The notes under the pieces: model-generated
Database searches by the model: none
What the model saw: only the letters and a program-made list of their open reading frames with translations
Told to the model about the DNA's origin: nothing
Translations under genes and position numbers: made by a program
Assembly: GCA_027079305.1 (NCBI GenBank)
Contig: JALWVU010000055.1
Location: forward strand, 434,001-498,000
Source of the DNA: Aquificaceae bacterium
GTDB taxonomy: Bacteria > Aquificota > Aquificia > Aquificales > Aquificaceae
Reading direction: 5' to 3'
Length of the DNA stretch: 64,000 nt
Shown: positions 1 through 64,000 of the stretch, in pieces
How positions within the stretch are numbered: position 1 is the stretch's first letter
Layout of the letters: each line of letters opens with the position of its first letter

Positions 1-633
1 GTAATCCTGCTCAGCCCCATCGTCTTCTTCGGTATCCCTACAAGAGTAGCCTTCAACGAGTGGTTCATAGACTGGGAGTACTCCAAGGCGGACTTTCCGA
101 AAGACAGATACGGCCTACCCGATGAATACAGAAAGTATCTGGCCAAGCTCGGTCTGAGGGCGGTCCTTTCCGACGAGGGTATGGAGGAGTTCAAAAGAGC
201 TACGCTACCTGACGGAAGGCTCGCCTTCAACCACAGAGAGATAAAGCATATGGAGGATGTAAAGAACTTTCTATCCGTATTCTTCCCCATAGTCTACGGA
301 GCCACTATACTTTCGGTCTTGGCCCTTATCTATCTCAGAGACCTTAGGCTTGTAGGAAAGGCTCTTATAGGAGCTTCTATCTTTTCCTTCGTGCTCACGG
401 TGGCTTCAGCGATATTCTCCGTGGTAAACTACGATCTTGCCTTTGAGCTTTTCCATAACTACGTCTTTGATCCCTACTCCTGGAGGTTCAGTTACAGGGA
501 CACGCTTCTGAGGATATACCCCATGAAGTTTTGGTTCGATGGAACCGTATTCGTGATAGCGGGCGCGGGTGCTCTCTGTTTCCTTTCCTTCGTAGCGGGG
601 CTCTTCCTGCTCAGATATAGGAGATCGTCTTGA
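1..633 (+). CDS. DUF1461 (TIGR01906) integral membrane protein, 5' truncated by window
   Basis: The reading frame is open from base 1, so the gene starts upstream and only the last 210 codons are here. The visible part has an extracytoplasmic-looking segment with the family's typical words (DFPKDRYGLP, LAFNHREIKHMEDVK), then three hydrophobic helices at roughly residues 95-115, 120-145 and 185-205 and a short basic end. These words are what I recognise as DUF1461, a family of small multi-pass membrane proteins with no established function. The 3' end overlaps the convergent cyclic-nucleotide-binding gene by 23 bases. The first internal ATG (181) is not the true start, because the family-specific motif lies before it. 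Confidence 0.8.
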   Translation, partial: VILLSPIVFFGIPTRVAFNEWFIDWEYSKADFPKDRYGLPDEYRKYLAKLGLRAVLSDEGMEEFKRATLPDGRLAFNHREIKHMEDVKNFLSVFFPIVYGATILSVLALIYLRDLRLVGKALIGASIFSFVLTVASAIFSVVNYDLAFELFHNYVFDPYSWRFSYRDTLLRIYPMKFWFDGTVFVIAGAGALCFLSFVAGLFLLRYRRSS

Positions 634-1315
634 GGTAAGACTTTATCTGCTGTGGATCCGCGGTAAGCTCCGCAACAGTTCTCTTCTCCTCACCCTCTCC
701 TTCTCCTTCACGAACCTCTTCTATGAGCTTGTAATCGTGTATCACTCCCGCCTTTGCCAGGTTGTTGAGAGCTGTAACCACCTTCTCTATATCGAGTCCC
801 GTCTCGAGTGCGGCGGTAGAGAGATCAAAGGTCAGTTTCTCTCCTCCCATGGGATCCGCGTCCCTGAGCTTATCTATTATGTAGTTCCCCATCACTATCA
901 TCAGCTTGGAGTTTATGGCGTTTATGAGCCTTCTGTTGAGGTTATAGAGTCTCTTTGTAAGCACGCTTATGATGTAGGCAGAGACCTCGGGGACGCTACT
1001 GACCACTTCCAGAAACTCATCCTTTCCGAAGCTAACCGCCTTGAGGTCCGAGACCGCCCTCACCGTTGCGGTCCTCTCGATCCCCATAAAGACACCCATC
1101 TCGCCTATTATTGATCCCGGTCCTGCGGTCCCTATAAGGACATCGTTCCCCATGGGATCCTTCTTGGTCACGTTTACGTAGCCCTTTTCGATCACGTAAA
1201 TTTTGTCCGATTCCTGCCCCTCTTCCATGAGGATGTCCCCCAGCTTGAAGCTCTCTTCTTTTCCCCTGCTTTTTAGCAGGCCTACCAGCTCCTCGCTTAG
1301 CTTTGTCGGTTCCAT
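611..1315 (-). CDS. Cyclic-nucleotide-binding domain protein (Crp/Fnr-like)
   Basis: A 234-residue cytoplasmic protein. Residues about 10-125 form a cyclic-nucleotide-binding fold with a clear phosphate-binding cassette, IIGEMGVFMGIERTATV; the Glu and the Arg-Thr pair are the positions that hold ribose and phosphate in cAMP receptors. A helical segment follows. Residues about 160-200 (LSTAALETGLDIEKVVTALN, then LAKAGVI) look like a winged helix, so a transcription-regulator role is possible but not certain. A strong AGGAGGG site precedes the ATG. It is the last gene of a leftward operon, about 20 bases after a cyclic-nucleotide phosphodiesterase that itself follows a cyclase, so it is the probable effector of that signal. 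The acidic insert near residue 205 is unusual. Confidence 0.8.
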   Translation of the reverse strand: MEPTKLSEELVGLLKSRGKEESFKLGDILMEEGQESDKIYVIEKGYVNVTKKDPMGNDVLIGTAGPGSIIGEMGVFMGIERTATVRAVSDLKAVSFGKDEFLEVVSSVPEVSAYIISVLTKRLYNLNRRLINAINSKLMIVMGNYIIDKLRDADPMGGEKLTFDLSTAALETGLDIEKVVTALNNLAKAGVIHDYKLIEEVREGEGEGEEKRTVAELTADPQQIKSYLKTISYI

Positions 1316-1334
1316 GATTCCCTCCTCTTTAAAG

Positions 1335-2096
1335 CTATATTATAATTTCGTCGCCATCCTCGAGAACTTTTACCTGAGGGAGCACCTCTCTTATCTCTTT
1401 TTTTAACTCCTCTATGGCGTTGGGCTTGAGGTGCATAACGAATATATCTATGTCTCTTTCAAGGTTTTCCAGTTCCTCCTTCAGAGTTTTTGGTGTATGG
1501 TGCTTGCTCACCTCCGCCAGATTGTGCATGTAGCTGGGGTAAGATACTTCCGTTATCAGAGCCTTTATCTCTTCGTCCTCGTTTATTATCTCCCACACCC
1601 TTGGATTCTTGTAGGTATCTCCTGTGATCAGAACTCCTCTGTCCCCCTTCTTCACCACATAGCTCAGGGTGGTTATGGTGTGGTTGCTGGGGAAGGTTTT
1701 TATCCTCAGGCCGTCGATTTCTATCTCCTTATAAGGCTCTATCTCCACGTAGCTTACAGCGTAGTCTCCAGAGTTTATCAGCCTTATGGAGCTGAACTCG
1801 GGCCATATGTTCCAGTTCATTATGTAATCCCTGAGGGCCTCGAGGGTTTCTCCGTGGCCGTATATGTTGAGAGGTTTTTCCCTGAACCTGAAGGTGTAGT
1901 CGATCATGAAGGGTATGTCAACTATGTGATCCAGGTGGGCGTGGGTCAGAAAAACGTGATCTATCTTCAGGCACTCCTCACCCAGCGCCCTCATAACGTT
2001 CCCCGCATCTAGGATAACTCCCTCCGCAAGCTGGAAGCAAGTGGTCCCAAGGTCTCCGTATCTCCCTCCGTAAGCTCCCAGAACCTTTACCCTCAT
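1335..2096 (-). CDS. Class II (CpdP-type) 3',5'-cyclic-nucleotide phosphodiesterase, metallo-beta-lactamase fold
   Basis: About 253 residues from the ATG at 2096. A longer frame to 2162 exists but would sit inside the upstream cyclase. The N-terminus LGTTCFQL, the metal motif THAHLDH (HxHxDH), a later SNHT and TGDT, and a C-terminal MHLKP match the class II cyclic-nucleotide phosphodiesterase branch of the metallo-beta-lactamase fold, which hydrolyses cAMP or cGMP with two bound metals. The start shares one base with the cyclase stop (TGATG), so the two are translationally coupled. The pairing says the operon both makes and removes its second messenger. Other metallo-hydrolases such as RNase Z relatives are the alternative; the neighbours favour phosphodiesterase. 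Confidence 0.8.
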   Translation of the reverse strand: MRVKVLGAYGGRYGDLGTTCFQLAEGVILDAGNVMRALGEECLKIDHVFLTHAHLDHIVDIPFMIDYTFRFREKPLNIYGHGETLEALRDYIMNWNIWPEFSSIRLINSGDYAVSYVEIEPYKEIEIDGLRIKTFPSNHTITTLSYVVKKGDRGVLITGDTYKNPRVWEIINEDEEIKALITEVSYPSYMHNLAEVSKHHTPKTLKEELENLERDIDIFVMHLKPNAIEELKKEIREVLPQVKVLEDGDEIII

Positions 2097-4168
2097 CACT
2101 TCTCCCTCGCTACATAGACGCCCGTCCACTCCTCCGGAGGATTCTGGAGAAGCTCCCTGCACCTTTTTACGAATACACCGCTCGCTTTGTCCCCGAACCT
2201 TATACTTATCTCCTCAAAGAGGAGCATGGCGGTTTCGAAGTTCCCCTTCATGTATTCCTCAAGGGCCTCCTCGAAGGATTTTGCCATTTTCCGGTTTTCC
2301 TCCGTATCTTCGAGAAGCTCGTATATGGCCACCGCCTTCTCTTTCCCCTTAACCTTTACCACGTCCAGCTTCCTTGTGAGGAAAGAGTCCCCTATTTCCC
2401 TCCTCGTATACTCGCTCAGGATTATGTTAACACCGTAGAGCTTGGTAAGGCCCTCGAGCCTTGAGGCCAAGTTGACCGTATCCCCTATGGCGGTGTAGTC
2501 GAACCTCTGTTTGGATCCCATATTTCCCACTACCGCTGTTCCCGTGTTTATTCCGATGCCTATGTTCAGCCTGATACCGTATTCTTTCTCAAATCTGGGG
2601 TTGAGCTCCTCAAGCCTCCTTACCATCTCCAGAGCGGAGCTACAGGCTCTCTCCGCATGCCCTTCCACATTCACCGGAGCGTTGAATAGAGCCATTATCG
2701 CGTCCCCTATGTATTTGTCGAGCATTCCCCCGTTCTTGAGTATTATCTCCGTCATAGGAGTGAGGAAGGTGTTGAGAAGGTTCACCAGCCTTTCAGGATC
2801 GAGCTTTTCGGAGAGGGAGGTAAACCCCCTTATGTCCGAGAAAAGGACCGTAATCTTCCTCTTCTCACCTCCCAGCTTGAGGCGGTCCGGATTCCTGATT
2901 ATTATCTGGAGGAGCTGGGGAGATACGTAGCTACTGAAGGCCCTTTTAAGCTCCCTAACATCCTTCTCCGCCACGAAGATGCTTATTCCCTCCTGAACTA
3001 TGAGCGATAGGAGAAAGCCTGATAGAGGATAAAAGAGGTTGAGGTCTATTCTGGCGTAGGAAAAGAGCAGAAAGGATGTAAGGGGATAGAAAACCGCGGG
3101 AGGTATGTAGAGGAGAGACCTTCCGGTAAAACTTTTAAACCTCTGGGCCAGGAAGGGTAGGCTTGAAAGTAGCAGGAGCATGGAAAGGTCAAAAAGGGGA
3201 AAGGATCTTAAAAAGTGGTTGGAGATGAAGTTGGAGAAGGTGAAGGCGTGAAGAAATACTCCGGGGGTTATAGGATCTATCGGTGTGGGACGGACATCGT
3301 ATATACCTATCTCGGTAGCTCCCACGAAGACTACCTTCCCTTCAAAAAACTTTCCGCTTACCCTCCCCTTTATTACGTCCACCGCAGGCACTATACTGAG
3401 CTTATCCTCCGGATAGAAGTTTATGCGGTGAAATCTACCCTCGTAGACAGGAACCTCCCTTTCTCTGTATAGAAACTTTTCTATCCCCCTCTCGGAAAGC
3501 TCCATGTAGAAGTCCTTCCCCTCGTAGAATCTCAAGGCCTGGAGGGCAAGGGGAAGGTATACACCACCTTTGAAGATGTAGGCAAGAGGATACTTCCTGT
3601 ATATTCCGTCTGGATCCGGCTCCGCATTCAGGTATCCGAAGGCCAGAGCTCCCTTAGCTATCTCTGGAATGTTCAGCTCCGCGTGTGGAGGTTCCAAAAG
3701 CCCCACAGTATTTGACCTCAGCTTGAACCTCAGAAATTCGCTGTCCGCAAGAAGACCGAGGGCTTCCGGATCCTCCCGCTGAGTGGCGCTGGGCCTGAAG
3801 AAGAAGCCAAGTATGACCCTGCCGTGCCTCTCTATGCTTTCCGCGAGAGTTTCATCGCTCTCGGAGTTTTCCCTTTCGGAAAAGACAATATCTACCGCCA
3901 CCATCTTAGCTTCGGAAAGGTTGTCTATTAGTCTGGCTATCACCTTTCTGCTCCAGGGCCATCTACCCAGTTCATTAACGCTCTTTTCGTCTATCGCTAC
4001 CACCACTACCTTGCCCGAGGGCTGTGGATCAGCTCCTAAGAGGTATCTCACGTGGAACTTGGTATCCTCGACCCTCAGAGCCACCCGCTCTAAAAAGGAA
4101 GGTCTGCTCCACAGCAGTAAGGATAGAAGGCCGATCACTAAGCCCAGACCTACAAGCCTGTAGCTCAC
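2096..4168 (-). CDS. CHASE2-domain class III adenylate/guanylate cyclase
   Basis: 690 residues. An N-terminal hydrophobic anchor (about 5-22) is followed by a CHASE2 extracytoplasmic sensor (about 30-310; VVVVAIDEKSVNELGRWPW and GKVVFVGAT are typical), then two or three membrane helices (about 320-400). A class III cyclase domain spans about 430-615. Metal-binding Asp residues sit in VLFSDIRGFT and YIGDAIMALF. The transition-state Asn and Arg lie in DTVNLASRLEG. Lys in LDKYIGD and Asp in FDYTAIGD are the pair that selects adenine, so adenylate cyclase is more likely. A TPR-like tail follows. The start is GTG at 4168 without a strong ribosome site. First gene of the cyclase-phosphodiesterase-receptor operon. 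The sensed signal cannot be told from sequence. Confidence 0.9.
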   Translation of the reverse strand: MSYRLVGLGLVIGLLSLLLWSRPSFLERVALRVEDTKFHVRYLLGADPQPSGKVVVVAIDEKSVNELGRWPWSRKVIARLIDNLSEAKMVAVDIVFSERENSESDETLAESIERHGRVILGFFFRPSATQREDPEALGLLADSEFLRFKLRSNTVGLLEPPHAELNIPEIAKGALAFGYLNAEPDPDGIYRKYPLAYIFKGGVYLPLALQALRFYEGKDFYMELSERGIEKFLYREREVPVYEGRFHRINFYPEDKLSIVPAVDVIKGRVSGKFFEGKVVFVGATEIGIYDVRPTPIDPITPGVFLHAFTFSNFISNHFLRSFPLFDLSMLLLLSSLPFLAQRFKSFTGRSLLYIPPAVFYPLTSFLLFSYARIDLNLFYPLSGFLLSLIVQEGISIFVAEKDVRELKRAFSSYVSPQLLQIIIRNPDRLKLGGEKRKITVLFSDIRGFTSLSEKLDPERLVNLLNTFLTPMTEIILKNGGMLDKYIGDAIMALFNAPVNVEGHAERACSSALEMVRRLEELNPRFEKEYGIRLNIGIGINTGTAVVGNMGSKQRFDYTAIGDTVNLASRLEGLTKLYGVNIILSEYTRREIGDSFLTRKLDVVKVKGKEKAVAIYELLEDTEENRKMAKSFEEALEEYMKGNFETAMLLFEEISIRFGDKASGVFVKRCRELLQNPPEEWTGVYVAREK

Positions 4169-4209
4169 TAAGGATTAAGATAACATTCCCGAAACCTGAT
4201 GAAGGGAAG

Positions 4210-4749
4210 TTGACATTCCGGTGCGGAGAAGTATACTCAAGGCCCGCACCAATTATGAGAGAGTTTTCAAAGATCTTTAAGAACACCGCTGTCCTCTACA
4301 AGGACTCGAAGGTGGAGTTTCTATACAGGATTGGTCTGTCAGTTAGGGTGGACTATGAAAGCTCCATCTTAGAGGTATACAGGGAAGAAGGGAAGGTTTT
4401 AGGTGACAGAAGCTCCTCCAAAGGTAAGATCTTTAAGGTGAAGTTTAGAGGGACTCCTACAGTTGAAGGCTTGTGCGGTCTCCTCAATCTAAAACTCGAG
4501 GGTTCTAGGTTTACCTTCTTCACCATCTCAGAGATCTTTCTGAAGTCTACCGGATTTACTTTTTTGACTGAAAAGGTCCAATTGACTGAGTTCTACCTGG
4601 AGCTTACCAGCGGTAAGGTATTCAAAATCGAGAGTGGCAAGAATCCCGAACAGGTGGGAAGCTTTGAGCCGGTGAAGAACTTCGAAGACTTCCTCGGAAC
4701 CTTACTTGAACTTTGGAAGATCGTGGACAGACACGACATACCTTACTGA
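4210..4749 (+). CDS. Hypothetical protein, start uncertain
   Basis: A rightward gene divergent from the cyclase, not recognised as any family. I propose the TTG at 4210, which has GAAGGG just upstream; it gives 179 residues. The next start is the ATG at 4255, which lacks a ribosome site. The frame stays open further left, but no good start lies there. The protein is beta-rich with Lys/Glu alternation and has no signal peptide, membrane segment or obvious motif. It ends 7 bases into the 3' end of merA. Its position next to the cyclase might mean shared regulation, but nothing in the sequence proves it. Confidence 0.55.
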   Translation: MTFRCGEVYSRPAPIMREFSKIFKNTAVLYKDSKVEFLYRIGLSVRVDYESSILEVYREEGKVLGDRSSSKGKIFKVKFRGTPTVEGLCGLLNLKLEGSRFTFFTISEIFLKSTGFTFLTEKVQLTEFYLELTSGKVFKIESGKNPEQVGSFEPVKNFEDFLGTLLELWKIVDRHDIPY

Positions 4750-6377
4750 GCACAGCAGGAGAGCTTGGAAACGTCCTTGAAGAAGGTCTGGGCGCAGAGC
4801 TTTATAGATTCTGATAAGGTAGGGTAGACGTCGACCATATCGAGGATGTCTTCAAGCCTCAGGCCGAGCTTTATTATTGGGACGACCCTGTGAACGATCT
4901 CCGCCCCGTGGGGAGCGAGGATGTGAACTCCCAGAACTCTGTGAGTTTCCTGATCGATCACCATCTTCACGATACCCTCGGTCCTGAAAGATATGATCGC
5001 TCTTGGGACCTTGGAGAACTCCAAGATCCTCGTGTCCACCTTAAAGCCTCTCCTGATAGCTTCCTCCTCGGTGAGACCGACACTCCCCACCTCGGGGTCC
5101 GTGAACACGGCGTGGGGGACGGAGAGGTAATCCACCTTCTTTTTATTGTCCAGAAGGGCGTTCTCTACCGCGGTGCCCCCCTCCAGCGCGGCGACCGTAA
5201 CGAGAAGCATCCTGTTTATGCAATCCCCCGCTCCGTATATCCCGGGGTTTGTGGTCTGGAGGAAGTCGTTCACTTTTATGAAGCCCCTTTGATCTACGTC
5301 CACTCCCACTTTTTCGAGACCGAGGCTCTCTGTGTTCGCCCTCCTTCCGGTGGCAATGAGGAGGTGCGTTCCCTCAAGATCGAAGATCTTCCCTTCTTTA
5401 GAGATCCTGAGGGTTATCTTCCCGTCCCTATGGTAGACTTCCTCCACCTTCGAGAAGGTGTGGATCTCCATGCCCTCCCTCTCGAGGAGTTCTCTCAGTC
5501 TTCTCCTTATCTCGGGTTCCTCCCCCATGGCTATCTCGGGAAGGGCTTCCACGATGCTCACTCTGGATCCGAACCTAAGGAAGGCCTGTCCCAGCTCTAA
5601 ACCTATCGCTCCCCCTCCGATTATGAGGAGGTGCTTGGGAAGCTCCTCAAGGTCGAAGAGCGTGTCGCTGGTAAGGTAGGGAACCTCGTTTATGCCCTTT
5701 ATCGGGGGTATGAAGGGCCTTGATCCCGAAGATATCAGTGCCCTGTGGAAGCTGATCTTCCTGTCTCCTGCCCTTGCCCTTCCGCTATCGATAAACTCGG
5801 CGTGCCCCTCCACATACTCTATCTCGGGGTATGCCTCGAGGACGTTCCAGTATTTCTCCTTTCGGAGGTCCTTCAAGAGATCCTCCTTCAGCTCAAGGAC
5901 CTTTTTAAAGTCGAGATCACCTCGGCCGAGCCTCACGCTGGGGATGGGGTTGGAGCTGGGAGTGTAGAGCATGTTGGCGGTCTCTATGAGATACTTGGAG
6001 GGTATACAGCCCCTGTTGAGACACGTCCCGCCTATGATGCGCTCCTCCGCTATGAGGATCTTCTTGGCTCCCAGCTCAACCGCCCTTATTGCCCCCGCAA
6101 AGCCGGCGGATCCCCCTCCGAGGATGAAAAGGTCGTAGAGGTTCTCTTTAGGGATGTAAACCTCCGGAGCTTTCCCCAAGGGCTCCGCCCCGTATCCCGA
6201 TCGCTCTACCGCCTTAACGAGATCTTTTACATCTACCTCACCCTCCGTCTCCACCTCGGCGTATCCCTGAGGGAAGTAGACCCTGGCGGACTTCACCTTA
6301 TCTACACTCTCTAAGGCTTTTTTGACGGTTTGAGCACAGTGATCGCAGGTCATTCCCGTAATCTTCAGCCTGATCAT
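4743..6377 (-). CDS. merA: Mercuric reductase MerA with N-terminal HMA domain
   Basis: 544 residues; reduces Hg(II) to volatile Hg(0) with NADPH and FAD in the cytoplasm. An N-terminal heavy-metal-associated domain (about 1-70) carries GMTCDHC. A flavin-binding region begins at FILGGGSAGFAGA. The redox-active disulfide is in GGTCLNRGCIPSK. The NAD(P) fold is at LLIIGGGAIGLELG, the second FAD motif at GIYGAGDC, and the C-terminal dimer domain ends in SCCAQ. The vicinal Cys pair at the C-terminus receives Hg(II) and is the mark separating MerA from other disulfide reductases. Last gene of merT-merP-merA, with a 12-base gap after merP. Confidence 0.95.
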   Translation of the reverse strand: MIRLKITGMTCDHCAQTVKKALESVDKVKSARVYFPQGYAEVETEGEVDVKDLVKAVERSGYGAEPLGKAPEVYIPKENLYDLFILGGGSAGFAGAIRAVELGAKKILIAEERIIGGTCLNRGCIPSKYLIETANMLYTPSSNPIPSVRLGRGDLDFKKVLELKEDLLKDLRKEKYWNVLEAYPEIEYVEGHAEFIDSGRARAGDRKISFHRALISSGSRPFIPPIKGINEVPYLTSDTLFDLEELPKHLLIIGGGAIGLELGQAFLRFGSRVSIVEALPEIAMGEEPEIRRRLRELLEREGMEIHTFSKVEEVYHRDGKITLRISKEGKIFDLEGTHLLIATGRRANTESLGLEKVGVDVDQRGFIKVNDFLQTTNPGIYGAGDCINRMLLVTVAALEGGTAVENALLDNKKKVDYLSVPHAVFTDPEVGSVGLTEEEAIRRGFKVDTRILEFSKVPRAIISFRTEGIVKMVIDQETHRVLGVHILAPHGAEIVHRVVPIIKLGLRLEDILDMVDVYPTLSESIKLCAQTFFKDVSKLSCCAQ

Positions 6378-6389
6378 CTTCAGAACCTC

Positions 6390-6668
6390 CTAAAACTGGG
6401 CCTTGCCTATCAGCTTTCCCTTGTAGTTTCCCGCCCTGGGGATAGCTTTCAGAACCTCTTCCTCTTTGACCGAGTCCTCAGTTACCACAACCGCTATGCG
6501 GTTCTTAAGGGAGGTCTTCACCCACTTGACGCCCTTTACCTGGGATATGGCCTTCTTGACCGCTATGGGGCACATCTTGCAGGTCATGCCTTCCACATCG
6601 ATCACGAGGACCTTCTCCGCAAAGCTGAAGCTAAAGAGAAGAACAAGAGCCACCAGAACCTTTCTCAT
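6390..6668 (-). CDS. merP: Periplasmic mercury-binding protein MerP
   Basis: 92 residues. A signal peptide (about 1-17, hydrophobic VLVALVLLFSFSF then AEK) targets it to the periplasm. The mature protein is a single heavy-metal-associated fold with GMTCKMCP, whose two Cys bind Hg(II) and hand it to MerT. Gap of only 3 bases from merT and 12 bases to merA, so one transcript. The length is that of a classical MerP. The C-terminal KGKLIGKAQF is a short extension. Unlike the HMA domain of MerA, this one has a Lys-Met pair between the cysteines. Confidence 0.92.
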   Translation of the reverse strand: MRKVLVALVLLFSFSFAEKVLVIDVEGMTCKMCPIAVKKAISQVKGVKWVKTSLKNRIAVVVTEDSVKEEEVLKAIPRAGNYKGKLIGKAQF

Positions 6669-6671
6669 ATC

Positions 6672-7040
6672 TCAACCTCCGTAGATTTTTTCGATCACGT
6701 AAGGGTAGAAGGTGGCCACTATCAGAAGAATGAGGGCAGTCCACGTGGCTCCTTTGCTGAGTTTGCTCGTCCAGCCGGGCTCCTCACAGGCGCACTCGAT
6801 GGCGGGCTTCTTGAGGAGCTTCTCATTTATCCAACTTCTGAGGTAGAGCCTGTAGAGGGAGTATCCCACCGCCAGGTATGCCACCCCGAGGAGATACCAC
6901 CTGTAAGGCTCCAGGGCGCTGAGGAATCCAAGACCACCCACCGAAACCCCGAAAACCACAAAGAGGGAGGGGACCACACAGCAGGAAGCGGCAAGGAGGG
7001 AGGCCACGGTCCCCACGAGGCTACCCAAAAGCTCCCTCAT
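6672..7040 (-). CDS. merT: Mercuric transport protein MerT
   Basis: 122 residues with three hydrophobic helices (about 6-35, 45-65 and 95-115). The first carries the vicinal pair AASCCVVPSL that accepts Hg(II) from MerP. A cytoplasmic loop carries a second pair, ECACEE, that passes the ion inward to MerA. This is the MerT layout. A GGGAGG ribosome site lies inside the 3' end of the truncated regulator gene upstream. It is the first complete gene of the mer operon; no intact MerR is adjacent. Confidence 0.92.
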   Translation of the reverse strand: MRELLGSLVGTVASLLAASCCVVPSLFVVFGVSVGGLGFLSALEPYRWYLLGVAYLAVGYSLYRLYLRSWINEKLLKKPAIECACEEPGWTSKLSKGATWTALILLIVATFYPYVIEKIYGG

Positions 7041-7041
7041 C

Positions 7042-7233
7042 TCAGCATCCTCCCTTCATAAGCTTCTTGACAGCTTCGAGGAAGTCCTCCAGAGCCTTCA
7101 TGTCTCCCGCCTCCACACTCGGCTTTACGCAGGACTCTACGTGATCCTCGAGGAGCCTCACCGCCACACCGCTGAGAGCTGACCTCACCGCAGATATCTG
7201 GATCAGGATCTCATCGTAGAAAAGTTCAAAACC
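7042..7233 (-). pseudogene. Truncated CsoR/DUF156-type metal-sensing repressor
   Basis: Read leftward, the frame encodes a C-terminal CsoR-like piece of about 63 residues: LIQISAVRSALSGVAVRLLE, then a metal-ligand segment EDHVESCV (the His-x3-Cys of CsoR) and an end KKLMKGGC. The first 25-30 residues of the family, including the LRRIEGQVRGI helix, are absent. The position usually holding the first Cys ligand reads Tyr (LFYDEIL). The piece begins in frame directly after the ridA stop codon and has no start other than an internal GTG. It stops two bases before merT and contains the merT ribosome site. I infer that an ancestral mer repressor was cut by a deletion joining it to ridA. Confidence 0.75.
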
Positions 7234-7617
7234 CTAATACCTGACTGCCACTACCTCAACCTCTATCTGGGCCCCGAGGGGTAGCTCCTTAACGCCCACG
7301 GTAACGCGTGCGGGCTTGGGATCCACATCTTTGAAGAACTCTTCGTACAGCACGTTAAACTCCCTGAACCTGGAGATATCGGTCAGGTATATGATTACCT
7401 TTACTATGTTTTCTTTGGAATATCCAGCCTCCTTTAAGATCTCCTCCACGTTGGTCAGAACCTGCCTTGCCTGATCCTCAAAACTCTCGAGCAGTTTCCC
7501 CGTGGAAGGCTCTATGCCTATCTGTCCCGAGAGGTAGAGGGTGTTGCCCACCTCAACCGCCTGGGAGTAGGGGCCTACTGGTTTTGGAGCCTTATCGGTG
7601 CGGATCTCTCTCTTCAT
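7234..7617 (-). CDS. ridA: RidA/YjgF/YER057c/UK114 family enamine/imine deaminase
   Basis: 127 residues, the usual family length. Conserved words: GPYSQAVEVGNTLYLSGQIG near the N-terminus, then the central QVLTNVEEILKEAG and a C-terminal PARVTVGVKELPLGAQIEVE. The Arg in PARVTV binds the carboxylate of the enamine/imine intermediates that RidA hydrolyses, protecting PLP enzymes from damage. Its ATG overlaps the stop of a 36-residue membrane protein (ATGA), so it is the third gene of a small coupled operon. The stop abuts the csoR remnant. Confidence 0.92.
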   Translation of the reverse strand: MKREIRTDKAPKPVGPYSQAVEVGNTLYLSGQIGIEPSTGKLLESFEDQARQVLTNVEEILKEAGYSKENIVKVIIYLTDISRFREFNVLYEEFFKDVDPKPARVTVGVKELPLGAQIEVEVVAVRY

Positions 7618-7724
7618 CTTGCGGTTTTAGAGGTTGTATCCTTCTCAGTAAAGAAGGCAAAATAAGCCATAAGCAGGAGGAAGAGCAAACCGCTGATAGG
7701 AAGGAACCAGTCCTCCAAGTTCAT
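7614..7724 (-). CDS. Small single-pass membrane protein (36 aa)
   Basis: Begins MNLEDWFLPISGLLFLLL and ends with a polar tail (TEKDTTSKTAR). One hydrophobic helix spans residues 9-26. The start shares a base with the stop of the upstream 64-residue gene (TGATG) and its stop overlaps the ridA start (ATGA). That double coupling is my main evidence that it is translated. No family recognised. Too short for homology arguments. Confidence 0.6.
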   Translation of the reverse strand: MNLEDWFLPISGLLFLLLMAYFAFFTEKDTTSKTAR

Positions 7725-7918
7725 CACTCGTCTCCTCTGTTTATAAGTATAGTTCCGACCACTATTAATAGCAAAGACACCGATAGACTCGCCACAGCCT
7801 GATAAACGTCGATCTGTTTGTCCATCATAGGCTTGATTATTGTGAATATGAAGATGGACAGGGAGTAGGCATAGCTTAGTTTTCCCAGTTCAAGATAAGC
7901 TTTTGGCTTCAGCCTCAC
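7724..7918 (-). CDS. Small two-helix membrane protein (64 aa)
   Basis: Two hydrophobic stretches (about 17-30 and 42-58) joined by a short polar loop MMDKQID, with a basic N-terminus MRLKPK and a charged C-terminus NRGDE. First gene of a coupled trio with the 36-residue membrane protein and ridA. No family recognised. A membrane-associated accessory role is all that can be inferred. Confidence 0.6.
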   Translation of the reverse strand: MRLKPKAYLELGKLSYAYSLSIFIFTIIKPMMDKQIDVYQAVASLSVSLLLIVVGTILINRGDE

Positions 7919-7953
7919 AGGAAAATTATAAAAGAGCGAAGGGAAGGCGGAGA

Positions 7954-9843
7954 TCAGTCCACGGGCTTGGCGTCCACCACGTCGTCACCGCCCTCTTTCT
8001 TGTTCTCACCTCCTCCCGCCTGCTTGCCCGCTCCTCCGTAGATCTGCGAGCCTATCTTGGAGGATACCTGGAGAACCTTGTCCATTACGGACTTCACCTG
8101 ATCTATCTCCTGGGCCTCCGCTATGACCTTCTTGGCCTCCTCTATAACCTCCTGGGCCTCCTTCACGTGATCCTCGGGAAGCTTGTCCTTGTTCTCGTTT
8201 ATGATCTTCTCCAGGTTGTAAACGAGCTGATCCAGCTGGTTCTTGGTTTCTATCAGCTCCTTCTTCTTCCTGTCCTCTTCCGCGTGGGCCTCCGCCTCCT
8301 TCACCATCCTCTCTATCTCCTCCTGGGTTAGGCCCGAGGAGGGCTGGATCCTTATGGACTGCTCCTTCCCTGTTCCCAGGTCCTTGGCGGTAACGTGGAG
8401 TATGCCGTCCGCGTCTATATCGAAGCAGACCTCTATCTTGGGAACTCCCCTCGGAGCGGGAGGTATCCCTGTCAGATAGAACTTACCGAGGGACTTGTTG
8501 TCCTTGGCGAGGGGCCTCTCCCCCTGAAGGACGTGGATCTCCACCTCTGTCTGGTAGTCGGAGGCTGTGGTGAAGACCTCACACTTCCTGTAGGGTATGG
8601 GGGTGTTCCTGGGTATCAGGACGGTCATCACTCCCCCGTAGGTCTCAACTCCGAGGGACAGAGGCGTAACGTCCACGAGGAGTATCTCCTTAACCTCACC
8701 AGAGAGCACTCCCGCCTGTATGGCTGCGCCCACCGCCACCACCTCGTCGGGGTTGACGCCTTTGTGGGGCTCTTTACCGAAGAACTCCTTTATCCTCTGC
8801 TGGACGAGGGGTATCCTGGTGGATCCTCCCACGAGGACTATGTCGTCTATGTCTTCGGGCTTGAGCTTGGCGTCCTCGAGGGCCTTCTTGACTATGTCCA
8901 TGGTCCTGTCTATGAGGTCCTTTATCATCTCCTCGAGTCTTGCCCTGGTGAGTTTCTTCTGAAGGTGCAGGGGCTGGTTGCTGGAGGGATCTATGGTTAT
9001 GAAGGGCAGGTTGATCTCGGTCTCAAGCTTGAAGGAGAGCTCCTTCTTGGCCTGCTCCGCGGCCTCCTTGAGCCTCTGGAGGGCGGTCCTGTCGTTCCTC
9101 AGATCTATGCCCGTCTCCTTCTTGAACTCCTCTATGAGCCACTCCATTATCCTCTCGTCTATGTTTGCCCCACCGAGGTGGGTGTCTCCGGAGGTGGCCT
9201 TGACCTCTATTACACCTTCCCCGCCTTCGAGTATGGAGACGTCGAAGGTTCCTCCTCCGAAGTCGTAGACGAGGATCTTAACGTCGGACTTCTTGTCGAG
9301 TCCGTAGGCGAGGGCCGCCGCGGTTGGCTCGTTGAGGATCCTGAGGACCTCAAGGCCCGCTATCTTTCCCGCGTCCTTCGTGGCCTGCCTCTGCCTCTCG
9401 TTGAAGTAAGCTGGGACCGTTATGACCGCCTTGGTTATCTTCTCACCGAGGTAGGCCTCCGCGGCCTCCTTCAGCTTTCTGAGGACGTGGGCCCCCACCT
9501 CCTCGGGGCGGACTATCTTCCCAGCGTTTGGAATGTCGAAGGCGGCGTCCCCCTTGTCGTCCGCCACCACTTTATAGGAAACTCTCTTGGCCTCCTCCTT
9601 CACCTCGTCGAACTTCCTGCCTATGAACCTCTTGGACTCGTAGACCGTGTTCTCTGGATCGAGGACAGCCCTCCTCTTGGCAGGGTCTCCCACGAGTATC
9701 TCCTTCTCTTTGGTCCAGGAGACCACGGAGGGTGTCAGTCTCGCTCCCTCCTGGTTCTGTATCACAACCGCCTCGTCTCCCATCATCACCGCCACGACCG
9801 AGTTGGTCGTTCCCAGGTCTATACCGAGAACCTTCTCCGCCAT
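7954..9843 (-). CDS. dnaK: Molecular chaperone DnaK (Hsp70)
   Basis: 629 residues, full length. The nucleotide-binding domain begins [20 protein letters not shown] and has the signatures [12 protein letters not shown]-like ([16 protein letters not shown]) and [13 protein letters not shown]. The linker [13 protein letters not shown] leads to the substrate-binding beta domain. A helical lid and a short Gly/Lys-rich C-terminus ending VDAKPVD close the protein. It folds proteins with DnaJ and GrpE in the cytoplasm. Transcribed alone, with no grpE or dnaJ next to it, from a consensus promoter at 9876-9904. AGGAGGTGG precedes the ATG. Confidence 0.98.
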
Positions 9844-9875
9844 CTTTCCACCTCCTCCTTTCTGATTCTCGAAAT

Positions 9876-9904
9876 ATTTTAAAACTTTAGTTTTCTGTTG
9901 TCAA
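9876..9904 (-). promoter_or_regulatory. Sigma-70-type promoter of dnaK
   Basis: Read leftward: TTGACA (9904-9899), a 17-base spacer, then TAAAAT (9881-9876), followed about 33 bases later by the dnaK ATG. Both boxes are near consensus and the spacing is ideal. I see no CIRCE inverted repeat, so HrcA control is not indicated. Confidence 0.75.
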
Positions 9905-9980
9905 GTTTTGTGAGATGAGCTTTATTAACTCGTGTGAGGGCAGAGCAGAACCTCGAGTGTGGAGGGGTTTTTCCCTTAGA

Positions 9981-10451
9981 TCACTCCTCCTTCACGAGGG
10001 AGTCAACGAGCCTGTCGACGTCGAGGATCTCCATGAGGCCGTATTCGGTCTGGGCAACATGGCTCACGTAGGCGCTGTATCTTCCCACCATGGGGTTGGG
10101 CTCGAGCCTCTCGCTGGGGACTCTCACAACGCCCACTATGTTGTCCACCAGAACTCCGGCCTTCCCGTGCTTGGAGTCGAGGACCACTATCCTCGTGGGT
10201 TCGGTGGTTTCCGAGAGGCCCAGAATTTGTTTTAGAGAAAGAACAGGTATTATCTCGCCCCTCAGGTTCATAACTCCCACTATGAAGCTGGAGGTGTAGG
10301 GAACCTTAACTATCTCGAGGACCTTGGAGATGGTGAGTATCTTCTTAAGGGGCATGCCGATAAGCTCCTTTTCTAAGGATATGCCGAGGAACTCCTCTAC
10401 CTCCGAGACCTTCTCGGGCTTCACCTCTCCTACGGGAACTATCTCAGCCAT
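9981..10451 (-). CDS. cheW: Chemotaxis coupling protein CheW
   Basis: 156 residues, one CheW (SH3-like) domain. Typical words are VPYTSSFIVGVMNLRGEIIP (the RG pair is conserved) and VVLDSKHGKAGVLVDNIVGV. It bridges receptors to the kinase CheA in the signalling array. A GAGGT ribosome site lies 7 bases before the ATG. It follows cheA by 10 bases and is the last gene of the leftward receptor-cheV-cheA-cheW operon. The first 25 residues are an extension before the fold. Confidence 0.93.
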   Translation of the reverse strand: MAEIVPVGEVKPEKVSEVEEFLGISLEKELIGMPLKKILTISKVLEIVKVPYTSSFIVGVMNLRGEIIPVLSLKQILGLSETTEPTRIVVLDSKHGKAGVLVDNIVGVVRVPSERLEPNPMVGRYSAYVSHVAQTEYGLMEILDVDRLVDSLVKEE

Positions 10452-10461
10452 GGCAACTACC

Positions 10462-12348
10462 TCACACGAAGGTTATGGATCTCATCTCCCTCTTGAGAAT
10501 CCCGTCCAGGTCCAGGATCAGGACCACCTTCCCGTCTCCAGTTATGGTGGCTCCAGATATGCCCTGAACCTCGCCTATTATCTTCCCAAGGGGCTTCACG
10601 ACCACCTCCTCGTCACCGAAGAGGTCCTCAACGGTGAAGGCAACCTTCTGGCTTCCCACCTGGGAGACTATAACGTAGCCCACCTTCCCTCCTCCCATCT
10701 CGAGGGCCTCTCCCAGGTTTATGAGGGGTATGGTTAGCTCTCTGAGGATGAGGACCTCCTTGCCGGAGACGGTCGTTATCTCGGCGTCCTCTCCCTGGAT
10801 TATCTCGAGGACCGAGTGTATGGGTATGGCGAAGAGCTTTCCGTCCACGGAGACGAGGAGGGACCTTATTATTCCCACGGTGAGCGGGAAGGAGAGGACT
10901 ATCCTCGTTCCCTTTCCTTTCTCCGTCTCTATGTCTATGGTTCCCCTGAAGGCGGAGACGGTGTTCATGACCACGTCCATACCAACGCCCCTTCCGGAGA
11001 CCTCGGAGGTCTGCTCCTTTGTGGAGAAGCCGGGATGGAATATGAGGAAGAGGACGTCCTTCTCCGTCATCTTCTCCGCCCTGTCGGGGGAGATTATCCC
11101 CTTCTCTAAGGCTTTGCGCTTGACCTTCTCCACGTCTATCCCTCTTCCGTCGTCGTAGACCTCTATGAATATCCTGTCCCCGTGGTAGTAGGCGCTCAGC
11201 TTGACTATGCCCTTCCTGGGCTTCCCCGCCCTCTCCCTCTCGTCAGGGGGCTCTATGCCGTGGTCCACCGCGTTCCTGATCAGGTGTATGAGGGGTTCTT
11301 CCAGCTTCTCGAGGACCGTCTTGTCCATCTCCGCATCCTCTCCCTCGAGGACGAGCTCCACCTCCTTGCCCAGCATTCTGGCCAGATCCCTGACCACTCT
11401 GGGGAACTTCTGGAAGAGGCGCTTGACTGGTTGCATCCTCGTCTTCATGACCGCCAGCTGGAGGTCCCCCACTATCCTGTCGAGGGAGGAGATCACGGTC
11501 TCGAGCTCGTCCACCGTCTTGGACTGATACTCGTCGTAGAGCTTCTGGAATATCCTGAGAAGCCTGTTCCTCTCGAGAACGAGCTCCCCCACCAGGTTCA
11601 TAAGGCTCTCTATCTTGTGAACGTCTATCCTGACCACCTTCTCCCCCTCTGTTTTGGGGGCAGGTTTCCTCTCCTCCTTCTTAAGCTCCCCCGCCTTTAC
11701 CTCCTCCCTCTTCTCTTCTACGGTCTCCTCTGTGGGCTGTATGGCCTTCTCTTCCTCCTTCTCTGCTGTCTCCTGAGAAGCCTCACCTTTCGCAACTATG
11801 CGGTCGAGGGCCTCTATCAGCTCGGAGGGTCTTTCGTCGGGAGGGAGGAGTATGAGCTCTTCGAGGATCTCCTCTATGGGCTTGCCCTTGAGGTGAGAGA
11901 AGCCGAACCTGTCGAGGAGCTCGTCTATGCTCTCCTCGCCCTGGGCCTTCTCCTCTTTGACCTCTCCCTGCTCTAGGCTTCTTAGCTTGTTCACGAGATC
12001 CTCGGGGGTCTCCACCTCCTCCCCCGCCTCGTATCTTTCTATGGCGGAGCGGATGAAGTCCACCGCCTCGAGGATGGCGTCGTTTATCTCTGGGGTCAGC
12101 GTCAGCTCACCGCTCCTGAGCTTTCCGAGGACGTCCTCCGCGGCGTGGGCCACATCCACTATGGCCTTGAGCCCCAGGAAGCCAGCTCCTCCCTTGAGGG
12201 TGTGCATGGCTCTGAAGGTGGCGTTCAGGAGCTCCTCGTTCTGGGGATCCTTCTCCAGCTCAAGGAGGTTCTCCTCCACCTTCTGGAGGTTCTCCTCCGC
12301 CTCTACCACGAACTCGTTAAAGATCTCCCTCATTTCATCGCTTATCAT
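10462..12348 (-). CDS. cheA: Chemotaxis histidine kinase CheA
   Basis: 628 residues. An Hpt domain (about 1-105) carries the phospho-accepting His in FRAMHTLKGGAGFLG. A charged linker contains a small domain (about 145-190). The dimerisation helices begin near HKIESLMNLVGELV. The kinase domain has the N box LIRNAVDHGIE, the G1 box DDGRGID and the G2 box GRGVGMDVV, and the CheW-like regulatory domain is at the C-terminus. It phosphorylates CheY in response to receptors. I see no obvious P2 CheY-binding domain of the usual length. Its ATG overlaps the cheV stop (ATGA), so the two are coupled. Confidence 0.95.
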   Translation of the reverse strand: MISDEMREIFNEFVVEAEENLQKVEENLLELEKDPQNEELLNATFRAMHTLKGGAGFLGLKAIVDVAHAAEDVLGKLRSGELTLTPEINDAILEAVDFIRSAIERYEAGEEVETPEDLVNKLRSLEQGEVKEEKAQGEESIDELLDRFGFSHLKGKPIEEILEELILLPPDERPSELIEALDRIVAKGEASQETAEKEEEKAIQPTEETVEEKREEVKAGELKKEERKPAPKTEGEKVVRIDVHKIESLMNLVGELVLERNRLLRIFQKLYDEYQSKTVDELETVISSLDRIVGDLQLAVMKTRMQPVKRLFQKFPRVVRDLARMLGKEVELVLEGEDAEMDKTVLEKLEEPLIHLIRNAVDHGIEPPDERERAGKPRKGIVKLSAYYHGDRIFIEVYDDGRGIDVEKVKRKALEKGIISPDRAEKMTEKDVLFLIFHPGFSTKEQTSEVSGRGVGMDVVMNTVSAFRGTIDIETEKGKGTRIVLSFPLTVGIIRSLLVSVDGKLFAIPIHSVLEIIQGEDAEITTVSGKEVLILRELTIPLINLGEALEMGGGKVGYVIVSQVGSQKVAFTVEDLFGDEEVVVKPLGKIIGEVQGISGATITGDGKVVLILDLDGILKREMRSITFV

Positions 12349-13313
12349 GTCTCCCCTCCCTTGGCTCCGAGCTTGTTCACCATCTCGAGAAGCTCCTCCG
12401 CATCGAACTTGACTATGAAGCCGTCCGCGTTAACACGGAAGGCCCTCTGCCTGTTGGAGTCGTCCGAGAGGGTGGTGTTCACTATAACGGGGAGTCCCAT
12501 CAGGCCTACGGTTTCCTTGATCTTCTTGGTGAGCGTCAGGCCATCCATGTTGGGCATCTCTATGTCAGTTATAACGAGCTGGATGTAGTCGGTTATGGGT
12601 CTGTTCTCCTGCTTGGCCTTCTGGAGGTATTCGTTCAGCAGGTTCCAGGCCTGGAGGCCGTCCTCGGTCATTATGACCTTGTGTCCAGCGCTCTCCAAAA
12701 TGTCGGTGATTATCTTCCTCGCTATGGCGGAGTCCTCAGCAACGAGTATGGTGTATGTCCTTTCGGTTTTTCCTGCCTTTTCCTTGGCCTCAGCCTCTCC
12801 AAAGATCTTGAGGAGTCCTATGTCGTGGAGGATGCCTTCGAAGTCGAGGATAACCAGAAGCCCGTCCTCCGTGTCCACCACTCCCGTTATCCTTCCTCCG
12901 AGCTGTTGATTGAGGGTGTCGGGGGCCTTCTTTATGTCGCTCCAGGAGATCCTCCTTATTCTTTTGGCGTCGTGGACTATAACTCCCACGTTCTCCCTGA
13001 GGAACTCAAGGTGAAGCAGGAACTTCTTCCTCTCGGGAGGCTCCTCTATCCCTATCCACCTGGCCAGGCTCACAACCGGGATGAGCTTCCCCCTGATCTC
13101 CGCCATCCCCTCCACTTCGGGGGGCATGTTGGGGACTTTGGTTATCCTGGGGAGTCTGAGGACTTCTCTCACCTTGGCCACGTTCACGCCGAATATCCAC
13201 TCGTATATGCCCTCGGGCCTGTCCTCGTATATGCGGAAGTCCACTATCTCGAGCTCGTTCTTCCCGGTCTCTAAGATGTCCGGGAGTGCTCCGCCGGGCT
13301 TCTCAGGACTCAT
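12345..13313 (-). CDS. cheV: CheV: CheW-like domain fused to receiver
   Basis: 322 residues. Residues about 25-165 form a CheW domain ([20 protein letters not shown]). Residues about 190-315 form a response-regulator receiver with acidic residues in ILVAEDSA, the phospho-acceptor Asp in [13 protein letters not shown], and Lys in DGFIVKFD. CheV couples receptors to CheA and can take phosphate, usually in adaptation. No CheR or CheB lies in this window, so a phospho-CheV adaptation route is plausible. Overlaps the mini-receptor gene at its start and cheA at its end. Confidence 0.93.
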
Positions 13314-13578
13314 CTTCCGCCTCCACCTTGAGAACTTCCGAGAGCTGATCCACTATGCTCTTGATCTCCTTCGAGAGCTTTGAGGTGTTGTCCGCCAGCT
13401 TCCTGAACTCGGTGGCGACCACAGCGAATCCTTTCCCCGCCTCTCCCACTCTTGCCGCCTCTATGGCCGCGTTGAGGGCGAGAAGGTTCGACTGCTTGGC
13501 TATCTTCATGAGGTTTTCGGTGAGCCGGGAGAGCTCCTCCATATACTTGGCGCACTCCTGAGTTTTCTCCTCAGCCAT
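13303..13578 (-). CDS. Stand-alone methyl-accepting receptor tip (91 aa)
   Basis: The protein is little more than the cytoplasmic hairpin tip of a chemoreceptor. The core [20 protein letters not shown], followed by a [13 protein letters not shown] segment, is the region that docks CheA and CheW. There is no sensor, membrane helix, HAMP or methylation helices. AGGCGG precedes the ATG and a TATAAT box lies upstream. The gene overlaps cheV by 11 bases, so it belongs to the operon and is not a random fragment. It may act as a free array adaptor or decoy. A decayed receptor kept by chance is the alternative, but the frame is intact and bounded by a start with a ribosome site. Confidence 0.75.
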
Positions 13579-13595
13579 GATCCGCCTCCATCACA

Positions 13596-13601
13596 ATTAT
13601 A
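13596..13601 (-). promoter_or_regulatory. Possible -10 box (TATAAT) before the mini-receptor gene
   Basis: A perfect TATAAT read leftward in the gap between the large receptor and the 91-residue receptor-tip gene. I could not find a convincing -35, so an internal promoter for the cheV-cheA-cheW part is only suggested. Confidence 0.35.
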
Positions 13602-13604
13602 AAG

Positions 13605-15596
13605 TTAATCGGACCTGGTGCACTCCGCCTTCAATTTGTCGAGGTTCTCCACTATTACGCTCGCCACCTCTTTCACCCTGAGGAGCTTCTGCTTGGCTTC
13701 GTCCACCTTGCCAGCCTTCTTGAGCTCGTATATCTCCCTTGCGAGCCTGTGGAGCTCTATGTGGGGAGGCTCTATCGCCCTGAAGCTGTCCAGATGTCCG
13801 CAGTGCTCCTTGCCCTGGGAGTAATACCACTTCCCGAGGTAGCACTGGGTGTGGTCCACCAGCTCGGAGGGATCCATCTCCAGATCCCCCTCGAGGAACT
13901 TAAGGAGCTTGAGCTTCCACATGTTGTGGGCCACCTTGGCCTTCTCTATGTTGAAGACGTCCAGCTTTATCCTCTCGAGATCCGCCAGCAGGGTTCTCAG
14001 AACCTCCATCGTCCTGTTGGCTATCTCCTTGAGTTCTTCCGCTCTCTGCTTATCGCTCTCAGCCAGGTTCCTTAGCTCCATCACCGACTCGCTCAGCTGG
14101 TTGGCGGTCGAGGCCTCCTCCTCACCAGCGGTGGCGAGGGCGGATATCCTGGTGTCCACCTCCTTCATCTTCTCCGCAAGGTCCGAGATGGCCATGCTCG
14201 CCTTGTTGGAGGCCTCCATCCCCCTCTGGACCGTGTCGAGGATCTTCTCTATAAGTCCCACCGCCTTGGAGGCGGACTCGCTCACTCCTTCGATTATCTC
14301 GATTATGTCCTTGGCGGACTCGGAGGTTCTCTCAGCGAGCTTTCTCACCTCGTCCGCGACCACCGCAAAGCCCCTTCCGGCCTCTCCGGCTCTCGCTGCT
14401 TCTATCGCCGCGTTGAGCGAAAGCAGGCTCGTCTGCTCCGCGATGGAGTTTATGGTTCCCGTTATCTCCCCTATCCTGTCCACCGACCTACTCAGCTCCT
14501 TGATAACCTCCGAATACTTCTCTACCGACTGGTAGATCTCCTGCATGTTGGAGATGAGGTCGCTCAGAACCTTGTGGTTCTCCGTGAAGGTGGAGTGCAT
14601 CTCCTGGACGAGGCTTCTGGCCCCCAGGATGTTCTGGGCGTTCTGCTGGACTATGGCGGAGAACTCCTCCGCGGAGGTGGAGATGGTGCTTATGTTCTCG
14701 TTAAGAAGCTTGAGGCTGTCCTGTATCTGGTAGGAGACGTCCGTCAGAACTATGGCGCTGTCGGTAAGCTCGCTCGAGCTTATGTAGGCTTTTCCGAGGA
14801 GTCTTCTGAGGCCCGCCACCATCTCGTTGAAGTCCCTGTAGAGCTTCTCGTAGTCTCCCACCTTCACCTCCACGCTGATGGTGAGGTCCCCGCTCTTGAG
14901 CTTCTCCATAGCTTCTGAGAGATCCTTTATCACCGCCTCGAGGGCCCTTGCCTTCTCCTCTATCTTCTCTTTAACGAGCTTTTTAATCTTTGCATAGAAG
15001 TCTGAGAGATCCTTCCTCGGATCTTTGGCCTCCTCTATCTGATCTATGTCCACATCAACATCTTTCAAAAAGTCGAAGAAGAAGGCATCGAAGACGCTCT
15101 GCATGTCGTATATGAAGACCTTCATGATGGCGCTCATGGCCCTTTCCCTGAAGCCAGGCCTGAACTTGAAGGCCTTCTGGAGGTATTTGAGAACCAGGTT
15201 CATGTATATTCCGTAGGAGCCTATATACCACTTCATTGGGAGGTTCAAAACGTTGTGGACCGATCCTATCCTGAGCCTCCTCTCGAAGTAGGGCACCCCG
15301 AAGTTTCCGCCCCTCGAGGCCTCTTCGAAGATGTCCAGAAAATACTGGAGCTGAGTCCTCTCCACCTGGCTCCTGAGCTGATCCAGAGTTATGCCCTTCC
15401 TCTGAGCAACCTTCTCAAGGAACTCCCTCGTCTCGGGGAAGGAGAACTGGATGTCGTAGAACTCTTTTATGATCCTCGGGCCGTATTCCCTTGCCCAGGA
15501 GTAGAGCTGGGCGAGGATCTTCACGTCCTCCGAGGTGAAGTTCATGAACTCTCTTCTCAGTCTGAGGTTCTCCTCAGATATACCGTAGAGTGTCAT
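13605..15596 (-). CDS. Soluble globin-coupled chemoreceptor with HAMP-like linker and CZB domain
   Basis: About 663 residues, no membrane helix. Residues about 10-180 resemble a protoglobin (globin-coupled sensor, HemAT type), with the putative proximal His in [25 protein letters not shown]-like helix pair follows (about 235-275). The receptor signalling domain carries [22 protein letters not shown]-terminal CZB zinc-binding domain (about 560-655) has [16 protein letters not shown] and HIELHRLA, with the His/Cys ligands of that family. I chose the ATG at 15596, 8 bases after GGAGG; a GTG three codons earlier overlaps that site. The domains suggest oxygen or redox sensing plus a zinc- or hypochlorite-responsive end. 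First gene of the leftward chemotaxis operon. Confidence 0.88.
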
Positions 15597-15680
15597 TTGA
15601 AGCACCTCCGCTCTGGAAAGCTGTTTTACTTAGCATCATTACTAATTTTAAATCGTTTTATCTCTGCTATATTTAATCTT

Positions 15681-16649
15681 ATGGCTGAGGAGGATTTTCT
15701 CTCCCAGGAAGAGATAGATATGCTCCTCCAGAGCCTCGGAAAGGAGGAGGAGGAAGAAGGACCTTCGGTAGAGTATAAACCCTTCAACATAAACGAGCTC
15801 GAGAGGATCTCCCCCACCAGGCTGATAAAGCTCGAGCAGGTGATAAATAGGTGGATAGCCGCCGCCACCACCGAGCTAAGGGGTATCATCTTCAACCTCG
15901 ACAGCATATCCCTTTCGGACATAAAGACGGAGAAGATCTCAGACTTCGTCCTCAAGATACCCCTCCCCGCAGCGATAGCGGTCCTCAACGTGGAAGCCCT
16001 CGGGGGAAGGATGTATATGGTTCTCGATACCAGGCTCATATACACCATAATCAGCATAATCTTCGGAGGTCCAGCCCAGCCTTACAAGGTGGAGGGGAAG
16101 AGCTTCACCAAGTTCGAGATGAAGATAATAAAGAACCTGATAGATATATTCGTCAAGCACCTGAACTCCGCCTGGATGGAGCTGGTGGGAGAGGGGGAGA
16201 TAGAGTTCGCTGGCTTCGAGGACAACCCCAGGAGGCTGATCACGGTCAGCAGGAACGAGATAGTGATAGTTATCACCCTCGAGGTGGAGATAGAGGCCTT
16301 CAAGGGAGAGGTATACCTGGCGATACCCATGAAGACGATAGACCCCATAAAGGACAAGCTGAGAACCGCGGACTCGGAGAGCGGAAGTTTTCGAGATGTG
16401 ATACTCGAGAACCTCATGGGCACGGAGGTCCTCCTGGAGGCTATTCTGCCACCACTCACCATGAGCGTGGGGGAGGTTTTGGAGCTCAAGGAGGGAGACT
16501 TTATACCATTGGACAGAAGAGCTGGAGAGTCCGTCATAGTCAAGGTCTCTGGAGTCCCCATGTTTAGGGGAATTCTGGGAGAGTCCGCAGGGAAGAAAGC
16601 TGTTAAAATAACTTCACTGATAGAGCACCCCGTAAGAGGTTCGGAATGA
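15681..16649 (+). CDS. fliM: Flagellar motor switch protein FliM
   Basis: 322 residues. The N-terminal CheY-binding peptide is LSQEEIDMLLQSL, the middle CheC-like domain spans about 60-230, and the C-terminal SpoA domain holds SVGEVLELKEGDFIPLDRR. FliM receives phospho-CheY at the C-ring and changes motor behaviour. No ribosome site precedes the ATG, but a TATATT box lies 8 bases upstream (15668-15673), so the message may be nearly leaderless. The stop overlaps the cheZ start (ATGA). First gene of the rightward fliM-cheZ-cheY operon, divergent from the receptor operon. Confidence 0.95.
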   Translation: MAEEDFLSQEEIDMLLQSLGKEEEEEGPSVEYKPFNINELERISPTRLIKLEQVINRWIAAATTELRGIIFNLDSISLSDIKTEKISDFVLKIPLPAAIAVLNVEALGGRMYMVLDTRLIYTIISIIFGGPAQPYKVEGKSFTKFEMKIIKNLIDIFVKHLNSAWMELVGEGEIEFAGFEDNPRRLITVSRNEIVIVITLEVEIEAFKGEVYLAIPMKTIDPIKDKLRTADSESGSFRDVILENLMGTEVLLEAILPPLTMSVGEVLELKEGDFIPLDRRAGESVIVKVSGVPMFRGILGESAGKKAVKITSLIEHPVRGSE

Positions 16650-17203
16650 AGGAGCTTGAAGAGATCATAAGGGAGCTTCTTGAGAACGTAAAGGAGCTCG
16701 AGGGCGTAATAGAGAACATCAAAAAGCCCGTCACCGAAAGCTCCCAGCTTCTTCCAGAGACAGCCAAGAACATAGAGGACGTGATGGTCTTCTTAGAGAA
16801 AACCTCCCACACCATAATGAACCTGCTCGAGAAGATCAACGAGAACTCCAACAAGATAGGTGAGGACGTGGAGTTTCTGCTGTCTCTTAATCCCATACCC
16901 AAGGTGAGGCAGAGGCTCGAGAGTATAAAGGAGAAGAATCAGGAGAACATAAACACACTGCTGGAGCTCTACACCCACATGTCATTCCACGACCTTGCGG
17001 GCCAGCAACTCAAGACGGTTCTGGACGTTCTCCAGAAGGTCAAGGAGACCCTGCTGGACGTGATCGTCTCCCAGGTGGTGGCGGGCAAGGATCTGAACGA
17101 GGAGCAGGTTCAGGGCATAAAGGGCAAGGTGAGCGAGCTTCTCTCCCAGGACAGGATAAGCCAGGACGATGTGGATAAACTCCTTGAGGAATTCGGACTT
17201 TAG
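16646..17203 (+). CDS. cheZ: CheZ-family CheY-P phosphatase
   Basis: 185 residues, almost entirely helical. The catalytic segment FHDLAGQQLKTVLDVLQK has the conserved Asp and the Gln that positions water to dephosphorylate CheY. The C-terminal peptide SQDDVDKLLEEFGL is the CheY-binding tail. Coupled to fliM by an ATGA overlap and followed 12 bases later by cheY, exactly the context expected for CheZ. Somewhat shorter than the enterobacterial protein (about 210). Confidence 0.9.
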   Translation: MKELEEIIRELLENVKELEGVIENIKKPVTESSQLLPETAKNIEDVMVFLEKTSHTIMNLLEKINENSNKIGEDVEFLLSLNPIPKVRQRLESIKEKNQENINTLLELYTHMSFHDLAGQQLKTVLDVLQKVKETLLDVIVSQVVAGKDLNEEQVQGIKGKVSELLSQDRISQDDVDKLLEEFGL

Positions 17204-17215
17204 GAGGTCTGAGAG

Positions 17216-17599
17216 ATGCCGATGCCCCCGCAGGACATAAGGATCCTCGTGGTGGACGACATGAGCACCATGAGGAGGATAATAAGGACCATCCTCAACC
17301 AGCTCGGCTACAGCAACATAGAGGAGGCGGAGAACGGCAAGCAGGCCCTTGCCAAGCTCAAGAAGGAGAAGTTCGACTTTGTGATAACGGACTGGAACAT
17401 GCCCGAGATGGACGGCCTCTCCCTCGTAAAGGCCATAAGGAGCGACGATGAACTGAAGCACCTTCCCGTTTTGATGGTAACCGCGGAGGCAAAGAAAGAG
17501 AACGTTATGGAAGCTCTCAAGGCGGGGGTGAATAATTACATAGTAAAACCCTTCACGCCCGAGGTCCTCAAAGAGAAGATGGAAAAGATCTTCAAGTAA
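17216..17599 (+). CDS. cheY: Chemotaxis response regulator CheY
   Basis: 127 residues, a lone receiver. Acidic pair in LVVDDMST, phospho-acceptor Asp in [13 protein letters not shown], Thr in LMVTAEA, Lys in NYIVKPF. The DWNMP sequence is characteristic of motor-acting CheY. GGAGGT lies 8 bases before the ATG. Placed after fliM and cheZ; its kinase CheA is in the divergent operon. Confidence 0.97.
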
Positions 17600-17609
17600 G
17601 GAGTTTATT

Positions 17610-18545
17610 ATGTTCGGAGGTGGGAGAGTAAGGGAGCTCGAGGGAGAGCTCGCCAAGTGCAGGGCTCAGAACAAGGTCCTCACCGAAGCGCTGAACGCCT
17701 TAGAGGAAGGTGTTGCCATCCTGGATGGAAACAGGCTCATCTTCATAAACGATGCGGGCAGAAGAATACTCGGAAGCTCCTCCATAAACGACATCCCCAA
17801 CGAGAGCGTGGAGGTGATAAATAGGACCTCCAGCTTCATAGTTTTCAGGGAAAGGCGTAAGGAGGAGGAAGCCGAGCAAAAAGGAGAGGGCACGGAGGAG
17901 CCCTGCATCGAGGAGATAGTTGAACAGCTCTCTCCGGCTATAGAGGAGATAAACAGGCTCTCCTCGCAGGCGACCGCCACCTTCACGGAGCTGGAGGAGG
18001 TCTCCAGGATAGTGAGCAACGGCCTGGAGGTGGTCAAAAACATGGCCCAGGCGGTCACCAAGATGGAGGAGAGCCTTAGCAAGGATCTGCAGATGGTCAA
18101 AGAGCTGAGCCAGCAGTCGGAGAACATAGTCAAGATCCTGTCCCTTATAAACGAGATCTCGGAGCAGACGAACCTGCTCGCTTTGAACGCTGCGATAGAG
18201 GCCGCGAGAGCAGGGGAGGTGGGCAGAGGTTTTGCGGTGGTGGCGGACGAGGTGAGGAGGCTCGCGGGCAAGACCATGGAGTTTACCGAGAACATAGACA
18301 AGGTCCTGAAGGAGATAGATAAGAGGGTCCAGCTCACCAAAGAGCACATGGAGAGCATAGCCAAGGAGTCGAGTCTCCAGAAAGAGCAGGCTTCGGACGT
18401 GGAGGAGCTCTTCCACCTCGTTCAATACAGGATGGACGCCCTGAAGAGCAAATACGAAGAGGTGGCTTCCAAGCTCGAAGCTCTGATGCACGTTATGCAG
18501 GATACCAGGAGGATCCTTTCCCAGAAACTCAGCGGAGGGGCCTGA
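17610..18545 (+). CDS. Soluble methyl-accepting chemotaxis-type receptor with small PAS-like N-terminus
   Basis: 311 residues, no membrane segment. A short coiled N-terminus is followed by a PAS-like region (about 20-80; [19 protein letters not shown], then NDAGRRILG), a charged linker and the receptor signalling domain, with the tip [20 protein letters not shown]. The PAS piece is shorter than a typical domain, so the ligand is unknown. AAGGAG precedes the ATG. It follows cheY by 10 bases and is followed by a J-domain gene after one base, so it is part of the rightward motility operon. Confidence 0.85.
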
Positions 18546-18546
18546 T

Positions 18547-19044
18547 ATGGACTCCTTCTGCAGGAGGGTGGTGGAGTTTATGTATGAGGACAGGCTCAAC
18601 CAGTTTATATCCTCCTTCTACGAGCTTTACCTCAGATACAACCACCTCGGGGAGGAAGGCTTTCTGAGGGAGTGGTTCAACAGACCCATAATCAAGAACC
18701 TGATTTTTTACTTTCCCCCTTCCGCGATAATAACTTCTTTCGAGGAGCTGAGGCACAAAAAGGAGCACCTGGTAAGGACTTACGTCAGAACCTACTGGAG
18801 CTTTTGCAGGAACCCCAGGAAGTATCCCGTGAAGATAGAGGAGGCCATGAACTTCTTCGGTCTGGAAGATCTTGACGAGGAGAAGCTCAAGTCCGCATAC
18901 AGGAAGATGGTCAGGGAGAACCATCCCGACAGGGTGGGCAAGTCCAGAGAGTCCCACATGAGAATGGTGAAGATAAACTACTACTATCAGGTTTTGAGGA
19001 GGTATCTTAGTGATAGATGCGAAGAAGCTCTTCAAGTCAGGTAA
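18547..19044 (+). CDS. J-domain protein in chemotaxis operon
   Basis: 165 residues. An unrecognised helical N-terminal part (about 1-105, Arg/Tyr/Phe rich) leads to a C-terminal J domain whose HPD tripeptide is in YRKMVRENHPDRVGKS, followed by the last helix. J domains stimulate the ATPase of DnaK-type chaperones. Placement of the J domain at the C-terminus and the lack of Gly/Phe or zinc regions mark it as a specialised co-chaperone. It starts one base after the receptor stop and overlaps the PilZ gene by 35 bases. I infer a role in assembling or turning over a motility or receptor complex. Confidence 0.8.
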   Translation: MDSFCRRVVEFMYEDRLNQFISSFYELYLRYNHLGEEGFLREWFNRPIIKNLIFYFPPSAIITSFEELRHKKEHLVRTYVRTYWSFCRNPRKYPVKIEEAMNFFGLEDLDEEKLKSAYRKMVRENHPDRVGKSRESHMRMVKINYYYQVLRRYLSDRCEEALQVR

Positions 19045-19609
19045 GAGATACAGGGGTTTTGCTCCGGTAGGTGGGAAATACGTTCCTGTGGGTTTTAACG
19101 TATACCCGATCAGCTCAAAGGAGATCAGGATAAGGCACCTTTTCCCTTCCAGGGTGGGTGATAAGACCAGGGAGGGTAGCCTGATATACGTTCTCCTTGA
19201 GGATGAAGAAAAGCTCGTTGCTGAGGTTAGGATTGTCCGAAGGGAAGAGAGGGGCATTCTTGCAAGTCTTGACTTTGTCACTGAGGACAAGAGGAAGCTT
19301 CCGAGGGTTAAAGTAGAAGGATTTTTAGATGTGGAAGCGGAGATCCTGTGTCAAGGTAGCCTCTATACGGGAAAGGTAGTAGATCTCAGCCTGAGCTCGG
19401 TCGGAATAAGGACGGATGAAGACATTCCCTACGGGGAGTGTGAGCTTACCATTAAATACAGGAACAAGCTCTCAAAGTTCACGGGAAAAGTTGTCAGAAA
19501 AGATGAGAACATAACTGTTTTCGAGATCCTGAACGGCAACAACGAAATGACGGAACTGCTCCAGAGGATATACGCGGACCTCTTCTTAAAGGCCCAGAGG
19601 TCATCCTGA
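19010..19609 (+). CDS. PilZ-domain protein (probable c-di-GMP receptor)
   Basis: 199 residues from a GTG preceded by GAGGAGGT 7 bases upstream. The N-terminal half resembles a YcgR-type beta domain (about 20-95). The C-terminal PilZ domain starts at KRKLPRVKVEG, which supplies Arg residues, and continues to VVDLSLSSVGIRTD, the D-x-S-x-x-G-like motif that with the upstream Arg binds c-di-GMP. The first Arg spacing is not the textbook RxxxR, so affinity is uncertain. It overlaps the J-domain gene and closes the rightward motility operon, suggesting control of the flagellar motor by c-di-GMP. Confidence 0.8.
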   Translation: MIDAKKLFKSGKRYRGFAPVGGKYVPVGFNVYPISSKEIRIRHLFPSRVGDKTREGSLIYVLLEDEEKLVAEVRIVRREERGILASLDFVTEDKRKLPRVKVEGFLDVEAEILCQGSLYTGKVVDLSLSSVGIRTDEDIPYGECELTIKYRNKLSKFTGKVVRKDENITVFEILNGNNEMTELLQRIYADLFLKAQRSS

Positions 19610-19617
19610 CCTGCACC

Positions 19618-20304
19618 ATGAAAATCAGGGTCCTCACGGGTGCTGGCATCTCCGCAGAGAGCGGTATACCTACCTTCAGGGGAAAGGACGGACTATGGAA
19701 GAAGTACGATCCGATGGAACTTGCCACTCCGGAGGCCTTTCGGAGAGATCCCAAGCTCGTCTGGGAGTGGTATGACTGGAGGAGACAGCTCATAGCAGAG
19801 GCCCAACCTAACGAAGGGCATAAGGTGCTTGCACAGATGGAGAAAGAGTTTCCCGACTTCTGGCTCATAACCCAGAACGTGGACGGACTCCATCAAAAGG
19901 CGGGATCGGAAAAGGTGATAGAGCTTCACGGCAATATATGGAAGGTCAAGTGTATAAGATGCGGTAAGGAGAACTACGACTACAGAACTCCCCTTCCTGA
20001 AATACCTCCAAAGTGTGACAGCTGTGGAGGACTTCTGAGGCCCGGTGTGGTCTGGTTCGGGGAATCCCTGCCTATGGACGCACTCCAGAAGGCCTACGAG
20101 CTCTCGAAAGAGGCTGAGGTGTTCATAGTTGTCGGCACATCCGCACAGGTCTACCCCGCCGCGGAGCTCCCCCTTGTAGCTAAGAGAAACGGAGCCAGAC
20201 TCGTAGAGGTAAATCCTGAGGAGACACCCCTTACACCTTACGCGGATATCTCCTTAAGGGAGAAGGCCTCAACCGGACTTAAAAGAGTTCTTGAGCTGTT
20301 GTGA
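19618..20304 (+). CDS. cobB: NAD-dependent protein deacylase (sirtuin, CobB type)
   Basis: 228 residues. The NAD fold begins VLTGAGISAESGIPTFRG. The catalytic His is in TQNVDGLHQKAG and ELHGN. The zinc site has two Cys pairs (CIRCGK and CDSCGG). VVVGTSAQVYPA and EVNPEETPL finish the Rossmann part. The Tyr and Arg of WYDWRR are the pair that lets class III sirtuins accept succinyl or malonyl lysine. It removes acyl groups from lysines using NAD. Its stop overlaps the GTG of the DUF488 gene (GTGA). Confidence 0.94.
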   Translation: MKIRVLTGAGISAESGIPTFRGKDGLWKKYDPMELATPEAFRRDPKLVWEWYDWRRQLIAEAQPNEGHKVLAQMEKEFPDFWLITQNVDGLHQKAGSEKVIELHGNIWKVKCIRCGKENYDYRTPLPEIPPKCDSCGGLLRPGVVWFGESLPMDALQKAYELSKEAEVFIVVGTSAQVYPAAELPLVAKRNGARLVEVNPEETPLTPYADISLREKASTGLKRVLELL

Positions 20305-20732
20305 GGATATACACCGTAGGTCACAGCTCAAGGAATATAGAGGAGTTTATTCCCCTGCTTAGAAAATACGGTATAGAACTCCTCGTAGATGTTAGGAGTC
20401 ATCCGGGAAGCTCACGCTTTCCACACTTCAACAAGGAGAATCTTGAAAAGGCTCTCAGCAGGGAAGGTATAACCTACCTGCATATGCCCGAGCTGGGAGG
20501 ACTCAGAAGGGGAAGCTATGCGGATTACGTAAAAACTGAAGAGTTCAAGAGGGCACTTTCAAAGCTTATCCAGCTTGCGGGAGATAGTAGGACCGCGATA
20601 ATGTGTGCGGAGAGAGACTGGAGGAACTGCCACAGGAGGTTCATATCTCAGGAACTCGTAAAGGAAGGCCTGCAGGTTATACATATCCTCGATATGAACA
20701 GGGCGGAGGAACACCCGAAGACTATCTTCTGA
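20301..20732 (+). CDS. DUF488 family protein
   Basis: 143 residues from a GTG overlapping the sirtuin stop. Family words: YTVGHSSRNIEEF at the N-terminus, LLVDVRSHPGSSRFPHFN, and MCAERDWRNCHRRFIS with the conserved Cys-Ala-Glu and Cys-His-Arg. DUF488 proteins are small cytoplasmic proteins without a settled activity; the conserved Cys and His residues suggest an enzyme or metal site. Coupling with the sirtuin is the only functional hint here. Confidence 0.9.
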   Translation: MRIYTVGHSSRNIEEFIPLLRKYGIELLVDVRSHPGSSRFPHFNKENLEKALSREGITYLHMPELGGLRRGSYADYVKTEEFKRALSKLIQLAGDSRTAIMCAERDWRNCHRRFISQELVKEGLQVIHILDMNRAEEHPKTIF

Positions 20733-20734
20733 AC

Positions 20735-22930
20735 CTATCTGAGAACATGCTGGAACCTGTTTACGAAATCCTCCAGCTTTTCGGGATTCATACCGCTCAA
20801 GGACACGTCCGCCTCCGGATGGCCGTAGAGATTGCAGAGGGTAACTATCTTCGTATCCGTATGCTTTCTCAGGAGCCTTATGACGAAGTCCGTCCTGTAG
20901 CAGTGGACTCCGAGCATTAAAGTCAGGTCGTGCTTCCCGTGTAGTATAGAGATGTGGGGGTTGGGCGGATCCACCTCCCTCGCCGGATCGAAGTTCTTGT
21001 TCTTGGGCCTGTAGTCGGGTAGGACGTGGACGTTCAGATTGGGGAACAGTTCCTTGAGTTTTCTGACCAGCTGGGCTTTCTTCCTCGCCTCTTCGTTCCA
21101 GCTCCAGAGGACGAGGGGACCCACGATGATGGTAGGTCTCTCCGCCTCGAGAAGCATCTCCACCGCGAGCTTGAGCGCCTCGTCGTAGTCCACCTTTTTG
21201 CCCTTTATGAAGCCTACGTTCTTATCCGTTTCCTTAACTATTGGGAGGCGCGTCCTGTCCTCCTCCGGCCCCGAAACCGCCTTGGGGATCTTGTAGTATT
21301 CTGGTATGAAGTCCTTGAGAGCATCAGAGGGAACGGGTCTTTCCTTTTTCTGCTTGACGTTGTGATCTTCCACCTTCTCCTTGATAGAGAGGAGTTTCTC
21401 CGAGTCCTCCACGAAGAGGTCCAACTCCACCTGAAACTCTCCGTGGTAAGCCTTTTCCTCCTCCTCCACTCCCAGATCGTAGCAGGTGGTCCCTATTATG
21501 TCTATCAGAACCCCGTTGGCTCCCCAGTCTTTGGCCTTCCTGAATATTTCGTATCTCTTTTCATAGAACTCGTAGCAGCAGTGGCCTATGTAGGTGTAGC
21601 CGTTCTCCGCACACCAGCGGAGGGTGTCTCTCAACATCTCGAAGCTGGTTATGGTTATGGGGATCATACCCCTTTCGTAGGCCATGCGGTATAGGTCTCC
21701 CACCGTGCATCCCCCGCACTCCCCGCAGTCGTCCGTGTGTCTGTAGTCGCACCAGGCAGGCTTGGCACAGTAGGGAAGGAGCATAACCTTCGCCTTCTTT
21801 ATGTTCTCCTTCAGACTTCCCCCTATGCTTCCGATCACCTTATTCAGTTCTTTTTTTTTAAGACCGAGGTCCTGAGCCTCCAGCTTCCTTAAAGGGAACA
21901 GAACCGCCTCCACAAAGTCATCAACAGTCAGGTTCACGCTTTCAAAATCTCTCTTCTCGAAGAACTCTCTTATCCTCTTCTCAACGTCCTGAACCGGGGT
22001 GTGCTTCAGGTAAGCTTCGAGATCGTATATTAGTCTTTTTGGGTTTATAAATAGGTCCCCGTTTATGACCACCTGCTGGAGGATATTCCTTTCCGTATCC
22101 ACCTTTGCGGAGACCCTGAAGGTTCCCCCCGGGCACCTGTATATACCGAAGAGCATTTCCGAACTCTCAGGTGCACGCTTCACGTTGTATATCCACTCCT
22201 CGCTCCTGAAGTAGTCCTTCTTCTCTTCCAGTAGCTCCTTCTCCTCCTCTGTGAGGTCTCCCCACTCTGTCTTTATGCCGAACTCCTCCTCGAAGGCCTC
22301 TATGAAGGCCCTGAATATCTCCTCCTTATCGGGCACCCTTCCCAGCTCCCTCTTGAGCCAGGTAACCCTGTCCTCCGCCGCCTTTATGCCCTTGGAGGTG
22401 AGCTTCTCAACGGGAATCTGAAGAGACTTGAGCATCCTCTCCACGTTGAAATCCACGAGAACGGTGCCCTGATAGAGGAAAGCGCTCCCTTCGAAGACTC
22501 CTCCGGTCCCTGAGATCTTCTTCCCTTCCACCTCTATATCGTTCCTGGGTCTGAACTGGGCTTTGACCCCGAGCTTATTGAGAGCTTTCGCCGCGGCTTT
22601 GCATATCCTCTGGGTCAGCTCCTCGTAGCTCAGGTCTCCCAGATCCCTCCTGTCCGCTATCACTTCCCACCCTATCTGGGTCTCGTCAAAGTATATAGCT
22701 CCTCCTCCCGTTATCCTCCTCCCCACCTCTATGCCTTCCCTGCTCGTATACTCCTCTCTGACCTCCTGCCCAACCGCCTGGTGGTAACCTATCAGAACGC
22801 ACTCGGGCTTGAACTGAAGGAACCTTATTGTATTGGGAATCTTGCTTTCAGACTTGAGCTCGAGCATTATCTGATCGAGGGCCATGTTCTCGTAGTGAGG
22901 CCTCTGGCCTGTATATACAACTCTCCACAT
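20735..22930 (-). CDS. Lipoate-protein ligase-like / DUF116 / CODH-epsilon-like three-domain fusion
   Basis: 731 residues. Residues about 1-250 are a biotin/lipoate ligase fold with the catalytic words GRRITGGGAIYFDE and RNDIEVEGKKISG. Residues about 350-530 are a DUF116 region with a Cys-rich cluster, CDYRHTDDCGECGGC, and GTTCYDLG. Residues about 575-730 resemble the epsilon subunit of CO dehydrogenase/acetyl-CoA synthase (PTIIVGPLVLW, DLTLMLGVHCYRTDFVIRLL). It probably attaches or handles lipoate on a dedicated carrier protein, perhaps using a metal cluster. Normal LplA proteins are about 330 residues. GGAGGTGGG precedes the ATG. Transcribed alone and convergent with the DUF488 gene. Lipoate substrates are not in this window. 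Confidence 0.8.
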   Translation of the reverse strand: MWRVVYTGQRPHYENMALDQIMLELKSESKIPNTIRFLQFKPECVLIGYHQAVGQEVREEYTSREGIEVGRRITGGGAIYFDETQIGWEVIADRRDLGDLSYEELTQRICKAAAKALNKLGVKAQFRPRNDIEVEGKKISGTGGVFEGSAFLYQGTVLVDFNVERMLKSLQIPVEKLTSKGIKAAEDRVTWLKRELGRVPDKEEIFRAFIEAFEEEFGIKTEWGDLTEEEKELLEEKKDYFRSEEWIYNVKRAPESSEMLFGIYRCPGGTFRVSAKVDTERNILQQVVINGDLFINPKRLIYDLEAYLKHTPVQDVEKRIREFFEKRDFESVNLTVDDFVEAVLFPLRKLEAQDLGLKKKELNKVIGSIGGSLKENIKKAKVMLLPYCAKPAWCDYRHTDDCGECGGCTVGDLYRMAYERGMIPITITSFEMLRDTLRWCAENGYTYIGHCCYEFYEKRYEIFRKAKDWGANGVLIDIIGTTCYDLGVEEEEKAYHGEFQVELDLFVEDSEKLLSIKEKVEDHNVKQKKERPVPSDALKDFIPEYYKIPKAVSGPEEDRTRLPIVKETDKNVGFIKGKKVDYDEALKLAVEMLLEAERPTIIVGPLVLWSWNEEARKKAQLVRKLKELFPNLNVHVLPDYRPKNKNFDPAREVDPPNPHISILHGKHDLTLMLGVHCYRTDFVIRLLRKHTDTKIVTLCNLYGHPEADVSLSGMNPEKLEDFVNRFQHVLR

Positions 22931-22984
22931 ATCCCACCTCCGAAAGGCAATTATACAAGAGTGTAAGGCATATAATTACAGAGT

Positions 22985-23458
22985 ATGCTGACAATGGTCA
23001 TCCCCGTAACTCTTTTAATCGGAATCGTGTCCTGCTCCGCGCTCGTGGAGGAGAGGAAAGAGGACTCATGCACGGTGAAGAACGATCCCACGGGGAGGCA
23101 TGGAGTTATCGAGGTGATGTGTTCCGAGATCAGCTTCAAGCTGTTCTACGACAACTCTCCGGACGGCAGGGATCCTCTCATACTGAAAGTCTCAGGTGTA
23201 GAAGCCAGCAGGGTATACGAAAAAAGAACCGATTCTTACATTTTGAAAACTGGAGACCATGAGGTTCTCGAAGGCTGGCGGTATGAGGAAGTCTGGAAGG
23301 CAGGAGATTACAAGCTGAAGGGCTATGAATACTTCGTGAGCGGGGGAACCGCCTGCTACGAAGAAGAAGAAGGTGCTGTTATAAAGCTCCTCTTAAAAGA
23401 CAGGGAGATAACCCTTCTGGACTTTTACCAGGAGGATACGGACTGCGGGGGAGCCTGA
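22985..23458 (+). CDS. Small lipoprotein, unknown function
   Basis: 157 residues with a lipoprotein signal: hydrophobic VIPVTLLIGIVS then Cys at position 17. The mature part has four more Cys and is Glu/Lys rich; no family recognised. A TATAAT box (22971-22976) lies only 8 bases before the ATG, so the message would be almost leaderless; an in-frame ATG three codons later is an alternative start. Divergent from the lipoate-ligase fusion. Last core gene before the island. Confidence 0.65.
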   Translation: MLTMVIPVTLLIGIVSCSALVEERKEDSCTVKNDPTGRHGVIEVMCSEISFKLFYDNSPDGRDPLILKVSGVEASRVYEKRTDSYILKTGDHEVLEGWRYEEVWKAGDYKLKGYEYFVSGGTACYEEEEGAVIKLLLKDREITLLDFYQEDTDCGGA

Positions 23459-23467
23459 GGTTTTAGA

Positions 23468-23513
23468 TCGGGGCGGTGGAACTTGAACCCACGACCTTCG
23501 GCTCCCAAGGCCT
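23468..23513 (-). other. 3' fragment of a tRNA-Pro(UGG) gene, probable integration scar (att site)
   Basis: Read leftward, this matches a tRNA-Pro from the anticodon stem to the discriminator base. It has an anticodon loop CUUGGGA (anticodon UGG), four of five stem pairs, a variable loop, a T arm GTGGG-TTCAAGT-TCCAC and the acceptor strand CGCCCCG followed by A. The 5' half is missing and unrelated sequence follows. Tyrosine integrases commonly recombine in this stretch of a tRNA and leave a 3' copy at one border. It marks the left edge of the accessory island. Confidence 0.75.
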
Positions 23514-23623
23514 AATAACAGCATGCACAACTTCTAACCTATAATCGCAGAGAATCCTCATCCAATCTCTACCATACCAGCTACTGGCTAAACTCAGCTC
23601 TTATTACATATCCTTTTGAGCTT

Positions 23624-23848
23624 TCAGTTTATCAAGAATTCACTAAGTTCTTGTTCAGCCTGCATGTTCCTGATTGCTTTCTCAAACTCCTCGCGGAAAA
23701 GCTCAACATAGAGAGGAATTCTTAACCCGTTTGCCCAGAGGACGATGACTAAGGCTCTGTAAGCGGGAATGATCTTTCTAGGGTAAGGATCGTAGAGCTT
23801 TTTGCTACCTTCAATTTTGGAGCCGGTTTTTTCAGGAGTGTGGTATCC
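23624..23848 (-). pseudogene. Possible DDE transposase remnant
   Basis: A leftward frame contains a continuous, protein-like stretch (EKTGSKIEGSKKLYDPYPRK, then LVIVLWANGLRIPLYVELF) resembling the central part of IS4-type transposases, where a Lys/Tyr-rich segment precedes the strand ahead of a catalytic Asp. Upstream residues of the frame look random and no complete transposase is present. It lies between the tRNA-Pro fragment and the zeta-toxin cassette. No terminal inverted repeats were found. Confidence 0.35.
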
Positions 23849-23864
23849 GCGATGAGAAGGCAAC

Positions 23865-24122
23865 ATGGAGGTCCGTATATGTAGTTTGTCCAAAGAGATA
23901 GACAATAGAGAGCTTGCAGATATTTTGAATCTTATAGATAGGGATACGCGGATTACCACGGAGGAGCTTATTGAGTAATGTGGTAGGACTGGACACGAGA
24001 TAGCAAAGAAAGAGAAGGAATACATGGAGAAGTTCCTTGAGGACGTCAGGAAAGCCCTTGAGAGGAGAGTGACCAGACCTCTACCCTGTAAGAGGAGTTG
24101 GAGAGACAGGTTTAGGCGATGA
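23865..24122 (+). pseudogene. Antitoxin-like gene interrupted by an in-frame stop
   Basis: A frame of 85 codons begins at ATG 23865 (GAAGG just upstream), reads EIDNRELADILNLIDRDTRI, and is broken by TAA at 23976-23978. It continues in the same frame as CGRTGHEIAKKEKEYMEKFL to TGA at 24120-24122. The end overlaps the start of the zeta-type toxin by four bases (ATGA), the layout of an antitoxin-toxin pair. The second half could be translated alone from ATG 24024 (32 residues, basic tail DRFRR). I read it as a broken antitoxin; two separate small genes is the alternative. Confidence 0.5.
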
Positions 24123-24850
24123 AGAAACCTTTATTTCTCGTGGTTGCGGGAGCTAACGGGGCGGGTAAGACCACTTTCATACAGACGCAGATAAACTTTG
24201 AGGAAATTCCCGAAGGGGCCTACGTTTGCCCTGACCTTATAGCGGAGGAGATAAGGAGGAAAAATCCTGACCTGAGCGAGGAGGAGATATACAGAATAGC
24301 CATACCAAAGGCAGAGGAGATCCGATACGGAAAACTTGAGAAGGGAGAGGACATGGTCCTTGAGACCGTGTTCTACTCTGAAGAAAAACTCCTCTTTCTT
24401 GAGAAAGCCCTTGAGAAAGGATACGAAGTGAACATGGTCTATATAACCACCAGCGATCCACAGATAAACGCAGGCAGGGTCGCCAAAAGAGTTATCCTCG
24501 GAGGGTACCCCGTCCCTACGGATAAGATATACAGCAGGTATATGGGATCTCTTGAGAACCTAATAACAGCCCACAGGGAAGGACTGCTCGACAGGCTTTT
24601 GCTGGTGGACAACTCAAGAGAAGGGGGACCACACAAACCTTACATGGCTTTTGAGAGAGGCTCTCTCGTGTGGCTTGACAGCTCCCTCAAGTTTACGGGG
24701 AAAGCCATAATTCCCAAATATGGAAACCTTCCCGAACACATAAAGCTCCTCGCAAACCGCCTCCTTGAGGTCAGCCCCGGAGAGCCAAAGCTCAGAGAAG
24801 AAGTCTCTCTCCCGCCCTACATGAGGAAGGTAAGGGGCTTGGAGAGGTAG
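24119..24850 (+). CDS. Zeta-toxin-family P-loop kinase
   Basis: 243 residues. Walker A is GANGAGKTT. The segment CPDLIAEEIRRKNPDLS and the later ETVFYSEEKLLFLEKA match zeta-toxin-family proteins, where the Asp and Glu act on a sugar-nucleotide substrate. VAKRVILGGYPVP and a conserved Arg-rich lid follow. Zeta toxins phosphorylate UDP-N-acetylglucosamine and block wall synthesis; related family members have other targets. Translationally coupled to the interrupted antitoxin-like frame upstream. It ends with the basic segment YMRKVRGLER. Confidence 0.8.
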   Translation: MKKPLFLVVAGANGAGKTTFIQTQINFEEIPEGAYVCPDLIAEEIRRKNPDLSEEEIYRIAIPKAEEIRYGKLEKGEDMVLETVFYSEEKLLFLEKALEKGYEVNMVYITTSDPQINAGRVAKRVILGGYPVPTDKIYSRYMGSLENLITAHREGLLDRLLLVDNSREGGPHKPYMAFERGSLVWLDSSLKFTGKAIIPKYGNLPEHIKLLANRLLEVSPGEPKLREEVSLPPYMRKVRGLER

Positions 24851-24861
24851 AAGGCAGAAGT

Positions 24862-25210
24862 ATGGACTACGCTCAGAGGATAATCAGACGACAGACGAGG
24901 TAGAAAAGCTAATCCTCCTGGGAGCGTGGCTCACGAAGGAGGCTGAGAGGAGAGGGATAAGACCTCCCGTAGTAGTAGGGGGGGTGCTGTTGAGATATAT
25001 ACGCTCGGATACTACAAGTCGGGAGACATAGACCTCGTGGGATCGAGGGAGTTTGTCAAAGAAGTCCTCCTCTCCTCGGGATACTTCAGGGAGGAGGGCA
25101 GGTTAAGGTTCCCGAGCTCGGAGCGACAGGCTGAAGCCTGCGTTTTCGAGGATATATTAAGAGGAAGGAGAGGAAGAGATGTCAGGAAAAGAAATCGTCT
25201 TCAGCCTTAA
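24862..25210 (+). pseudogene. Frameshifted nucleotidyltransferase-like gene
   Basis: Conceptual translation needs two frame changes. After MDYAQ the frame moves to LILLGAWLTKEAERRGIRPP ending VVVGG, then at a run of seven G (24978-24984) it moves again to GAVEIYTLGYYKSGDIDLVG. The GGxxE plus D-x-D pattern (DIDLV) is that of an MNT/AbiEii-type nucleotidyltransferase, a common toxin or antitoxin fold. Starts 12 bases after the zeta toxin. Decayed, unless the G run is used for phase variation. Confidence 0.6.
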
Positions 25211-25414
25211 AGACGTCCAGAGAAGAAGCTGGAGATGCTGAGGCTCGGTCTTCCCATAAGGAGAAAGAGGAGCTTTCCCAGAGATCCTGAAAAGAGGGAA
25301 ACCCTTTTTGAGTGGCTCTTGAGGATCACTCCTCCTGCTAAGGACATAATCTCTGGGAAGGCTTTTTCGGAAAGGTTCAGGAAAAACAGGGAGAGAGAAT
25401 ATGGGCCTGATTGA
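25179..25414 (+). pseudogene. Small gene with a one-base frameshift, possible toxin-antitoxin partner
   Basis: Begins MSGKEIVFSLKDVQR after AGGAAGAG, then needs one inserted base near 25220 to continue as KKLEMLRLGLPIRRKRSFPR and end KNREREYGPD. The second half is also open from its own ATG at 25235 (59 residues). No family recognised. It lies directly after the broken nucleotidyltransferase gene and was probably its partner. Confidence 0.45.
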
Positions 25415-25432
25415 GCTTCTGGCTTTAGTATC

Positions 25433-25513
25433 ATGGGCTATCTTGTTGTGGGAGCTTTTCTCCTGTTATGGCTGGAAAGGGGAGATAACCGCCCGAAAGA
25501 ACTACACAGGTAG
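25433..25513 (+). CDS. Putative tiny membrane protein (26 aa)
   Basis: MGYLVVGAFLLLWLE followed by a polar tail GDNRPKELHR gives one short membrane helix. No ribosome site is visible, and an overlapping frame from ATG 25401 also starts hydrophobically, so the true frame is unsure. Mentioned because two further single-helix small genes lie at 27,986 and 28,263. Confidence 0.3.
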   Translation: MGYLVVGAFLLLWLERGDNRPKELHR

Positions 25514-25521
25514 CTGGTCCC

Positions 25522-25974
25522 TCATTTCACCACTTCTCTTATCTTCTTTACCAGATTTACCGCCTCTTTTTCGGAGAGCTTGTAGTAAGCGGGTGTATTT
25601 CTGTATCCGCTCCTCTTATACATGAGATACCACTCGCCCCTTGACGCACTCCTGCACACGCTTGCCCTGACGTCTTTCTTTCTGTCCCACAGATCAACCA
25701 CGCACTCATCCCCAGGCTTGTAGGCATACTTGAACGTCCCAAACCACGCCACCTTCTTCAATTTCCTGTATCGGTCAATCAGCTCCCACACCTTCTCTAT
25801 CCTCTCAGGGTCTTCCAAATACACAACTTCATAGCCAGGCGTCCAGAAGGTAATATCAAGCTCCCTTTCCTTCTTAACCATGTTGTAGATGCCGTCCGCA
25901 ACCAACAAAACAGAGCCAACGCCCACGTAGAAGAGGACGCACTTACCTATCCTGTCCTTAATAGACACCGCCAC
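25522..25974 (-). CDS. Hypothetical protein with N-terminal membrane anchor
   Basis: 150 residues. A basic N-terminus and hydrophobic helix (about 11-28, VLFYVGVGSVLLVADGIY) suggest anchoring. The rest is a charged domain with Tyr/Trp-rich strands (WFGTFKYAYKPGDECVVDLW, then GEWYLMYKRSGY) ending in a helix. Two Cys lie in the domain. No family recognised. Lone leftward gene in a mostly rightward part of the island; its promoter would be in the 80 bases shared with the PLD-ATPase gene. Confidence 0.6.
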   Translation of the reverse strand: MAVSIKDRIGKCVLFYVGVGSVLLVADGIYNMVKKERELDITFWTPGYEVVYLEDPERIEKVWELIDRYRKLKKVAWFGTFKYAYKPGDECVVDLWDRKKDVRASVCRSASRGEWYLMYKRSGYRNTPAYYKLSEKEAVNLVKKIREVVK

Positions 25975-26054
25975 ACCCGAAGATCATTATAGAGGGCACT
26001 TTTCCCTTCTATTTTCCCGCACTCGCTATAGTGTCCTTATGAGGAGGGAACAAG

Positions 26055-27983
26055 ATGGAAGTAGCTAAGGAGCACGAGAACATATTTGCTACAACCTTAA
26101 CAAGAGCCGAAAAACCTTGCCTGATTATCAGTGAAGGGGAAACCTTCATACAGTATGCCTATCCCCTTGACTTTCTCAAAGGATTTGAGGAGATAAGGGC
26201 GATAACCTTTTCCTCTTCCATAAAGGCTGTCCTTGAGATGTTGAGGGGCTTCAGAAAGATTGAACTCTTGATAGGTATAGAGGAACAAGGTGTGGAGATA
26301 GACGCTGTGGTGAAGATAAAGGAAGAGATCTCCACGCTTACGAGAATTCCCAGAGACAGGGAGTTCTCCATCTACCACATACCTAACTGCCACTCAAAGC
26401 TCTACCTTCTCAGCTCTTCCAGTGGAGATAGGAGAGCCATAATGGGGAGCGGAAACCTATCCCAATCCGCATGGTCGGGAAGCCAGGAAGAGATATTCGT
26501 GGTGGTGGACTCTCCTCACCTGATAGATGAACTTGAGGGCTATTATGAGACGCTGAAAGAAAAGGCTAAGGAGCTCTGGGATAGCAGGAAGGCAAGAGAG
26601 GAAGTGGTGAAAACCGCCAAGAAGATGGGACTCAATGTGAATATCAACCTTGAAGAGCCCGTGTCCCTTGAAGAGGTGGTGAAGCAGTCCGAAAAGCTCA
26701 AAGACCTGCCCCTTACCATCTATCTCAAGAACGTCGTGAATATAGTGGATACCTCCGTTCTCAGAAAGGCAAAGGAAAAGAAAACCGAGCTTGACAGGGC
26801 TTTGAAAGTCATAGAGAAGCTGAAAGAAAGAGCTCCGCAGGTGAGACTTGCGGGCAGAGACCTTGAGAAGGTGAAAAACGCCCTCAAGGGTGTAGAGAAA
26901 GAATCTCAGGAATACAAGAACCTTGAGCTTGACCCCGTGAACGGAAACCTGATATACAAAAGCCTGAACGTTATTGACTATCCCCAGAGCAAGGAGAAGG
27001 AAGAGGAAACCGTCCGTGCCCTGAAGGAATACATAGAGCTGTCCGAAGAGTCAAGCGAAGACCATCCACGGCTCATAGGAGAGGCTATAACCTTTGCCTT
27101 CATGTCCCCTCTGATGCACGTAGTCAGAAAGCGTGCGTGGGAAGAGGGCTTTGACCTGAACGCCTATCCCGTTTTTGCCCTCCTCGTGGGAACCGCCAAC
27201 GCAGGAAAAACTACCACGCTGAAGATAATCGCAAAACTCTTAGGAACAAAGAAGCTGAGCTATAGAGAGGTAGCCACCTATCAGAACAGCAGGGCTCCCG
27301 TAATAGACGCCCACCTTCGTTCGGGCGAGCTCATGCCCCTTCTCATAGACGAGGTATCTCCCTCTCACTTCAGGAAGGGCGCCCTTGAGGACGTGCTCAA
27401 GAACGCAAGCGAAGACCCCGGAGTATCCGGAACCTTGATACTGACTTCAAACCTCCAGGAGTTTGAGGGGGAGAGGCAGATACTCAGGAGAGCCTGCTTC
27501 CTGCCCTTTGAGTATCAGGTGCATTCGGGGAGGAAGGTGGACAGGATAGTGAACCACGTGAGCAACGCCCTGTTCTTGAAATTCCTGCGGTCTGTCAAAG
27601 TGGAGGAAATAGTCCCTTCCGAAGACCCTCTGAAGGTGGCAAGGGAGTTCCTTCTGAACGAAGGCGTCCCCGTCCCCGAGTCATACTGCGGTAGCTATGA
27701 GGAAACCATGAAGAAGGGGTGGAGGAAGCTGTATTTGTCCTCTCCAGAGATATTTGAGGAGAAGGTAGTCCCGCACAAGCATGACTCTGACAGGAAGGTA
27801 GTGTGCTTCAAGGTGAGCAAAGAAAAGACAGGCTTCTTAACACCTCTGGACAGCTTTGACAACGGCTTCTTGCAGGGACACTATCTACTTCTCAAAGACA
27901 GATTTCTCGAAGAGGTGGTAAGGCAGAGAGAGAGAAGTGTTATAGATAGAGTCAAAAGGTTCTTCAAGGGCTTATCTTTATAA
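26055..27983 (+). CDS. PLD-like domain fused to P-loop ATPase (possible anti-phage effector)
   Basis: 642 residues. The N-terminal domain (about 10-165) is phospholipase-D-like with a single HKD-type motif, CHSKLYLL followed by IMGSGNLSQSAWSGSQEE. The usual Asp after HxK is not obvious. A helical, charged linker spans about 165-330. The C-terminal ATPase has Walker A VGTANAGKTTT (about 377-387), Walker B PLLIDE and a sensor ILTSNLQE, like AAA+ or superfamily-3 helicases. Such PLD nuclease plus motor fusions fit DNA-targeting defence, but I cannot name this one. GAGGAGGG precedes the ATG. It ends in the basic tail RVKRFFKGLSL. A 34-residue membrane protein starts 2 bases after its stop. Confidence 0.75.
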   Translation: MEVAKEHENIFATTLTRAEKPCLIISEGETFIQYAYPLDFLKGFEEIRAITFSSSIKAVLEMLRGFRKIELLIGIEEQGVEIDAVVKIKEEISTLTRIPRDREFSIYHIPNCHSKLYLLSSSSGDRRAIMGSGNLSQSAWSGSQEEIFVVVDSPHLIDELEGYYETLKEKAKELWDSRKAREEVVKTAKKMGLNVNINLEEPVSLEEVVKQSEKLKDLPLTIYLKNVVNIVDTSVLRKAKEKKTELDRALKVIEKLKERAPQVRLAGRDLEKVKNALKGVEKESQEYKNLELDPVNGNLIYKSLNVIDYPQSKEKEEETVRALKEYIELSEESSEDHPRLIGEAITFAFMSPLMHVVRKRAWEEGFDLNAYPVFALLVGTANAGKTTTLKIIAKLLGTKKLSYREVATYQNSRAPVIDAHLRSGELMPLLIDEVSPSHFRKGALEDVLKNASEDPGVSGTLILTSNLQEFEGERQILRRACFLPFEYQVHSGRKVDRIVNHVSNALFLKFLRSVKVEEIVPSEDPLKVAREFLLNEGVPVPESYCGSYEETMKKGWRKLYLSSPEIFEEKVVPHKHDSDRKVVCFKVSKEKTGFLTPLDSFDNGFLQGHYLLLKDRFLEEVVRQRERSVIDRVKRFFKGLSL

Positions 27984-27985
27984 CC

Positions 27986-28090
27986 ATGACCCAGGACGAA
28001 CTCCTTTACTACGCTATCCTGATGATAGGTCCAGCTCTTGTATTTCTTGGGATTATCCTCTTTGCAAAGCCGGAGGGGAAGAAGACATGA
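27986..28090 (+). CDS. Small single-pass membrane protein (34 aa)
   Basis: Starts MTQDELLYYAILMIGPALVF and ends FAKPEGKKT, with one hydrophobic helix (about 8-26) between charged ends. It begins two bases after the PLD-ATPase stop, so it is probably co-translated with it. No family recognised. It may be a membrane toxin or an anchor for the ATPase; the sequence cannot decide. Confidence 0.5.
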   Translation: MTQDELLYYAILMIGPALVFLGIILFAKPEGKKT

Positions 28091-28158
28091 AAGATCTAAT
28101 AGGCATGATAGGGATACTGCCCTGATTATATAGAGTTCTATCGCCCGCTTCTTTCGCT

Positions 28159-28263
28159 TTATCCTTCACTCCCCATCTCCCTGCGGGAATACCACACCAA
28201 AAACAACGCAACCGCTATGACTCCCGAAGCTACGAGGAAGTATCCCAGAGTGTAGTCGCTCAT
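28159..28263 (-). CDS. Small single-pass membrane protein (34 aa), convergent
   Basis: MSDYTLGYFLVASGVIAVAL followed by FLVWYSRREMGSEG: one helix and a basic-acidic tail. A TATATT box lies 7 bases before the ATG, so it may be leaderless. It has the same size as the 34-residue gene 70 bases away on the other strand. A longer frame to 28,341 adds Arg-rich residues without a ribosome site; I prefer the short form. Confidence 0.45.
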   Translation of the reverse strand: MSDYTLGYFLVASGVIAVALFLVWYSRREMGSEG

Positions 28264-28345
28264 AGTGAACAATATACGCCCGCCGATAGTGTTGCGGTAA
28301 GCCAAGGGCCGAATAACGAAACGCCTCTTTCCCCTTGCCAATCAA

Positions 28346-29392
28346 GTGCAGGGAAAACACCTTACTTATATGCGAAACACTCAGGAACTCATAGACCGCA
28401 GAAGAAAACTCCTTGAGTCTTTGGGCGGTCTTCCCGAGCCCGTAGTTAGGAACGAAGAGTGGCTCTACCTTTTGGGAGAGGAGACGAGAAACTCCATACT
28501 CATAGAGGGCTACTTCGTATCAGAGAAGGAGTTTGAAAAAGCCCTCAAGGCGGGAAAGCCTGAGACAAGGAACATGGAGGTCGCCCTTAACTACTTCAAG
28601 ACCGCCCTTTTCGTTTACGGGCTCGCCTACGAAAACTTCAAGTCCGGGGAGTTCCTCTTCTCAGAGTCGCTCATAAAGCAGATAAACAAAGGAGTGACGG
28701 GAGAGTTTGGAGACTACCGCAGGGGTGACATAGCAATCCTGGGAGCGAAGATAAGTCCCCCTTCCCCCTTTCACGTGCCCGATTGGATGAGACTGTATGT
28801 GGGGTGGGTCAAAGAGCATTTTGCTGATGAAGACTTTATAGAGTTCCTCGCAAAGGGGCACGTCCTCTTTGAGTGCATACACCCCTTCCCCGACGGGAAC
28901 GGAAGGACGGGGAGGATAATCCTTAACTACTTTCTTCTTTCCAAGGGTTTTCCGCCGGTCGTTATAAAGGGAGACAAAGAAAGCAGGGAAAGATACATAA
29001 GGGCTCTTCAAATAGCAGAAGAACCTCTCAGGGAAGTTATTGAAGGACGACCGGGCAAAGAAAGGCTTGAAGAAGCCCTCGGGGAAATGGACATCAGGCT
29101 CATGAAGGAGATTATTGAGGAGTCCCTCATAAGGAGTCTTGACACAATCCTCGCTTTTACGCTTGAGAGGAAGCTCGGCATAACCTTGAAGCCCTCTTCA
29201 GAGGTCGCAAAAGAGCTCGGATACTCCCCCGACAGCATAAGGGAGCTCGTGAGGAGGGGCTACTTCATAGCTGTAAAGAGAGGAAAGACGTGGTTTACAA
29301 GTCCAGAGCTTGACGTGAGGAAGATGGAAGAAGCCTCCGGAGCGGTCAAGAGAGCCAGAAAGAGCTACAGGAACAATCTCAGGAGGATGTGA
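28346..29392 (+). CDS. Fic-domain adenylyltransferase with N-terminal inhibitory helix
   Basis: 348 residues. The Fic core motif IHPFPDGNGRTGRIILNYFL is complete, including the catalytic His. An N-terminal inhibitory motif SILIEG fits (S/T)xxxE(G/N), so it is a self-inhibited class II Fic. A flap region precedes the core. The C-terminal part (about 285-345) carries a helix-turn-helix-like segment, SSEVAKELGYSPDSIRELVR, that reads like an excisionase fold. It would transfer AMP to a protein hydroxyl. An alternative ATG lies 8 codons in. It ends in the basic tail SYRNNLRRM. No separate antitoxin is adjacent. Confidence 0.88.
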   Translation: MQGKHLTYMRNTQELIDRRRKLLESLGGLPEPVVRNEEWLYLLGEETRNSILIEGYFVSEKEFEKALKAGKPETRNMEVALNYFKTALFVYGLAYENFKSGEFLFSESLIKQINKGVTGEFGDYRRGDIAILGAKISPPSPFHVPDWMRLYVGWVKEHFADEDFIEFLAKGHVLFECIHPFPDGNGRTGRIILNYFLLSKGFPPVVIKGDKESRERYIRALQIAEEPLREVIEGRPGKERLEEALGEMDIRLMKEIIEESLIRSLDTILAFTLERKLGITLKPSSEVAKELGYSPDSIRELVRRGYFIAVKRGKTWFTSPELDVRKMEEASGAVKRARKSYRNNLRRM

Positions 29393-29413
29393 ACGATTTT
29401 CCTGCTCCCTCTC

Positions 29414-29419
29414 TATAAT
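29414..29419 (+). promoter_or_regulatory. -10 box (TATAAT) before the 29,464 gene
   Basis: Perfect TATAAT after the pyrimidine-rich CTCCCTCTC. The same local arrangement precedes the genes at 31,442, 33,207 and 48,720, which supports a real promoter. Confidence 0.5.
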
Positions 29420-29463
29420 AAAACTGCAGGAAAGCAAGAAGGAGGATAGCAAGGAACTCTGGC

Positions 29464-30087
29464 ATGCTCTTCGACGAAGAGAAATTCAAGCACGTCCACG
29501 ACCTGCCCGCAAGAGTCAGAGAAGCAATAGAAGAAAGCGGGATAAACGTGACAGGGAGCGGGGAAATAGAACAAAAAAGGGAGGAACTTGAGAGCCTTCT
29601 TGAAGGAGACGGCATAGAGGCCGAGATAGAAGTAGATCTCAAGACGGCTACGCTTCACGTCTTTGTTTTCGCAGTGGACGAGAAGAAGGCGGAAGAGCCT
29701 GTGGAGACGAGCTATCTCTTGCCCGTTGTTGCGGGGGAAAGAGTAGCTGAAGCGATCGCAACTCTGCCAGGCGAGATAAGACTCAACGATCTTGACAAGT
29801 TTGTAGATGAACTGAAAGATAAGATTTGCCAAAACCTGGAAATGGAGAGAAGGGAAGTTAGTATAAAACTGGATGAGGATAGCTATTCGGTGCAGGTGTT
29901 CTTGGGGAGAGGAGATAATCTCGTTGAGTGTAAGTTTCCTCTTATCCCTGTATCCTTTGCGGTTCCGCAGACTATCGGCGTCAAAGATGATCTGCGGGGT
30001 GAGATCAAGCCCGTGGACGTTCCCAGCTATCCGAGACACCGTGCGAGGGGCAACGGAAACAAAATGAGGAGAGTTGTTCGAAGGTGA
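29464..30087 (+). CDS. Hypothetical acidic protein with basic C-terminal tail
   Basis: 207 residues, not recognised. An acidic N-terminal half (many Glu/Asp) and beta-rich middle (ATLHVFVFAVDEKK, VSIKLDEDSYSVQVFLG) end in a strongly basic tail, RARGNGNKMRRVVRR. No signal peptide or membrane helix. It precedes the first Trp-repeat gene by 71 bases and has its own promoter-like TATAAT. Other Trp-repeat genes are also preceded or followed by unrecognised acidic proteins, so it may be a partner of that family. Confidence 0.6.
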   Translation: MLFDEEKFKHVHDLPARVREAIEESGINVTGSGEIEQKREELESLLEGDGIEAEIEVDLKTATLHVFVFAVDEKKAEEPVETSYLLPVVAGERVAEAIATLPGEIRLNDLDKFVDELKDKICQNLEMERREVSIKLDEDSYSVQVFLGRGDNLVECKFPLIPVSFAVPQTIGVKDDLRGEIKPVDVPSYPRHRARGNGNKMRRVVRR

Positions 30088-30158
30088 AGAAATAGGTTGA
30101 GGATTTTGAACAATTTGAAGCCGTCGCCTGTAAAATTTGTGGTAGGAGGGCAGGAAAG

Positions 30159-31187
30159 ATGGTCGATGTTGAAAAGCTAAAGCAGATAGGCTGGGACAAT
30201 CCGGAAGAGGCGTATAAGTGGTATGACGCCGGTTGGGACGATCTCGAGGAAGCCCTGAGGTGGAGATAGGCTGGGTGGGGAAGACAGCTTTCAGCTGAAG
30301 AATTCAGAAACCTGGTCAGATACAACAGCTACATTCCAAAGGAAAAAACAGAGGAGCATCTTCTTACAGAAATAATAGATGCCTGTTTGCTTCGGTATGA
30401 GGTAGGCTGGGAAGACCCTGAGGAGGCTTACAAGTGGTATCTCATAGAAGCGGTAGCTCCTCAAGATGCACTCGCCCTTCATAACGCTGGGTGGGGCGTA
30501 GAAGAAGCTCTGGAGTGGCTGGGTGCTCACTACGATCGCACGGATAAGGTTGGAGAGTTCTGGCTCGACCGCCCGCAGGAGGCCCTGAAATGGAAAGAGA
30601 CCGGATGGGAGAACGCAAAAGAGGCTTATGAATGGATACGGGCGGGATGGAGTGATCCGGAAGAGGCGATGAAGTGGAAGAAGACTTGGAGTGGATGGGA
30701 GGAAATGGTGAAGGAGGTATATCCACCCGAATCTGGCCTTAAACCGTCAGAAGCACTCGTCGTGGCGGTCGGAGTAATGGCAGAATCTCCCAAGCGTCTC
30801 CACCTCCTCAAAGAGTCCGGCTGGAGCGATCCGAAGGAAGCCCTCAGGTGGCTCTTGCAATCTTATTCGTGGGCGGGGAATGATGCAGATTTGGCCAAGG
30901 CCTACGAGTGGTATAACGCAGGCTGGGACAATCCAGAGGAAGCGTATAGGTGGTATGACGCTGGATGGGAAAATGCGAAGGAGGCCTTGAGGTGGAAGAA
31001 GGCGGGATTCTGGGATCCTGAGGTTGCTTTCGAGTGGAAGAAGACCGGCCTGTGGAACAAAAGCGACCTCGAGGAGCTGAAAGTAGCCAGCAGGGCTTAC
31101 TACGTTTTGGGCATAAAGGATCCTCATGAGGCCAAGCGAATGGCGAAGTCAATAGTGAAAAACCGTGGCAGGAATGTGGGAAGGTAA
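30159..31187 (+). pseudogene. Trp-repeat protein copy 1, interrupted by in-frame TAG
   Basis: The frame from ATG 30159 (GGAGGG upstream) reads IGWDNPEEAYKWYDAGWDDL, then hits TAG at 30267-30269. It continues in the same frame for about 305 more codons to a normal stop. The intact paralogue at 48,720 has Glu at the matching position (RWHEAGWGRQLS against RWR-stop-AGWGRQLS), so one base change GAG to TAG explains it. The repeat unit is xAGWxDPxEAxxWY, 14 residues, about ten copies. The C-terminus (LGIKDPHEAKRMAKSIV) also matches copy 3. A start after the stop could still give a shorter protein. Confidence 0.75.
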
Positions 31188-31204
31188 GGGGCGGAGGCCC
31201 TGAA

Positions 31205-31374
31205 ATGCTGTATGTGAAGGTAGACGGCGTTCTTGGGGACGGGAATGTAAAAAATGGAAGCGTCAGGCTTGGATAGACTACGATGAGAAAAATAACGTGG
31301 TTGCGGTGGAGATACTGGACTTCAGCAAGAGAGCTGAGAAAAGCTTTTCCATTCCTATAGCGGTATCCTCCTGA
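31205..31374 (+). pseudogene. DUF2283 remnant
   Basis: MLYVKVDGVLGDG begins in one frame and stops at TAG. The adjoining frame then gives the DUF2283 hallmark IDYDEKNNVVAVEILDFSKR and ends SIPIAVSS. One small frameshift therefore separates the halves. An intact DUF2283 gene occurs at 36,659. DUF2283 proteins are small and often sit in toxin-antitoxin style pairs. Confidence 0.65.
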
Positions 31375-31411
31375 AACCACCTGTAAGCGAAACAGAACCA
31401 AGCCCCCTCAC

Positions 31412-31417
31412 TATAAT
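31412..31417 (+). promoter_or_regulatory. -10 box (TATAAT) before the 31,442 gene
   Basis: Perfect TATAAT following CCCCCTCAC, 25 bases before the ATG, with the island's typical purine-rich ribosome site between. Confidence 0.5.
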
Positions 31418-31441
31418 CCTCCGAAAGAGGAGGAGTGGGAG

Positions 31442-32167
31442 ATGGAAAAGAACAGGATCATCTATTCTGTGCTTGCTGACGACGAGAAGGTGTCCATAGG
31501 GATTGCGGACAGACTGACGGGCGGGACTTCCAGATTAACCATAGCCAGAGACGGGCAGGTCAAGACCTCTTTTTCTCAGAAGGATCACCCTTATGCGAAT
31601 GCTGACATACTCATAGAAAGTTCTTTTTCTGTCGAGAAGCTCTCAAAACTCCTTGCCACTATCCCAGGTGTGAAGGCGCTCAACGTGGAGTTCCCGGACA
31701 CAGGGATGAAATTCAGCTACGTGAGCGGAGCCGAGCCCGTGTGCATAGTGTCGAGCCAAGAGGGGGAGGAGATACACAGGGGCTTCGATGCAGTTGAGAG
31801 TATCTACGTTCTGGTGGACAGGCTTTGCACAGAGGAGATGGACGAGCTTGAGAGGATACACAGACAGCCAGAGGAGGTGAGGATAACGGCGGTCGTGGCG
31901 GACGAACAGGGCAACAACACGGTCTTCAAGCTCTCCAGGGATAAGGAGTTCAATTGGTCGGTGGCGGTAAGCAAGGGCGAAGATAAAAGACTCACTCAAG
32001 ATTACGAGCCGGGCACCCTCACGGCCGAGGAAGAAGCCCACAGGATACTTAGGCTTCTTCTGGAAGATCTCAGCCTTCAGTATTACACCTTCTATCCCGT
32101 AAAAAAGTCCAAGGCGCCCGAACAAGCTAAAGAGAACAAAAGAACAAGGATGGGCCCGAGGATGTAA
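31442..32167 (+). CDS. Hypothetical protein, operon partner of AbiEii-like gene
   Basis: 241 residues, no recognised family. Alternating strands and acidic helices (IIYSVLADDEKVSIGIADRL, ILIESSFSVEKLSKLLATI). No membrane segment. A GAGGAG ribosome site precedes the ATG. Ends in a basic/Pro tail KENKRTRMGPRM. It starts 25 bases after a TATAAT box and lies 9 bases before an AbiEii-like toxin gene, the position an antitoxin would take, but it shows no wHTH of AbiEi. Confidence 0.6.
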   Translation: MEKNRIIYSVLADDEKVSIGIADRLTGGTSRLTIARDGQVKTSFSQKDHPYANADILIESSFSVEKLSKLLATIPGVKALNVEFPDTGMKFSYVSGAEPVCIVSSQEGEEIHRGFDAVESIYVLVDRLCTEEMDELERIHRQPEEVRITAVVADEQGNNTVFKLSRDKEFNWSVAVSKGEDKRLTQDYEPGTLTAEEEAHRILRLLLEDLSLQYYTFYPVKKSKAPEQAKENKRTRMGPRM

Positions 32168-32176
32168 ATTATCTTT

Positions 32177-33124
32177 ATGGACTCCTTCAGGCTCACGAAG
32201 GCTTCTCAAGAGGAGCTAAAAGAATACAGGGAGAAGGTCATCCCCCTTCAGGACAGGATATTTTCCGCCCTTGCTCCTCTGGGAGAGGCTATATATCTCA
32301 CGGGCGGAACAGCCCTTGCGAGGTTTTACTATAACCACAGGATTTCGGAAGACCTTGACTTCTTTACTAAAGAGACTGACCTAAAGGTTCTCGGCTCTAA
32401 TATCGTAGAGAAACTAAAGAAGGCAGGATTTGAGGTTGAGGTTGTCCTTCAGTCCGAATACTTCCTTAGAGTATTCGTAAACGGCTACAAGTTAGAGCTT
32501 GCCACGGAGTTCAACCATCACGGAGAGCTTATAAAGACCGAACACGGCATATACGTGAACAACCTTGAAGACATAGGAGCGAACAAGATAACAGCATGGG
32601 AAGACAGGGCGGAGCTGAGAGACTTGATTGACCTTTACTACATAACCAGAGACATTCCTCTCCAGAGGCTCTTTGCAATAGCGGACAAGAAGAGAGTCCC
32701 CGTGGCTTACGAGAGGTTCCTCGCCATAAACACCCAGGGAATACAGGGAGAGGTTTTACTTATAAGTGAAATTTCCCAGGAGGAACTTGCCGACTTTCTA
32801 AAGACACTTACCGAGGCAGTAAAGAACAACCTCAAAAAAAAAGAAGAAGAGGCTTTCAGAGAGGTAGATAAATACGTCTCAAGGCTCCTGTGGGACTTTC
32901 CCAAGAAGAGCAGACGCATATCTCCCGACACCATTCCCATCCTGAGAAGGAGAATAGAGAAGGTATCCCTTCCCATCCGCAGGGCTGTGGAGAGGGCTAT
33001 CGCTCAAAGGGGGCTTCCGGAAGAGACCGTCAGGGCGATAAGAGAGGCGAGGGAAGGGAAGAACGTGAGAGGGATTACACTTGAGGAGCTGAGGGAGATA
33101 GCTGGGCTGAGGGGAAAGGAGTGA
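32177..33124 (+). CDS. AbiEii/AbiGii-family nucleotidyltransferase toxin
   Basis: 315 residues. The nucleotidyltransferase signature IYLTGGTALARFYYNHRISE is followed by DLDFF, which supplies the GG and D-x-D metal site. Later KLELATEF gives the third acidic position, and IGANKITAWEDRAELRDLID is the conserved helix of this family. AbiEii toxins use NTP to modify RNA or other targets in abortive phage defence. A C-terminal extension (about 245-315) rich in Arg/Glu is unlike the minimal family. It is 9 bases after an unrecognised gene and ends inside palindrome 1. Confidence 0.85.
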   Translation: MDSFRLTKASQEELKEYREKVIPLQDRIFSALAPLGEAIYLTGGTALARFYYNHRISEDLDFFTKETDLKVLGSNIVEKLKKAGFEVEVVLQSEYFLRVFVNGYKLELATEFNHHGELIKTEHGIYVNNLEDIGANKITAWEDRAELRDLIDLYYITRDIPLQRLFAIADKKRVPVAYERFLAINTQGIQGEVLLISEISQEELADFLKTLTEAVKNNLKKKEEEAFREVDKYVSRLLWDFPKKSRRISPDTIPILRRRIEKVSLPIRRAVERAIAQRGLPEETVRAIREAREGKNVRGITLEELREIAGLRGKE

Positions 33125-33148
33125 GTTGGGAATAATTTGTCCCAACTC
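33123..33148. promoter_or_regulatory. Island palindrome 1 (TTGGGA-N8-TCCCAA)
   Basis: GAGTTGGGA and TCCCAACTC flank ATAATTTG: a perfect 9-base inverted repeat, overlapping the stop of the AbiEii gene. It lies 35 bases before a TATAAT and about 60 before the next start. First of six copies in the island. Confidence 0.8.
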
Positions 33149-33179
33149 TTCTTGCTGAACGAAATTACCACCCTTTCTC

Positions 33180-33185
33180 TATAAT
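33180..33185 (+). promoter_or_regulatory. -10 box (TATAAT) before the 33,207 operon
   Basis: Perfect TATAAT in the block GAACGAAATT...CCCTTTCTCTATAATCCCC, which is nearly repeated before 48,720. The ATG is 22 bases after the box. Confidence 0.6.
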
Positions 33186-33206
33186 CCCCAGAAAGGAGGG
33201 CTGGAG

Positions 33207-33758
33207 ATGGAAGAAAGAAGGCCGGAGATACCGCTGTTTGGAGAACATCTGTGGCTCAAGGAAGAGGTAAGATACGATCCCGGAAGGGACGCCCTGACCG
33301 GCTACGACGGGTGCTATTACATAGAGGTCGACTTTGAAAGAGGGATTGTGAAAGGCAAAAGGCTTGGCATCCTTGAGGTCTTTGAGGACGGCACGATTCA
33401 GTTCAGGGACGGAGAGAACTACAAGGATGCGGTTGAGGACGTGGAAACGCTAAAAGAACGCTACTATCTGCTTGATAACGGGTTAGAGTGGGAGGATGAC
33501 GAGCTGTGGCGTGATTGGGAGAACGCCTCTACGCTTGAAGAGGTTGCGGAGGTTATTAAGAAATACGGGGACAGAGAAGAAGGGTCATACTACCTGACCG
33601 CCTACGAACCGGACGAGATAGACCTTGATGAGCTTGACAAAAATACTCTCACGGAGCTTTACAAATTAGCAGGGAAGGATGCTCCTGAGAGGGATACCGA
33701 GCAGAAGCAGGACGTCAAAAGCAAGAAGAGGAAATACAACAGGGGCATGAGCCTGTAG
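33207..33758 (+). CDS. Hypothetical acidic protein preceding Trp-repeat gene
   Basis: 183 residues, unrecognised. Strand-rich N-terminus (YYIEVDFERGIVKGKRLGIL), then an acidic helical half (WEDDELWRDWENASTLEEVA). Ends with the basic tail KSKKRKYNRGMSL. GGAGGGCTGGAG precedes the ATG. First gene of a six-gene operon that continues with Trp-repeat copy 2 after 10 bases. The expressed unit follows palindrome 1. Confidence 0.6.
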   Translation: MEERRPEIPLFGEHLWLKEEVRYDPGRDALTGYDGCYYIEVDFERGIVKGKRLGILEVFEDGTIQFRDGENYKDAVEDVETLKERYYLLDNGLEWEDDELWRDWENASTLEEVAEVIKKYGDREEGSYYLTAYEPDEIDLDELDKNTLTELYKLAGKDAPERDTEQKQDVKSKKRKYNRGMSL

Positions 33759-33768
33759 GAGGTGAACC

Positions 33769-34575
33769 ATGTTTTCAGAAAGGCTTAAGAGAGAGTGGCG
33801 TGAAGCGGGTTGGGACAACCTTGAAGAGGCAGAGAGGTGGCACGAGGCCGGTTGGAGTGATCCAGCAGAAGCTTACGAGTGGTATGACGCCGGGTGGAGA
33901 GATCCTCACGAAGCCTACGAATGGTATGCCGGCGATTGGGACAATCCTTACGTGGCCTATGAGTGGCATGAGGTAGAGGGCATCCTGAACGAAAGGTGGG
34001 AAGAGAAGGGAGAGGCTTACAGGTGGTATATAGCGGGCTGGGATGATCCCGGCGAAGCTCTGGCCTGGAGGAGTGCTGGTTGGACCGACGCTGAAGAGGC
34101 TCTAATGTGGTATCAGGCCGGTTGGGGAGACCCGGTAGAAGCGAGGGATTGGCATGATGCCGGATGGAATGACGGCGAGGAAGCCCTGAAGTGGAAAGAA
34201 ATGGGCTGGGACAATCCTGAGAGAGCTTTTGAATGGTTTGAGGAAGGCTGGGAGAACCCGGAGGAGGCTATGAGGTGGTCTTCTCTGTGGGCCGACCCGG
34301 AGGAAGCCTTGAAGTGGAAGAAAGCAGGGTTTGAAGACCCAGAGCTTGCCGAGGCGTGGCGTGTTGCGGGCTGGGAAGATCCTGAAGAAGCTCTTGAGTG
34401 GCACGAGGCCGGCTGGAAGTGGGCTCCTGAGGTCGCAAAGAAACTCAGCGAGGCGGTCGGAGAGGTCAGCGGTAAGGCTGTGAACAAAATTGTGGAGGCT
34501 GTAGAGGAGGTGCTTGCCTCTGAAATGGAAAGCCCCGGTCGGTCGGTCAGAAAAGGACGCCTACTTTCTCCTTAG
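33769..34575 (+). CDS. Trp-repeat protein copy 2 (intact)
   Basis: 268 residues made of about thirteen units of a 14-residue repeat, xAGWxDPxEAxxWY (for example EAGWSDPAEAYEWY, DAGWRDPHEAYEWY, VAGWEDPEEALEWH). Two conserved Trp per unit and a Pro at the start of the helix suggest a short turn-helix solenoid. A C-terminal helical region (about 225-255, VAKKLSEAVGEVSGKAVNKI) and a basic tail VRKGRLLSP follow. No enzyme motif, signal peptide or membrane helix. GGAGGTGAACC precedes the ATG. I know no named domain of this form; a protein-binding scaffold is inference. Second gene in the operon that starts at 33,207. Confidence 0.8.
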   Translation: MFSERLKREWREAGWDNLEEAERWHEAGWSDPAEAYEWYDAGWRDPHEAYEWYAGDWDNPYVAYEWHEVEGILNERWEEKGEAYRWYIAGWDDPGEALAWRSAGWTDAEEALMWYQAGWGDPVEARDWHDAGWNDGEEALKWKEMGWDNPERAFEWFEEGWENPEEAMRWSSLWADPEEALKWKKAGFEDPELAEAWRVAGWEDPEEALEWHEAGWKWAPEVAKKLSEAVGEVSGKAVNKIVEAVEEVLASEMESPGRSVRKGRLLSP

Positions 34576-34592
34576 AAGAGAATAATGACACT

Positions 34593-35117
34593 ATGGAATT
34601 AGACGGGCGGAAGATTGAAGGCAAGCTGAAGGAAGTTATAGAGGAGATAGAGAAATACAGTCCTAAGTCAGATGTTTACCTCATCCTCATAGGCGGTGCC
34701 TCTCTCATCCTGAAATACGGAGCTTACACAGGCGGTCTCGGAGACCTTCTCTCCCGCAAGGGATTTCAGGTGGTTGCGGAGGGCTTCCTTAACCTTCCTC
34801 CGGATTACGAAGAAAGGCTTGAACCTGTCATGGAGGGTAGGAAGGTTCACGTTCTTACTCTGTCTCCCTACGACCTGGCGGTCTCTAAGATAAGCAGGGG
34901 GCTTGCAAAGGACATAGAGGACGTAGTGAACTCAGAGCTTATCAACCGCATTGATTTGGAAAAGCTGAGGAAAATCTACTTTGACGCCATAGATTATTGG
35001 ATAGGAGACCGCAGGAAGTTCGTTTGGGCATGGGAGAATTTTGAGGATGCCTACAAGAGAAAGGTTCAGCCTGAAAAGGCTCTACGAAAGGGCAAGAGAC
35101 CTCGTCGCTCTCCATAA
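34593..35117 (+). CDS. Nucleotidyltransferase-like protein lacking the catalytic D-x-D
   Basis: 174 residues. The start of the fold is recognisable (VYLILIGGASLILKYGAYTG), but the metal-binding D-x-D that should follow within about ten residues is absent; the sequence goes straight to GLGDLLSRKGFQVVAEGFLN. The later LSPYDLAVSKISRGLAKDIE is the conserved helix of DUF6036-type nucleotidyltransferases. So it is either inactive or an antitoxin form. Basic tail KGKRPRRSP. It overlaps the next gene and follows Trp-repeat copy 2 by 17 bases. Confidence 0.65.
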   Translation: MELDGRKIEGKLKEVIEEIEKYSPKSDVYLILIGGASLILKYGAYTGGLGDLLSRKGFQVVAEGFLNLPPDYEERLEPVMEGRKVHVLTLSPYDLAVSKISRGLAKDIEDVVNSELINRIDLEKLRKIYFDAIDYWIGDRRKFVWAWENFEDAYKRKVQPEKALRKGKRPRRSP

Positions 35118-35385
35118 GCACGAAAGGAAGGAGAGATTTCTGCCATACTACCATCTCCTCGCCAGAGAAACGGGAGAGGAAGTCCCGGAGGAGGACTTCA
35201 GGTTCGCCCTGGCGGTCGCCACCTACGCCCTTGAAAACGCCCTCTGGACGGAGCAGGACGAGGAGCTTTACGAGTTCCTTAAATACGTGGTGGAGAAATA
35301 CGGCAGGGAAAACTATTGGGAGTATGCAGAAAAGAGCAAACTTCCCCTTCAGGACTATCTCAAAGCCAATTACGACTTCAGATGA
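35047..35385 (+). CDS. Small helical protein between two nucleotidyltransferase genes
   Basis: 112 residues from ATG 35047 (a TTG two codons earlier is possible). Mostly helical and charged: FRFALAVATYALENALWTEQ and DEELYEFLKYVVEKYGRENY. No recognised family. It overlaps the preceding gene by about 70 bases and its stop overlaps the AbiEii start (ATGA). Coupling to AbiEii suggests an antitoxin or adaptor, which is inference. Confidence 0.6.
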   Translation: MPTRERFSLKRLYERARDLVALHKHERKERFLPYYHLLARETGEEVPEEDFRFALAVATYALENALWTEQDEELYEFLKYVVEKYGRENYWEYAEKSKLPLQDYLKANYDFR

Positions 35386-36257
35386 GGATAGGGATAATCT
35401 ACCACCTTCAGGAGCTCGTCCTTGAGAGGATAAACGAGGTTGCGGGAAGGAGGGAGTTCCCCTTTCTGTTTACGGGAGGAACGGCCCTTGCGAGGTTCCT
35501 GCTGGACGAACACCGTGTCTCCTACGACGTAGACTTCTTCTGTAAGAAAGGCTCTATCAGAGGTATAGAACTCGGAGACGTGAAGGAAGCCCTTGAAGAC
35601 CTGGGCAGAGTGAAGGTTCAGAGGTTTGAGAGGGAGAGAGAAGAGGATACGACTGTTGAGATGGTGAGGTTTACTCTGGAGCCACCCGTTAGGTTCTACG
35701 ACGGCTCGGCGCTCCAGCTCAAGGTGGAATTCGTGGAAGACGAGCTGGCGGGACTGTTTGAGGGCAGTAAGATGGAGCTTTATCCAAATCTGGAGATTGA
35801 CAGCCTTGAAGGTATATATGCGAGGAAGGTGGTCGCTACGCTTTCAAGGAAAACCGAGAGAGTCCGTGACTACATAGACCTTTACTTTCTTGAAAGGTCT
35901 GTCGCTCCGCTTGAAGAGTTTTTGGGGTCCTATAAAATGGAGAGGGTTTTTGACAGGCTTGAGGTAGAGGACAGTATTGCAAAGGTTTGGGATGCTTTTT
36001 CTTTTATGGCTTCCCATCTTGAGAGAGAACTGCCGAGAGTTGACGAGGAGCTGAAGTTTACCTACTATACAGAGGTAGGGGCAAAGGAGCTTAAGGAATG
36101 GATAAGGGAAAAGGCGGACAGGATAAGAGAGAGGTTCGGATTAAGCCTCCCAGAGGATACACGGAAGAGGAGTGGGCAAGAGAAAGAGAAGAGTTCCGAA
36201 AGTGGTATTTCCAAGAGGTTAAAAAATTTAAGGAGGCTCTTCGGAAGGGGGAGATAA
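35382..36257 (+). CDS. AbiEii-family nucleotidyltransferase toxin
   Basis: 291 residues from the ATG at 35382. FPFLFTGGTALARFLLDEHR then SYDVDFF carry the GG and D-x-D catalytic pattern; LKVEFVEDE supplies a third acidic residue, and LEGIYARKVVATLSRKTERV is the family helix. A helical C-terminal half follows. The last 53 codons overlap the next gene in a different frame, and the tail SKRLKNLRRLFGRGR is basic. Start coupled to the upstream helical protein (ATGA). Confidence 0.85.
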   Translation: MRIGIIYHLQELVLERINEVAGRREFPFLFTGGTALARFLLDEHRVSYDVDFFCKKGSIRGIELGDVKEALEDLGRVKVQRFEREREEDTTVEMVRFTLEPPVRFYDGSALQLKVEFVEDELAGLFEGSKMELYPNLEIDSLEGIYARKVVATLSRKTERVRDYIDLYFLERSVAPLEEFLGSYKMERVFDRLEVEDSIAKVWDAFSFMASHLERELPRVDEELKFTYYTEVGAKELKEWIREKADRIRERFGLSLPEDTRKRSGQEKEKSSESGISKRLKNLRRLFGRGR

Positions 36258-36475
36258 AGGAGACCGAAGAAGACCGCAAGTTATCTGTTCTCGCTTCATA
36301 CATATGGTATATGCCCGGGATAACTGCTAAGCAGGCTTACGAAATGATAGGGAAATACAACAGGGGCGAGGCTAATGATTGGGAGAGGTTTGTGGTCAGA
36401 AGTATCCAGGGAACAATAAGGAGATATAGAGACGGAGAAGCCTGGGAGATGTTCTTCCCTAATGAGGAGATGTAG
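36098..36475 (+). CDS. Hypothetical helical protein overlapping the AbiEii 3' end
   Basis: 125 residues. After a Lys/Arg/Gly-rich start, the sequence PPRGYTEEEWAREREEFRKW and LSVLASYIWYMPGITAKQAY looks like a real helical protein. It overlaps the AbiEii gene by 160 bases. One of the two frames in the overlap may be a passenger: the AbiEii protein could once have ended earlier, or this gene may start later. No family recognised. Last gene of the six-gene operon; palindrome 2 follows 18 bases later. Confidence 0.55.
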   Translation: MDKGKGGQDKREVRIKPPRGYTEEEWAREREEFRKWYFQEVKKFKEALRKGEIKETEEDRKLSVLASYIWYMPGITAKQAYEMIGKYNRGEANDWERFVVRSIQGTIRRYRDGEAWEMFFPNEEM

Positions 36476-36493
36476 GGGCCAGCGAAGGACGGG

Positions 36494-36513
36494 TTGGGAA
36501 TAATTTATCCCAA
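36494..36513. promoter_or_regulatory. Island palindrome 2
   Basis: TTGGGAATAATTTATCCCAA: TTGGGA and TCCCAA flank eight A/T bases. Same motif as the other five island copies. It precedes a remnant of a gene and the DUF2283 gene. Confidence 0.8.
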
Positions 36514-36554
36514 AAATTTGTTGATAAGTAAACAAAAGATGTTTACAGGAATAA

Positions 36555-36666
36555 ACAAAATATGTTTATAGTCTTCAGAGGATTGTCGTTCAATCTCAAA
36601 GGGATAGATTAGAGACAATAACGGCGTTCTTTGACAGGACGCTCAAGAGGAAAGGGTTATGCGGAT
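36555..36666 (+). pseudogene. C-terminal remnant of a small gene upstream of DUF2283
   Basis: A frame without a start reads KYVYSLQRIVVQSQRDRLET then ITAFFDRTLKRKG and stops over the DUF2283 start. It looks like the end of a BrnT- or DUF4258-type small toxin, the usual partner of DUF2283, but the piece is too short to be sure. Confidence 0.35.
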
Positions 36667-36868
36667 AAGGTATGTTCCGGAGACAGATGCGCTTCTGATA
36701 GACTTCAGGGACGAACCCGTTGCAGACAGCGAGCTTATTGAGGAACTCGGCGTTGTGATTGATTACAATAAGCAGGGGGAAGCCGTAGGGCTTGAGATAC
36801 TTGATTGGGAGGAGTTCCAAAAAGAAGGTAAGGAGCTAAACATAGCTTTGCCCTCTGCTATTCCTTGA
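36659..36868 (+). CDS. DUF2283 family protein
   Basis: 69 residues with the family layout: MRIRYVPETDALLIDFRDEP, then VADSELIEELGVVIDYNKQG and AVGLEILDWEEF. DUF2283 proteins are small beta-rich proteins commonly next to toxin-like genes; their function is not settled. GAGGAAAGGG precedes the ATG. It overlaps the remnant upstream by a few bases, so it probably was the second gene of a pair. Confidence 0.85.
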   Translation: MRIRYVPETDALLIDFRDEPVADSELIEELGVVIDYNKQGEAVGLEILDWEEFQKEGKELNIALPSAIP

Positions 36869-36913
36869 ATTATCCTTGGGAGAGTCATATATCCAAAGGA
36901 CAATCCTGAGAGC

Positions 36914-37267
36914 GTGAGTGTAAAGGTTATAAAGCCCGGAGAGCCCAAAGTCGTAGTGGGTAAGAGGGGAGTGTATGTGCTTGATGATACCCTTGCCGAA
37001 GAGGTCATAAGGGAGGCATGGAACGAATCCCTCAAGAGGTATAAGGAGCCCGGAAGTCTTCTAAATTATCCCACCCTGCTTCTTTCTACCTTAGAGCTTC
37101 TTCAGAAGTTGTCCAGCTTTTCACGTCCATGTTTTCTGCCTCCTCTATTGGCAATTATAGAGAAGGGGCGGGATTACTCTCTCTTACAATCCACGGCTGT
37201 TTTGTCTTTGCACCTCAAACCCGCTCAGGAACTTCTCAAGCCTTCCCATAGTCCGCATAAAGGCTAA
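36914..37267 (+). CDS. Short hypothetical gene, probably decayed
   Basis: The first 55 or so codons from GTG 36914 look like protein (VKVIKPGEPKVVVGKRGVYV, LDDTLAEEVIREAWNESLKR); the rest is low in charge and looks random. The frame is also open upstream to 36,869. I read it as a truncated gene whose 3' part was lost at the junction with the leftward gene at 37,184. No family recognised. Confidence 0.35.
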   Translation: MSVKVIKPGEPKVVVGKRGVYVLDDTLAEEVIREAWNESLKRYKEPGSLLNYPTLLLSTLELLQKLSSFSRPCFLPPLLAIIEKGRDYSLLQSTAVLSLHLKPAQELLKPSHSPHKG

Positions 37268-38030
37268 CCTATCAAAGGAAAACAGGTCTCCATATATAAC
37301 GAGGAAGTCATCAAAGTTTCGGCTCAGCTCAGACAAGATATCGTAAGCCTCTTTTTTAAAGAGGGTAAGGGATTTCACCCCCGTGCTCTTCAAGGATTAG
37401 GGCTACGTCGTAAAGTGCCCTTGCGCTGTCTCCTCTTTGCAAGGCTATCAGTTTTTGCACAAGGACGCTCTCCTTTTCGCTTTCTGTTAGGTCTATACCC
37501 GGCTTTGAAAATACAGGCTTCCCGGAGACAGCCTTTCTTTTAAGCTCTCTGAGACGTTTTCCATACTTAACTTTATCATAGCTGATTCTCCCTGCGTTGT
37601 AGTCAAACCACTCCTCAAGGAGCCTTATCTGTTCGCCACCTTTCAACACCTTCCTGAGCAGGCTATTTGCCTTTTCTAATACTTCTCTCTCTTCTTCTTC
37701 CGTAAACACATATTCCTCAAGTCTTACGGGTGGGAGGATGTTCAGGTTTACGATGTAGTGGTAGAGGATGTCAAGGAAGGCTCTTATGGGAGATGCGATA
37801 TTTCCCTCTATCCCAAAGTCAGACCACTCCCTTACGTTCTCTGGATACCTGTCCTCTTTGACCTTTGCAGGATGCCAGTCGTATCCGTGGTATCTCAAAG
37901 CGTCAACGCCCGTTATGTAGCCCATACAGATAATCTATCCCACCTTGAGGGCAACCTCAATCTCATCGTAGGGCACTTCGGGTTTTAAGCTTCTCCCTTC
38001 CCTGTGTTTTATTACCTTCTTGACCTTCAT
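37184..38030 (-). pseudogene. Unrecognised gene broken by an in-frame TAG and a G-run frameshift
   Basis: Read leftward: MKVKKVIKHREGRSLKPEVP ... VALKVG, then TAG (37937-37935). The same frame continues ICMGYITGVDALRYHGYDWH for about 190 codons. At a run of five G (C on the plus strand, 37378-37382) the frame ends as EEHGGEIPYPL. Removing one G joins it smoothly to VKSLTLFKKEAYDILSELSR and a further 50 residues. About 280 residues are reconstructed. The helical content and neighbouring AbiE genes suggest a toxin-antitoxin component, but no motif identifies it. Confidence 0.55.
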
Positions 38031-38120
38031 ACAAAAACGTTGTGGCTTGAGAAGGCATAAGTCAAGCCCACTTCCTTACACTCAATTGCCATTTCCTTCC
38101 ATCAAGCGTAAATTTCCCTT

Positions 38121-38696
38121 ATGGGAAAATCTCTTAACCTTAAAACACTCCTTGAGCTGATGGACTCCCTTGAGGAAGAGGGAGAGTGGCTTTGGACGGA
38201 CACCTTGATGAGGTCGTATTTCTCAGACAGAAAGGATGCCCTTTACAAAAAGCTCAAGAGGTTTATATATGCGGGCTTGATTGTGAGGGTTGCAAGAGGC
38301 GTGTATGCCAATCCGAGGTCAAGGCACAGGCACCCCTTTACACAGCTATACGATGTCGCTAATGCTCTGAGAGATAGGGAGTTTTTCTACCACTCCCTTG
38401 AGAGCAGGGCATCGGAGCTGTCCTTAATATCCCAAGTCCCTAACCGGCTCACTTTCATAACGGAAGGAAGGAGCCACGTCTATAAGACACCCTTCGGTAT
38501 CGTGGAATTCGTCCACGGGAAGATTGATAGGGAGAGGGTTAAAGAATACCTGTGTAAGGGCTGGCTGTTTTGGAACGACAAAAAGAAGGTATATGAGGCT
38601 TCCCCTGAGCTTGTGGAGAGGGACATGAGGAGGCACAGGAGGAGCGTTGACCTTCTGGAGGAGCAGAAGTGGAAAGAACAGATGAAATACTACTGA
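38121..38696 (+). CDS. AbiEi-type antitoxin/transcription regulator (type IV TA family)
   Basis: 191 residues. The N-terminal winged helix (about 1-65; LLELMDSLEEEGEWLWTDTL, ALYKKLKRFIYAGLIVRVAR) ends in RGVYANP, the typical wing of AbiEi-like antitoxins. The C-terminal domain follows (HSLESRASELSLISQVPNRL). AbiEi proteins bind their own promoter and counter AbiEii. The 3' end overlaps the broken AbiEii gene. With its toxin destroyed, the antitoxin is orphaned here. Confidence 0.78.
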   Translation: MGKSLNLKTLLELMDSLEEEGEWLWTDTLMRSYFSDRKDALYKKLKRFIYAGLIVRVARGVYANPRSRHRHPFTQLYDVANALRDREFFYHSLESRASELSLISQVPNRLTFITEGRSHVYKTPFGIVEFVHGKIDRERVKEYLCKGWLFWNDKKKVYEASPELVERDMRRHRRSVDLLEEQKWKEQMKYY

Positions 38697-39059
38697 GGGC
38701 AAGGCGGTTAGAAGGACTTGATGAGAGCCAATACGTGAGAGAGGCTGTCCAGCTGGCTGTATTGGAGCTTGTGGGAAGGGACAGAGAGCTCCTTGAAGCC
38801 TTGACCTTCCAGGGCGGAACCGCTCTTAGGCTGTGCTACGGACTTCGCAGGCTTTCAGAAGACCTTGATTTTGTGGTTTTGTGGCGGGAAAGGGGTTTTC
38901 CCGTGCAGGCCTTTCGTTGATAAGATAGAAAGGTTCTTATACGGAAAGGAGCTTGAGGGCTTTTCTGTGCATCCTGACATAGCAAGGGCGGTTATAGAAG
39001 AGGTGTCCAATTATCTGAGGGATTTTTTGAAGGCTGTTAAGCCTAATCTGGGGGGTTAA
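38669..39059 (+). pseudogene. Truncated and frameshifted AbiEii toxin gene
   Basis: From GTG 38669 the frame reads FQGGTALRLCYGLRRLSEDL then DFVV, the nucleotidyltransferase GG and D-x-D site. Around 38,900 it must shift by one base to continue as FVDKIERFLYGKELEGFSVH and end LKAVKPNLGG. Only about 125 of the usual 270-300 residues remain. It overlaps the AbiEi gene by 28 bases, the normal antitoxin-toxin arrangement. Confidence 0.75.
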
Positions 39060-39179
39060 GAGGTTTCGTAGGCGTGGGCGTTGACCCATTGTAAAATAGA
39101 CATGGAGGGTTCAGGAGGGATCTAAAGGTGTTTTTGGACAAAGCAGTTTAGAGGAGAAGCCCAACGCTTTTTGGACAGA

Positions 39180-42116
39180 TTAAAGAGAGCATATATCATT
39201 TAATAGTTTACTATCATCTGTCCAGAAATCGCTATAGGCTCTTTTGCCTAATTTATCTACTCCATCAGGGGTGTAAAGTTTGAGTTTTACCTTCACAAGC
39301 AAACCATCCTTTGAAAACGTTTTTTCTTTATCATTTTCCATGAATATAGCCTTGTAGCCTTCTATTTTGTCTTCATATGTTGTAAACATATAGCTTTTGG
39401 GGTCTATAAAGAATATTGTGTATATACTTTCTTTCTTTAGCCAAAATACAAAATCCGGGATAAATTTTTTTGGTTTTCCTCCGCTTACATACGGTATGTA
39501 TATACTTTTATCTAAATGTTCATCCAATTTACTAAACATCCACCAATCGTAATAATTGTCCAGCTCATCAATTATGTTAATCAACGCATTTATAAAGTGA
39601 TACTCGCTGTATATGGATATTATGTGCTTAATCCAATCTACCCTCTCGTCCGTATAAACTATCGGAATGTAGTAATGTTGGAGGAGTTTTCTAATTTTTA
39701 CATCTTGCAGTTCTACTTCAATATTGCTTATTTTTCTAACTTCTTCCAATGCTTTTTCTGGAGTAAGTCCTTTTTTTCTTAGCTCATCTATTTTTTGCCA
39801 CTTTTCCTCTTCAGTTAATACTACCGCTTTTTTTACCTGACTTATCTTTTCTAAAAATTCTTTCCGGTAATCTTCCCTTACCTTTATTTTTCTGAAGTGA
39901 ACTATTTCATTCCTTAATTTTCTGAATCCTTCTATTTCTTCCCTTTCCGCATTTAAGTGGTTTATTAATCTATCTATTAGAGCATCTACACTTTTATAAT
40001 TCTGATTTTCGTCAAAGTATATAAATCTTTGGTTCTCTGATATAACCTTGTTAAGCTCTTCGTAAACACTCGGAGTTATATCCTTCTCTAAAATAAATCT
40101 TTCCTTTGGCATCAGTTTTAAAAATTCCCTTAAAAGTTCTAAATTTTCCCTGCTCATTCTAAATCTTATAGGGTTTTCTTGATATACTGTTCTTTGTTCC
40201 TTTCTCTTGTAAACAGGAATAAGGAGAGTGTAATCTTTGGCTTTTTCATTTTCCCACAGGGATACTGTTTCAAAACCTTCCGCTTTTATTACCATTTCCA
40301 GTTCGGTTAAAATCGTTTGAACGGCATTTTTATTGGTTGCAAATACTATTAGAGTCTCTAAAGCTTTAGCTTCATTTTTAAATTTTTCGTAGAGATTTTT
40401 AGCTATTTCTTCATTAACTCCTAAGAACTCTAATCTCTTTCTCTTATTTTGCAAGGGTTCTATCCTTATTCCCCTTCCTATGGCTTGGAGAACGAATTTT
40501 TTAGCATCTGTTCCTGTTCCTATGTTTATGAAAGTGATTACGTTCGGTCTATTGCTGTCCCATCCTTCGTAAAAAGCTCTGCTTCCCATAAGAATGTTTA
40601 TAGGACTGTCTTTATCGTTTAAAGTTTCAAAAAAACCGGTTTCTCTAAAGGTTTCGTTTTCCTTATAACCTACTAAAAACTCCTTTATCCATTTAGTTAT
40701 ATCTCCTATTCTTACTAAAGCAAATGGACTATCGCTGTTGTCAAGCTTTAATGCTAATTCCTGCTTGTTATCAGGGTTGACTATGTATTCTATATTTCCT
40801 CCCCCTGAGGAGTTATAAACGTATTTGTATATATCCCTTACGGATAAGTCATTTAAAAATTCTTCAAAAAATCCGAGAGACATAGATTTATCCCCGAGGG
40901 TATATTTTGCGTTCCTGAGTTCTTTTATAAGCTCTTGCTTGCATTCTTCAAATAAATTTTCATCTATACTTTTTCCGAGTTTTGCCAGCTCGTTGAATAC
41001 AAGCTTTAAATCCGAATCTTTTACATTTACGGAATTAACGAGGTAAATAAGTAAGGGATTGTGATATAAGTCTCTTTCTTTGACTCTGTCATAGGCTTTC
41101 TTTATTGCGGATAGCATTATCAGGGTTTTTAGGATTATTTTTCTTTTTTCTGTTTCTCTGAAATCCTCTTTATCTTTAAAAGCTTTTGCCTCTTCTTGTG
41201 ATACGTAAATTTGTTTTCCATAACCTTTAGAGATGAATTCACTTAAGTTCAGATTGTAAACAGTTGTAACTATATCAATAGGTGAGGTAAAGGTTGCGGA
41301 AAAATTGAATAGAAATCCTTTTTGGGAGAGTATGGAGTAAATTACCTGTCTTTTGCTTTCCTCTTTATCTCCTTTGTGAGCTTCGTCTAATATAAGATAC
41401 CAATCGCCGAAAGGTTTTTCATCTTCAGAAGAAAGAAAGTCTCTGAAATTCAAAATATTTTCTTTCTTTTCATCTGAGAGCAAGTCCGAACGGTATATAA
41501 ACACTCTTCTTCCTAAGACTCCGTATTTTTTTTCTTCTTCGTAATTTTTCAAGCTTACGAGTCTTATCTGTTTATTCATAGGTCTTGCTTTATTGAATTC
41601 TTCTACGAGTTTCTTGAATGCTTGAAGTAAATCTTCCCTGTAGGTTAAGAACAATATTTCCCTTTTCGGAATTAGTTTTCTTTCCATAAGAGTGTGTAGG
41701 ATGTCTATAAGCTTGATGATAATTAGGGTTTTACCGCTACCTGTAGCCATCCAGAAGGACATGCGATTGGCAAATTCCCTAAAAGGTATAATCTCATTTC
41801 CGTTTTCATCAATCTCTACCGTAAAGAACTCTTTCAAAAGCTCAGAATGTTTATGTTTCTTCAGATTTATGTTGAGTTCTTCGTAAATTTCTAAGTCCTC
41901 GTAGATTTCCGCAAGCTCGCTTTTATCTTCCTTCCACTCCTCAAAGTATTTGTATAAGACTTTTAGGGCATTCGTGAGAGCTTCTTCTTGATAATCAAAA
42001 AGTCTTTTTTCTTTTGAAAAATTATCATCTACTACTTCCCAATCAACGGGTAGTTCCAATATTTCCTGCGCAAAGTATTGGAGTTTTATGTAGGGTTGAG
42101 CTTGAATTTTAATCAT
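39180..42116 (-). CDS. res: Type III restriction enzyme, Res subunit
   Basis: 978 residues. Superfamily-2 helicase motifs: FDYQEEAL, motif I MATGSGKT, DEAH box LILDEAHKG, FSATF, motif V-like GSRAFYEGWDSNRPNV and motif VI QAIGRGIR. The C-terminal nuclease shows PDFVFWLKK and DPKSY, the PD-(D/E)xK pattern, where DPK is D-x-K. With Mod it cleaves DNA carrying unmethylated sites after ATP-driven sliding. It begins two bases after the mod stop. The gene is visibly richer in A/T than its neighbours, as is mod, which suggests a separate arrival. Confidence 0.95.
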   Translation of the reverse strand: MIKIQAQPYIKLQYFAQEILELPVDWEVVDDNFSKEKRLFDYQEEALTNALKVLYKYFEEWKEDKSELAEIYEDLEIYEELNINLKKHKHSELLKEFFTVEIDENGNEIIPFREFANRMSFWMATGSGKTLIIIKLIDILHTLMERKLIPKREILFLTYREDLLQAFKKLVEEFNKARPMNKQIRLVSLKNYEEEKKYGVLGRRVFIYRSDLLSDEKKENILNFRDFLSSEDEKPFGDWYLILDEAHKGDKEESKRQVIYSILSQKGFLFNFSATFTSPIDIVTTVYNLNLSEFISKGYGKQIYVSQEEAKAFKDKEDFRETEKRKIILKTLIMLSAIKKAYDRVKERDLYHNPLLIYLVNSVNVKDSDLKLVFNELAKLGKSIDENLFEECKQELIKELRNAKYTLGDKSMSLGFFEEFLNDLSVRDIYKYVYNSSGGGNIEYIVNPDNKQELALKLDNSDSPFALVRIGDITKWIKEFLVGYKENETFRETGFFETLNDKDSPINILMGSRAFYEGWDSNRPNVITFINIGTGTDAKKFVLQAIGRGIRIEPLQNKRKRLEFLGVNEEIAKNLYEKFKNEAKALETLIVFATNKNAVQTILTELEMVIKAEGFETVSLWENEKAKDYTLLIPVYKRKEQRTVYQENPIRFRMSRENLELLREFLKLMPKERFILEKDITPSVYEELNKVISENQRFIYFDENQNYKSVDALIDRLINHLNAEREEIEGFRKLRNEIVHFRKIKVREDYRKEFLEKISQVKKAVVLTEEEKWQKIDELRKKGLTPEKALEEVRKISNIEVELQDVKIRKLLQHYYIPIVYTDERVDWIKHIISIYSEYHFINALINIIDELDNYYDWWMFSKLDEHLDKSIYIPYVSGGKPKKFIPDFVFWLKKESIYTIFFIDPKSYMFTTYEDKIEGYKAIFMENDKEKTFSKDGLLVKVKLKLYTPDGVDKLGKRAYSDFWTDDSKLLNDICSL

Positions 42117-42118
42117 CT

Positions 42119-44782
42119 CTACACTCCCAACAATTCTTTAAAATCCTCAACGCTTAGATTTTCAGGATTTATCTCTTTAACGGGAATTCCTTTAACGTTA
42201 GAGATGCTTTCTTTTATATCTATTTCCTTGTCCGGATAGAGTTCTTTTAGGTTTATTTTTACATCGTTGCCTTCAATCTTTATAGCTTTTGTGAGCTTTT
42301 TATCAAACATGAACGGGTCTACTTTTGCGGGGTCGTATTCTTCTTTTAAAACCGCCTTTAGCTTTTTAGCAAACTCTTTTATGTCCGTATCGGAATATTC
42401 AATTGTTTTTAAGATGTCCTCATACTGTTCAAGCTCGTAGTATTTGAAAAATCCGCCTGCATTTTTGGGATTGTATTTTTCTTTTACATCTTTTTCTTTA
42501 GAGATTCCGGATTTGTCGTAAAAGAGGACTTTTTTCATTCTCGGTAAAACTACACTCCAGAAATGCTCTCCCATTTCAATTCCTATCCATTTTCTTTTTA
42601 GTTTGTGTGCTACCGCTGTGGTTGTGCCGGAGCCGAGGAAGAAATCTAAAATTAGGTCTCCTTCTTCGGAGGTGGATTCTATGACTCTTTTTAGGAGTAT
42701 TTCGGAGTTTTCGGTTTGGAAGTTCCAAGTTTGGGAATAACCGGGAATGTCTGTCCAGTTGGAGTCTATTTGTTTTTGAGTAGTTGGTTCTAGAAGATAT
42801 TCTACTTTTACATTTTCTTTATTACCACATTGGGGGCAACCATTCCATTTACCTTTTGTATGAATAAATCCGCATTCTTTACACTTAATCCTTATTCTTC
42901 CTTCTTTTTCCATCTGCTTAATCTTTTCTTGTCCATATGTCCAGTGTCTCCCTTTCGGTGGTTTTAGAAGATAACCAAAAATATACAAAGCTTTACCTTC
43001 TCCTTGTGAGTCCATTGAGTGCCATCTTTCCCCTTTAGGTTTATCCAAAGGTTTAAATAAAGGGTTTATTTTTGCTTGTTCAGTTTTTCCTACTAAAAAT
43101 AGACTATCTGTAGCTGTATTAAACCTATTTATTTTGGGATCTTGCTTACTAACTCTTGAAATAACAATCTCATTCCTAAAGTTCTCCTCTCCAAAAATCT
43201 CATTAAGTAGCAATCTCACATACATATTGCCGTTGTAATCACATCTGACAAAAATACTTCCCTTTTCATTGAGAAGTTCCTTAGCCAAGCTTATACGGTT
43301 TTCAAGCATCGTAATCCATGTAGAATCCTTGAATTTAACTATGTAATCGTAATCCGCATCCTGTTCCTTGTTAAAAGGTGGGTCTATATAAATCGTTTGA
43401 ATCCTTCCCCTGAATTTGGGAAGAATAGTATTAAGAGCTTGCCAGTTCTCACTCTTTATGAGCCATCCATCAAGCTCCTTATCTACATCAAAAATTTCCT
43501 CTATTTTCTCTTTCAATTCTTTAAAGTATTTCGTATCAATTGGCAAAAACTGATACTTTTCGTTTAAAGAATCTCCTTTCAAAACGTCTTCTACCTTAAA
43601 TTTCTCATCTATAATATCCAGCAAAAACCATTCCTCAATCTGGTTCTTAATTTCGTAATTCTCAAACCTTTCTCTGATGTGTTTGAAGTTTTCCTTTACT
43701 TTCTTGAGGGTTTCCAAATTCTTCTTAAATTCCTCTTCTTGTTCTTTTAGCTTATTTAAAACTTCCTCAAAGACTTCTCTTTTCTTCTTAAACAGCCTAT
43801 CAATTGAGATAACGTAGTTAGAATTGAAAACAAACCTCGGTTTTTCCCAGATTTTTTTAAGTTCGTTTTCAAAGTGAGAGATAAACTCTATAATTTTATA
43901 AGCTACTTCCTTTATAACCTTGAGTTGTTTAAATCTTTCAGGTGTAAAATCCACTTCCTGAGAGTATAGATACTGATACATCCATAAATCAAACTGTTCT
44001 TTTAAGAATTTTTTCGCATCTTTATTAATGAAGTAATCAACGTAAAGCTGTTTCTCAAAGGTCTTTATTGCTTTCTTTATAGACTCTTCTTTAACGTTCT
44101 TGTATTCCTTTCTAACTTCTTTTAGAATGTCATTAACCTTGGTTTTTCTTCCTTTCTCTGAATAAGAAACTTTGATAATTATGTCCCAATTACTGTCAAA
44201 GCCAGCAAATTCGTAGATAAATTCTCTTTTCTCGTTGTTTTTCTTCAATTCAAGCTCGGAAGCGTCAAAGATAAAGCTTATACCTTCCTCTGGAATAAAA
44301 ACCTTCATGGAACGGACAACACGGTCGGTTTTGATGTAGTAAAGCATTCTTGTTTTCCAGAACAACGCTGTATCTTGTTTGTCTGAAAGTATCTGCTCGT
44401 AATCCGTATTAAAGTCCTCATCGGAAGGAACAAAGTATGCCTCTCTTTTTGTATCGTTTTTGTAAACCTTCTCGTAAATCTTGTAAAAAAGAGGAGTGTA
44501 AGTAAAGTATATGCTTCCAGTCTCCGAAAAGTATCTATGGAAGAAGGAATATAGCTTTGTGTAAAGTTCTTCTTCAAAGTTTTCCTTCCTTTTGGGAGTA
44601 AGGGAAAGCTCTTCAAGCTTTTGTCTTATAAAGTGTTCAAGCTCCGGTTTGAGGAAGTTTTCAAAGTATTTTCTTTTTACCTTCAGAAGGTTGATATAGC
44701 CTCCCTTCCCTTCAATTTCCGCACCTACAAATAAGCCCTCCAATATGTTCCAAAATTCTTCCTTAAAAGTCTTTCTCTCCAT
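42119..44782 (-). CDS. mod: Type III DNA methyltransferase, Mod subunit
   Basis: 887 residues. Catalytic motif IV is TIYIDPPFN, followed by NRISLAKELLNEKGSIFVRC; motif I, LDFFLGSGTTTAVAHKLKRK, lies later, the beta-class order. The target-recognition region between them contains a zinc ribbon (IKCKECG and GCPQCGN). A long helical N-terminal region (about 1-400) is larger than in most Mod proteins. It methylates adenine at the recognition sequence, protects the genome and is needed for Res activity. AAAGGGG precedes the ATG and a TATAAT box lies upstream. AT-rich. Confidence 0.95.
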   Translation of the reverse strand: MERKTFKEEFWNILEGLFVGAEIEGKGGYINLLKVKRKYFENFLKPELEHFIRQKLEELSLTPKRKENFEEELYTKLYSFFHRYFSETGSIYFTYTPLFYKIYEKVYKNDTKREAYFVPSDEDFNTDYEQILSDKQDTALFWKTRMLYYIKTDRVVRSMKVFIPEEGISFIFDASELELKKNNEKREFIYEFAGFDSNWDIIIKVSYSEKGRKTKVNDILKEVRKEYKNVKEESIKKAIKTFEKQLYVDYFINKDAKKFLKEQFDLWMYQYLYSQEVDFTPERFKQLKVIKEVAYKIIEFISHFENELKKIWEKPRFVFNSNYVISIDRLFKKKREVFEEVLNKLKEQEEEFKKNLETLKKVKENFKHIRERFENYEIKNQIEEWFLLDIIDEKFKVEDVLKGDSLNEKYQFLPIDTKYFKELKEKIEEIFDVDKELDGWLIKSENWQALNTILPKFRGRIQTIYIDPPFNKEQDADYDYIVKFKDSTWITMLENRISLAKELLNEKGSIFVRCDYNGNMYVRLLLNEIFGEENFRNEIVISRVSKQDPKINRFNTATDSLFLVGKTEQAKINPLFKPLDKPKGERWHSMDSQGEGKALYIFGYLLKPPKGRHWTYGQEKIKQMEKEGRIRIKCKECGFIHTKGKWNGCPQCGNKENVKVEYLLEPTTQKQIDSNWTDIPGYSQTWNFQTENSEILLKRVIESTSEEGDLILDFFLGSGTTTAVAHKLKRKWIGIEMGEHFWSVVLPRMKKVLFYDKSGISKEKDVKEKYNPKNAGGFFKYYELEQYEDILKTIEYSDTDIKEFAKKLKAVLKEEYDPAKVDPFMFDKKLTKAIKIEGNDVKINLKELYPDKEIDIKESISNVKGIPVKEINPENLSVEDFKELLGV

Positions 44783-44797
44783 GTGAACCCCTTTAAG

Positions 44798-44803
44798 ATT
44801 ATA
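44798..44803 (-). promoter_or_regulatory. -10 box (TATAAT) of the mod-res operon
   Basis: Perfect TATAAT read leftward, 15 bases before the mod ATG with AAAGGGG between. No clear -35. Confidence 0.5.
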
Positions 44804-44833
44804 CCTATAAGCTCCGGGTAGTATAGGCTTGTT

Positions 44834-45124
44834 TTATGCCATCTCAAAAAACTTCCTGGCATACCTCTCATCCGCCCTGTCGTCTTCCCTGCAAAGAGAA
44901 AGAAGATGGGGGTTTGGCTCAAATAGGTATCCGTAATCCCTGGCAAAACCGCAGGCGAGTCTTATCTGGTCTTCGGGGAATTTCTTTAGCTCCTCAAGGG
45001 TAAGGTCTTTATTGAAGAGGGCTTCAAGCCAGAGGGAGTTGCGGACTTTGGTGTCTTCGTCTATTAGCTTTTCTATCTCTTCTTCAGGAATGCCGAAGAT
45101 GGAACTTAATACTTTGAAGGGCAT
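44834..45124 (-). CDS. Small hypothetical protein upstream of mod
   Basis: 96 residues, helical and acidic: VLSSIFGIPEEEIEKLIDED, LTLEELKKFPEDQIRLACGF, ending ARKFFEMA. No family recognised. Its start is only 12 bases from the divergent nucleotidyltransferase gene start, so the two starts share a very short control region. GC is closer to the toxin-antitoxin genes than to mod, so it is probably not part of the restriction system. Confidence 0.6.
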   Translation of the reverse strand: MPFKVLSSIFGIPEEEIEKLIDEDTKVRNSLWLEALFNKDLTLEELKKFPEDQIRLACGFARDYGYLFEPNPHLLSLCREDDRADERYARKFFEMA

Positions 45125-45136
45125 ACTATTAAGATA

Positions 45137-45694
45137 ATGGACAGGGAAGAGCTTGTGAAGATACTTGAGGGGTATGCGAAAGAGAAGGGGGAGAGGCTCT
45201 CGCTCATAATCGTGGGGGCACTCGCTCTGCCCTTTTACGGAGTTGAGGGGAGATACACGAGGGATGTTGACGCAGAGGTTCTGGAGGGAGACCTCTATAA
45301 TCTCAAGGACTTTCTCAATGAGCTTGGTGTAGAGGCTGACCTTACCGAGAACTTCTCAGGGTGGTCTGTGGTGTCCATGCCCTCCGATTACAGGGGAAGG
45401 GCTGTTAGCGTTTACGAATCTCCATACCTGAGCCTGAAGGTTCTTGAGCCTTACGACTTCATCCTCGCAAAGCTCAGGAGAGGGACGCAGGAGGACATAG
45501 AGGACGCCCTGAAGGTTGCCAGGAGCTTAAAGGACTTCAGCCCTGAAAGACTGAGGGAGAGGATAGAGCGGGCTGTCCGGGAGTCTCCCAGAGACACGTA
45601 TCTTCTCAGCTTCAGGAAAATCTGTGAGCACTTCTTTTCGCTACTTTCTGAGAAAAAGGGAAGACAGGTCAGGAGGAGACCGCCAAGACCTTAG
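45137..45694 (+). CDS. MNT/DUF6036-type nucleotidyltransferase
   Basis: 185 residues. LSLIIVGALALPFYGVEGRY then TRDVDAEV gives a G-x-x-A and an intact D-x-D. LKVLEPYDFILAKLRRGTQE then DIEDALKVAR is the conserved helix that pairs with a second domain. Such proteins are antitoxins or toxins of nucleotide-transferring TA systems. Tail is Arg/Pro rich (RRRPPRP). Divergent from the 96-residue gene. Palindrome 3 begins 6 bases after its stop. Confidence 0.75.
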   Translation: MDREELVKILEGYAKEKGERLSLIIVGALALPFYGVEGRYTRDVDAEVLEGDLYNLKDFLNELGVEADLTENFSGWSVVSMPSDYRGRAVSVYESPYLSLKVLEPYDFILAKLRRGTQEDIEDALKVARSLKDFSPERLRERIERAVRESPRDTYLLSFRKICEHFFSLLSEKKGRQVRRRPPRP

Positions 45695-45699
45695 AGAGG

Positions 45700-45719
45700 T
45701 TGGGAATAATTTATCCTAA
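45700..45719. promoter_or_regulatory. Island palindrome 3
   Basis: TTGGGAATAATTTATCCTAA: one mismatch between arms. Immediately downstream of the nucleotidyltransferase stop and 72 bases before the Fic start. Confidence 0.75.
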
Positions 45720-45790
45720 ACTTCACAAGTCCGTATCACTCTCACCATTTCCTTGAAAACCAATAAAGGCAATTCATATTAATTGATACG

Positions 45791-46696
45791 ATGGCGTATC
45801 AAAGAGAGCCTTTTGTCCTTGCTGAGGAGTTCTTTCCCTACCTGCTTGAAGAGGAGACCGAATGCTCTCTCGCCATAGAACAGGTGAGGGTGCAGATGGA
45901 TGAGCTCGGGGAGAAAGTGCCCAAAGACCCGAGACTGAGGCAGGCGTGGAACTACTACCGGACAGCCAAAGAGGTCTATTCTCTCGCCCTGAAGGGAGCG
46001 GGAAAGGAGGAGGTTATAACCGAACCCCTCGTTCTCTGGGTTTACGAAAAGCTCTGGGAAGGCTTCAGCGTCCCGAAGGGATACAGGGACACGGACATGG
46101 TTATCTCCGGAGCGAGGTTTGAACCTCCGAGACCGGAAGTTGTCCCGAAGGTGATGGGGAGAGTCCTTGAGTGGCTCAGGAACTCGGAGCTTGAGCCTGT
46201 GAGGAAGTCCGCAGTCTTCCACCTCCTCTTTGAGGTAGTCCATCCCTTCACGGACGGCAACGGGAGGGTGGGAAGGATTTTAATGAATGCCGTTTTGATA
46301 GAGGGAGGACTGATAAACGTTGCTTTCAGAGACAGGGAAAGATACATAGAGGCTCTCAGGGAAGCAGAAGAGGGAGCGGTCGTCGTAGTGGACAAGCTCT
46401 CAAGGGGGAGGAAGCTCACGGACGGGCAGATAACGGATACTGTCCTTGAATACGGAGAGGTTGGGGTCTTTGAGGGGTTGATAAGGAAGGAGATGCTCCA
46501 CAGCCTGAAGGTTTACGGAAGGAAAAAGGACGTGCTCTTAACTCCCTATCAGGTTGCTCAGCTCCTTGGGTTCAAAAGCAAAGACTACGTGAGGGTGTTG
46601 ATAAACAGGGGGACGCTTGTAGGGAAGAAGGTAGGCAGGACGTGGTTCGTTCCCCTGTCCGAGGTTATCAGCTACGTGGAGAGGAAGGATTTGTAA
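45791..46696 (+). CDS. Fic-domain protein, second copy, variant inhibitory motif
   Basis: 301 residues. Fic core VHPFTDGNGRVGRILMNAVL is complete with catalytic His. The N-terminal candidate inhibitory helix reads SLAIEQ, where a class II Fic would have SxxxE followed by Gly or Asn, so release of self-inhibition may differ. The C-terminal helix-turn-helix-like segment (LTPYQVAQLLGFKSKDYVRV, then VGRTWFVPLSEV) parallels the Fic at 28,346. Transfers AMP or another nucleotide to protein targets. It follows palindrome 3 by 72 bases; no ribosome site is evident. Confidence 0.88.
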   Translation: MAYQREPFVLAEEFFPYLLEEETECSLAIEQVRVQMDELGEKVPKDPRLRQAWNYYRTAKEVYSLALKGAGKEEVITEPLVLWVYEKLWEGFSVPKGYRDTDMVISGARFEPPRPEVVPKVMGRVLEWLRNSELEPVRKSAVFHLLFEVVHPFTDGNGRVGRILMNAVLIEGGLINVAFRDRERYIEALREAEEGAVVVVDKLSRGRKLTDGQITDTVLEYGEVGVFEGLIRKEMLHSLKVYGRKKDVLLTPYQVAQLLGFKSKDYVRVLINRGTLVGKKVGRTWFVPLSEVISYVERKDL

Positions 46697-46724
46697 AGAA
46701 AATTTCTTGACATAAATTTTCTTT
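46695..46724. promoter_or_regulatory. Inverted repeat before the ATPase gene
   Basis: AAAGAAAATTT and AAATTTTCTTT are a perfect 11-base inverted repeat around an 8-base loop (CTTGACAT). It overlaps the Fic stop and ends 3 bases before the ATPase ATG. It could be an operator or an RNA hairpin over the start. Confidence 0.6.
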
Positions 46725-46727
46725 ATT

Positions 46728-47831
46728 ATGAATAAAGAATTTTTCTTGAAAGTGGGAGTAATAGACGAGGAGTTTATAAACAGGAGGAGGGAACTTGAGG
46801 ATGTATCCGCTCTCGTGAGAATGGGGCAGAGCTGTGTGTTTATAGCCCCGAGGAGATACGGTAAGACCTCGCTCATGCTGAAGGTGGCGGAGAGGGTAAA
46901 GGAGGACTTCTTCATCGCTTACGTGGACGTGAACGTGTGCACGAGCGTGAGGGACCTGGGAGAGCACATACTCAACGCTGTTTACTCTGCGGTCGGCATA
47001 AAGGGGTTCGTCCAGAAAGCTAAGGACAGGATAGGGGAGCTTCTTAGGTCTATGAGGGAGTTGAAGGTAAAGGTGGGGGAGCTTGAGCTTGAGGTGGGAC
47101 TTGAGCTTTTGCAGGAGAAGGAGGATATTGCGTTTCTCAGAAAGGTTATAGACCTGCCCCAGGAGCTTGCCCGGAAGTCAGGAAAGAGGCTCCTCGTCAT
47201 ATACGATGAGTTCTCTGAGGTTTACACGCTGAACAAGAAGATACCGGACATCGTGCGGAGCTCCGTGCAGATGCATAAGGACTGCGTTTATATGTTTGCG
47301 GGCTCTCAGGAGAGTATGATGAGGAGGTTCTTCACATCTCCGAAGGGACCCTTCTACAGGTTTGCAAAGGTGTTCGTCCTTGACTTCCTTGATGAAGAAG
47401 ACGTGAGGAAATACATAAGGGAGAAGGTCAGGTCGGCGGGTATGAGTCCGGATAAGGACGCTGAGGAAGAAGTCCTGAAAATAACGAGAGGTCATCCCTA
47501 CTACCTGAAAAAGCTCCTCCAGGTAATCTTCCTGACCTGCGATAGGTTTACTTCCGAATGCGTGCGAGAAAGTCTTGAAAGACTGCTTGAAGAGGAAAAG
47601 CACTACTTTGAGACGCTTCTTTACCACATCAAGGAGAAGAAATACAGGGGTGAGGTGGTGAGGATAATAGCTATGGGCGAAAACCCTTATGAGGTTCTGA
47701 AGGGGACGCTTTCAAGTCAGCAGGTTCTTCAGGTTCTCAAAGACCTTGAGCTGGAGGGTATAGTCAGGAGGAGGAAGAGGGGGGTTTACGAACTCACCGA
47801 CCCTGTCTTGGGTATATACCTTGGAAGGTAA
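46728..47831 (+). CDS. ATPase_2-family (archaeal-type) AAA ATPase
   Basis: 367 residues. The N-terminal FINRRRELEDVSALV is followed by Walker A IAPRRYGKTSLM, Walker B LLVIYDEFSEV, a sensor YMFAGSQES and a conserved Arg-Phe segment before a C-terminal winged helix (about 320-365; VLQVLKDLELEGIVRRRKRG). This is the ATPase_2 layout of STAND-like ATPases, frequent in mobile or defence loci with unknown targets. It has no fused nuclease. It lies between a Fic gene and an RHH-antitoxin pair. Confidence 0.85.
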   Translation: MNKEFFLKVGVIDEEFINRRRELEDVSALVRMGQSCVFIAPRRYGKTSLMLKVAERVKEDFFIAYVDVNVCTSVRDLGEHILNAVYSAVGIKGFVQKAKDRIGELLRSMRELKVKVGELELEVGLELLQEKEDIAFLRKVIDLPQELARKSGKRLLVIYDEFSEVYTLNKKIPDIVRSSVQMHKDCVYMFAGSQESMMRRFFTSPKGPFYRFAKVFVLDFLDEEDVRKYIREKVRSAGMSPDKDAEEEVLKITRGHPYYLKKLLQVIFLTCDRFTSECVRESLERLLEEEKHYFETLLYHIKEKKYRGEVVRIIAMGENPYEVLKGTLSSQQVLQVLKDLELEGIVRRRKRGVYELTDPVLGIYLGR

Positions 47832-47868
47832 ATTGCATACACACTCTCTTGTGCGTATATTCAGAAAC

Positions 47869-48024
47869 ATGAAAGTTCGAAAAAACATCACCCTCTCTGA
47901 AGAAGCGGAGAGGTTTTTAAAGAAGCTTGCCAGGGAGATGGGAAAGCCCCAGAGCGGGGTGATAGAGGAGCTTATCAGGAGCAAAGCCGACGAGAAAGAG
48001 AAGGAAAAAGCTCAGAGCTTTTGA
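47869..48024 (+). CDS. Ribbon-helix-helix (CopG-type) antitoxin
   Basis: 51 residues from ATG 47869: a strand VRKNITLSEEA, then helices ERFLKKLAREMGKPQSGVIE, a textbook RHH DNA-binding fold with a Lys/Glu-rich tail. Such proteins repress their own operon and neutralise the toxin encoded next. The following gene starts 5 bases after its stop. Confidence 0.78.
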   Translation: MKVRKNITLSEEAERFLKKLAREMGKPQSGVIEELIRSKADEKEKEKAQSF

Positions 48025-48028
48025 GGAT

Positions 48029-48313
48029 ATGATCAGGACGGTTAGAGAGATGAAAATCTCTCTGAAAGAGGATATCACCTTTCAGAAAGCAAAGGTCAAT
48101 AGGAGGGTAAGGTATGCAGGCTCCTTCCCCTTCAGGATTGTGGTGGTTTACGACTTCCTGAGGCTTGACAAGGAAGATAGATATAGGTTTTTTGACTTTG
48201 AGAGGAGGCTTCTGGACAGGATGGAAGGTGTGCTTTCTGGATTCTTCGGCGAAAAGGTATCTCTTCCGGTTGAGGTCGAGTTCTTGGGGAAATCGCTGGA
48301 GCATGGAAAGTGA
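48029..48313 (+). CDS. Putative toxin partner of RHH antitoxin, unrecognised
   Basis: 94 residues: strands and basic helices (VNRRVRYAGSFPFRIVVVYD, YRFFDFERRLLDRMEGVLSG) ending VEFLGKSLEHGK. No catalytic motif I can name. Its place directly behind an RHH gene, its size and basic nature fit a type II toxin. GAGGAT precedes the ATG. No RelE, MazF or PIN signature. Confidence 0.55.
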   Translation: MIRTVREMKISLKEDITFQKAKVNRRVRYAGSFPFRIVVVYDFLRLDKEDRYRFFDFERRLLDRMEGVLSGFFGEKVSLPVEVEFLGKSLEHGK

Positions 48314-48333
48314 ATCAGACAGAGGAAAGAGCT

Positions 48334-48540
48334 TTAAGATCCTCTTCTTTTCTCTATCTCTTTGTAAACCTCTTTAGCAAGATCTTCATCGCTTTTTATC
48401 CTTTCATGCAGATCCTCGACTATTTCGCAGATCTCTTGAACGCTCAGGTATCTCCCCTTCCCTTTTTCCATAAGATCCTCCATTTTTTCTATGACTTCAT
48501 CTACTAAGAATTCTATAACCTCTCTTTCGTTATAACGCAT
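48334..48540 (-). CDS. Small acidic helical protein
   Basis: 68 residues: EREVIEFLVDEVIEKMEDLM, YLSVQEICEIVEDLHERIKS. Entirely helical, acidic, convergent with the putative toxin. No family recognised. Its size and charge are those of an antitoxin or small regulator. The start is preceded by AT-rich DNA (TATAAATATAACA). Confidence 0.5.
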   Translation of the reverse strand: MRYNEREVIEFLVDEVIEKMEDLMEKGKGRYLSVQEICEIVEDLHERIKSDEDLAKEVYKEIEKRRGS

Positions 48541-48569
48541 CTATATAAATATAACACTCGTAATTGGTA

Positions 48570-48619
48570 TGCAGACAGAGGGAAAGAGCTTGAACAGGAG
48601 AAGGAGGCCTTATCTGTAG
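48570..48619 (+). pseudogene. Short gene remnant ending in an Arg/Pro tail
   Basis: A short frame MQTEGKSLNRRRRPYL ends at TAG 48617-48619, 14 bases before palindrome 4. On its own it proves nothing, but its end resembles the basic tails of other island proteins that precede a palindrome. Confidence 0.25.
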
Positions 48620-48633
48620 GGTTTTCTGGTTAG

Positions 48634-48653
48634 TTGGGAATAATTATTCCTAA
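48634..48653. promoter_or_regulatory. Island palindrome 4
   Basis: TTGGGAATAATTATTCCTAA; GGAATAATTATTCC at the core is a perfect palindrome. 37 bases before a TATAAT and 67 before the start of Trp-repeat copy 3. Confidence 0.8.
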
Positions 48654-48690
48654 CCGGCCGGGGAGGCGAACGAAATTTTTGCCCTCTCTT

Positions 48691-48696
48691 TATAAT
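48691..48696 (+). promoter_or_regulatory. -10 box (TATAAT) of Trp-repeat copy 3
   Basis: Perfect TATAAT within GAACGAAATT...CCCTCTCTTTATAATCCCC, almost the same block as at 33,155-33,189. ATG 24 bases downstream. Confidence 0.65.
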
Positions 48697-48719
48697 CCCC
48701 TAAAAACGGAGAGGTAGAG

Positions 48720-49649
48720 ATGGAAGAGTTTGACAAAGAGCTATGGGAAGAAGCTGGCTGGGATGATCTGGATGAGGCAAAGAGGTGGCACGAGGCCGGG
48801 TGGGGAAGGCAATTGTCAGAAGAGGAGTATGAGGAGCTTTCCCGTTATGGTAGATACCTTCCGGACTTCCCAGAGGTCAAGGGGAATGAACGGATTGTGG
48901 ATGAAATAATTGATGCGTATTTGTTCCGCCACGTTGTCGGTTGGGACGACCCGAGGGAAGCTTACAAGTGGTATCTATACGACATTTTCCCTCCCCAAGA
49001 TGCCCTGAGCTTCTACAAGGCAGGGTGGGACGTGTTTGAGGTTGACGACTGGCTCGTGGGCAACTATGACAGAAGCACCGAGATAGGAAAACTCTGGCTG
49101 GACAATCCTGTTGAGGCTCTAAGGTGGAAAGAAGCTGGATGGGAGAACGCAAAAGAGGCTTACGAATGGTATAGGGATGGCTGGAGGGACCCAGAGGAAG
49201 CTATGAAGTGGAGAAAGTCAGGTAGATGGAAAAAGCCGAGCTTCGCTTACGAATGGTATAGCGCCGGCTGGAGAGATCCAAAAGAGGCGTCCGAGTGGAG
49301 TGGTGCGTGGTTCAGACAAACGTTGCATACGCCAGGCCCAGAGGAGATACTCAAGTGGCACACTGTTGGTTGGGAAGACCCTGAAAAGGCAAGCGAGTGG
49401 TATAAGGCGGGCTGGAGAGACCCGGAAGAGGCCTTAATGTGGTATAAAGCTGGCTGGAGAGATGCAAAAAAAGCATTCACGTGGAGGGAGTCAGGGGAGT
49501 GGGATCCCAACCGCCCTGGGGAGTTGAGGATAGCCTACCGCATCCACAGAACTCTGAACGTCAACGACCCTGTGGAAGCCAAAAAGATAGCGGAGCAGAT
49601 GTCAGTGGCGGAGAAGAAGAGACCTCCGAGGCTATCACCTGGAAGGTGA
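48720..49649 (+). CDS. Trp-repeat protein copy 3 (intact)
   Basis: 309 residues. About twelve units of the 14-residue repeat, for example KAGWRDPEEALMWY and SAGWRDPKEASEWS, interrupted by conserved non-repeat segments: AGWGRQLSEEEYEEL near residue 28 and LFPPQDAL-like (DIFPPQDALSFYKAGWD) near residue 95. The same segments occur in the interrupted copy at 30,159, so these two are closer to each other than to copy 2. C-terminal ELRIAYRIHRTLNVNDPVEA, then a tail KKRPPRLSPGR. GAGAGG precedes the ATG. It leads an operon with a gamma-glutamylcyclotransferase-like gene. Function unknown; a binding scaffold is my inference. Confidence 0.8.
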   Translation: MEEFDKELWEEAGWDDLDEAKRWHEAGWGRQLSEEEYEELSRYGRYLPDFPEVKGNERIVDEIIDAYLFRHVVGWDDPREAYKWYLYDIFPPQDALSFYKAGWDVFEVDDWLVGNYDRSTEIGKLWLDNPVEALRWKEAGWENAKEAYEWYRDGWRDPEEAMKWRKSGRWKKPSFAYEWYSAGWRDPKEASEWSGAWFRQTLHTPGPEEILKWHTVGWEDPEKASEWYKAGWRDPEEALMWYKAGWRDAKKAFTWRESGEWDPNRPGELRIAYRIHRTLNVNDPVEAKKIAEQMSVAEKKRPPRLSPGR

Positions 49650-49652
49650 AAG

Positions 49653-50075
49653 ATGAGCGGAAGAAGTCAGGTTTGGGAGTTTTCAGTCAAAGAAGAACAG
49701 AGAGGTGAGCGCAGAGAGCTAATTTTCGTTTACGGAACACTCAAAAGAGGGTTCTACAACCATCATTACCTTGAAAACGAGAAGTTCTTGGGAGAGGCGA
49801 TGACCCTCTATAAATACGCTCTTTACAGGAACAGGATTCCTTTCTTACAGCAATCCCCTCCCGTTTCTAACGTCTACGGAGAGGTTTACGAGGTGTCCTC
49901 TGAAACGCTCAAGGTGATAGATGTTCTTGAGGGGCATCCTCTCTTCTACCGAAGACTGAAGGCTCCGGTGGTGTTGCTTGACAGCGGGGAGAGAGTTGAT
50001 GCTTGGATCTACTTCTTCCCCCTCCCCATAACTGAAGTCATGGGCAGGCTTGTGGTAGAAGGTGTGTATGTTTGA
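49653..50075 (+). CDS. Gamma-glutamylcyclotransferase-like (AIG2/GGCT fold) protein
   Basis: 140 residues. After a 20-residue polar start comes LIFVYGTLKRGFYNHHYL, the glycine loop of the GGCT fold. The catalytic Glu is in VLEGHPLFYRR. The fold forms 5-oxoproline from gamma-glutamyl groups or opens gamma-glutamylamines. A later ATG is absent, so the start near 49,653 stands; an overlap of the N-terminal codons with the upstream stop region (3-base gap) supports coupling to Trp-repeat copy 3. A housekeeping enzyme in this setting would be odd, so a dedicated target is possible. Confidence 0.85.
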   Translation: MSGRSQVWEFSVKEEQRGERRELIFVYGTLKRGFYNHHYLENEKFLGEAMTLYKYALYRNRIPFLQQSPPVSNVYGEVYEVSSETLKVIDVLEGHPLFYRRLKAPVVLLDSGERVDAWIYFFPLPITEVMGRLVVEGVYV

Positions 50076-50084
50076 GGCGGGAAT

Positions 50085-50648
50085 ATGTGGAATGTAAAAG
50101 TTCACAAAGAAACCTTCACCAGTCCGACGGTAGCCGCAAAGTTCATGAGAAATCTGATAGCGGACAACATAAGGGAAGCTATGGTTTGTATTGAGGTTCC
50201 CACAGAGATTTACGAGAAAGACGAGATGAACAAGGTTTTTCGGACGGGCTTTATCCTCCTGTTCTATGACAGGAAGGAGTTTCATGTAATCGGGGACGTT
50301 TTCAGGGTCAAAATGCAGGACGGTTTCCACGATGAAGAGAGGTATATCAACGAAGATAGTTTCAGGGAAGTAACTCGTGAACACGACGAGGCAAGGCTCT
50401 ACTTCTTCGTCATAAGGACATTGCTGAACATATTTGCAATTCCCATGACGCACATAGTCACATTCCTTGACACAGCCTACCTTTCCTGCTTTCCCCCCAT
50501 CCCGTCGGAAAAATACAGGGATGAAGAGTTCATGAAGAGTCTCCTCGTTGAGAATGCTGAAGATGGTGTTGAGACGCTGTTGATGATAGGGGAACTGAGC
50601 GTTCCGGCTGAGGAAGAGCCATCCCCCGCCCCTTGGGAAGGAGATTAG
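50085..50648 (+). CDS. Hypothetical protein following GGCT-like gene
   Basis: 187 residues, unrecognised. Mixed strands and helices (FTSPTVAAKFMRNLIADNIR, FILLFYDRKEFHVIGDVFRV); a hydrophobic stretch (IRTLLNIFAIPMTHIVTFLD) may be buried or membrane-near. Acidic, Pro-rich C-terminus (EEEPSPAPWEGD), unlike the basic tails around it. Third gene of the Trp-repeat copy 3 unit, 9 bases after the GGCT-like gene. Confidence 0.6.
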   Translation: MWNVKVHKETFTSPTVAAKFMRNLIADNIREAMVCIEVPTEIYEKDEMNKVFRTGFILLFYDRKEFHVIGDVFRVKMQDGFHDEERYINEDSFREVTREHDEARLYFFVIRTLLNIFAIPMTHIVTFLDTAYLSCFPPIPSEKYRDEEFMKSLLVENAEDGVETLLMIGELSVPAEEEPSPAPWEGD

Positions 50649-50711
50649 GGCAACGAATTGTGTCCATCTTAAATGACATTAACAGACCATAGATACATTA
50701 TGTAAACCGAA

Positions 50712-51908
50712 ATGGACATCAGAGCATACCACGGGGGCTCTTTGATAGGAGCTCTATTTGAGAACTCGGAAAGGGAGTATGCCTTTGAGTATTCCGACAG
50801 AGCTGACACGCACCTGTGCCTCTCCATGCCCAGCACTCAGCGTATATACCTGAGCAGATTCCACCTTCACCCCTTCTTTGATACCTTCCTTCCCGAAGGC
50901 TACCTCTTTGAGCTTCTCAGAGGTCTGATAAACAAGAGGGAAGGCAGAGCTGACGACTTTACCATGCTCTACTACCTTGCGGGCGGAGTTGAGGGTAGGA
51001 TAAGGCTGGAGGGAAAGGAAAGACCAAAGGAGGAGAAAGCTCTATTCCTTGAGGAGGTTCTTGAGAACGACACGTGGGATACATTCAGAGTTTTGCTCAA
51101 TACCTTCCTTTACAGGAACGCCATAGGGGGAGTTCAGCCGAAGACCGTGGCTCTTGTTGAGGGCAGGGAATACATCATTAAGACCTTCGGAGAGGAATAC
51201 CCAGAGCTTGCGAGGAACGAATACTTTTGCATGAGGGCTGTGGAGAGAGCAGGGATAAGGATACCGAAGATATACCTTTCCGAGAATGGCAGGTTCCTCG
51301 TTGTGGAGAAGTTTACCTACGACAGGGAGAAGAGAGTATACCTCGGTTTTGAGGAGATAGGCTCCTTGCTCGGTAAAACAAGAGAGACCAAGTATGAAGG
51401 GAGCTACGAGCAGATAGCGAAGGTTATAAAGAGGTTCTCTACCTCTCCGGAAGAGGATCTCAAGATTTACTACAAGCTGATGGTGATGAACTTCCTCTTG
51501 AGGAACGGAGATGCTCACGTCAAGAACTTCGGTCTTATATACACGGACGACTTTTCGGATATAAGGCTATCGCCTGCCTACGATGCGGTATGCACTACGG
51601 TTTACATTCCTGACGACAAACCCGCCTTGTTTATGCACGGGACGAAGAAGTGGCATAGCAGGGATAAATTGATGGAGTTCGGCATGAGGTATTGCGGGCT
51701 TTCTAAGGAAGAGGCTAAAGAGCTTTACGATATGTGCGAAAGCGCTGTGAGGGAAGAGATGGAAGAGGTGAAGGAATACGTGAAGGAAGAGATGGGCTTC
51801 AGAGGGGTTGGAGAGAGGATGGTAAAGGAGTGGGATAGGTCGCTTGTGGCGTCTGTGCCTCAGACTATACGGATTTCTCGGAGAAGAGGTATGGGTCATG
51901 GATTATGA
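50712..51908 (+). CDS. hipA: HipA-family serine/threonine kinase toxin
   Basis: 398 residues. The N-terminal subdomain (about 1-95) resembles HipA_N. NAIGGVQPKTVAL is the Gly-rich P-loop, and NEYFCMRAVERAGIRIPKIY the next helix. The catalytic loop is RNGDAHVKNFGLIY with Asp and Asn, and the metal motif region is LSPAYDAVCTT. HipA kinases phosphorylate aminoacyl-tRNA synthetases and cause dormancy. The tail ISRRRGMGHGL is basic. It overlaps the start of a damaged hipB by 11 bases. Here hipA precedes hipB, the reverse of the E. coli order. Confidence 0.9.
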   Translation: MDIRAYHGGSLIGALFENSEREYAFEYSDRADTHLCLSMPSTQRIYLSRFHLHPFFDTFLPEGYLFELLRGLINKREGRADDFTMLYYLAGGVEGRIRLEGKERPKEEKALFLEEVLENDTWDTFRVLLNTFLYRNAIGGVQPKTVALVEGREYIIKTFGEEYPELARNEYFCMRAVERAGIRIPKIYLSENGRFLVVEKFTYDREKRVYLGFEEIGSLLGKTRETKYEGSYEQIAKVIKRFSTSPEEDLKIYYKLMVMNFLLRNGDAHVKNFGLIYTDDFSDIRLSPAYDAVCTTVYIPDDKPALFMHGTKKWHSRDKLMEFGMRYCGLSKEEAKELYDMCESAVREEMEEVKEYVKEEMGFRGVGERMVKEWDRSLVASVPQTIRISRRRGMGHGL

Positions 51909-52108
51909 GAGGCTGGGAAAGCTTATAAGGGAGAAGAGAAAGGAGAAGGGCTGGACTCAGGAGGAGTTTGCGAAGAAAGTGGGTCTTCGTGAGTGAGAAA
52001 TTTACGGCCTATAAGGGGAGAATGCAACCTCGGATAGAGTCGGGAATAATTATTCCCAAAATCCAAAAGATTGATTTTGTATATACAAAGGACTACATTA
52101 AAATATAA
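51898..52108 (+). pseudogene. hipB: HipB-type Xre repressor, truncated by frameshift
   Basis: MDYERLGKLIREKRKEKGWT then QEEFAKKVGLRE is the first half of an Xre helix-turn-helix, ending at TGA 51994-51996. In the next frame the sequence runs on to 52,108 and includes PRIESGIIIPKIQKI, close to the Xre RIESGxxxP motif. So one base gained or lost near 51,990 split the gene. If no other copy exists, HipA here has no full antitoxin. Palindrome 5 lies within the second half. Confidence 0.65.
52040..52059. promoter_or_regulatory. Island palindrome 5
   Basis: TCGGGAATAATTATTCCCAA; GGGAATAATTATTCCC is a perfect 16-base palindrome. Inside the broken hipB and 52 bases before the BrnT-like gene. Confidence 0.8.
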
Positions 52109-52110
52109 GA

Positions 52111-52398
52111 GTGGTTATAGACTGGGATGAAGAGAAGAACCTCAAGCTCAAGCTGGAGCGTGGCATTGGCTTTGAAGACGTGGTTATCGCAATCAACGAG
52201 GATAGGATACTTGACATACTTGAGCACCCAAACAGAGATAGGTATCCCAGCCAGAGGTTGCTCATTGTGGAGATGAATGGTTATGCATACGTAGTTCCTT
52301 TTGAAGAGAGGGAAGGCGTTATAAGGCTTATCACCATCTTCCCCAGCAGGAAGATGACTAAGAAGTATTTAGGAGGTGAGAGAGATGGCGACACTTGA
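52111..52398 (+). CDS. BrnT-family toxin-like protein
   Basis: 95 residues from a GTG. WDEEKNLKLKLERGIGFEDV at the start and RLITIFPSRKMTKKYLGGER at the end match the BrnT ribonuclease fold (W-D-x-x-K-N ... R-x-I-S/T), with strands LLIVEMNGYAYVVPFEE between. BrnT cleaves RNA and is blocked by BrnA. AAAATATAAG lies just before the GTG, so a very short leader is likely. The next gene is its antitoxin, overlapping by 14 bases. The middle is longer than usual. Confidence 0.75.
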   Translation: MVIDWDEEKNLKLKLERGIGFEDVVIAINEDRILDILEHPNRDRYPSQRLLIVEMNGYAYVVPFEEREGVIRLITIFPSRKMTKKYLGGERDGDT

Positions 52399-52654
52399 TA
52401 GATTTGAGAGGCAGATAGAGGAAGAGCTTGAAAAGGGTGAGTGGAATAGGGCTAAAGACTACGACAGGCTGGAGGAAGCCCTGAAGGAAGGGGCAAAGTC
52501 TGTTTTGAAGAAAAGACCGATAAGCATACGCCTGAGCGAGAGGGACATAATGCTTCTCAAGAGAAAGAGCCTTGAGACGGGTGTGCCCTACCAGACGCTT
52601 ATAGCTACCTTAGTGAGGCAGTATGTAGAGGGCAGGATTAAATTGGAGCTGTGA
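52385..52654 (+). CDS. BrnA/DUF4415-like RHH antitoxin
   Basis: 89 residues from ATG 52385, 8 bases after AGGAGG (a GTG three codons earlier overlaps the site). The N-terminus is acidic and helical. The C-terminal ribbon-helix-helix reads KRPISIRLSERDIMLLKRKS, then LETGVPYQTLIATLVRQYVE. It would bind the BrnT-like toxin through its N-terminus and its promoter through the RHH. Overlaps the toxin gene, the usual toxin-first order of BrnTA. Confidence 0.78.
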   Translation: MATLDRFERQIEEELEKGEWNRAKDYDRLEEALKEGAKSVLKKRPISIRLSERDIMLLKRKSLETGVPYQTLIATLVRQYVEGRIKLEL

Positions 52655-52749
52655 GTCGTGAGCTCCGTGTCGCTTTTTGCTCCGTCCCAGTTGAGCATAG
52701 GTTAAATATAAGCCAAGCTGATTGTCCCAGATCACCGAGAAGGCAGAAT

Positions 52750-52769
52750 TTGGGACAAATTTATCCCAA
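52750..52769. promoter_or_regulatory. Island palindrome 6
   Basis: TTGGGACAAATTTATCCCAA: perfect 6-base arms and the same 8-base spacing as the other five. 69 bases before the start of the three-gene membrane cassette. Confidence 0.75.
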
Positions 52770-52838
52770 CTCGGTCATTTTCCCTTTCCAATTTTTGAGT
52801 CCCGCCGTTATATTGATAGTAAGAATGCTAAGGAGGGA

Positions 52839-53273
52839 ATGGATATGGGCGTTGGTCTGACTGAGGTAAGGAAAGCGATTGAGGAGGCTCTCGGCAGGCT
52901 CTCCAAGAGATACTCCATACTTGAAGACCCTGTTAAGAGGGAGGAGTTTGCCAACGAGATACACACGGCGGTCGCTCAGGCTCTAAAGAGTGAGATGTCC
53001 AAGAAAGAGGTTGACCTTGCCGTGGTGGAGGAGGTCCTTGCTTCTATGCTGGAGAGGTTGCATGGGGAGTTGTATGAGGAGCATAGAGGGTTGGCAGAAC
53101 TATCTGGTGAACTCTCTGGGCGCATGAAAAATGAAATACGTCAGCACGTAGCCAGAATACTTGACGAACTATTGGGAATAAAAGTTGCAGTCAATAACGT
53201 CGGGGACAGAGTAGATGACGCCAAGAAATCCATGCAAGATATTGCTTATTTAAAGCAGAGGTTTGGATATTAA
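52839..53273 (+). CDS. Helical (coiled-coil) protein of a three-gene cassette
   Basis: 144 residues from ATG 52839, 5 bases after AAGGAGG. Almost all helix: LTEVRKAIEEALGRLSKRYS, VDLAVVEEVLASMLERLHGE, HVARILDELLGIKVAVNNVG. Heptad-like hydrophobic spacing suggests a coiled coil or helical bundle. No family recognised. First of three closely spaced genes; the second encodes a two-helix membrane protein, so it may be a sensor or gate for it. Confidence 0.6.
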   Translation: MDMGVGLTEVRKAIEEALGRLSKRYSILEDPVKREEFANEIHTAVAQALKSEMSKKEVDLAVVEEVLASMLERLHGELYEEHRGLAELSGELSGRMKNEIRQHVARILDELLGIKVAVNNVGDRVDDAKKSMQDIAYLKQRFGY

Positions 53274-53288
53274 GATTGAGCAATTGCT

Positions 53289-53531
53289 ATGGAAGCGATA
53301 AAAGAACAAATCAGATATTACAGGAAGCTCTTGAAGATGCTGTGGTTGACAGCAATCGTGATTAGCTTCGGTCTGGCATATATAGTGGCAAGCCCTTCTT
53401 CCTTTGAGAAGAGTTCCACCGTGTTCCTGGTCTTTGTGTTTGCTGTCTTATTGTTCGTATGTGTCTTGACGATTATCAAGCTCTACAGAAACATAATGAG
53501 ACTGCTTGATAGGTTAGAACAGGAGGGGTAA
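53289..53531 (+). CDS. Small two-helix membrane protein of the cassette
   Basis: 80 residues. A short helical N-terminus (YYRKLLKML) leads to two transmembrane helices, about 17-35 (LWLTAIVISFGLAYIVAS) and 44-64 (VFLVFVFAVLLFVCVLTIIK). A C-terminal coiled segment MRLLDRLEQEG follows. The small hairpin form is common for membrane-perturbing effectors, but also for anchors. 15 bases after the helical gene and 3 before the next. Confidence 0.65.
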   Translation: MEAIKEQIRYYRKLLKMLWLTAIVISFGLAYIVASPSSFEKSSTVFLVFVFAVLLFVCVLTIIKLYRNIMRLLDRLEQEG

Positions 53532-53534
53532 GAA

Positions 53535-53819
53535 ATGGCTGAATCAAGAAACAAAATTGAGGAAATGAAAAATACTGGCTTAGACAAAGACCAATCCATC
53601 GCCCGCCCCACACCATTACCATCAGAGGAACTTGAGCCCGTCCAGGACCATCCAGACAACATAATGAACCTCCTCGTCCAGAGCATAGGCAGTGCGGTCA
53701 CCAACAGGTGGGGACAAGTGTCTATTCCTATGGACGACAAGGAGTTTCAGGAGTTTGTAGAGAACTTCCACAATCAACCCTTCCTGGTTGATTTCCCCAG
53801 AATGCACAAGGGGGCTTAA
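53535..53819 (+). CDS. Small soluble protein of the cassette
   Basis: 94 residues. A disordered-looking Pro/Glu/Gln-rich N-terminal half precedes a compact C-terminal half (DNIMNLLVQSIGSAVTNRWG, then PMDDKEFQEFVENFHNQPFL). No family recognised. AGGAGGGG precedes the ATG. Last gene of the cassette and last island gene before tRNA-Arg. The 198 bases that follow hold no gene I can support. Confidence 0.55.
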   Translation: MAESRNKIEEMKNTGLDKDQSIARPTPLPSEELEPVQDHPDNIMNLLVQSIGSAVTNRWGQVSIPMDDKEFQEFVENFHNQPFLVDFPRMHKGA

Positions 53820-54017
53820 AGCCCGCACTGAGGAGAGCTGGACTCAGTATCGTATCCTTCCACAGCCTCAGGCATACGAATGCGAGCATGAGGATAAGGT
53901 TAGGACAAGGACTTCAATAGATCTCAGGCTCAGCTACCCGACCGCGTTTTGAGAAAATCTGTTAAAAATAAGGGAATCCGGGAAGGTTTCGTAATCGCTG
54001 AAACCTTTGAAAATCAA

Positions 54018-54094
54018 TGGCGGGCCCGGGAGGACTCGAACCTCCGACCTGGGGATTAGAAATCCCCTGCTCTGTCCAGCTGAGCTACGGGCCC
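54018..54094 (-). tRNA. tRNA-Arg (anticodon UCU)
   Basis: Cloverleaf fits in 77 bases: acceptor GGGCCCG with CGGGCCC, D arm GCTC/GAGC, anticodon arm GGGGA-TTTCTAA-TCCCC (anticodon TCT), variable AGGTC, T arm GGAGG-TTCGAGT-CCTCC, discriminator G and encoded CCA. It reads AGA/AGG, the main Arg codons of the window. It forms the right border of the island. Confidence 0.95.
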
Positions 54095-54130
54095 TTACCG
54101 ATTGGAATTTATATTTTAATATCTTCTTCC

Positions 54131-54772
54131 ATGAGAGCGACGGACATACCGAAAGTTATAGAGCTCCTGAGGGAAAACTACGAAAAGTGGGAGGCCCCGG
54201 TTGTAACCCTGGTCGCCCAGCATACCCACGATCCCTTCAAGGTCCTCGTGTGTGCCTTTCTGTCCACGAGAACGAGGGACGAAACAACTGCGAAGGTCTG
54301 CAAAAAGCTATTTGGAAAGATCAAAGGGCCCGAAGACATTCTTAAAATTCCCCTCGAAGAGCTTGAAAAGCTTATATACCCCGTAGGCTTTTACAGGAAC
54401 AAGGCGAAACAGCTGAAGGAGCTTGCACGCATGCTCGTTGAGGAGTTCCACGGAAAGGTCCCGAACAATCCCGAGGATCTCTTAAAACTCCCGGGCGTCG
54501 GGAGGAAGGTGGCGAATCTGGTTCTGGCGGACGGATACGGCATCCCGGCAATATGTGTGGACACCCACGTCCACAGGATAACCAACAGGTGGTGTCTGGT
54601 GAAGACGAAGACGCCCGAGCAGACGGAGAGGGAGCTTATGAAGGTCCTGCCCAGAGACTACTGGATAGTTATAAACAGATTGCTTGTTGCCTTCGGCCAG
54701 AGGATATGCACACCCCAGAGGCCCAAGTGCGATATCTGTCCCATAGAGAAATTCTGCGGTAAATGCCTTTAG
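54131..54772 (+). CDS. nth: Endonuclease III (DNA glycosylase/AP lyase)
   Basis: 213 residues from ATG 54131; the frame upstream is the tRNA. The helix-hairpin-helix LLKLPGVGRKVANLVLADGY carries the catalytic Lys. The catalytic Asp is in CVDTHVHRITNR. A C-terminal 4Fe-4S site follows Cys-x6-Cys-x2-Cys-x5-Cys (CTPQRPKCDICPIEKFC). Removes oxidised pyrimidines and nicks the abasic site. Its stop overlaps the convergent DUF151 gene by 4 bases. Confidence 0.96.
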   Translation: MRATDIPKVIELLRENYEKWEAPVVTLVAQHTHDPFKVLVCAFLSTRTRDETTAKVCKKLFGKIKGPEDILKIPLEELEKLIYPVGFYRNKAKQLKELARMLVEEFHGKVPNNPEDLLKLPGVGRKVANLVLADGYGIPAICVDTHVHRITNRWCLVKTKTPEQTERELMKVLPRDYWIVINRLLVAFGQRICTPQRPKCDICPIEKFCGKCL

Positions 54773-55257
54773 CTCTGCTCTCCCCCTATCTCGAAGTCCT
54801 CGGGTTTTATGTTCTCGAGCCACTCTCTAAGCCTCTTCTTCTCATCGTCCTCCTCGGGCTCGGGAACCCTCGACTTTTCGAGGACCTCCTCCGCGACGAA
54901 TATGGGGGCGCCGAACCTCAGGGCCAGGTTTATGGCGTCGCTCGGCCTCGAGTCTATGACCAGCGTGTTGTTCCCCTGGATTATATAGATCTCCGCGTAG
55001 TAGGTGCTGTCCTTGAGATCGTTTATGACCACCCTCTCCACCGTCCCGCCCATCTCGGTGATGATGTTTTTAAGAAGCTCGTAGGTCATGGGCCTTGGAG
55101 GCTCTACGTCTTGGAGCTTCATGGCTATCCCGTTGGCCTCGAAGGCTCCTATCCATATGGGGAGTATGGTCTCCTCGTCCTCCCTGGCTTTCAGAACCAC
55201 TATGGGCATCTGGGAGACTGGATCGAGCGTAACCCCGTGAACCACCATCTCTATCAT
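54769..55257 (-). CDS. Bifunctional nuclease-type DUF151 protein
   Basis: 162 residues from ATG 55257. Family words: MPIVVLKAREDEETILPIWI, GAFEANGIAMKLQ, and RPMTYELLKNIITEMGG, then DSRPSDAINLALRFGAPIFV. DUF151 proteins are small enzymes with reported DNase and RNase activity. The acidic C-terminus (EPEEDDEKKRLREWL) is usual. Its ATG overlaps the miaB stop (ATGA), so they are co-translated. A longer frame to 55,365 is inside miaB and rejected. Confidence 0.9.
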   Translation of the reverse strand: MIEMVVHGVTLDPVSQMPIVVLKAREDEETILPIWIGAFEANGIAMKLQDVEPPRPMTYELLKNIITEMGGTVERVVINDLKDSTYYAEIYIIQGNNTLVIDSRPSDAINLALRFGAPIFVAEEVLEKSRVPEPEEDDEKKRLREWLENIKPEDFEIGGEQS

Positions 55258-56579
55258 CTCACCACCTCCAGAAGCTCGCAGTTGAGGTTGAAGGGAGAGG
55301 CCTCCCTCACCTTCACCCTGACTATCTTCCCCAGAAGCTCCTCTCCTCCCTCGAAGGTAGCCCACTTGTTCGTTGTCGTCCTGCCGATAAGGACCCCCTC
55401 ACCTCTCTCCTCCTCCACCAGAACCTCCTGAACGGTTCCCTCGTATCTCTTCGCGAGCCTCGACATTATCTCCTTCTGAAGATCTAAGAGCCTCCTCATC
55501 CTCTCGGTCTTCACCTCGTCGGGAACCTGTCCCTCCATCTCAGCGGCTGGCGTTCCAGGTCTCGGGGAGAACTTGAAGGAGAAGATCTGCTCGAACTCCA
55601 CCCTTCTGACCACATCGAGCGTCTCCTCGAAGTCCTCCTCGGTCTCCGTGGGGAAGCCGACGATTATATCCGTCGAGAGGGCTATACCTGGGATGGACTC
55701 TTTAAGCCTCCGAATCCTTTCGAGGTAGAACTCCTTAGTATACTTCCTGTCCATCAGCTCGAGGATCCTGTTGGAACCCGCCTGGAAGGGGAGGTGAAGG
55801 GCGTTGCAGACCTGAGGTATGTCCGCCATGGCCTCTATCACGTCGTCGGTCAGATCCCTCGGATGCCCGGTGGTGAAGCGTATCCTCTCCACGCCAGGAA
55901 CTTTGGAAACCTCGTAGAGGAGCTCCGAGAAGGGGAGGGGCTTTTTGAGGTCCTTTCCCCAGGCGGTTACGTTCTGACCCAGGAGATGGATCTCCCTCAC
56001 GCCGTCGTCCACGAGCCTCCTTACCTCTTCGAGGATGCTTTCCAAGGACCTGGAGCGCTCCCTTCCCCTCGTCTGGGGAACCACGCAGTAGGTGCAGTTC
56101 TTGTCACAGCCCTTCATTATGGTCACGTAGGCGCAGTAAGGGTTGTCCCTCTCGGTGGGGAACTCCCAGATCCTGTCCTCGTCCTCGGGAGGTGAGTCGA
56201 GGATGGCGACAGCCTTGTAGCCCGCCTGTGCCTGATTGATCAGCTCGGGAAGCTGATGCATGTTGAAGGAGGAGAACATTATGTCCACCGCAGGAGCCTT
56301 CTGAACAAGCTCCCACCCGACCCTCTGGGCGAGGCATCCGCAGACACCTATGAGGGCGTTCGGATTCTTCTCCTTTATCTTCTTATACTCCCCTATGTGG
56401 GAGAGAACCTTCTGATCTGGCTTCTCCCTTATGGTGCAGGTGTTGAGGAGTATGAGGTCCGCCTCCTCCCAGTTGTCCGTAGGCTCGTAGCCTAACGTGC
56501 GCAGAATACCCCTTATCCTCTCCGAGTCGTTGAAGTTCATCTGACAGCCGAAGGTCTTGATGAAGAACTTCTTGCCCAT
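55254..56579 (-). CDS. miaB: tRNA-2-methylthio-N6-dimethylallyladenosine synthase MiaB
   Basis: 441 residues. The N-terminal UPF0004 domain starts FFIKTFGCQMNFNDSERIRG and holds three cluster Cys (GCQMN, NTCTIREK, GVCGCLAQR). The radical-SAM motif is CDKNCTYCVVPQTRG (Cys-x3-Cys-x2-Cys). The C-terminal TRAM domain spans about 375-440. Adds a methylthio group to i6A37 in tRNA. Coupled to the DUF151 gene downstream. Confidence 0.95.
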   Translation of the reverse strand: MGKKFFIKTFGCQMNFNDSERIRGILRTLGYEPTDNWEEADLILLNTCTIREKPDQKVLSHIGEYKKIKEKNPNALIGVCGCLAQRVGWELVQKAPAVDIMFSSFNMHQLPELINQAQAGYKAVAILDSPPEDEDRIWEFPTERDNPYCAYVTIMKGCDKNCTYCVVPQTRGRERSRSLESILEEVRRLVDDGVREIHLLGQNVTAWGKDLKKPLPFSELLYEVSKVPGVERIRFTTGHPRDLTDDVIEAMADIPQVCNALHLPFQAGSNRILELMDRKYTKEFYLERIRRLKESIPGIALSTDIIVGFPTETEEDFEETLDVVRRVEFEQIFSFKFSPRPGTPAAEMEGQVPDEVKTERMRRLLDLQKEIMSRLAKRYEGTVQEVLVEEERGEGVLIGRTTTNKWATFEGGEELLGKIVRVKVREASPFNLNCELLEVVR

Positions 56580-56617
56580 AGTAATAATTTTGAGGTCTTA
56601 CCACAGCTCAGGCAAGC

Positions 56618-57196
56618 TCAATTTCTCGGGATCCTGAGGAGCGTTTCGAAAATCCTTCCCCCGTTCCTGACCTCCAGCCGGGCGCCGAGCCAGCCCGCCA
56701 GCTCCTTGGTGAGGCTTATCCCGAAACCAGTTCCCTTAAGTCTTTCTTTGTTTTCCGAAACCTGGTTAACTATGCGCAGGCCCACCTCCCCGTCCCTGGC
56801 CTCACACTCCACCCTGACCTCCCCTTCTCTGGGGGAGAACTTAACAGCGTTGTGGAGGAGGTTGTAGACTATCCTCTTGAGGAGGAACTCGTTCGTTTTA
56901 AGCCTGAGATCGCAGTCCTCGAGCCGAACCCTTACCTTCTTCAGATCCGCCAGAAGGCCCAGCTCGGAGAGCGTGTCCTCGAGGATACTTCTGAGGGAGA
57001 CCTCCTTCATCTCACCCTCCCTGAACCTCTCTAAAAGCTCTGTGTCGAGGAGGTATTTCAGAAGCAGATCTATGCTGTCCACGGTGAGGATTATGTCTCT
57101 GTCGAAGCGCCCTGGATCCGCCTCCACCACGCTCTTGAGAGCGGAGACCTTGTTGGCAAGCTCGTGTATTATGATCCTCCTTGCCTCCCGCACCAC
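56618..57196 (-). CDS. Small histidine-kinase-like ATPase without sensor
   Basis: 192 residues. The H box is IIIHELANKVSAL; the N box NLLHNAVKFSPREG; the G-rich lid GTGFGISLTKELAGW. The D/G1 box is degenerate (LRIVNQVSE), so ATP binding may be weak. No sensor, membrane helix or receiver. The length is too short for a full kinase, so it may receive a partner sensor or act as a dimerisation/phosphotransfer protein. It lies after the polysaccharide operon, 33 bases from the lipoprotein gene, and may belong to it. Confidence 0.75.
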   Translation of the reverse strand: MVREARRIIIHELANKVSALKSVVEADPGRFDRDIILTVDSIDLLLKYLLDTELLERFREGEMKEVSLRSILEDTLSELGLLADLKKVRVRLEDCDLRLKTNEFLLKRIVYNLLHNAVKFSPREGEVRVECEARDGEVGLRIVNQVSENKERLKGTGFGISLTKELAGWLGARLEVRNGGRIFETLLRIPRN

Positions 57197-57229
57197 ACTG
57201 CAATTATAAAACGGATCCCCTCTGGCTTT

Positions 57230-58147
57230 CTACAGGGCTTCAAAGCTGTGAATCACAAAGCCCTTTACTCCATCACATGCAACGCTTTTCAGATCCACAA
57301 CCTTATCTCTCGGAAAGGTGAGGCGCTTTCCCTTCACCTCGTAGATTCCCACAAGCTCTAAAAACCTCTCACCCACCTTATAGACGTAGTGCTTCTCATC
57401 CCTCTGGGGATTTATCTCGAGGCCTATTAAAACGGGCTTTCCGAGCTTTTTCCCGAGGGCGATCTCCTCTCCGCTCAGCTTGAGAGCCTCCGAGAGGTTG
57501 TTCCTGTATGCCATCACCACCACCTCGTCCGCCTCCTCGAAGATAAGCTCTATGAGGCTCCTTTTCCCGACGGGAACCTTCTCATACCAGAAGGGAACCA
57601 CCACAGAGAGCTTTACATTTCCGAGCTCCCTCTTTATCCTTCGGATCTCTTCGAGGAGCTTCCTCGCATACCACTCCCTTCTCAGGTTGAAGTCGGGATT
57701 CTGGTAGGGCTCTATATCAATCTGGAAGCCGTCTGCGGGAAACTTTTTAACGTAAGATACGGGAAAGTTCAGCCCGTCCCTGCCCCCGTCGAGGAGGTAA
57801 ACCTCCAGCCCCATATCTTTAATTTTCTCGATGTGCTCCCTTTTGAGCCTCCTGCTCAGCTGGAGGTAGACCCTTTTCACCCCCAATCTTTTTACAGCGG
57901 AGACGAGATCCTTCCATCTTCTCTCAAGCTTCCTTAGGTCCCAGATCCAGAGGGCCACAAAACCCTCTCCCTCAGAGCACTCGGGAGGAGGGAGTTTTAC
58001 TGGTTTCTCTTCCTCTTTAAGGGGATTTTCCCTGTGGTAGGAGATGCTCAAACCCCTTTCGGAAGGGCTTATGTCTATGTAGTTCACGTCCCTGAGCTTC
58101 TGGGAGCATCCTGCAATGAGGAGCAGAAGAATCATCAGGAACCTCAC
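57230..58147 (-). CDS. Lipoprotein with TIM-barrel glycosidase-like domain
   Basis: 305 residues. The signal LMILLLLIAGCS has a lipobox Cys at about 14. The body has strand-helix order with FVALWIWDLRKLERRWKDLV, VKRVYLQLSRRLKREH, DGFQIDIEPYQNPDF and KLSVVVPFWYEKV, like a glycoside-hydrolase-type barrel. The Asp/Glu of QIDIEPY are candidate catalytic residues. No exact family named. Its start overlaps the phosphatase-like gene (ATGA), so it is the last coupled gene of the polysaccharide operon and may act on the polymer at the membrane. Confidence 0.7.
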   Translation of the reverse strand: MRFLMILLLLIAGCSQKLRDVNYIDISPSERGLSISYHRENPLKEEEKPVKLPPPECSEGEGFVALWIWDLRKLERRWKDLVSAVKRLGVKRVYLQLSRRLKREHIEKIKDMGLEVYLLDGGRDGLNFPVSYVKKFPADGFQIDIEPYQNPDFNLRREWYARKLLEEIRRIKRELGNVKLSVVVPFWYEKVPVGKRSLIELIFEEADEVVVMAYRNNLSEALKLSGEEIALGKKLGKPVLIGLEINPQRDEKHYVYKVGERFLELVGIYEVKGKRLTFPRDKVVDLKSVACDGVKGFVIHSFEAL

Positions 58148-58623
58148 TTTGCCACCCCCAGGAGCCTCTCCGCCACGAAGCCCACCCTGTGCCTTCCCAA
58201 GTAGCAGTGGATGTAAACTTTCTCGCTCTTATGTTTTTCCAATATCTTCCTTATCTTTTCTATCTGTCTGTAGTTCTCTGGAGAGTCGAGGTTCAGGAAG
58301 GAGAGGGGAACGTTGTAGAAGGCGAGCCTGAACTCTCTTACGAGCTTCTTCTCCTTTTCAAGAAGGCTCTTCTCAAAGGGAAGGGAGGGATTGAGGAGAG
58401 AGACGATCACCTTGACCTCGTTCACTTTGACGAGCTTCTCCAGATCTTTTCTGTGGGGATAGGGGCCGATTATTATGCTCTCGGTCACGTAGCGAGCCTC
58501 GCCCTGGATCATCCTCAGGGGAAAGAGGTAAGGCTCTATATAGCTGAAGTAGACCGAGGCCATAGAGAAGAGGTAGCCGATGAAGACAGCTATGAAGATC
58601 AGCCTAAGAACCTTTCCAAGCAT
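58144..58623 (-). CDS. Membrane-anchored dual-specificity phosphatase-like protein (active Cys present)
   Basis: 159 residues. An N-terminal helix (about 5-28) anchors it. A dual-specificity phosphatase fold follows: SIIIGPYPHRKDLEKL, VKVIVSLLNPSLPFEK, and the phosphate loop IHCYLGRHR, which fits HCx5R. The upstream general acid is not clear. It overlaps its paralogue upstream by 20 bases and the lipoprotein by 4. Its substrate could be a protein, lipid or sugar phosphate in the polymer pathway. Confidence 0.8.
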   Translation of the reverse strand: MLGKVLRLIFIAVFIGYLFSMASVYFSYIEPYLFPLRMIQGEARYVTESIIIGPYPHRKDLEKLVKVNEVKVIVSLLNPSLPFEKSLLEKEKKLVREFRLAFYNVPLSFLNLDSPENYRQIEKIRKILEKHKSEKVYIHCYLGRHRVGFVAERLLGVAK

Positions 58624-59104
58624 TTAGAACCTCCTTAATGTATTTGGTTCGGATCCTTCCGAGATAGCTGTGAACGTAAACCCTTTGCCTCCTGTAGCGC
58701 CTGAGGTAATACCTGAGCCTCTTCAAACTCCTCTCGTTCTCGACGAAGGGCTTGAGGGGAACGGAGACGAAGGTAAAGCCTCTACTTTTTAAAAACCTCC
58801 TCTCGTGCTCAAGGAGCTGTCTCTCGTGATACATGTCCCCGTCGAGGAGGGAGATGACAACCTTTATCCTGTTTTCCTTCAGGAACCTGAGCATCCTCTC
58901 CTCACCGAGGTAGCTCCCGACCCAGAGGTTTCTGCTGACCTTTCGAGGCTCCGCCTTCAGAAACTGCAGGGGGAGGAGATACCTCTCGTATTTTGGAAAG
59001 TTTGTAAAGGAGATGAAGATCAGAACAGCAGCACTCAGAGCTACTATGGAGAACACGGTCCTTAGCGTTAATGTAAGCAGGTTATCGAGCAGGGCTCTGA
59101 GCAT
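58604..59104 (-). CDS. Membrane-anchored phosphatase-like paralogue with Cys to Ser at the active site
   Basis: 166 residues. An N-terminal helix (about 10-32), then NLWVGSYLGEERMLRFLKEN, KVVISLLDGDMYHERQLLEH and a phosphate loop VHSYLGRIR. The alignment with the neighbour (HCYLGRHR) is direct, so the nucleophile Cys has become Ser while His, Gly and Arg remain. That form binds phosphate without turnover, so it is a likely pseudophosphatase. It overlaps the glycosyltransferase by 23 bases and its active paralogue by 20. Confidence 0.8.
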   Translation of the reverse strand: MLRALLDNLLTLTLRTVFSIVALSAAVLIFISFTNFPKYERYLLPLQFLKAEPRKVSRNLWVGSYLGEERMLRFLKENRIKVVISLLDGDMYHERQLLEHERRFLKSRGFTFVSVPLKPFVENERSLKRLRYYLRRYRRQRVYVHSYLGRIRTKYIKEVLNAWKGS

Positions 59105-60503
59105 GCGTCTCCTCTATCTTCTTTCTTTTCGGCTTTCCCCACACCCTTTTCCAGAACTGGAATGTGGCCACGAACCTCTCCATAACTATCAGCTGTCTGT
59201 ATCCGAATATTTCGAAGACGCTGAAAAGTATGAGCTTGAGGATGTCCCTCAGAGACCCGTATCTCCTGAAGAGGAGGTTGTCAAGAAGGATAGAGCCCCA
59301 GCTTATTAAAACCCCCCAGCCGAAGGCGACGAGGAAGAAAAGGAGGGCAAAGTCCCTGCTCAGCATACCGAAGAGGTAGAAGAGGACCACGCCAAGGTAT
59401 CCGAGAAACTCCACGAAGGGGCCCAGGGCCTCCACGAAGACGAAGTAGGGATAGCCGAACAATCCCACCCAGCCGAACTTGGGATTGAAGAACATCTCCT
59501 TGCTGTAGAGGAGGCTGTCTATGAGGCCCCTGTGCCACCTGTTCCTCTGCCTGAGGAGGGAACTGAGATCCGAAGGAACCTGTGTCCAGCAGATGGGATC
59601 GGGCATGAAGACGATCCTGTAGGGGATCCCCCTCTCGCCGAAGTGCTTGTGCATCCTCACCACCAGGTCCATGTCCTCCCCCACCGTGTGCCTGTAGCCT
59701 CCCACCGCGATGGCGGCGTCCTTCCTGAATATCCCGAAGGCCCCCGATATGATCAGGAGGCTGTTGAAGAGGTTCCAGGCGGTCCTTCCCGTCAGGAAGC
59801 CCCTCACGTATTCGATGACCTGAAAGACCTCCACCCACTTCTTGGGAGCTTTTATTTCCACGACCCTCCCGTGCCTGACCACGCACCCGTTTAGGGCCCT
59901 CACCACCCCTCCCGTCGCTATCACCCTCCTGTCCTCCACGAAGAGCCTGGAAGCCCTCAGGAGGGCCTCCTCCTCGAGGATGGAGTCCGCATCTATACAG
60001 CAGAAGAGGGGATAACTGCAGACGTTTATACCGCAGTTGAGGGCGTCCGCCTTCCCCCCGTTCTCCTTGTCCACCACAATCAGGTTGGGATGATCGAGGG
60101 AGACGTAGATGTCCCTTATGGGCTTGTGGTCCAGAACCTTGCGGACGGGCTTTTCTATCCTCACGAGCCTGAAGGCCTCCTTGAGCTTCTCCACAGTCTT
60201 GTCCGTGGAGCCGTCGCTTATGACGACCACCTCGAACTCGGGATAGTGGAGCCTGAGGAGGGACTTAACGCTGGGGACTATGGTCTCCTCCTCGTTGTAG
60301 GCGGGGACGAGTATGGAGATGGGCCTGTAGAGGATGTTGGAGAGCATAAGCTCGAGCTTCTCCCTCCTCACGAGGATTATGTGTCTGTAGAGATGGTATA
60401 GGGAGATGAGGATAAAGAGCGTGTATATGCCGTTGACCGCCGTGAAGTAGATGAGTATGAGAAGCTGGAACCCGAGAAGGAAGTAGGCCAGGGCCTCAAG
60501 CAT
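59082..60503 (-). CDS. Family-2 processive glycosyltransferase (PgaC/hyaluronan-synthase-like)
   Basis: 473 residues. Two N-terminal helices (about 1-35), then a GT-A domain: ISILVPAYNEEETIVPSVKS, VVISDGSTDKTVEKLK, NGGKADALNCGINVC and the D-x-D CCIDADSILE. A catalytic acidic residue follows in TVGEDMDLVVRMHK, and the processivity motif is QRNRWHRG. Three or four C-terminal helices follow. It polymerises a beta-linked polysaccharide from a nucleotide sugar. It overlaps the HEAT-repeat gene by 8 bases. The sugar cannot be told from sequence. Confidence 0.93.
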   Translation of the reverse strand: MLEALAYFLLGFQLLILIYFTAVNGIYTLFILISLYHLYRHIILVRREKLELMLSNILYRPISILVPAYNEEETIVPSVKSLLRLHYPEFEVVVISDGSTDKTVEKLKEAFRLVRIEKPVRKVLDHKPIRDIYVSLDHPNLIVVDKENGGKADALNCGINVCSYPLFCCIDADSILEEEALLRASRLFVEDRRVIATGGVVRALNGCVVRHGRVVEIKAPKKWVEVFQVIEYVRGFLTGRTAWNLFNSLLIISGAFGIFRKDAAIAVGGYRHTVGEDMDLVVRMHKHFGERGIPYRIVFMPDPICWTQVPSDLSSLLRQRNRWHRGLIDSLLYSKEMFFNPKFGWVGLFGYPYFVFVEALGPFVEFLGYLGVVLFYLFGMLSRDFALLFFLVAFGWGVLISWGSILLDNLLFRRYGSLRDILKLILFSVFEIFGYRQLIVMERFVATFQFWKRVWGKPKRKKIEETHAQSPAR

Positions 60504-61632
60504 TCCTCACCTCCAGCTCCTGCAGGAAGTATCTGGCGGTATCCTGGGCGAACCTGTCCTCGGAGGAGAGGAGCTTCTCGAACACCTCCCTCGCCCTGTC
60601 TTTGAAGTAGAGTATGGTCCTCCCAGCGTTTATCCTCACGTGGTAGCTCTCGTCCTTTAGCCTCTCCACAAGGGCTTCCCCCACCCTCTCCCAGGGGCAG
60701 AGGAAGGCGAACCTGCAGGCGACCGCCCTCACCCTCCAGTCGGGATGGATCAGGTTCTCGAGGATAACCTCGCACGCTCCCTCGAAGCCCATGAGCCCCA
60801 AGGCCCTCACACAGCTTATCCTCATGGCTGTGTCCTCCCTGTATCTCCCGTAAACCCTGAGGACGAAGCCCCCCAGGCTCGGCATCCTCTTGTTGCCCAG
60901 AGCCTCCACAAAGGCCCTGAGGAAGAAGGGTCTCTCAGAAAACTTTTCCCAGACAAACTCGAGGAACTCCTCGAGCCTTCCCTTCTCCGAGAAGGTATCC
61001 AGGAGATCGAACCACAGAAACTCCACAAACTTGAAGCTCACATACTTCATCCTCTCGAGGCTCATGAAGAGGAACTCCACGTCCCGAAAGTCTTCCGCCA
61101 GAAGCGCATAAGAGAAAATGAGCCTCTCCATTACCCACTCCCTCTCCTCCTTCTCGAGCTCTTCCTTCAGCTTCTCCTTTATATCGCGAACCTTCAGGTA
61201 GGCCAGCTTCTCGTAGGCGACCACCCTGTCGTGGACTATGAAGCTCCTTGTCTTCCTCAGGTAGTAGTCCACGACCCCCATCTCCTGGGCTATCTGGCGG
61301 ACCTTTTCCGTGAAGGCTCCCTTGAACTTCTTGAGGATCTCCAAACACACGTCCCCGAGAGCCTCCTTCTCTATGTCTCCCTTGGGAGGATCGATGCTCC
61401 CTTCACCGATGACCGCGTTCACAACCTGATCGCTGTATCTGTCGTAGGCCCTTTTGTAGAGCCTGTCCCTCCTGTCCACGTATATCCTGTGGACCACGGT
61501 AGTTAGGGCCAGGAAGAGGTCGACCGCTCCGAGGAAGAGGATAACCTTCCACAGAAAGGCCTTCAGCTCTTCTGGACCTACGAAGCTTATCCTCTGGAGG
61601 ATCTCCCCCAGATCACCACCAAAGCCTTCCAT
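60496..61632 (-). CDS. HEAT-repeat protein with N-terminal membrane helix
   Basis: 378 residues. A membrane helix at about 25-45 (LWKVILFLGAVDLFLALTTV). Helical body with HEAT-like repeats in the last third: MRISCVRALGLMGFEGACEV, HPDWRVRAVACRFAFL, ESYHVRINAGRTILY, RFAQDTARYFLQELE. Likely a scaffold that organises the synthase. It overlaps the barrel frame upstream by 20 bases and the glycosyltransferase by 8. Similar HEAT genes accompany GT2/YaiO polysaccharide loci, which is why I place it in the complex. Confidence 0.75.
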   Translation of the reverse strand: MEGFGGDLGEILQRISFVGPEELKAFLWKVILFLGAVDLFLALTTVVHRIYVDRRDRLYKRAYDRYSDQVVNAVIGEGSIDPPKGDIEKEALGDVCLEILKKFKGAFTEKVRQIAQEMGVVDYYLRKTRSFIVHDRVVAYEKLAYLKVRDIKEKLKEELEKEEREWVMERLIFSYALLAEDFRDVEFLFMSLERMKYVSFKFVEFLWFDLLDTFSEKGRLEEFLEFVWEKFSERPFFLRAFVEALGNKRMPSLGGFVLRVYGRYREDTAMRISCVRALGLMGFEGACEVILENLIHPDWRVRAVACRFAFLCPWERVGEALVERLKDESYHVRINAGRTILYFKDRAREVFEKLLSSEDRFAQDTARYFLQELEVRNA

Positions 61633-62296
61633 AAGCGCTCACCCCGAACCTTCTGTAGAGTCCTCTCCTGTCCTCGAACTTGATAGAGGCTCCCAGGCTG
61701 AACCTTTCCGTGAGCCTCAGCTCACCGCCTGCGCCAGCTGAGAAGGTAGAGTATCTAATGAAGTCCTCCCCCGCCTGGAGTCTCTCGGAGGAGGTCCCGA
61801 AGGAGATGGAGAAGAAGAGCTCTTTCCGCCTGTCTTTGTAGCCGAACCTGTTTAGCAGAGAGAATGTGGATCTCTTCACGTTCAGATAGAGTGTGGCCGT
61901 GTGGTATGTGCCTTCCGGAAAGTATAAGGTTACGGAGGGAGCAAGAAGGAAGACCTCCGAGCTTCCGAACCTCATGTATCTGAGATTCACTCCAGGCTCT
62001 ATCCTCCTGTAGGATCTGAAGATACCTCCCCCCAAACTATACTGGGGGAGGAAGTCCGCCTCTGGAGATATGTCCCCAGACAGATAGCCCCAGAAGCCTC
62101 CGCCGATCCTCCTGTAGTAGTCGAGGCCGAGCTGGGAGTTCTCCCTCCCGAACCTGTTTACCAAACCCACCCTGCCTATCAGGGAACCTCCGAGGATCCC
62201 CGAGAACTTGGACTCCAAGAAGACCTCTTTATCCGTGAAGTCCCTGCCCTCATACCAGTAGTAGCCCGCCCTCAGGCGCAGGTAGTTGGGATAGAG
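61613..62296 (-). CDS. YaiO-type outer-membrane beta-barrel, in the second frame of the TPR gene
   Basis: Continuous frame from the A9 run to 61613. It reads LYPNYLRLRAGYYWYEGRDF, then IGRVGLVNRFGRENSQLGLD and many amphipathic strands ending in an aromatic (VSAYGRLWW), the form of an outer-membrane barrel. I recognise the YaiO family pattern. The first in-frame start is a TTG at 62218 inside the barrel, with no ribosome site, so the frame is most likely expressed as the C-terminal part of the TPR protein at 62272-63111 through a one-base shift at the A run. Probably an export pore for the polymer. Confidence 0.75.
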   Translation of the reverse strand, partial: LYPNYLRLRAGYYWYEGRDFTDKEVFLESKFSGILGGSLIGRVGLVNRFGRENSQLGLDYYRRIGGGFWGYLSGDISPEADFLPQYSLGGGIFRSYRRIEPGVNLRYMRFGSSEVFLLAPSVTLYFPEGTYHTATLYLNVKRSTFSLLNRFGYKDRRKELFFSISFGTSSERLQAGEDFIRYSTFSAGAGGELRLTERFSLGASIKFEDRRGLYRRFGVSAYGRLWW

Positions 62297-63111
62297 TTTT
62301 TTTTTACGATCTTCCTCGGCTGGAGCAGGGAGTAGATCTCCCTTATCTCCCTGTCCTGGGGATACCTCTCCATCAGGTGTGCGAATACCCTGCGGGCCTC
62401 ATCTCGTCTTCCAGTCCTTATGTATAGCCTTCCCAGCCTCATGCCCGTGTCGTAGCTCTTCTCTTCCTCGTAGAGCTTTTCGAGGAGATCTATCGCTTCT
62501 TCGAGCTTTCCCTCCTTCTCGAGTCTGTCCACCTTCTCTAAGATCATCTTGATCTCCACCCTCCTCCTCTCGTCCGCAAGGCTCGGATCGAGCCTTTCAA
62601 GCTCCCTGTAGATCTTCAGAGACTCCTCGTATTTGCCCTGCCAGAAGAGGACCCTCGCCAGCTGGAGCCTCACCTCCCTGCTGTCGGGATACCGTCTGGA
62701 GAGCTCCCTGTAGATCTCCTCAGCCTTCTCATACTCCCTGCGCTTTATGTAGAGCCGGGCCAGCCTCATCCCGAGGTCGTAGGTAAAGAACTTGCTCCTC
62801 TTTGCCTCGTAACGGGGAAGGACTATCCTCTCGGGCACGAGATCGCACTTCCTCACGAAGGCGTCCCTGAAGACCTCCCTCGCCCTCCTGAGAAGTTTTA
62901 CAGCGTTCTCCCTCTTTTTGAAAAAGCCGGCCCTCAAGGTGTATATATCCCCGATCTTCTCTATCCTCACGTAGGGGAAGGTGCTCACGTATCTTATAGC
63001 ACGCCTTAGATCCTCGAACTTCCTTGAAGAAGCCATCTGGACGCAGTAGTAGGTCTCCCTCGCGAAGGTAGAAAAAGAGAGGACTATTAGCAGGAGGAAT
63101 ATAAGTCTCAT
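62272..63111 (-). CDS. TPR-repeat secreted protein, N-terminal part of a TPR-YaiO barrel
   Basis: 279 residues as read. A signal peptide (about 1-17, LIFLLLIVLSFSTFA). An SPOR-like segment (about 20-90, YYCVQMASSRKFEDL and YTLRAGFFKKRENA). TPR-like repeats with A/G-x-Y spacing: EYEKAEEIYRELSRRYPDS, YEESLKIYRELERLDP, GRRDEARRVFAHLMERYPQD. It runs into A9 (62297-62305), after which this frame soon stops (KNSIPTTCA). One extra A would join it to the barrel frame as one protein of about 500 residues, the normal TPR-then-barrel YaiO layout. Start overlaps the response regulator stop (ATGA). Confidence 0.8.
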   Translation of the reverse strand: MRLIFLLLIVLSFSTFARETYYCVQMASSRKFEDLRRAIRYVSTFPYVRIEKIGDIYTLRAGFFKKRENAVKLLRRAREVFRDAFVRKCDLVPERIVLPRYEAKRSKFFTYDLGMRLARLYIKRREYEKAEEIYRELSRRYPDSREVRLQLARVLFWQGKYEESLKIYRELERLDPSLADERRRVEIKMILEKVDRLEKEGKLEEAIDLLEKLYEEEKSYDTGMRLGRLYIRTGRRDEARRVFAHLMERYPQDREIREIYSLLQPRKIVKKNSIPTTCA

Positions 63112-63458
63112 TTAAGGGACTCCAGCTTCCTTATGAGGTGGTTCAGGCTGAAGGGCTTTATTACGTAGTCCCTCGCTCCGAGGTCGTAGGCCTTCTCTAT
63201 GTTGAAGTCCTGGGAGAGAACGCTCATGACTATGACAGGTATATCGGAACCAGCGTTCCTGAGTTCACTCAGGGCGTCGAAGCCCGACTTTCCGGGCATG
63301 TTGATGTCCAGAAGTATGACGTCGGGCTTAAAATCTTTCACAGCCTCCAGGATCCCTTCAGCGCTCTCCATCCACATGACCTCGTGCCCCCTGTTCTCGA
63401 GGGCTGTCTTTACCATCTTTCCTATAACGGGCTCGTCGTCCACAACGAGGACCTTCAT
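63108..63458 (-). CDS. Single-domain response regulator
   Basis: 116 residues, receiver only: VLVVDDEPV, phospho-acceptor Asp in VILLDINMPGKSG, Ser in IVMSVLS and Lys in DYVIKPFS. First gene of the leftward polysaccharide operon, coupled to the TPR gene by ATGA. The kinase is unknown; the small kinase-like gene at 56,618 and the GHKL gene at 63,484 are candidates. A TATAAT box lies 8 bases before the ATG (63472-63467). Confidence 0.92.
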   Translation of the reverse strand: MKVLVVDDEPVIGKMVKTALENRGHEVMWMESAEGILEAVKDFKPDVILLDINMPGKSGFDALSELRNAGSDIPVIVMSVLSQDFNIEKAYDLGARDYVIKPFSLNHLIRKLESLK

Positions 63459-63466
63459 TTCCTGGA

Positions 63467-63474
63467 ATTATAAT
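63467..63474. promoter_or_regulatory. Shared divergent -10 element ATTATAAT
   Basis: ATTATAAT gives TATAAT on both strands. Starts of the response regulator (63458, leftward) and the GHKL gene (63484, rightward) each lie about 9 bases away, so both messages would have almost no leader. Only one could be used at a time. Confidence 0.4.
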
Positions 63475-63483
63475 AAAGGAGAG

Positions 63484-64000
63484 ATGTTAAGTTTATCCTA
63501 TGAAGATCTTCACTACTTCTTAGATCGAATTCTTTCCCAAGAAATCATCGATTTAACATGGTATGATTTTATTGATCCTCTGTACTGGACAATACTTAAG
63601 GCCGAAAAAGATAGGAGGCAGAAGCAAAATCGGAACATGGATATAAAATTGGATCCTTTATCACGTGCATCTACTTATTCGAGATATATCTTGGGATACT
63701 TCGACACGGAAACCACCGTTCCTATCAGAACTGTTAGAAACCGAGCGCAAATAGATAAGTTTACTCAGGAATTAGTTGTCGCAATGAGGTTGGATGAAAT
63801 GGAACTTGATGTGGAAGATCAAGAGTTTTTCAAATATATAATCAGCGAGCTTTTAACTAATGCGATAGATCATGGGCAATCCTCTGCGGTAGTAAGTGCT
63901 CAGAGATTTCCTAACCTAAATGAAATAGAGATTGCGGTTGTGGATACAGGGTTGGGGTTTTTCCATACTATAAAGAGGAAGCACGAAGTCAACTCGCCAT
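63484..64000 (+). CDS. GHKL-type ATP-binding protein, 3' truncated by window
   Basis: 172 codons are visible from ATG 63484 after AAGGAG. An N-terminal part (about 1-110) is unrecognised. Then comes ISELLTNAIDHGQSSAVVSA, an N-box like that of histidine-kinase and anti-sigma-type ATPases, and IAVVDTGLGFFHTIKRK, a D-x-G-x-G box. A cytoplasmic regulator or STAS-linked ATPase is likely; the end lies outside. Codon use has more CAA, TCT and CGA than its neighbours, hinting at a different origin. Confidence 0.75.
   Translation, partial: MLSLSYEDLHYFLDRILSQEIIDLTWYDFIDPLYWTILKAEKDRRQKQNRNMDIKLDPLSRASTYSRYILGYFDTETTVPIRTVRNRAQIDKFTQELVVAMRLDEMELDVEDQEFFKYIISELLTNAIDHGQSSAVVSAQRFPNLNEIEIAVVDTGLGFFHTIKRKHEVNSP

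Follow-up and report, generated by a model that had tools for sequence, protein, structure and literature searches.

A run of nine A's at the boundary between two reading frames (62297-62305, minus strand; T9 on the plus strand) probably serves as a programmed transcriptional slippage site that gives rise to both a SPOR-TPR protein and a TPR-barrel exporter. The run lies in the window, i.e. the 64,000-nucleotide stretch of Aquificaceae DNA analysed here. As we read the sequence, RNA polymerase, rather than the ribosome, would slip on the run and produce mRNAs with 8, 9, 10 or more A's. Transcripts with nine A's would specify a secreted SPOR-TPR protein terminating just past the run, and transcripts with ten (or seven) A's would join SPOR-TPR to a YaiO barrel, resulting in an outer-membrane exporter with a SPOR domain able to hold peptidoglycan. 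Both products, presumably both needed, would serve the synthase-dependent polysaccharide system of the same operon.

The sequence GTA9C is the meeting point of the SPOR-TPR frame (62272-63111) and the YaiO barrel frame (61613-62305), both on the minus strand and offset by one base, i.e. -1 or, equivalently, +1 A. Across the junction the minus strand reads ATC GTA AAA AAA AAC TCT ATC CCA ACT ACC TGC GCC TGA. Frame 0 ends in VKKNSIPTTCA with a stop at 62272, while the -1/+1 A frame continues as KKKLYPNYLRLRAGYYWYEG and stays open as the YaiO barrel to 61613. The frame 0 protein of 279 aa, the proposed product of A9 transcripts, has a signal-peptide-like start followed by a SPOR domain (E 3.6e-8) and TPRs. 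Assignment of the barrel region to YaiO is backed by Pfam PF19413 (E 3.5e-16, 60.1 bits versus a cut-off of 23.9) and NCBIfam TIGR04390 (E 1.9e-24, 86.9 bits versus a cut-off of 32). Access to the barrel frame requires a shift on the run, and the fusion would comprise ~499 aa. A sequence-only reading had already described a TPR frame and a YaiO barrel split at nine A's; re-reading of the minus strand bore out its count of A's and both frames. The present analysis adds the SPOR domain to this observation, and shows that the run is kept across species and recurs in other genes.

Purifying selection is equally strong on the barrel and SPOR-TPR parts: in comparisons of the three closest species, dN/dS is 0.09-0.13 for the barrel and 0.09-0.14 for SPOR-TPR. 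The other two frames of the barrel DNA each contain 5 to 19 stops. Independent translation of the barrel was considered and rejected, since there is neither a barrel-frame start codon ahead of strand 1 nor a signal peptide; the earliest barrel-frame start is a GTG in L003, located inside strand 1. To reach the outer membrane, an outer-membrane barrel generally requires a signal peptide. The YaiO barrel would therefore have to borrow that of SPOR-TPR, and hence would have to be made as a fusion.

Homologues were searched in 136 genomes of the phylum. The barrel is present in ten of them, namely the window's own genome, eight more of its genus and G030, which belongs to another genus; no homologues were found outside these two genera. 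By name, the records are metagenome assemblies of Aquificaceae and Aquificota that belong to several accession series, and all but possibly the window's are metagenomic. In 10 of 10 species the TPR/barrel junction carries exactly nine A's, never eight or ten. All nine genus members have GTA9 and a barrel shifted in the same direction, at protein identities down to ~47%. Thus, the two features looked for at a slippage site, an A/T homopolymer of roughly nine or more bases where the frames meet and conservation of frame change and run in divergent homologues, are both present. Homopolymer errors are common with some sequencing methods, but agreement of nine assemblies from several accession series on length and frame makes it hardly conceivable that an assembly or sequencing error has disrupted an ordinary continuous gene. 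The linkers around the run vary in length and sequence among genus members, and the short frame 0 tail downstream of it is without conservation. The run starts at codon position 3 in six genus members (GTA AAA AAA AAC or AAG) and at position 1 in three (AAA AAA AAA C), and so it is not the by-product of one conserved peptide. Lysine codon AAA is in the minority in the exporter genes (19-44%), and thus codon choice is unlikely to have produced a pure A run. In L004, L009 and L010, a TAA of the barrel frame overlaps the first A's of the run, which means that the frame change must occur on the run itself.

Counts from pattern searches of the genomes speak to whether the run could lie at the junction by accident. 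Exact A9 runs number only 11 in the window's own genome (2.0 Mb) and 2-6 in the nine other genomes with the exporter gene, yet all ten have one at the junction; chance location is thereby excluded. In three genomes, A8 runs number 34, 9 and 43 versus 3, 2 and 3 for A9. Such scarcity of A9, with the runs placed at recurrent genes, is what selection against these runs elsewhere in the genome would leave.

The sequence-only reading had also raised the possibility that the exporter is switched on and off by phase variation. In this view, replication slippage would alter the run length in the DNA. Nine-base homopolymers are mutable and the protein is surface-exposed. However, the run is exactly nine in 10 of 10 species with an equal frame relation in nine of them, and the same length recurs in dnaX (see below), a housekeeping gene for which phase variation is improbable. 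We consider on/off switching at the DNA level very improbable and do not retain it.

A different view of the junction is provided by G030. Here, SPOR-TPR-YaiO is encoded by a single open frame of ~518 codons, and A9 is retained at the junction. With 8 or 10 A's the G030 protein would end at 285 or 294 residues, corresponding to the TPR-only form. Therefore, whether frame 0 yields the short product (nine species) or the long one (G030), the same two products would arise if slippage takes place. The natural G030 fusion was modelled with AlphaFold at a mean pLDDT of 86.5 and a pTM of only 0.46, making the relative placement of the domains unreliable. The model comprises the SPOR domain, TPR helices to residue 266, a low-confidence linker holding the run, and 14 strands from residue 294. 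The best match among solved folds is E. coli BcsC, and the barrel alone resembles OmpG. The G030 operon has the same composition: response regulator, SPOR-TPR-YaiO, HEAT, GT2 and four more genes. Relatives with a continuous gene and no run had been named beforehand as an observation that would speak against slippage; the G030 gene is indeed continuous, but the nine A's are still there.

The G030 gene also bears on the view that a frameshift mutation is merely tolerated because slippage rescues the barrel, as in ant endosymbionts, the short form having no role. Slippage rescue is known and the lack of conservation of the frame 0 tail fits, but the run persists in G030, whose continuous frame requires no rescue, and in in-frame lipoate-ligase genes described below, even though dS is saturated between these species. 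A9 thus occurs with the frame shift in nine species and without it in G030, where it could also be a remnant. Rooting of the gene tree was tried to learn which of the two states, split or in-frame, came first, with weak support and no outgroup. Overall, we regard mere tolerance of a broken frame as unlikely. Retention of the run despite a flipped reading frame is the observation that tells selection for a dual output apart from simple repair of a damaged gene.

As to the machinery that changes frame, transcriptional slippage depends on the length of the run and is indifferent to codon phase, while a ribosomal shift relies on a heptamer in one phase, usually accompanied by a stimulator. The fusion could thus also be made by programmed -1 ribosomal frameshifting, or by ribosomes sliding on poly(A), at A AAA AAC/G/A heptamers within the run. 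Indeed, an in-frame slippery heptamer is found in every case and the -1 direction fits. However, seven bases would suffice for the heptamer and yet all nine are retained, among them the wobble A of GTA where the run starts at codon position 3, and the run sits in different codon phases. A downstream RNA or Shine-Dalgarno stimulator was searched for in the ten species and none is conserved: downstream RNA is no more structured than shuffled sequences in nine of ten (z near 0; only L008 stands out with z -2.2), and eight of ten show unremarkable Shine-Dalgarno pairing upstream, with strong pairing confined to L005 and L009. An invariant length, differing codon phases and the lack of a conserved stimulator together favour RNA polymerase, which in Thermus slips on an identical A9 in dnaX. 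Slippage into a soluble TPR protein and a barrel form, as originally suggested, is thus well supported by conservation of the run, whereas the -1 frameshifting offered along with it is a possible but rather unlikely route.

Apart from the exporter, most A9 runs (nearly all were read) fall in few recurring genes, namely dnaX and a lipoate-ligase/DUF116 gene; several other runs of the window's own genome are at non-recurrent places and look like chance. In dnaX, A9 is located near the 3' end in the window's genus and in three other genera of the family (L013, at G000:C30:46384-46392; L041-L051, L053, L054, L058, L060, L061, L071-L076). Past the run, frame 0 encodes a short tail such as DTTSLF, and addition of one A leads to YDESVLKVMELFNAKVV, resembling the in-frame C-terminus of genera that lack the run. 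The short dnaX tail is conserved as xxLF, similar to a clamp-binding motif, and both tails look conserved. The second gene encodes a lipoate-ligase/DUF116/CO-dehydrogenase-epsilon fusion with A9 (A10 in G013) after the ligase part, at a domain boundary (window 21851-21859, minus strand, L018; relatives L083, L088, L095-L106, L111, L112, L114). Most species read through this run in frame, the exceptions being G003, G009 and G014, where it is out of frame; the run occurs in three codon phases. Chances seem evenly balanced that the Aquificaceae maintain, throughout the lineage, a small set of A9 slippage genes, comprising the exporter, dnaX, the lipoate-ligase fusion and perhaps a T9-containing membrane protein, in which selection would act on dual output and the gene frame may flip while the nine A's stay. 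In any case, the survey yields a handful of candidate genes for slippage within a single family of deep-branching thermophiles. The membrane protein, which is without a firm family match, has an in-frame T9 on the sense strand of its gene in seven genomes (L079, L082, L084, L087, L089, L090, L092). An FtsQ-like gene has A9 near the N-terminus in three close relatives only (L017, L080, L086), which may be chance. A third exact A9 of the window (32834-32842, plus strand, L019) is in frame in a nucleotidyltransferase-like gene and has no counterpart at this position in those relatives that were examined.

The genes surrounding the exporter, all on the minus strand, suggest a role in polysaccharide export. 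Upstream, a stand-alone receiver domain (response regulator, 63108-63458) overlaps the SPOR-TPR start and is a conserved neighbour. Downstream follows a HEAT-repeat protein (60496-61632), whose gene starts inside the barrel frame; its translation may therefore be coupled to, and depend on, ribosomes in that frame. Next comes a GT2 membrane glycosyltransferase, PgaC/IcaA-like (59082-60503; E 2.6e-37, below that model's cut-off), followed by two small membrane proteins (58604-59104 and 58144-58623) and a predicted 305-aa lipoprotein of unassigned family, conserved in the operon (57230-58147). Of the two small membrane proteins, the second contains HCYLGRHR, a CX5R phosphatase-like motif read from the sequence, and the first HSYLGRIR with Ser for Cys, as in a pseudo-phosphatase. 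TPRs and an outer-membrane barrel are thus encoded next to a GT2 synthase, as is typical for exporters of the BcsC/PgaA type. Scores against the PgaA and BcsC family models are far below their cut-offs (29.7 bits versus 366.65 for TIGR03939; 22.4 versus 858 for NF008520). Hence, the protein probably works like the BcsC/PgaA type without being a member of these families. In such a system the SPOR-TPR form would act as a periplasmic scaffold on peptidoglycan and the fusion as the pore.

Programmed transcriptional slippage as such is known. In Thermus thermophilus dnaX, slippage on A9 generates a short and a long protein (PMC1088944). The exporter shares with it exactly nine A's in a gene of a thermophile and would likewise give a short plus a long protein, but it is another gene, and frame 0 encodes the long form in Thermus, as it does in the G030 exporter, while in the other nine species it encodes the short form. 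In Citrobacter rodentium tssM1, according to the abstract, transcriptional frameshifting yields two forms, and both forms and their ratio are needed (PMC4256274). As proposed for the exporter, tssM1 encodes an envelope secretion protein made in truncated and full-length forms via a poly-A run; however, the run is A11, the system is type VI secretion, and the abstract states no clade-wide conservation of exact length. Shigella mxiE likewise requires slippage for the longer product (PMC1088944), but uses a run of U and encodes a transcription activator. The literature searched contained no case of slippage in polysaccharide exporters or in Aquificae, and the main text of the GeneTack paper lists no TPR or YaiO case. 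Judged against this literature, three things look new: the present gene, a flip of frame that leaves the run in place, and the reappearance of such runs in several genes across a single family.

If the proposed slippage is true, a stuttering polymerase would supply a probable polysaccharide exporter in both separate and fused forms. Among known systems, those for cellulose, Pel and PNAG have the repeat domain and porin fused, and the alginate system has the repeat domain as a separate protein (PMC9384988); slippage in the exporter would thus give both layouts. As in the TPR porins BcsC, PgaA and PelB and in the pair AlgK and AlgE, a TPR or repeat domain would feed an outer-membrane pore encoded beside a GT2 synthase. 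The exporter differs from BcsC and PgaA by its YaiO barrel with 14 predicted strands, versus 16 in both of them, by its added SPOR domain, and by fused and separate layouts that would be obtained from one gene.
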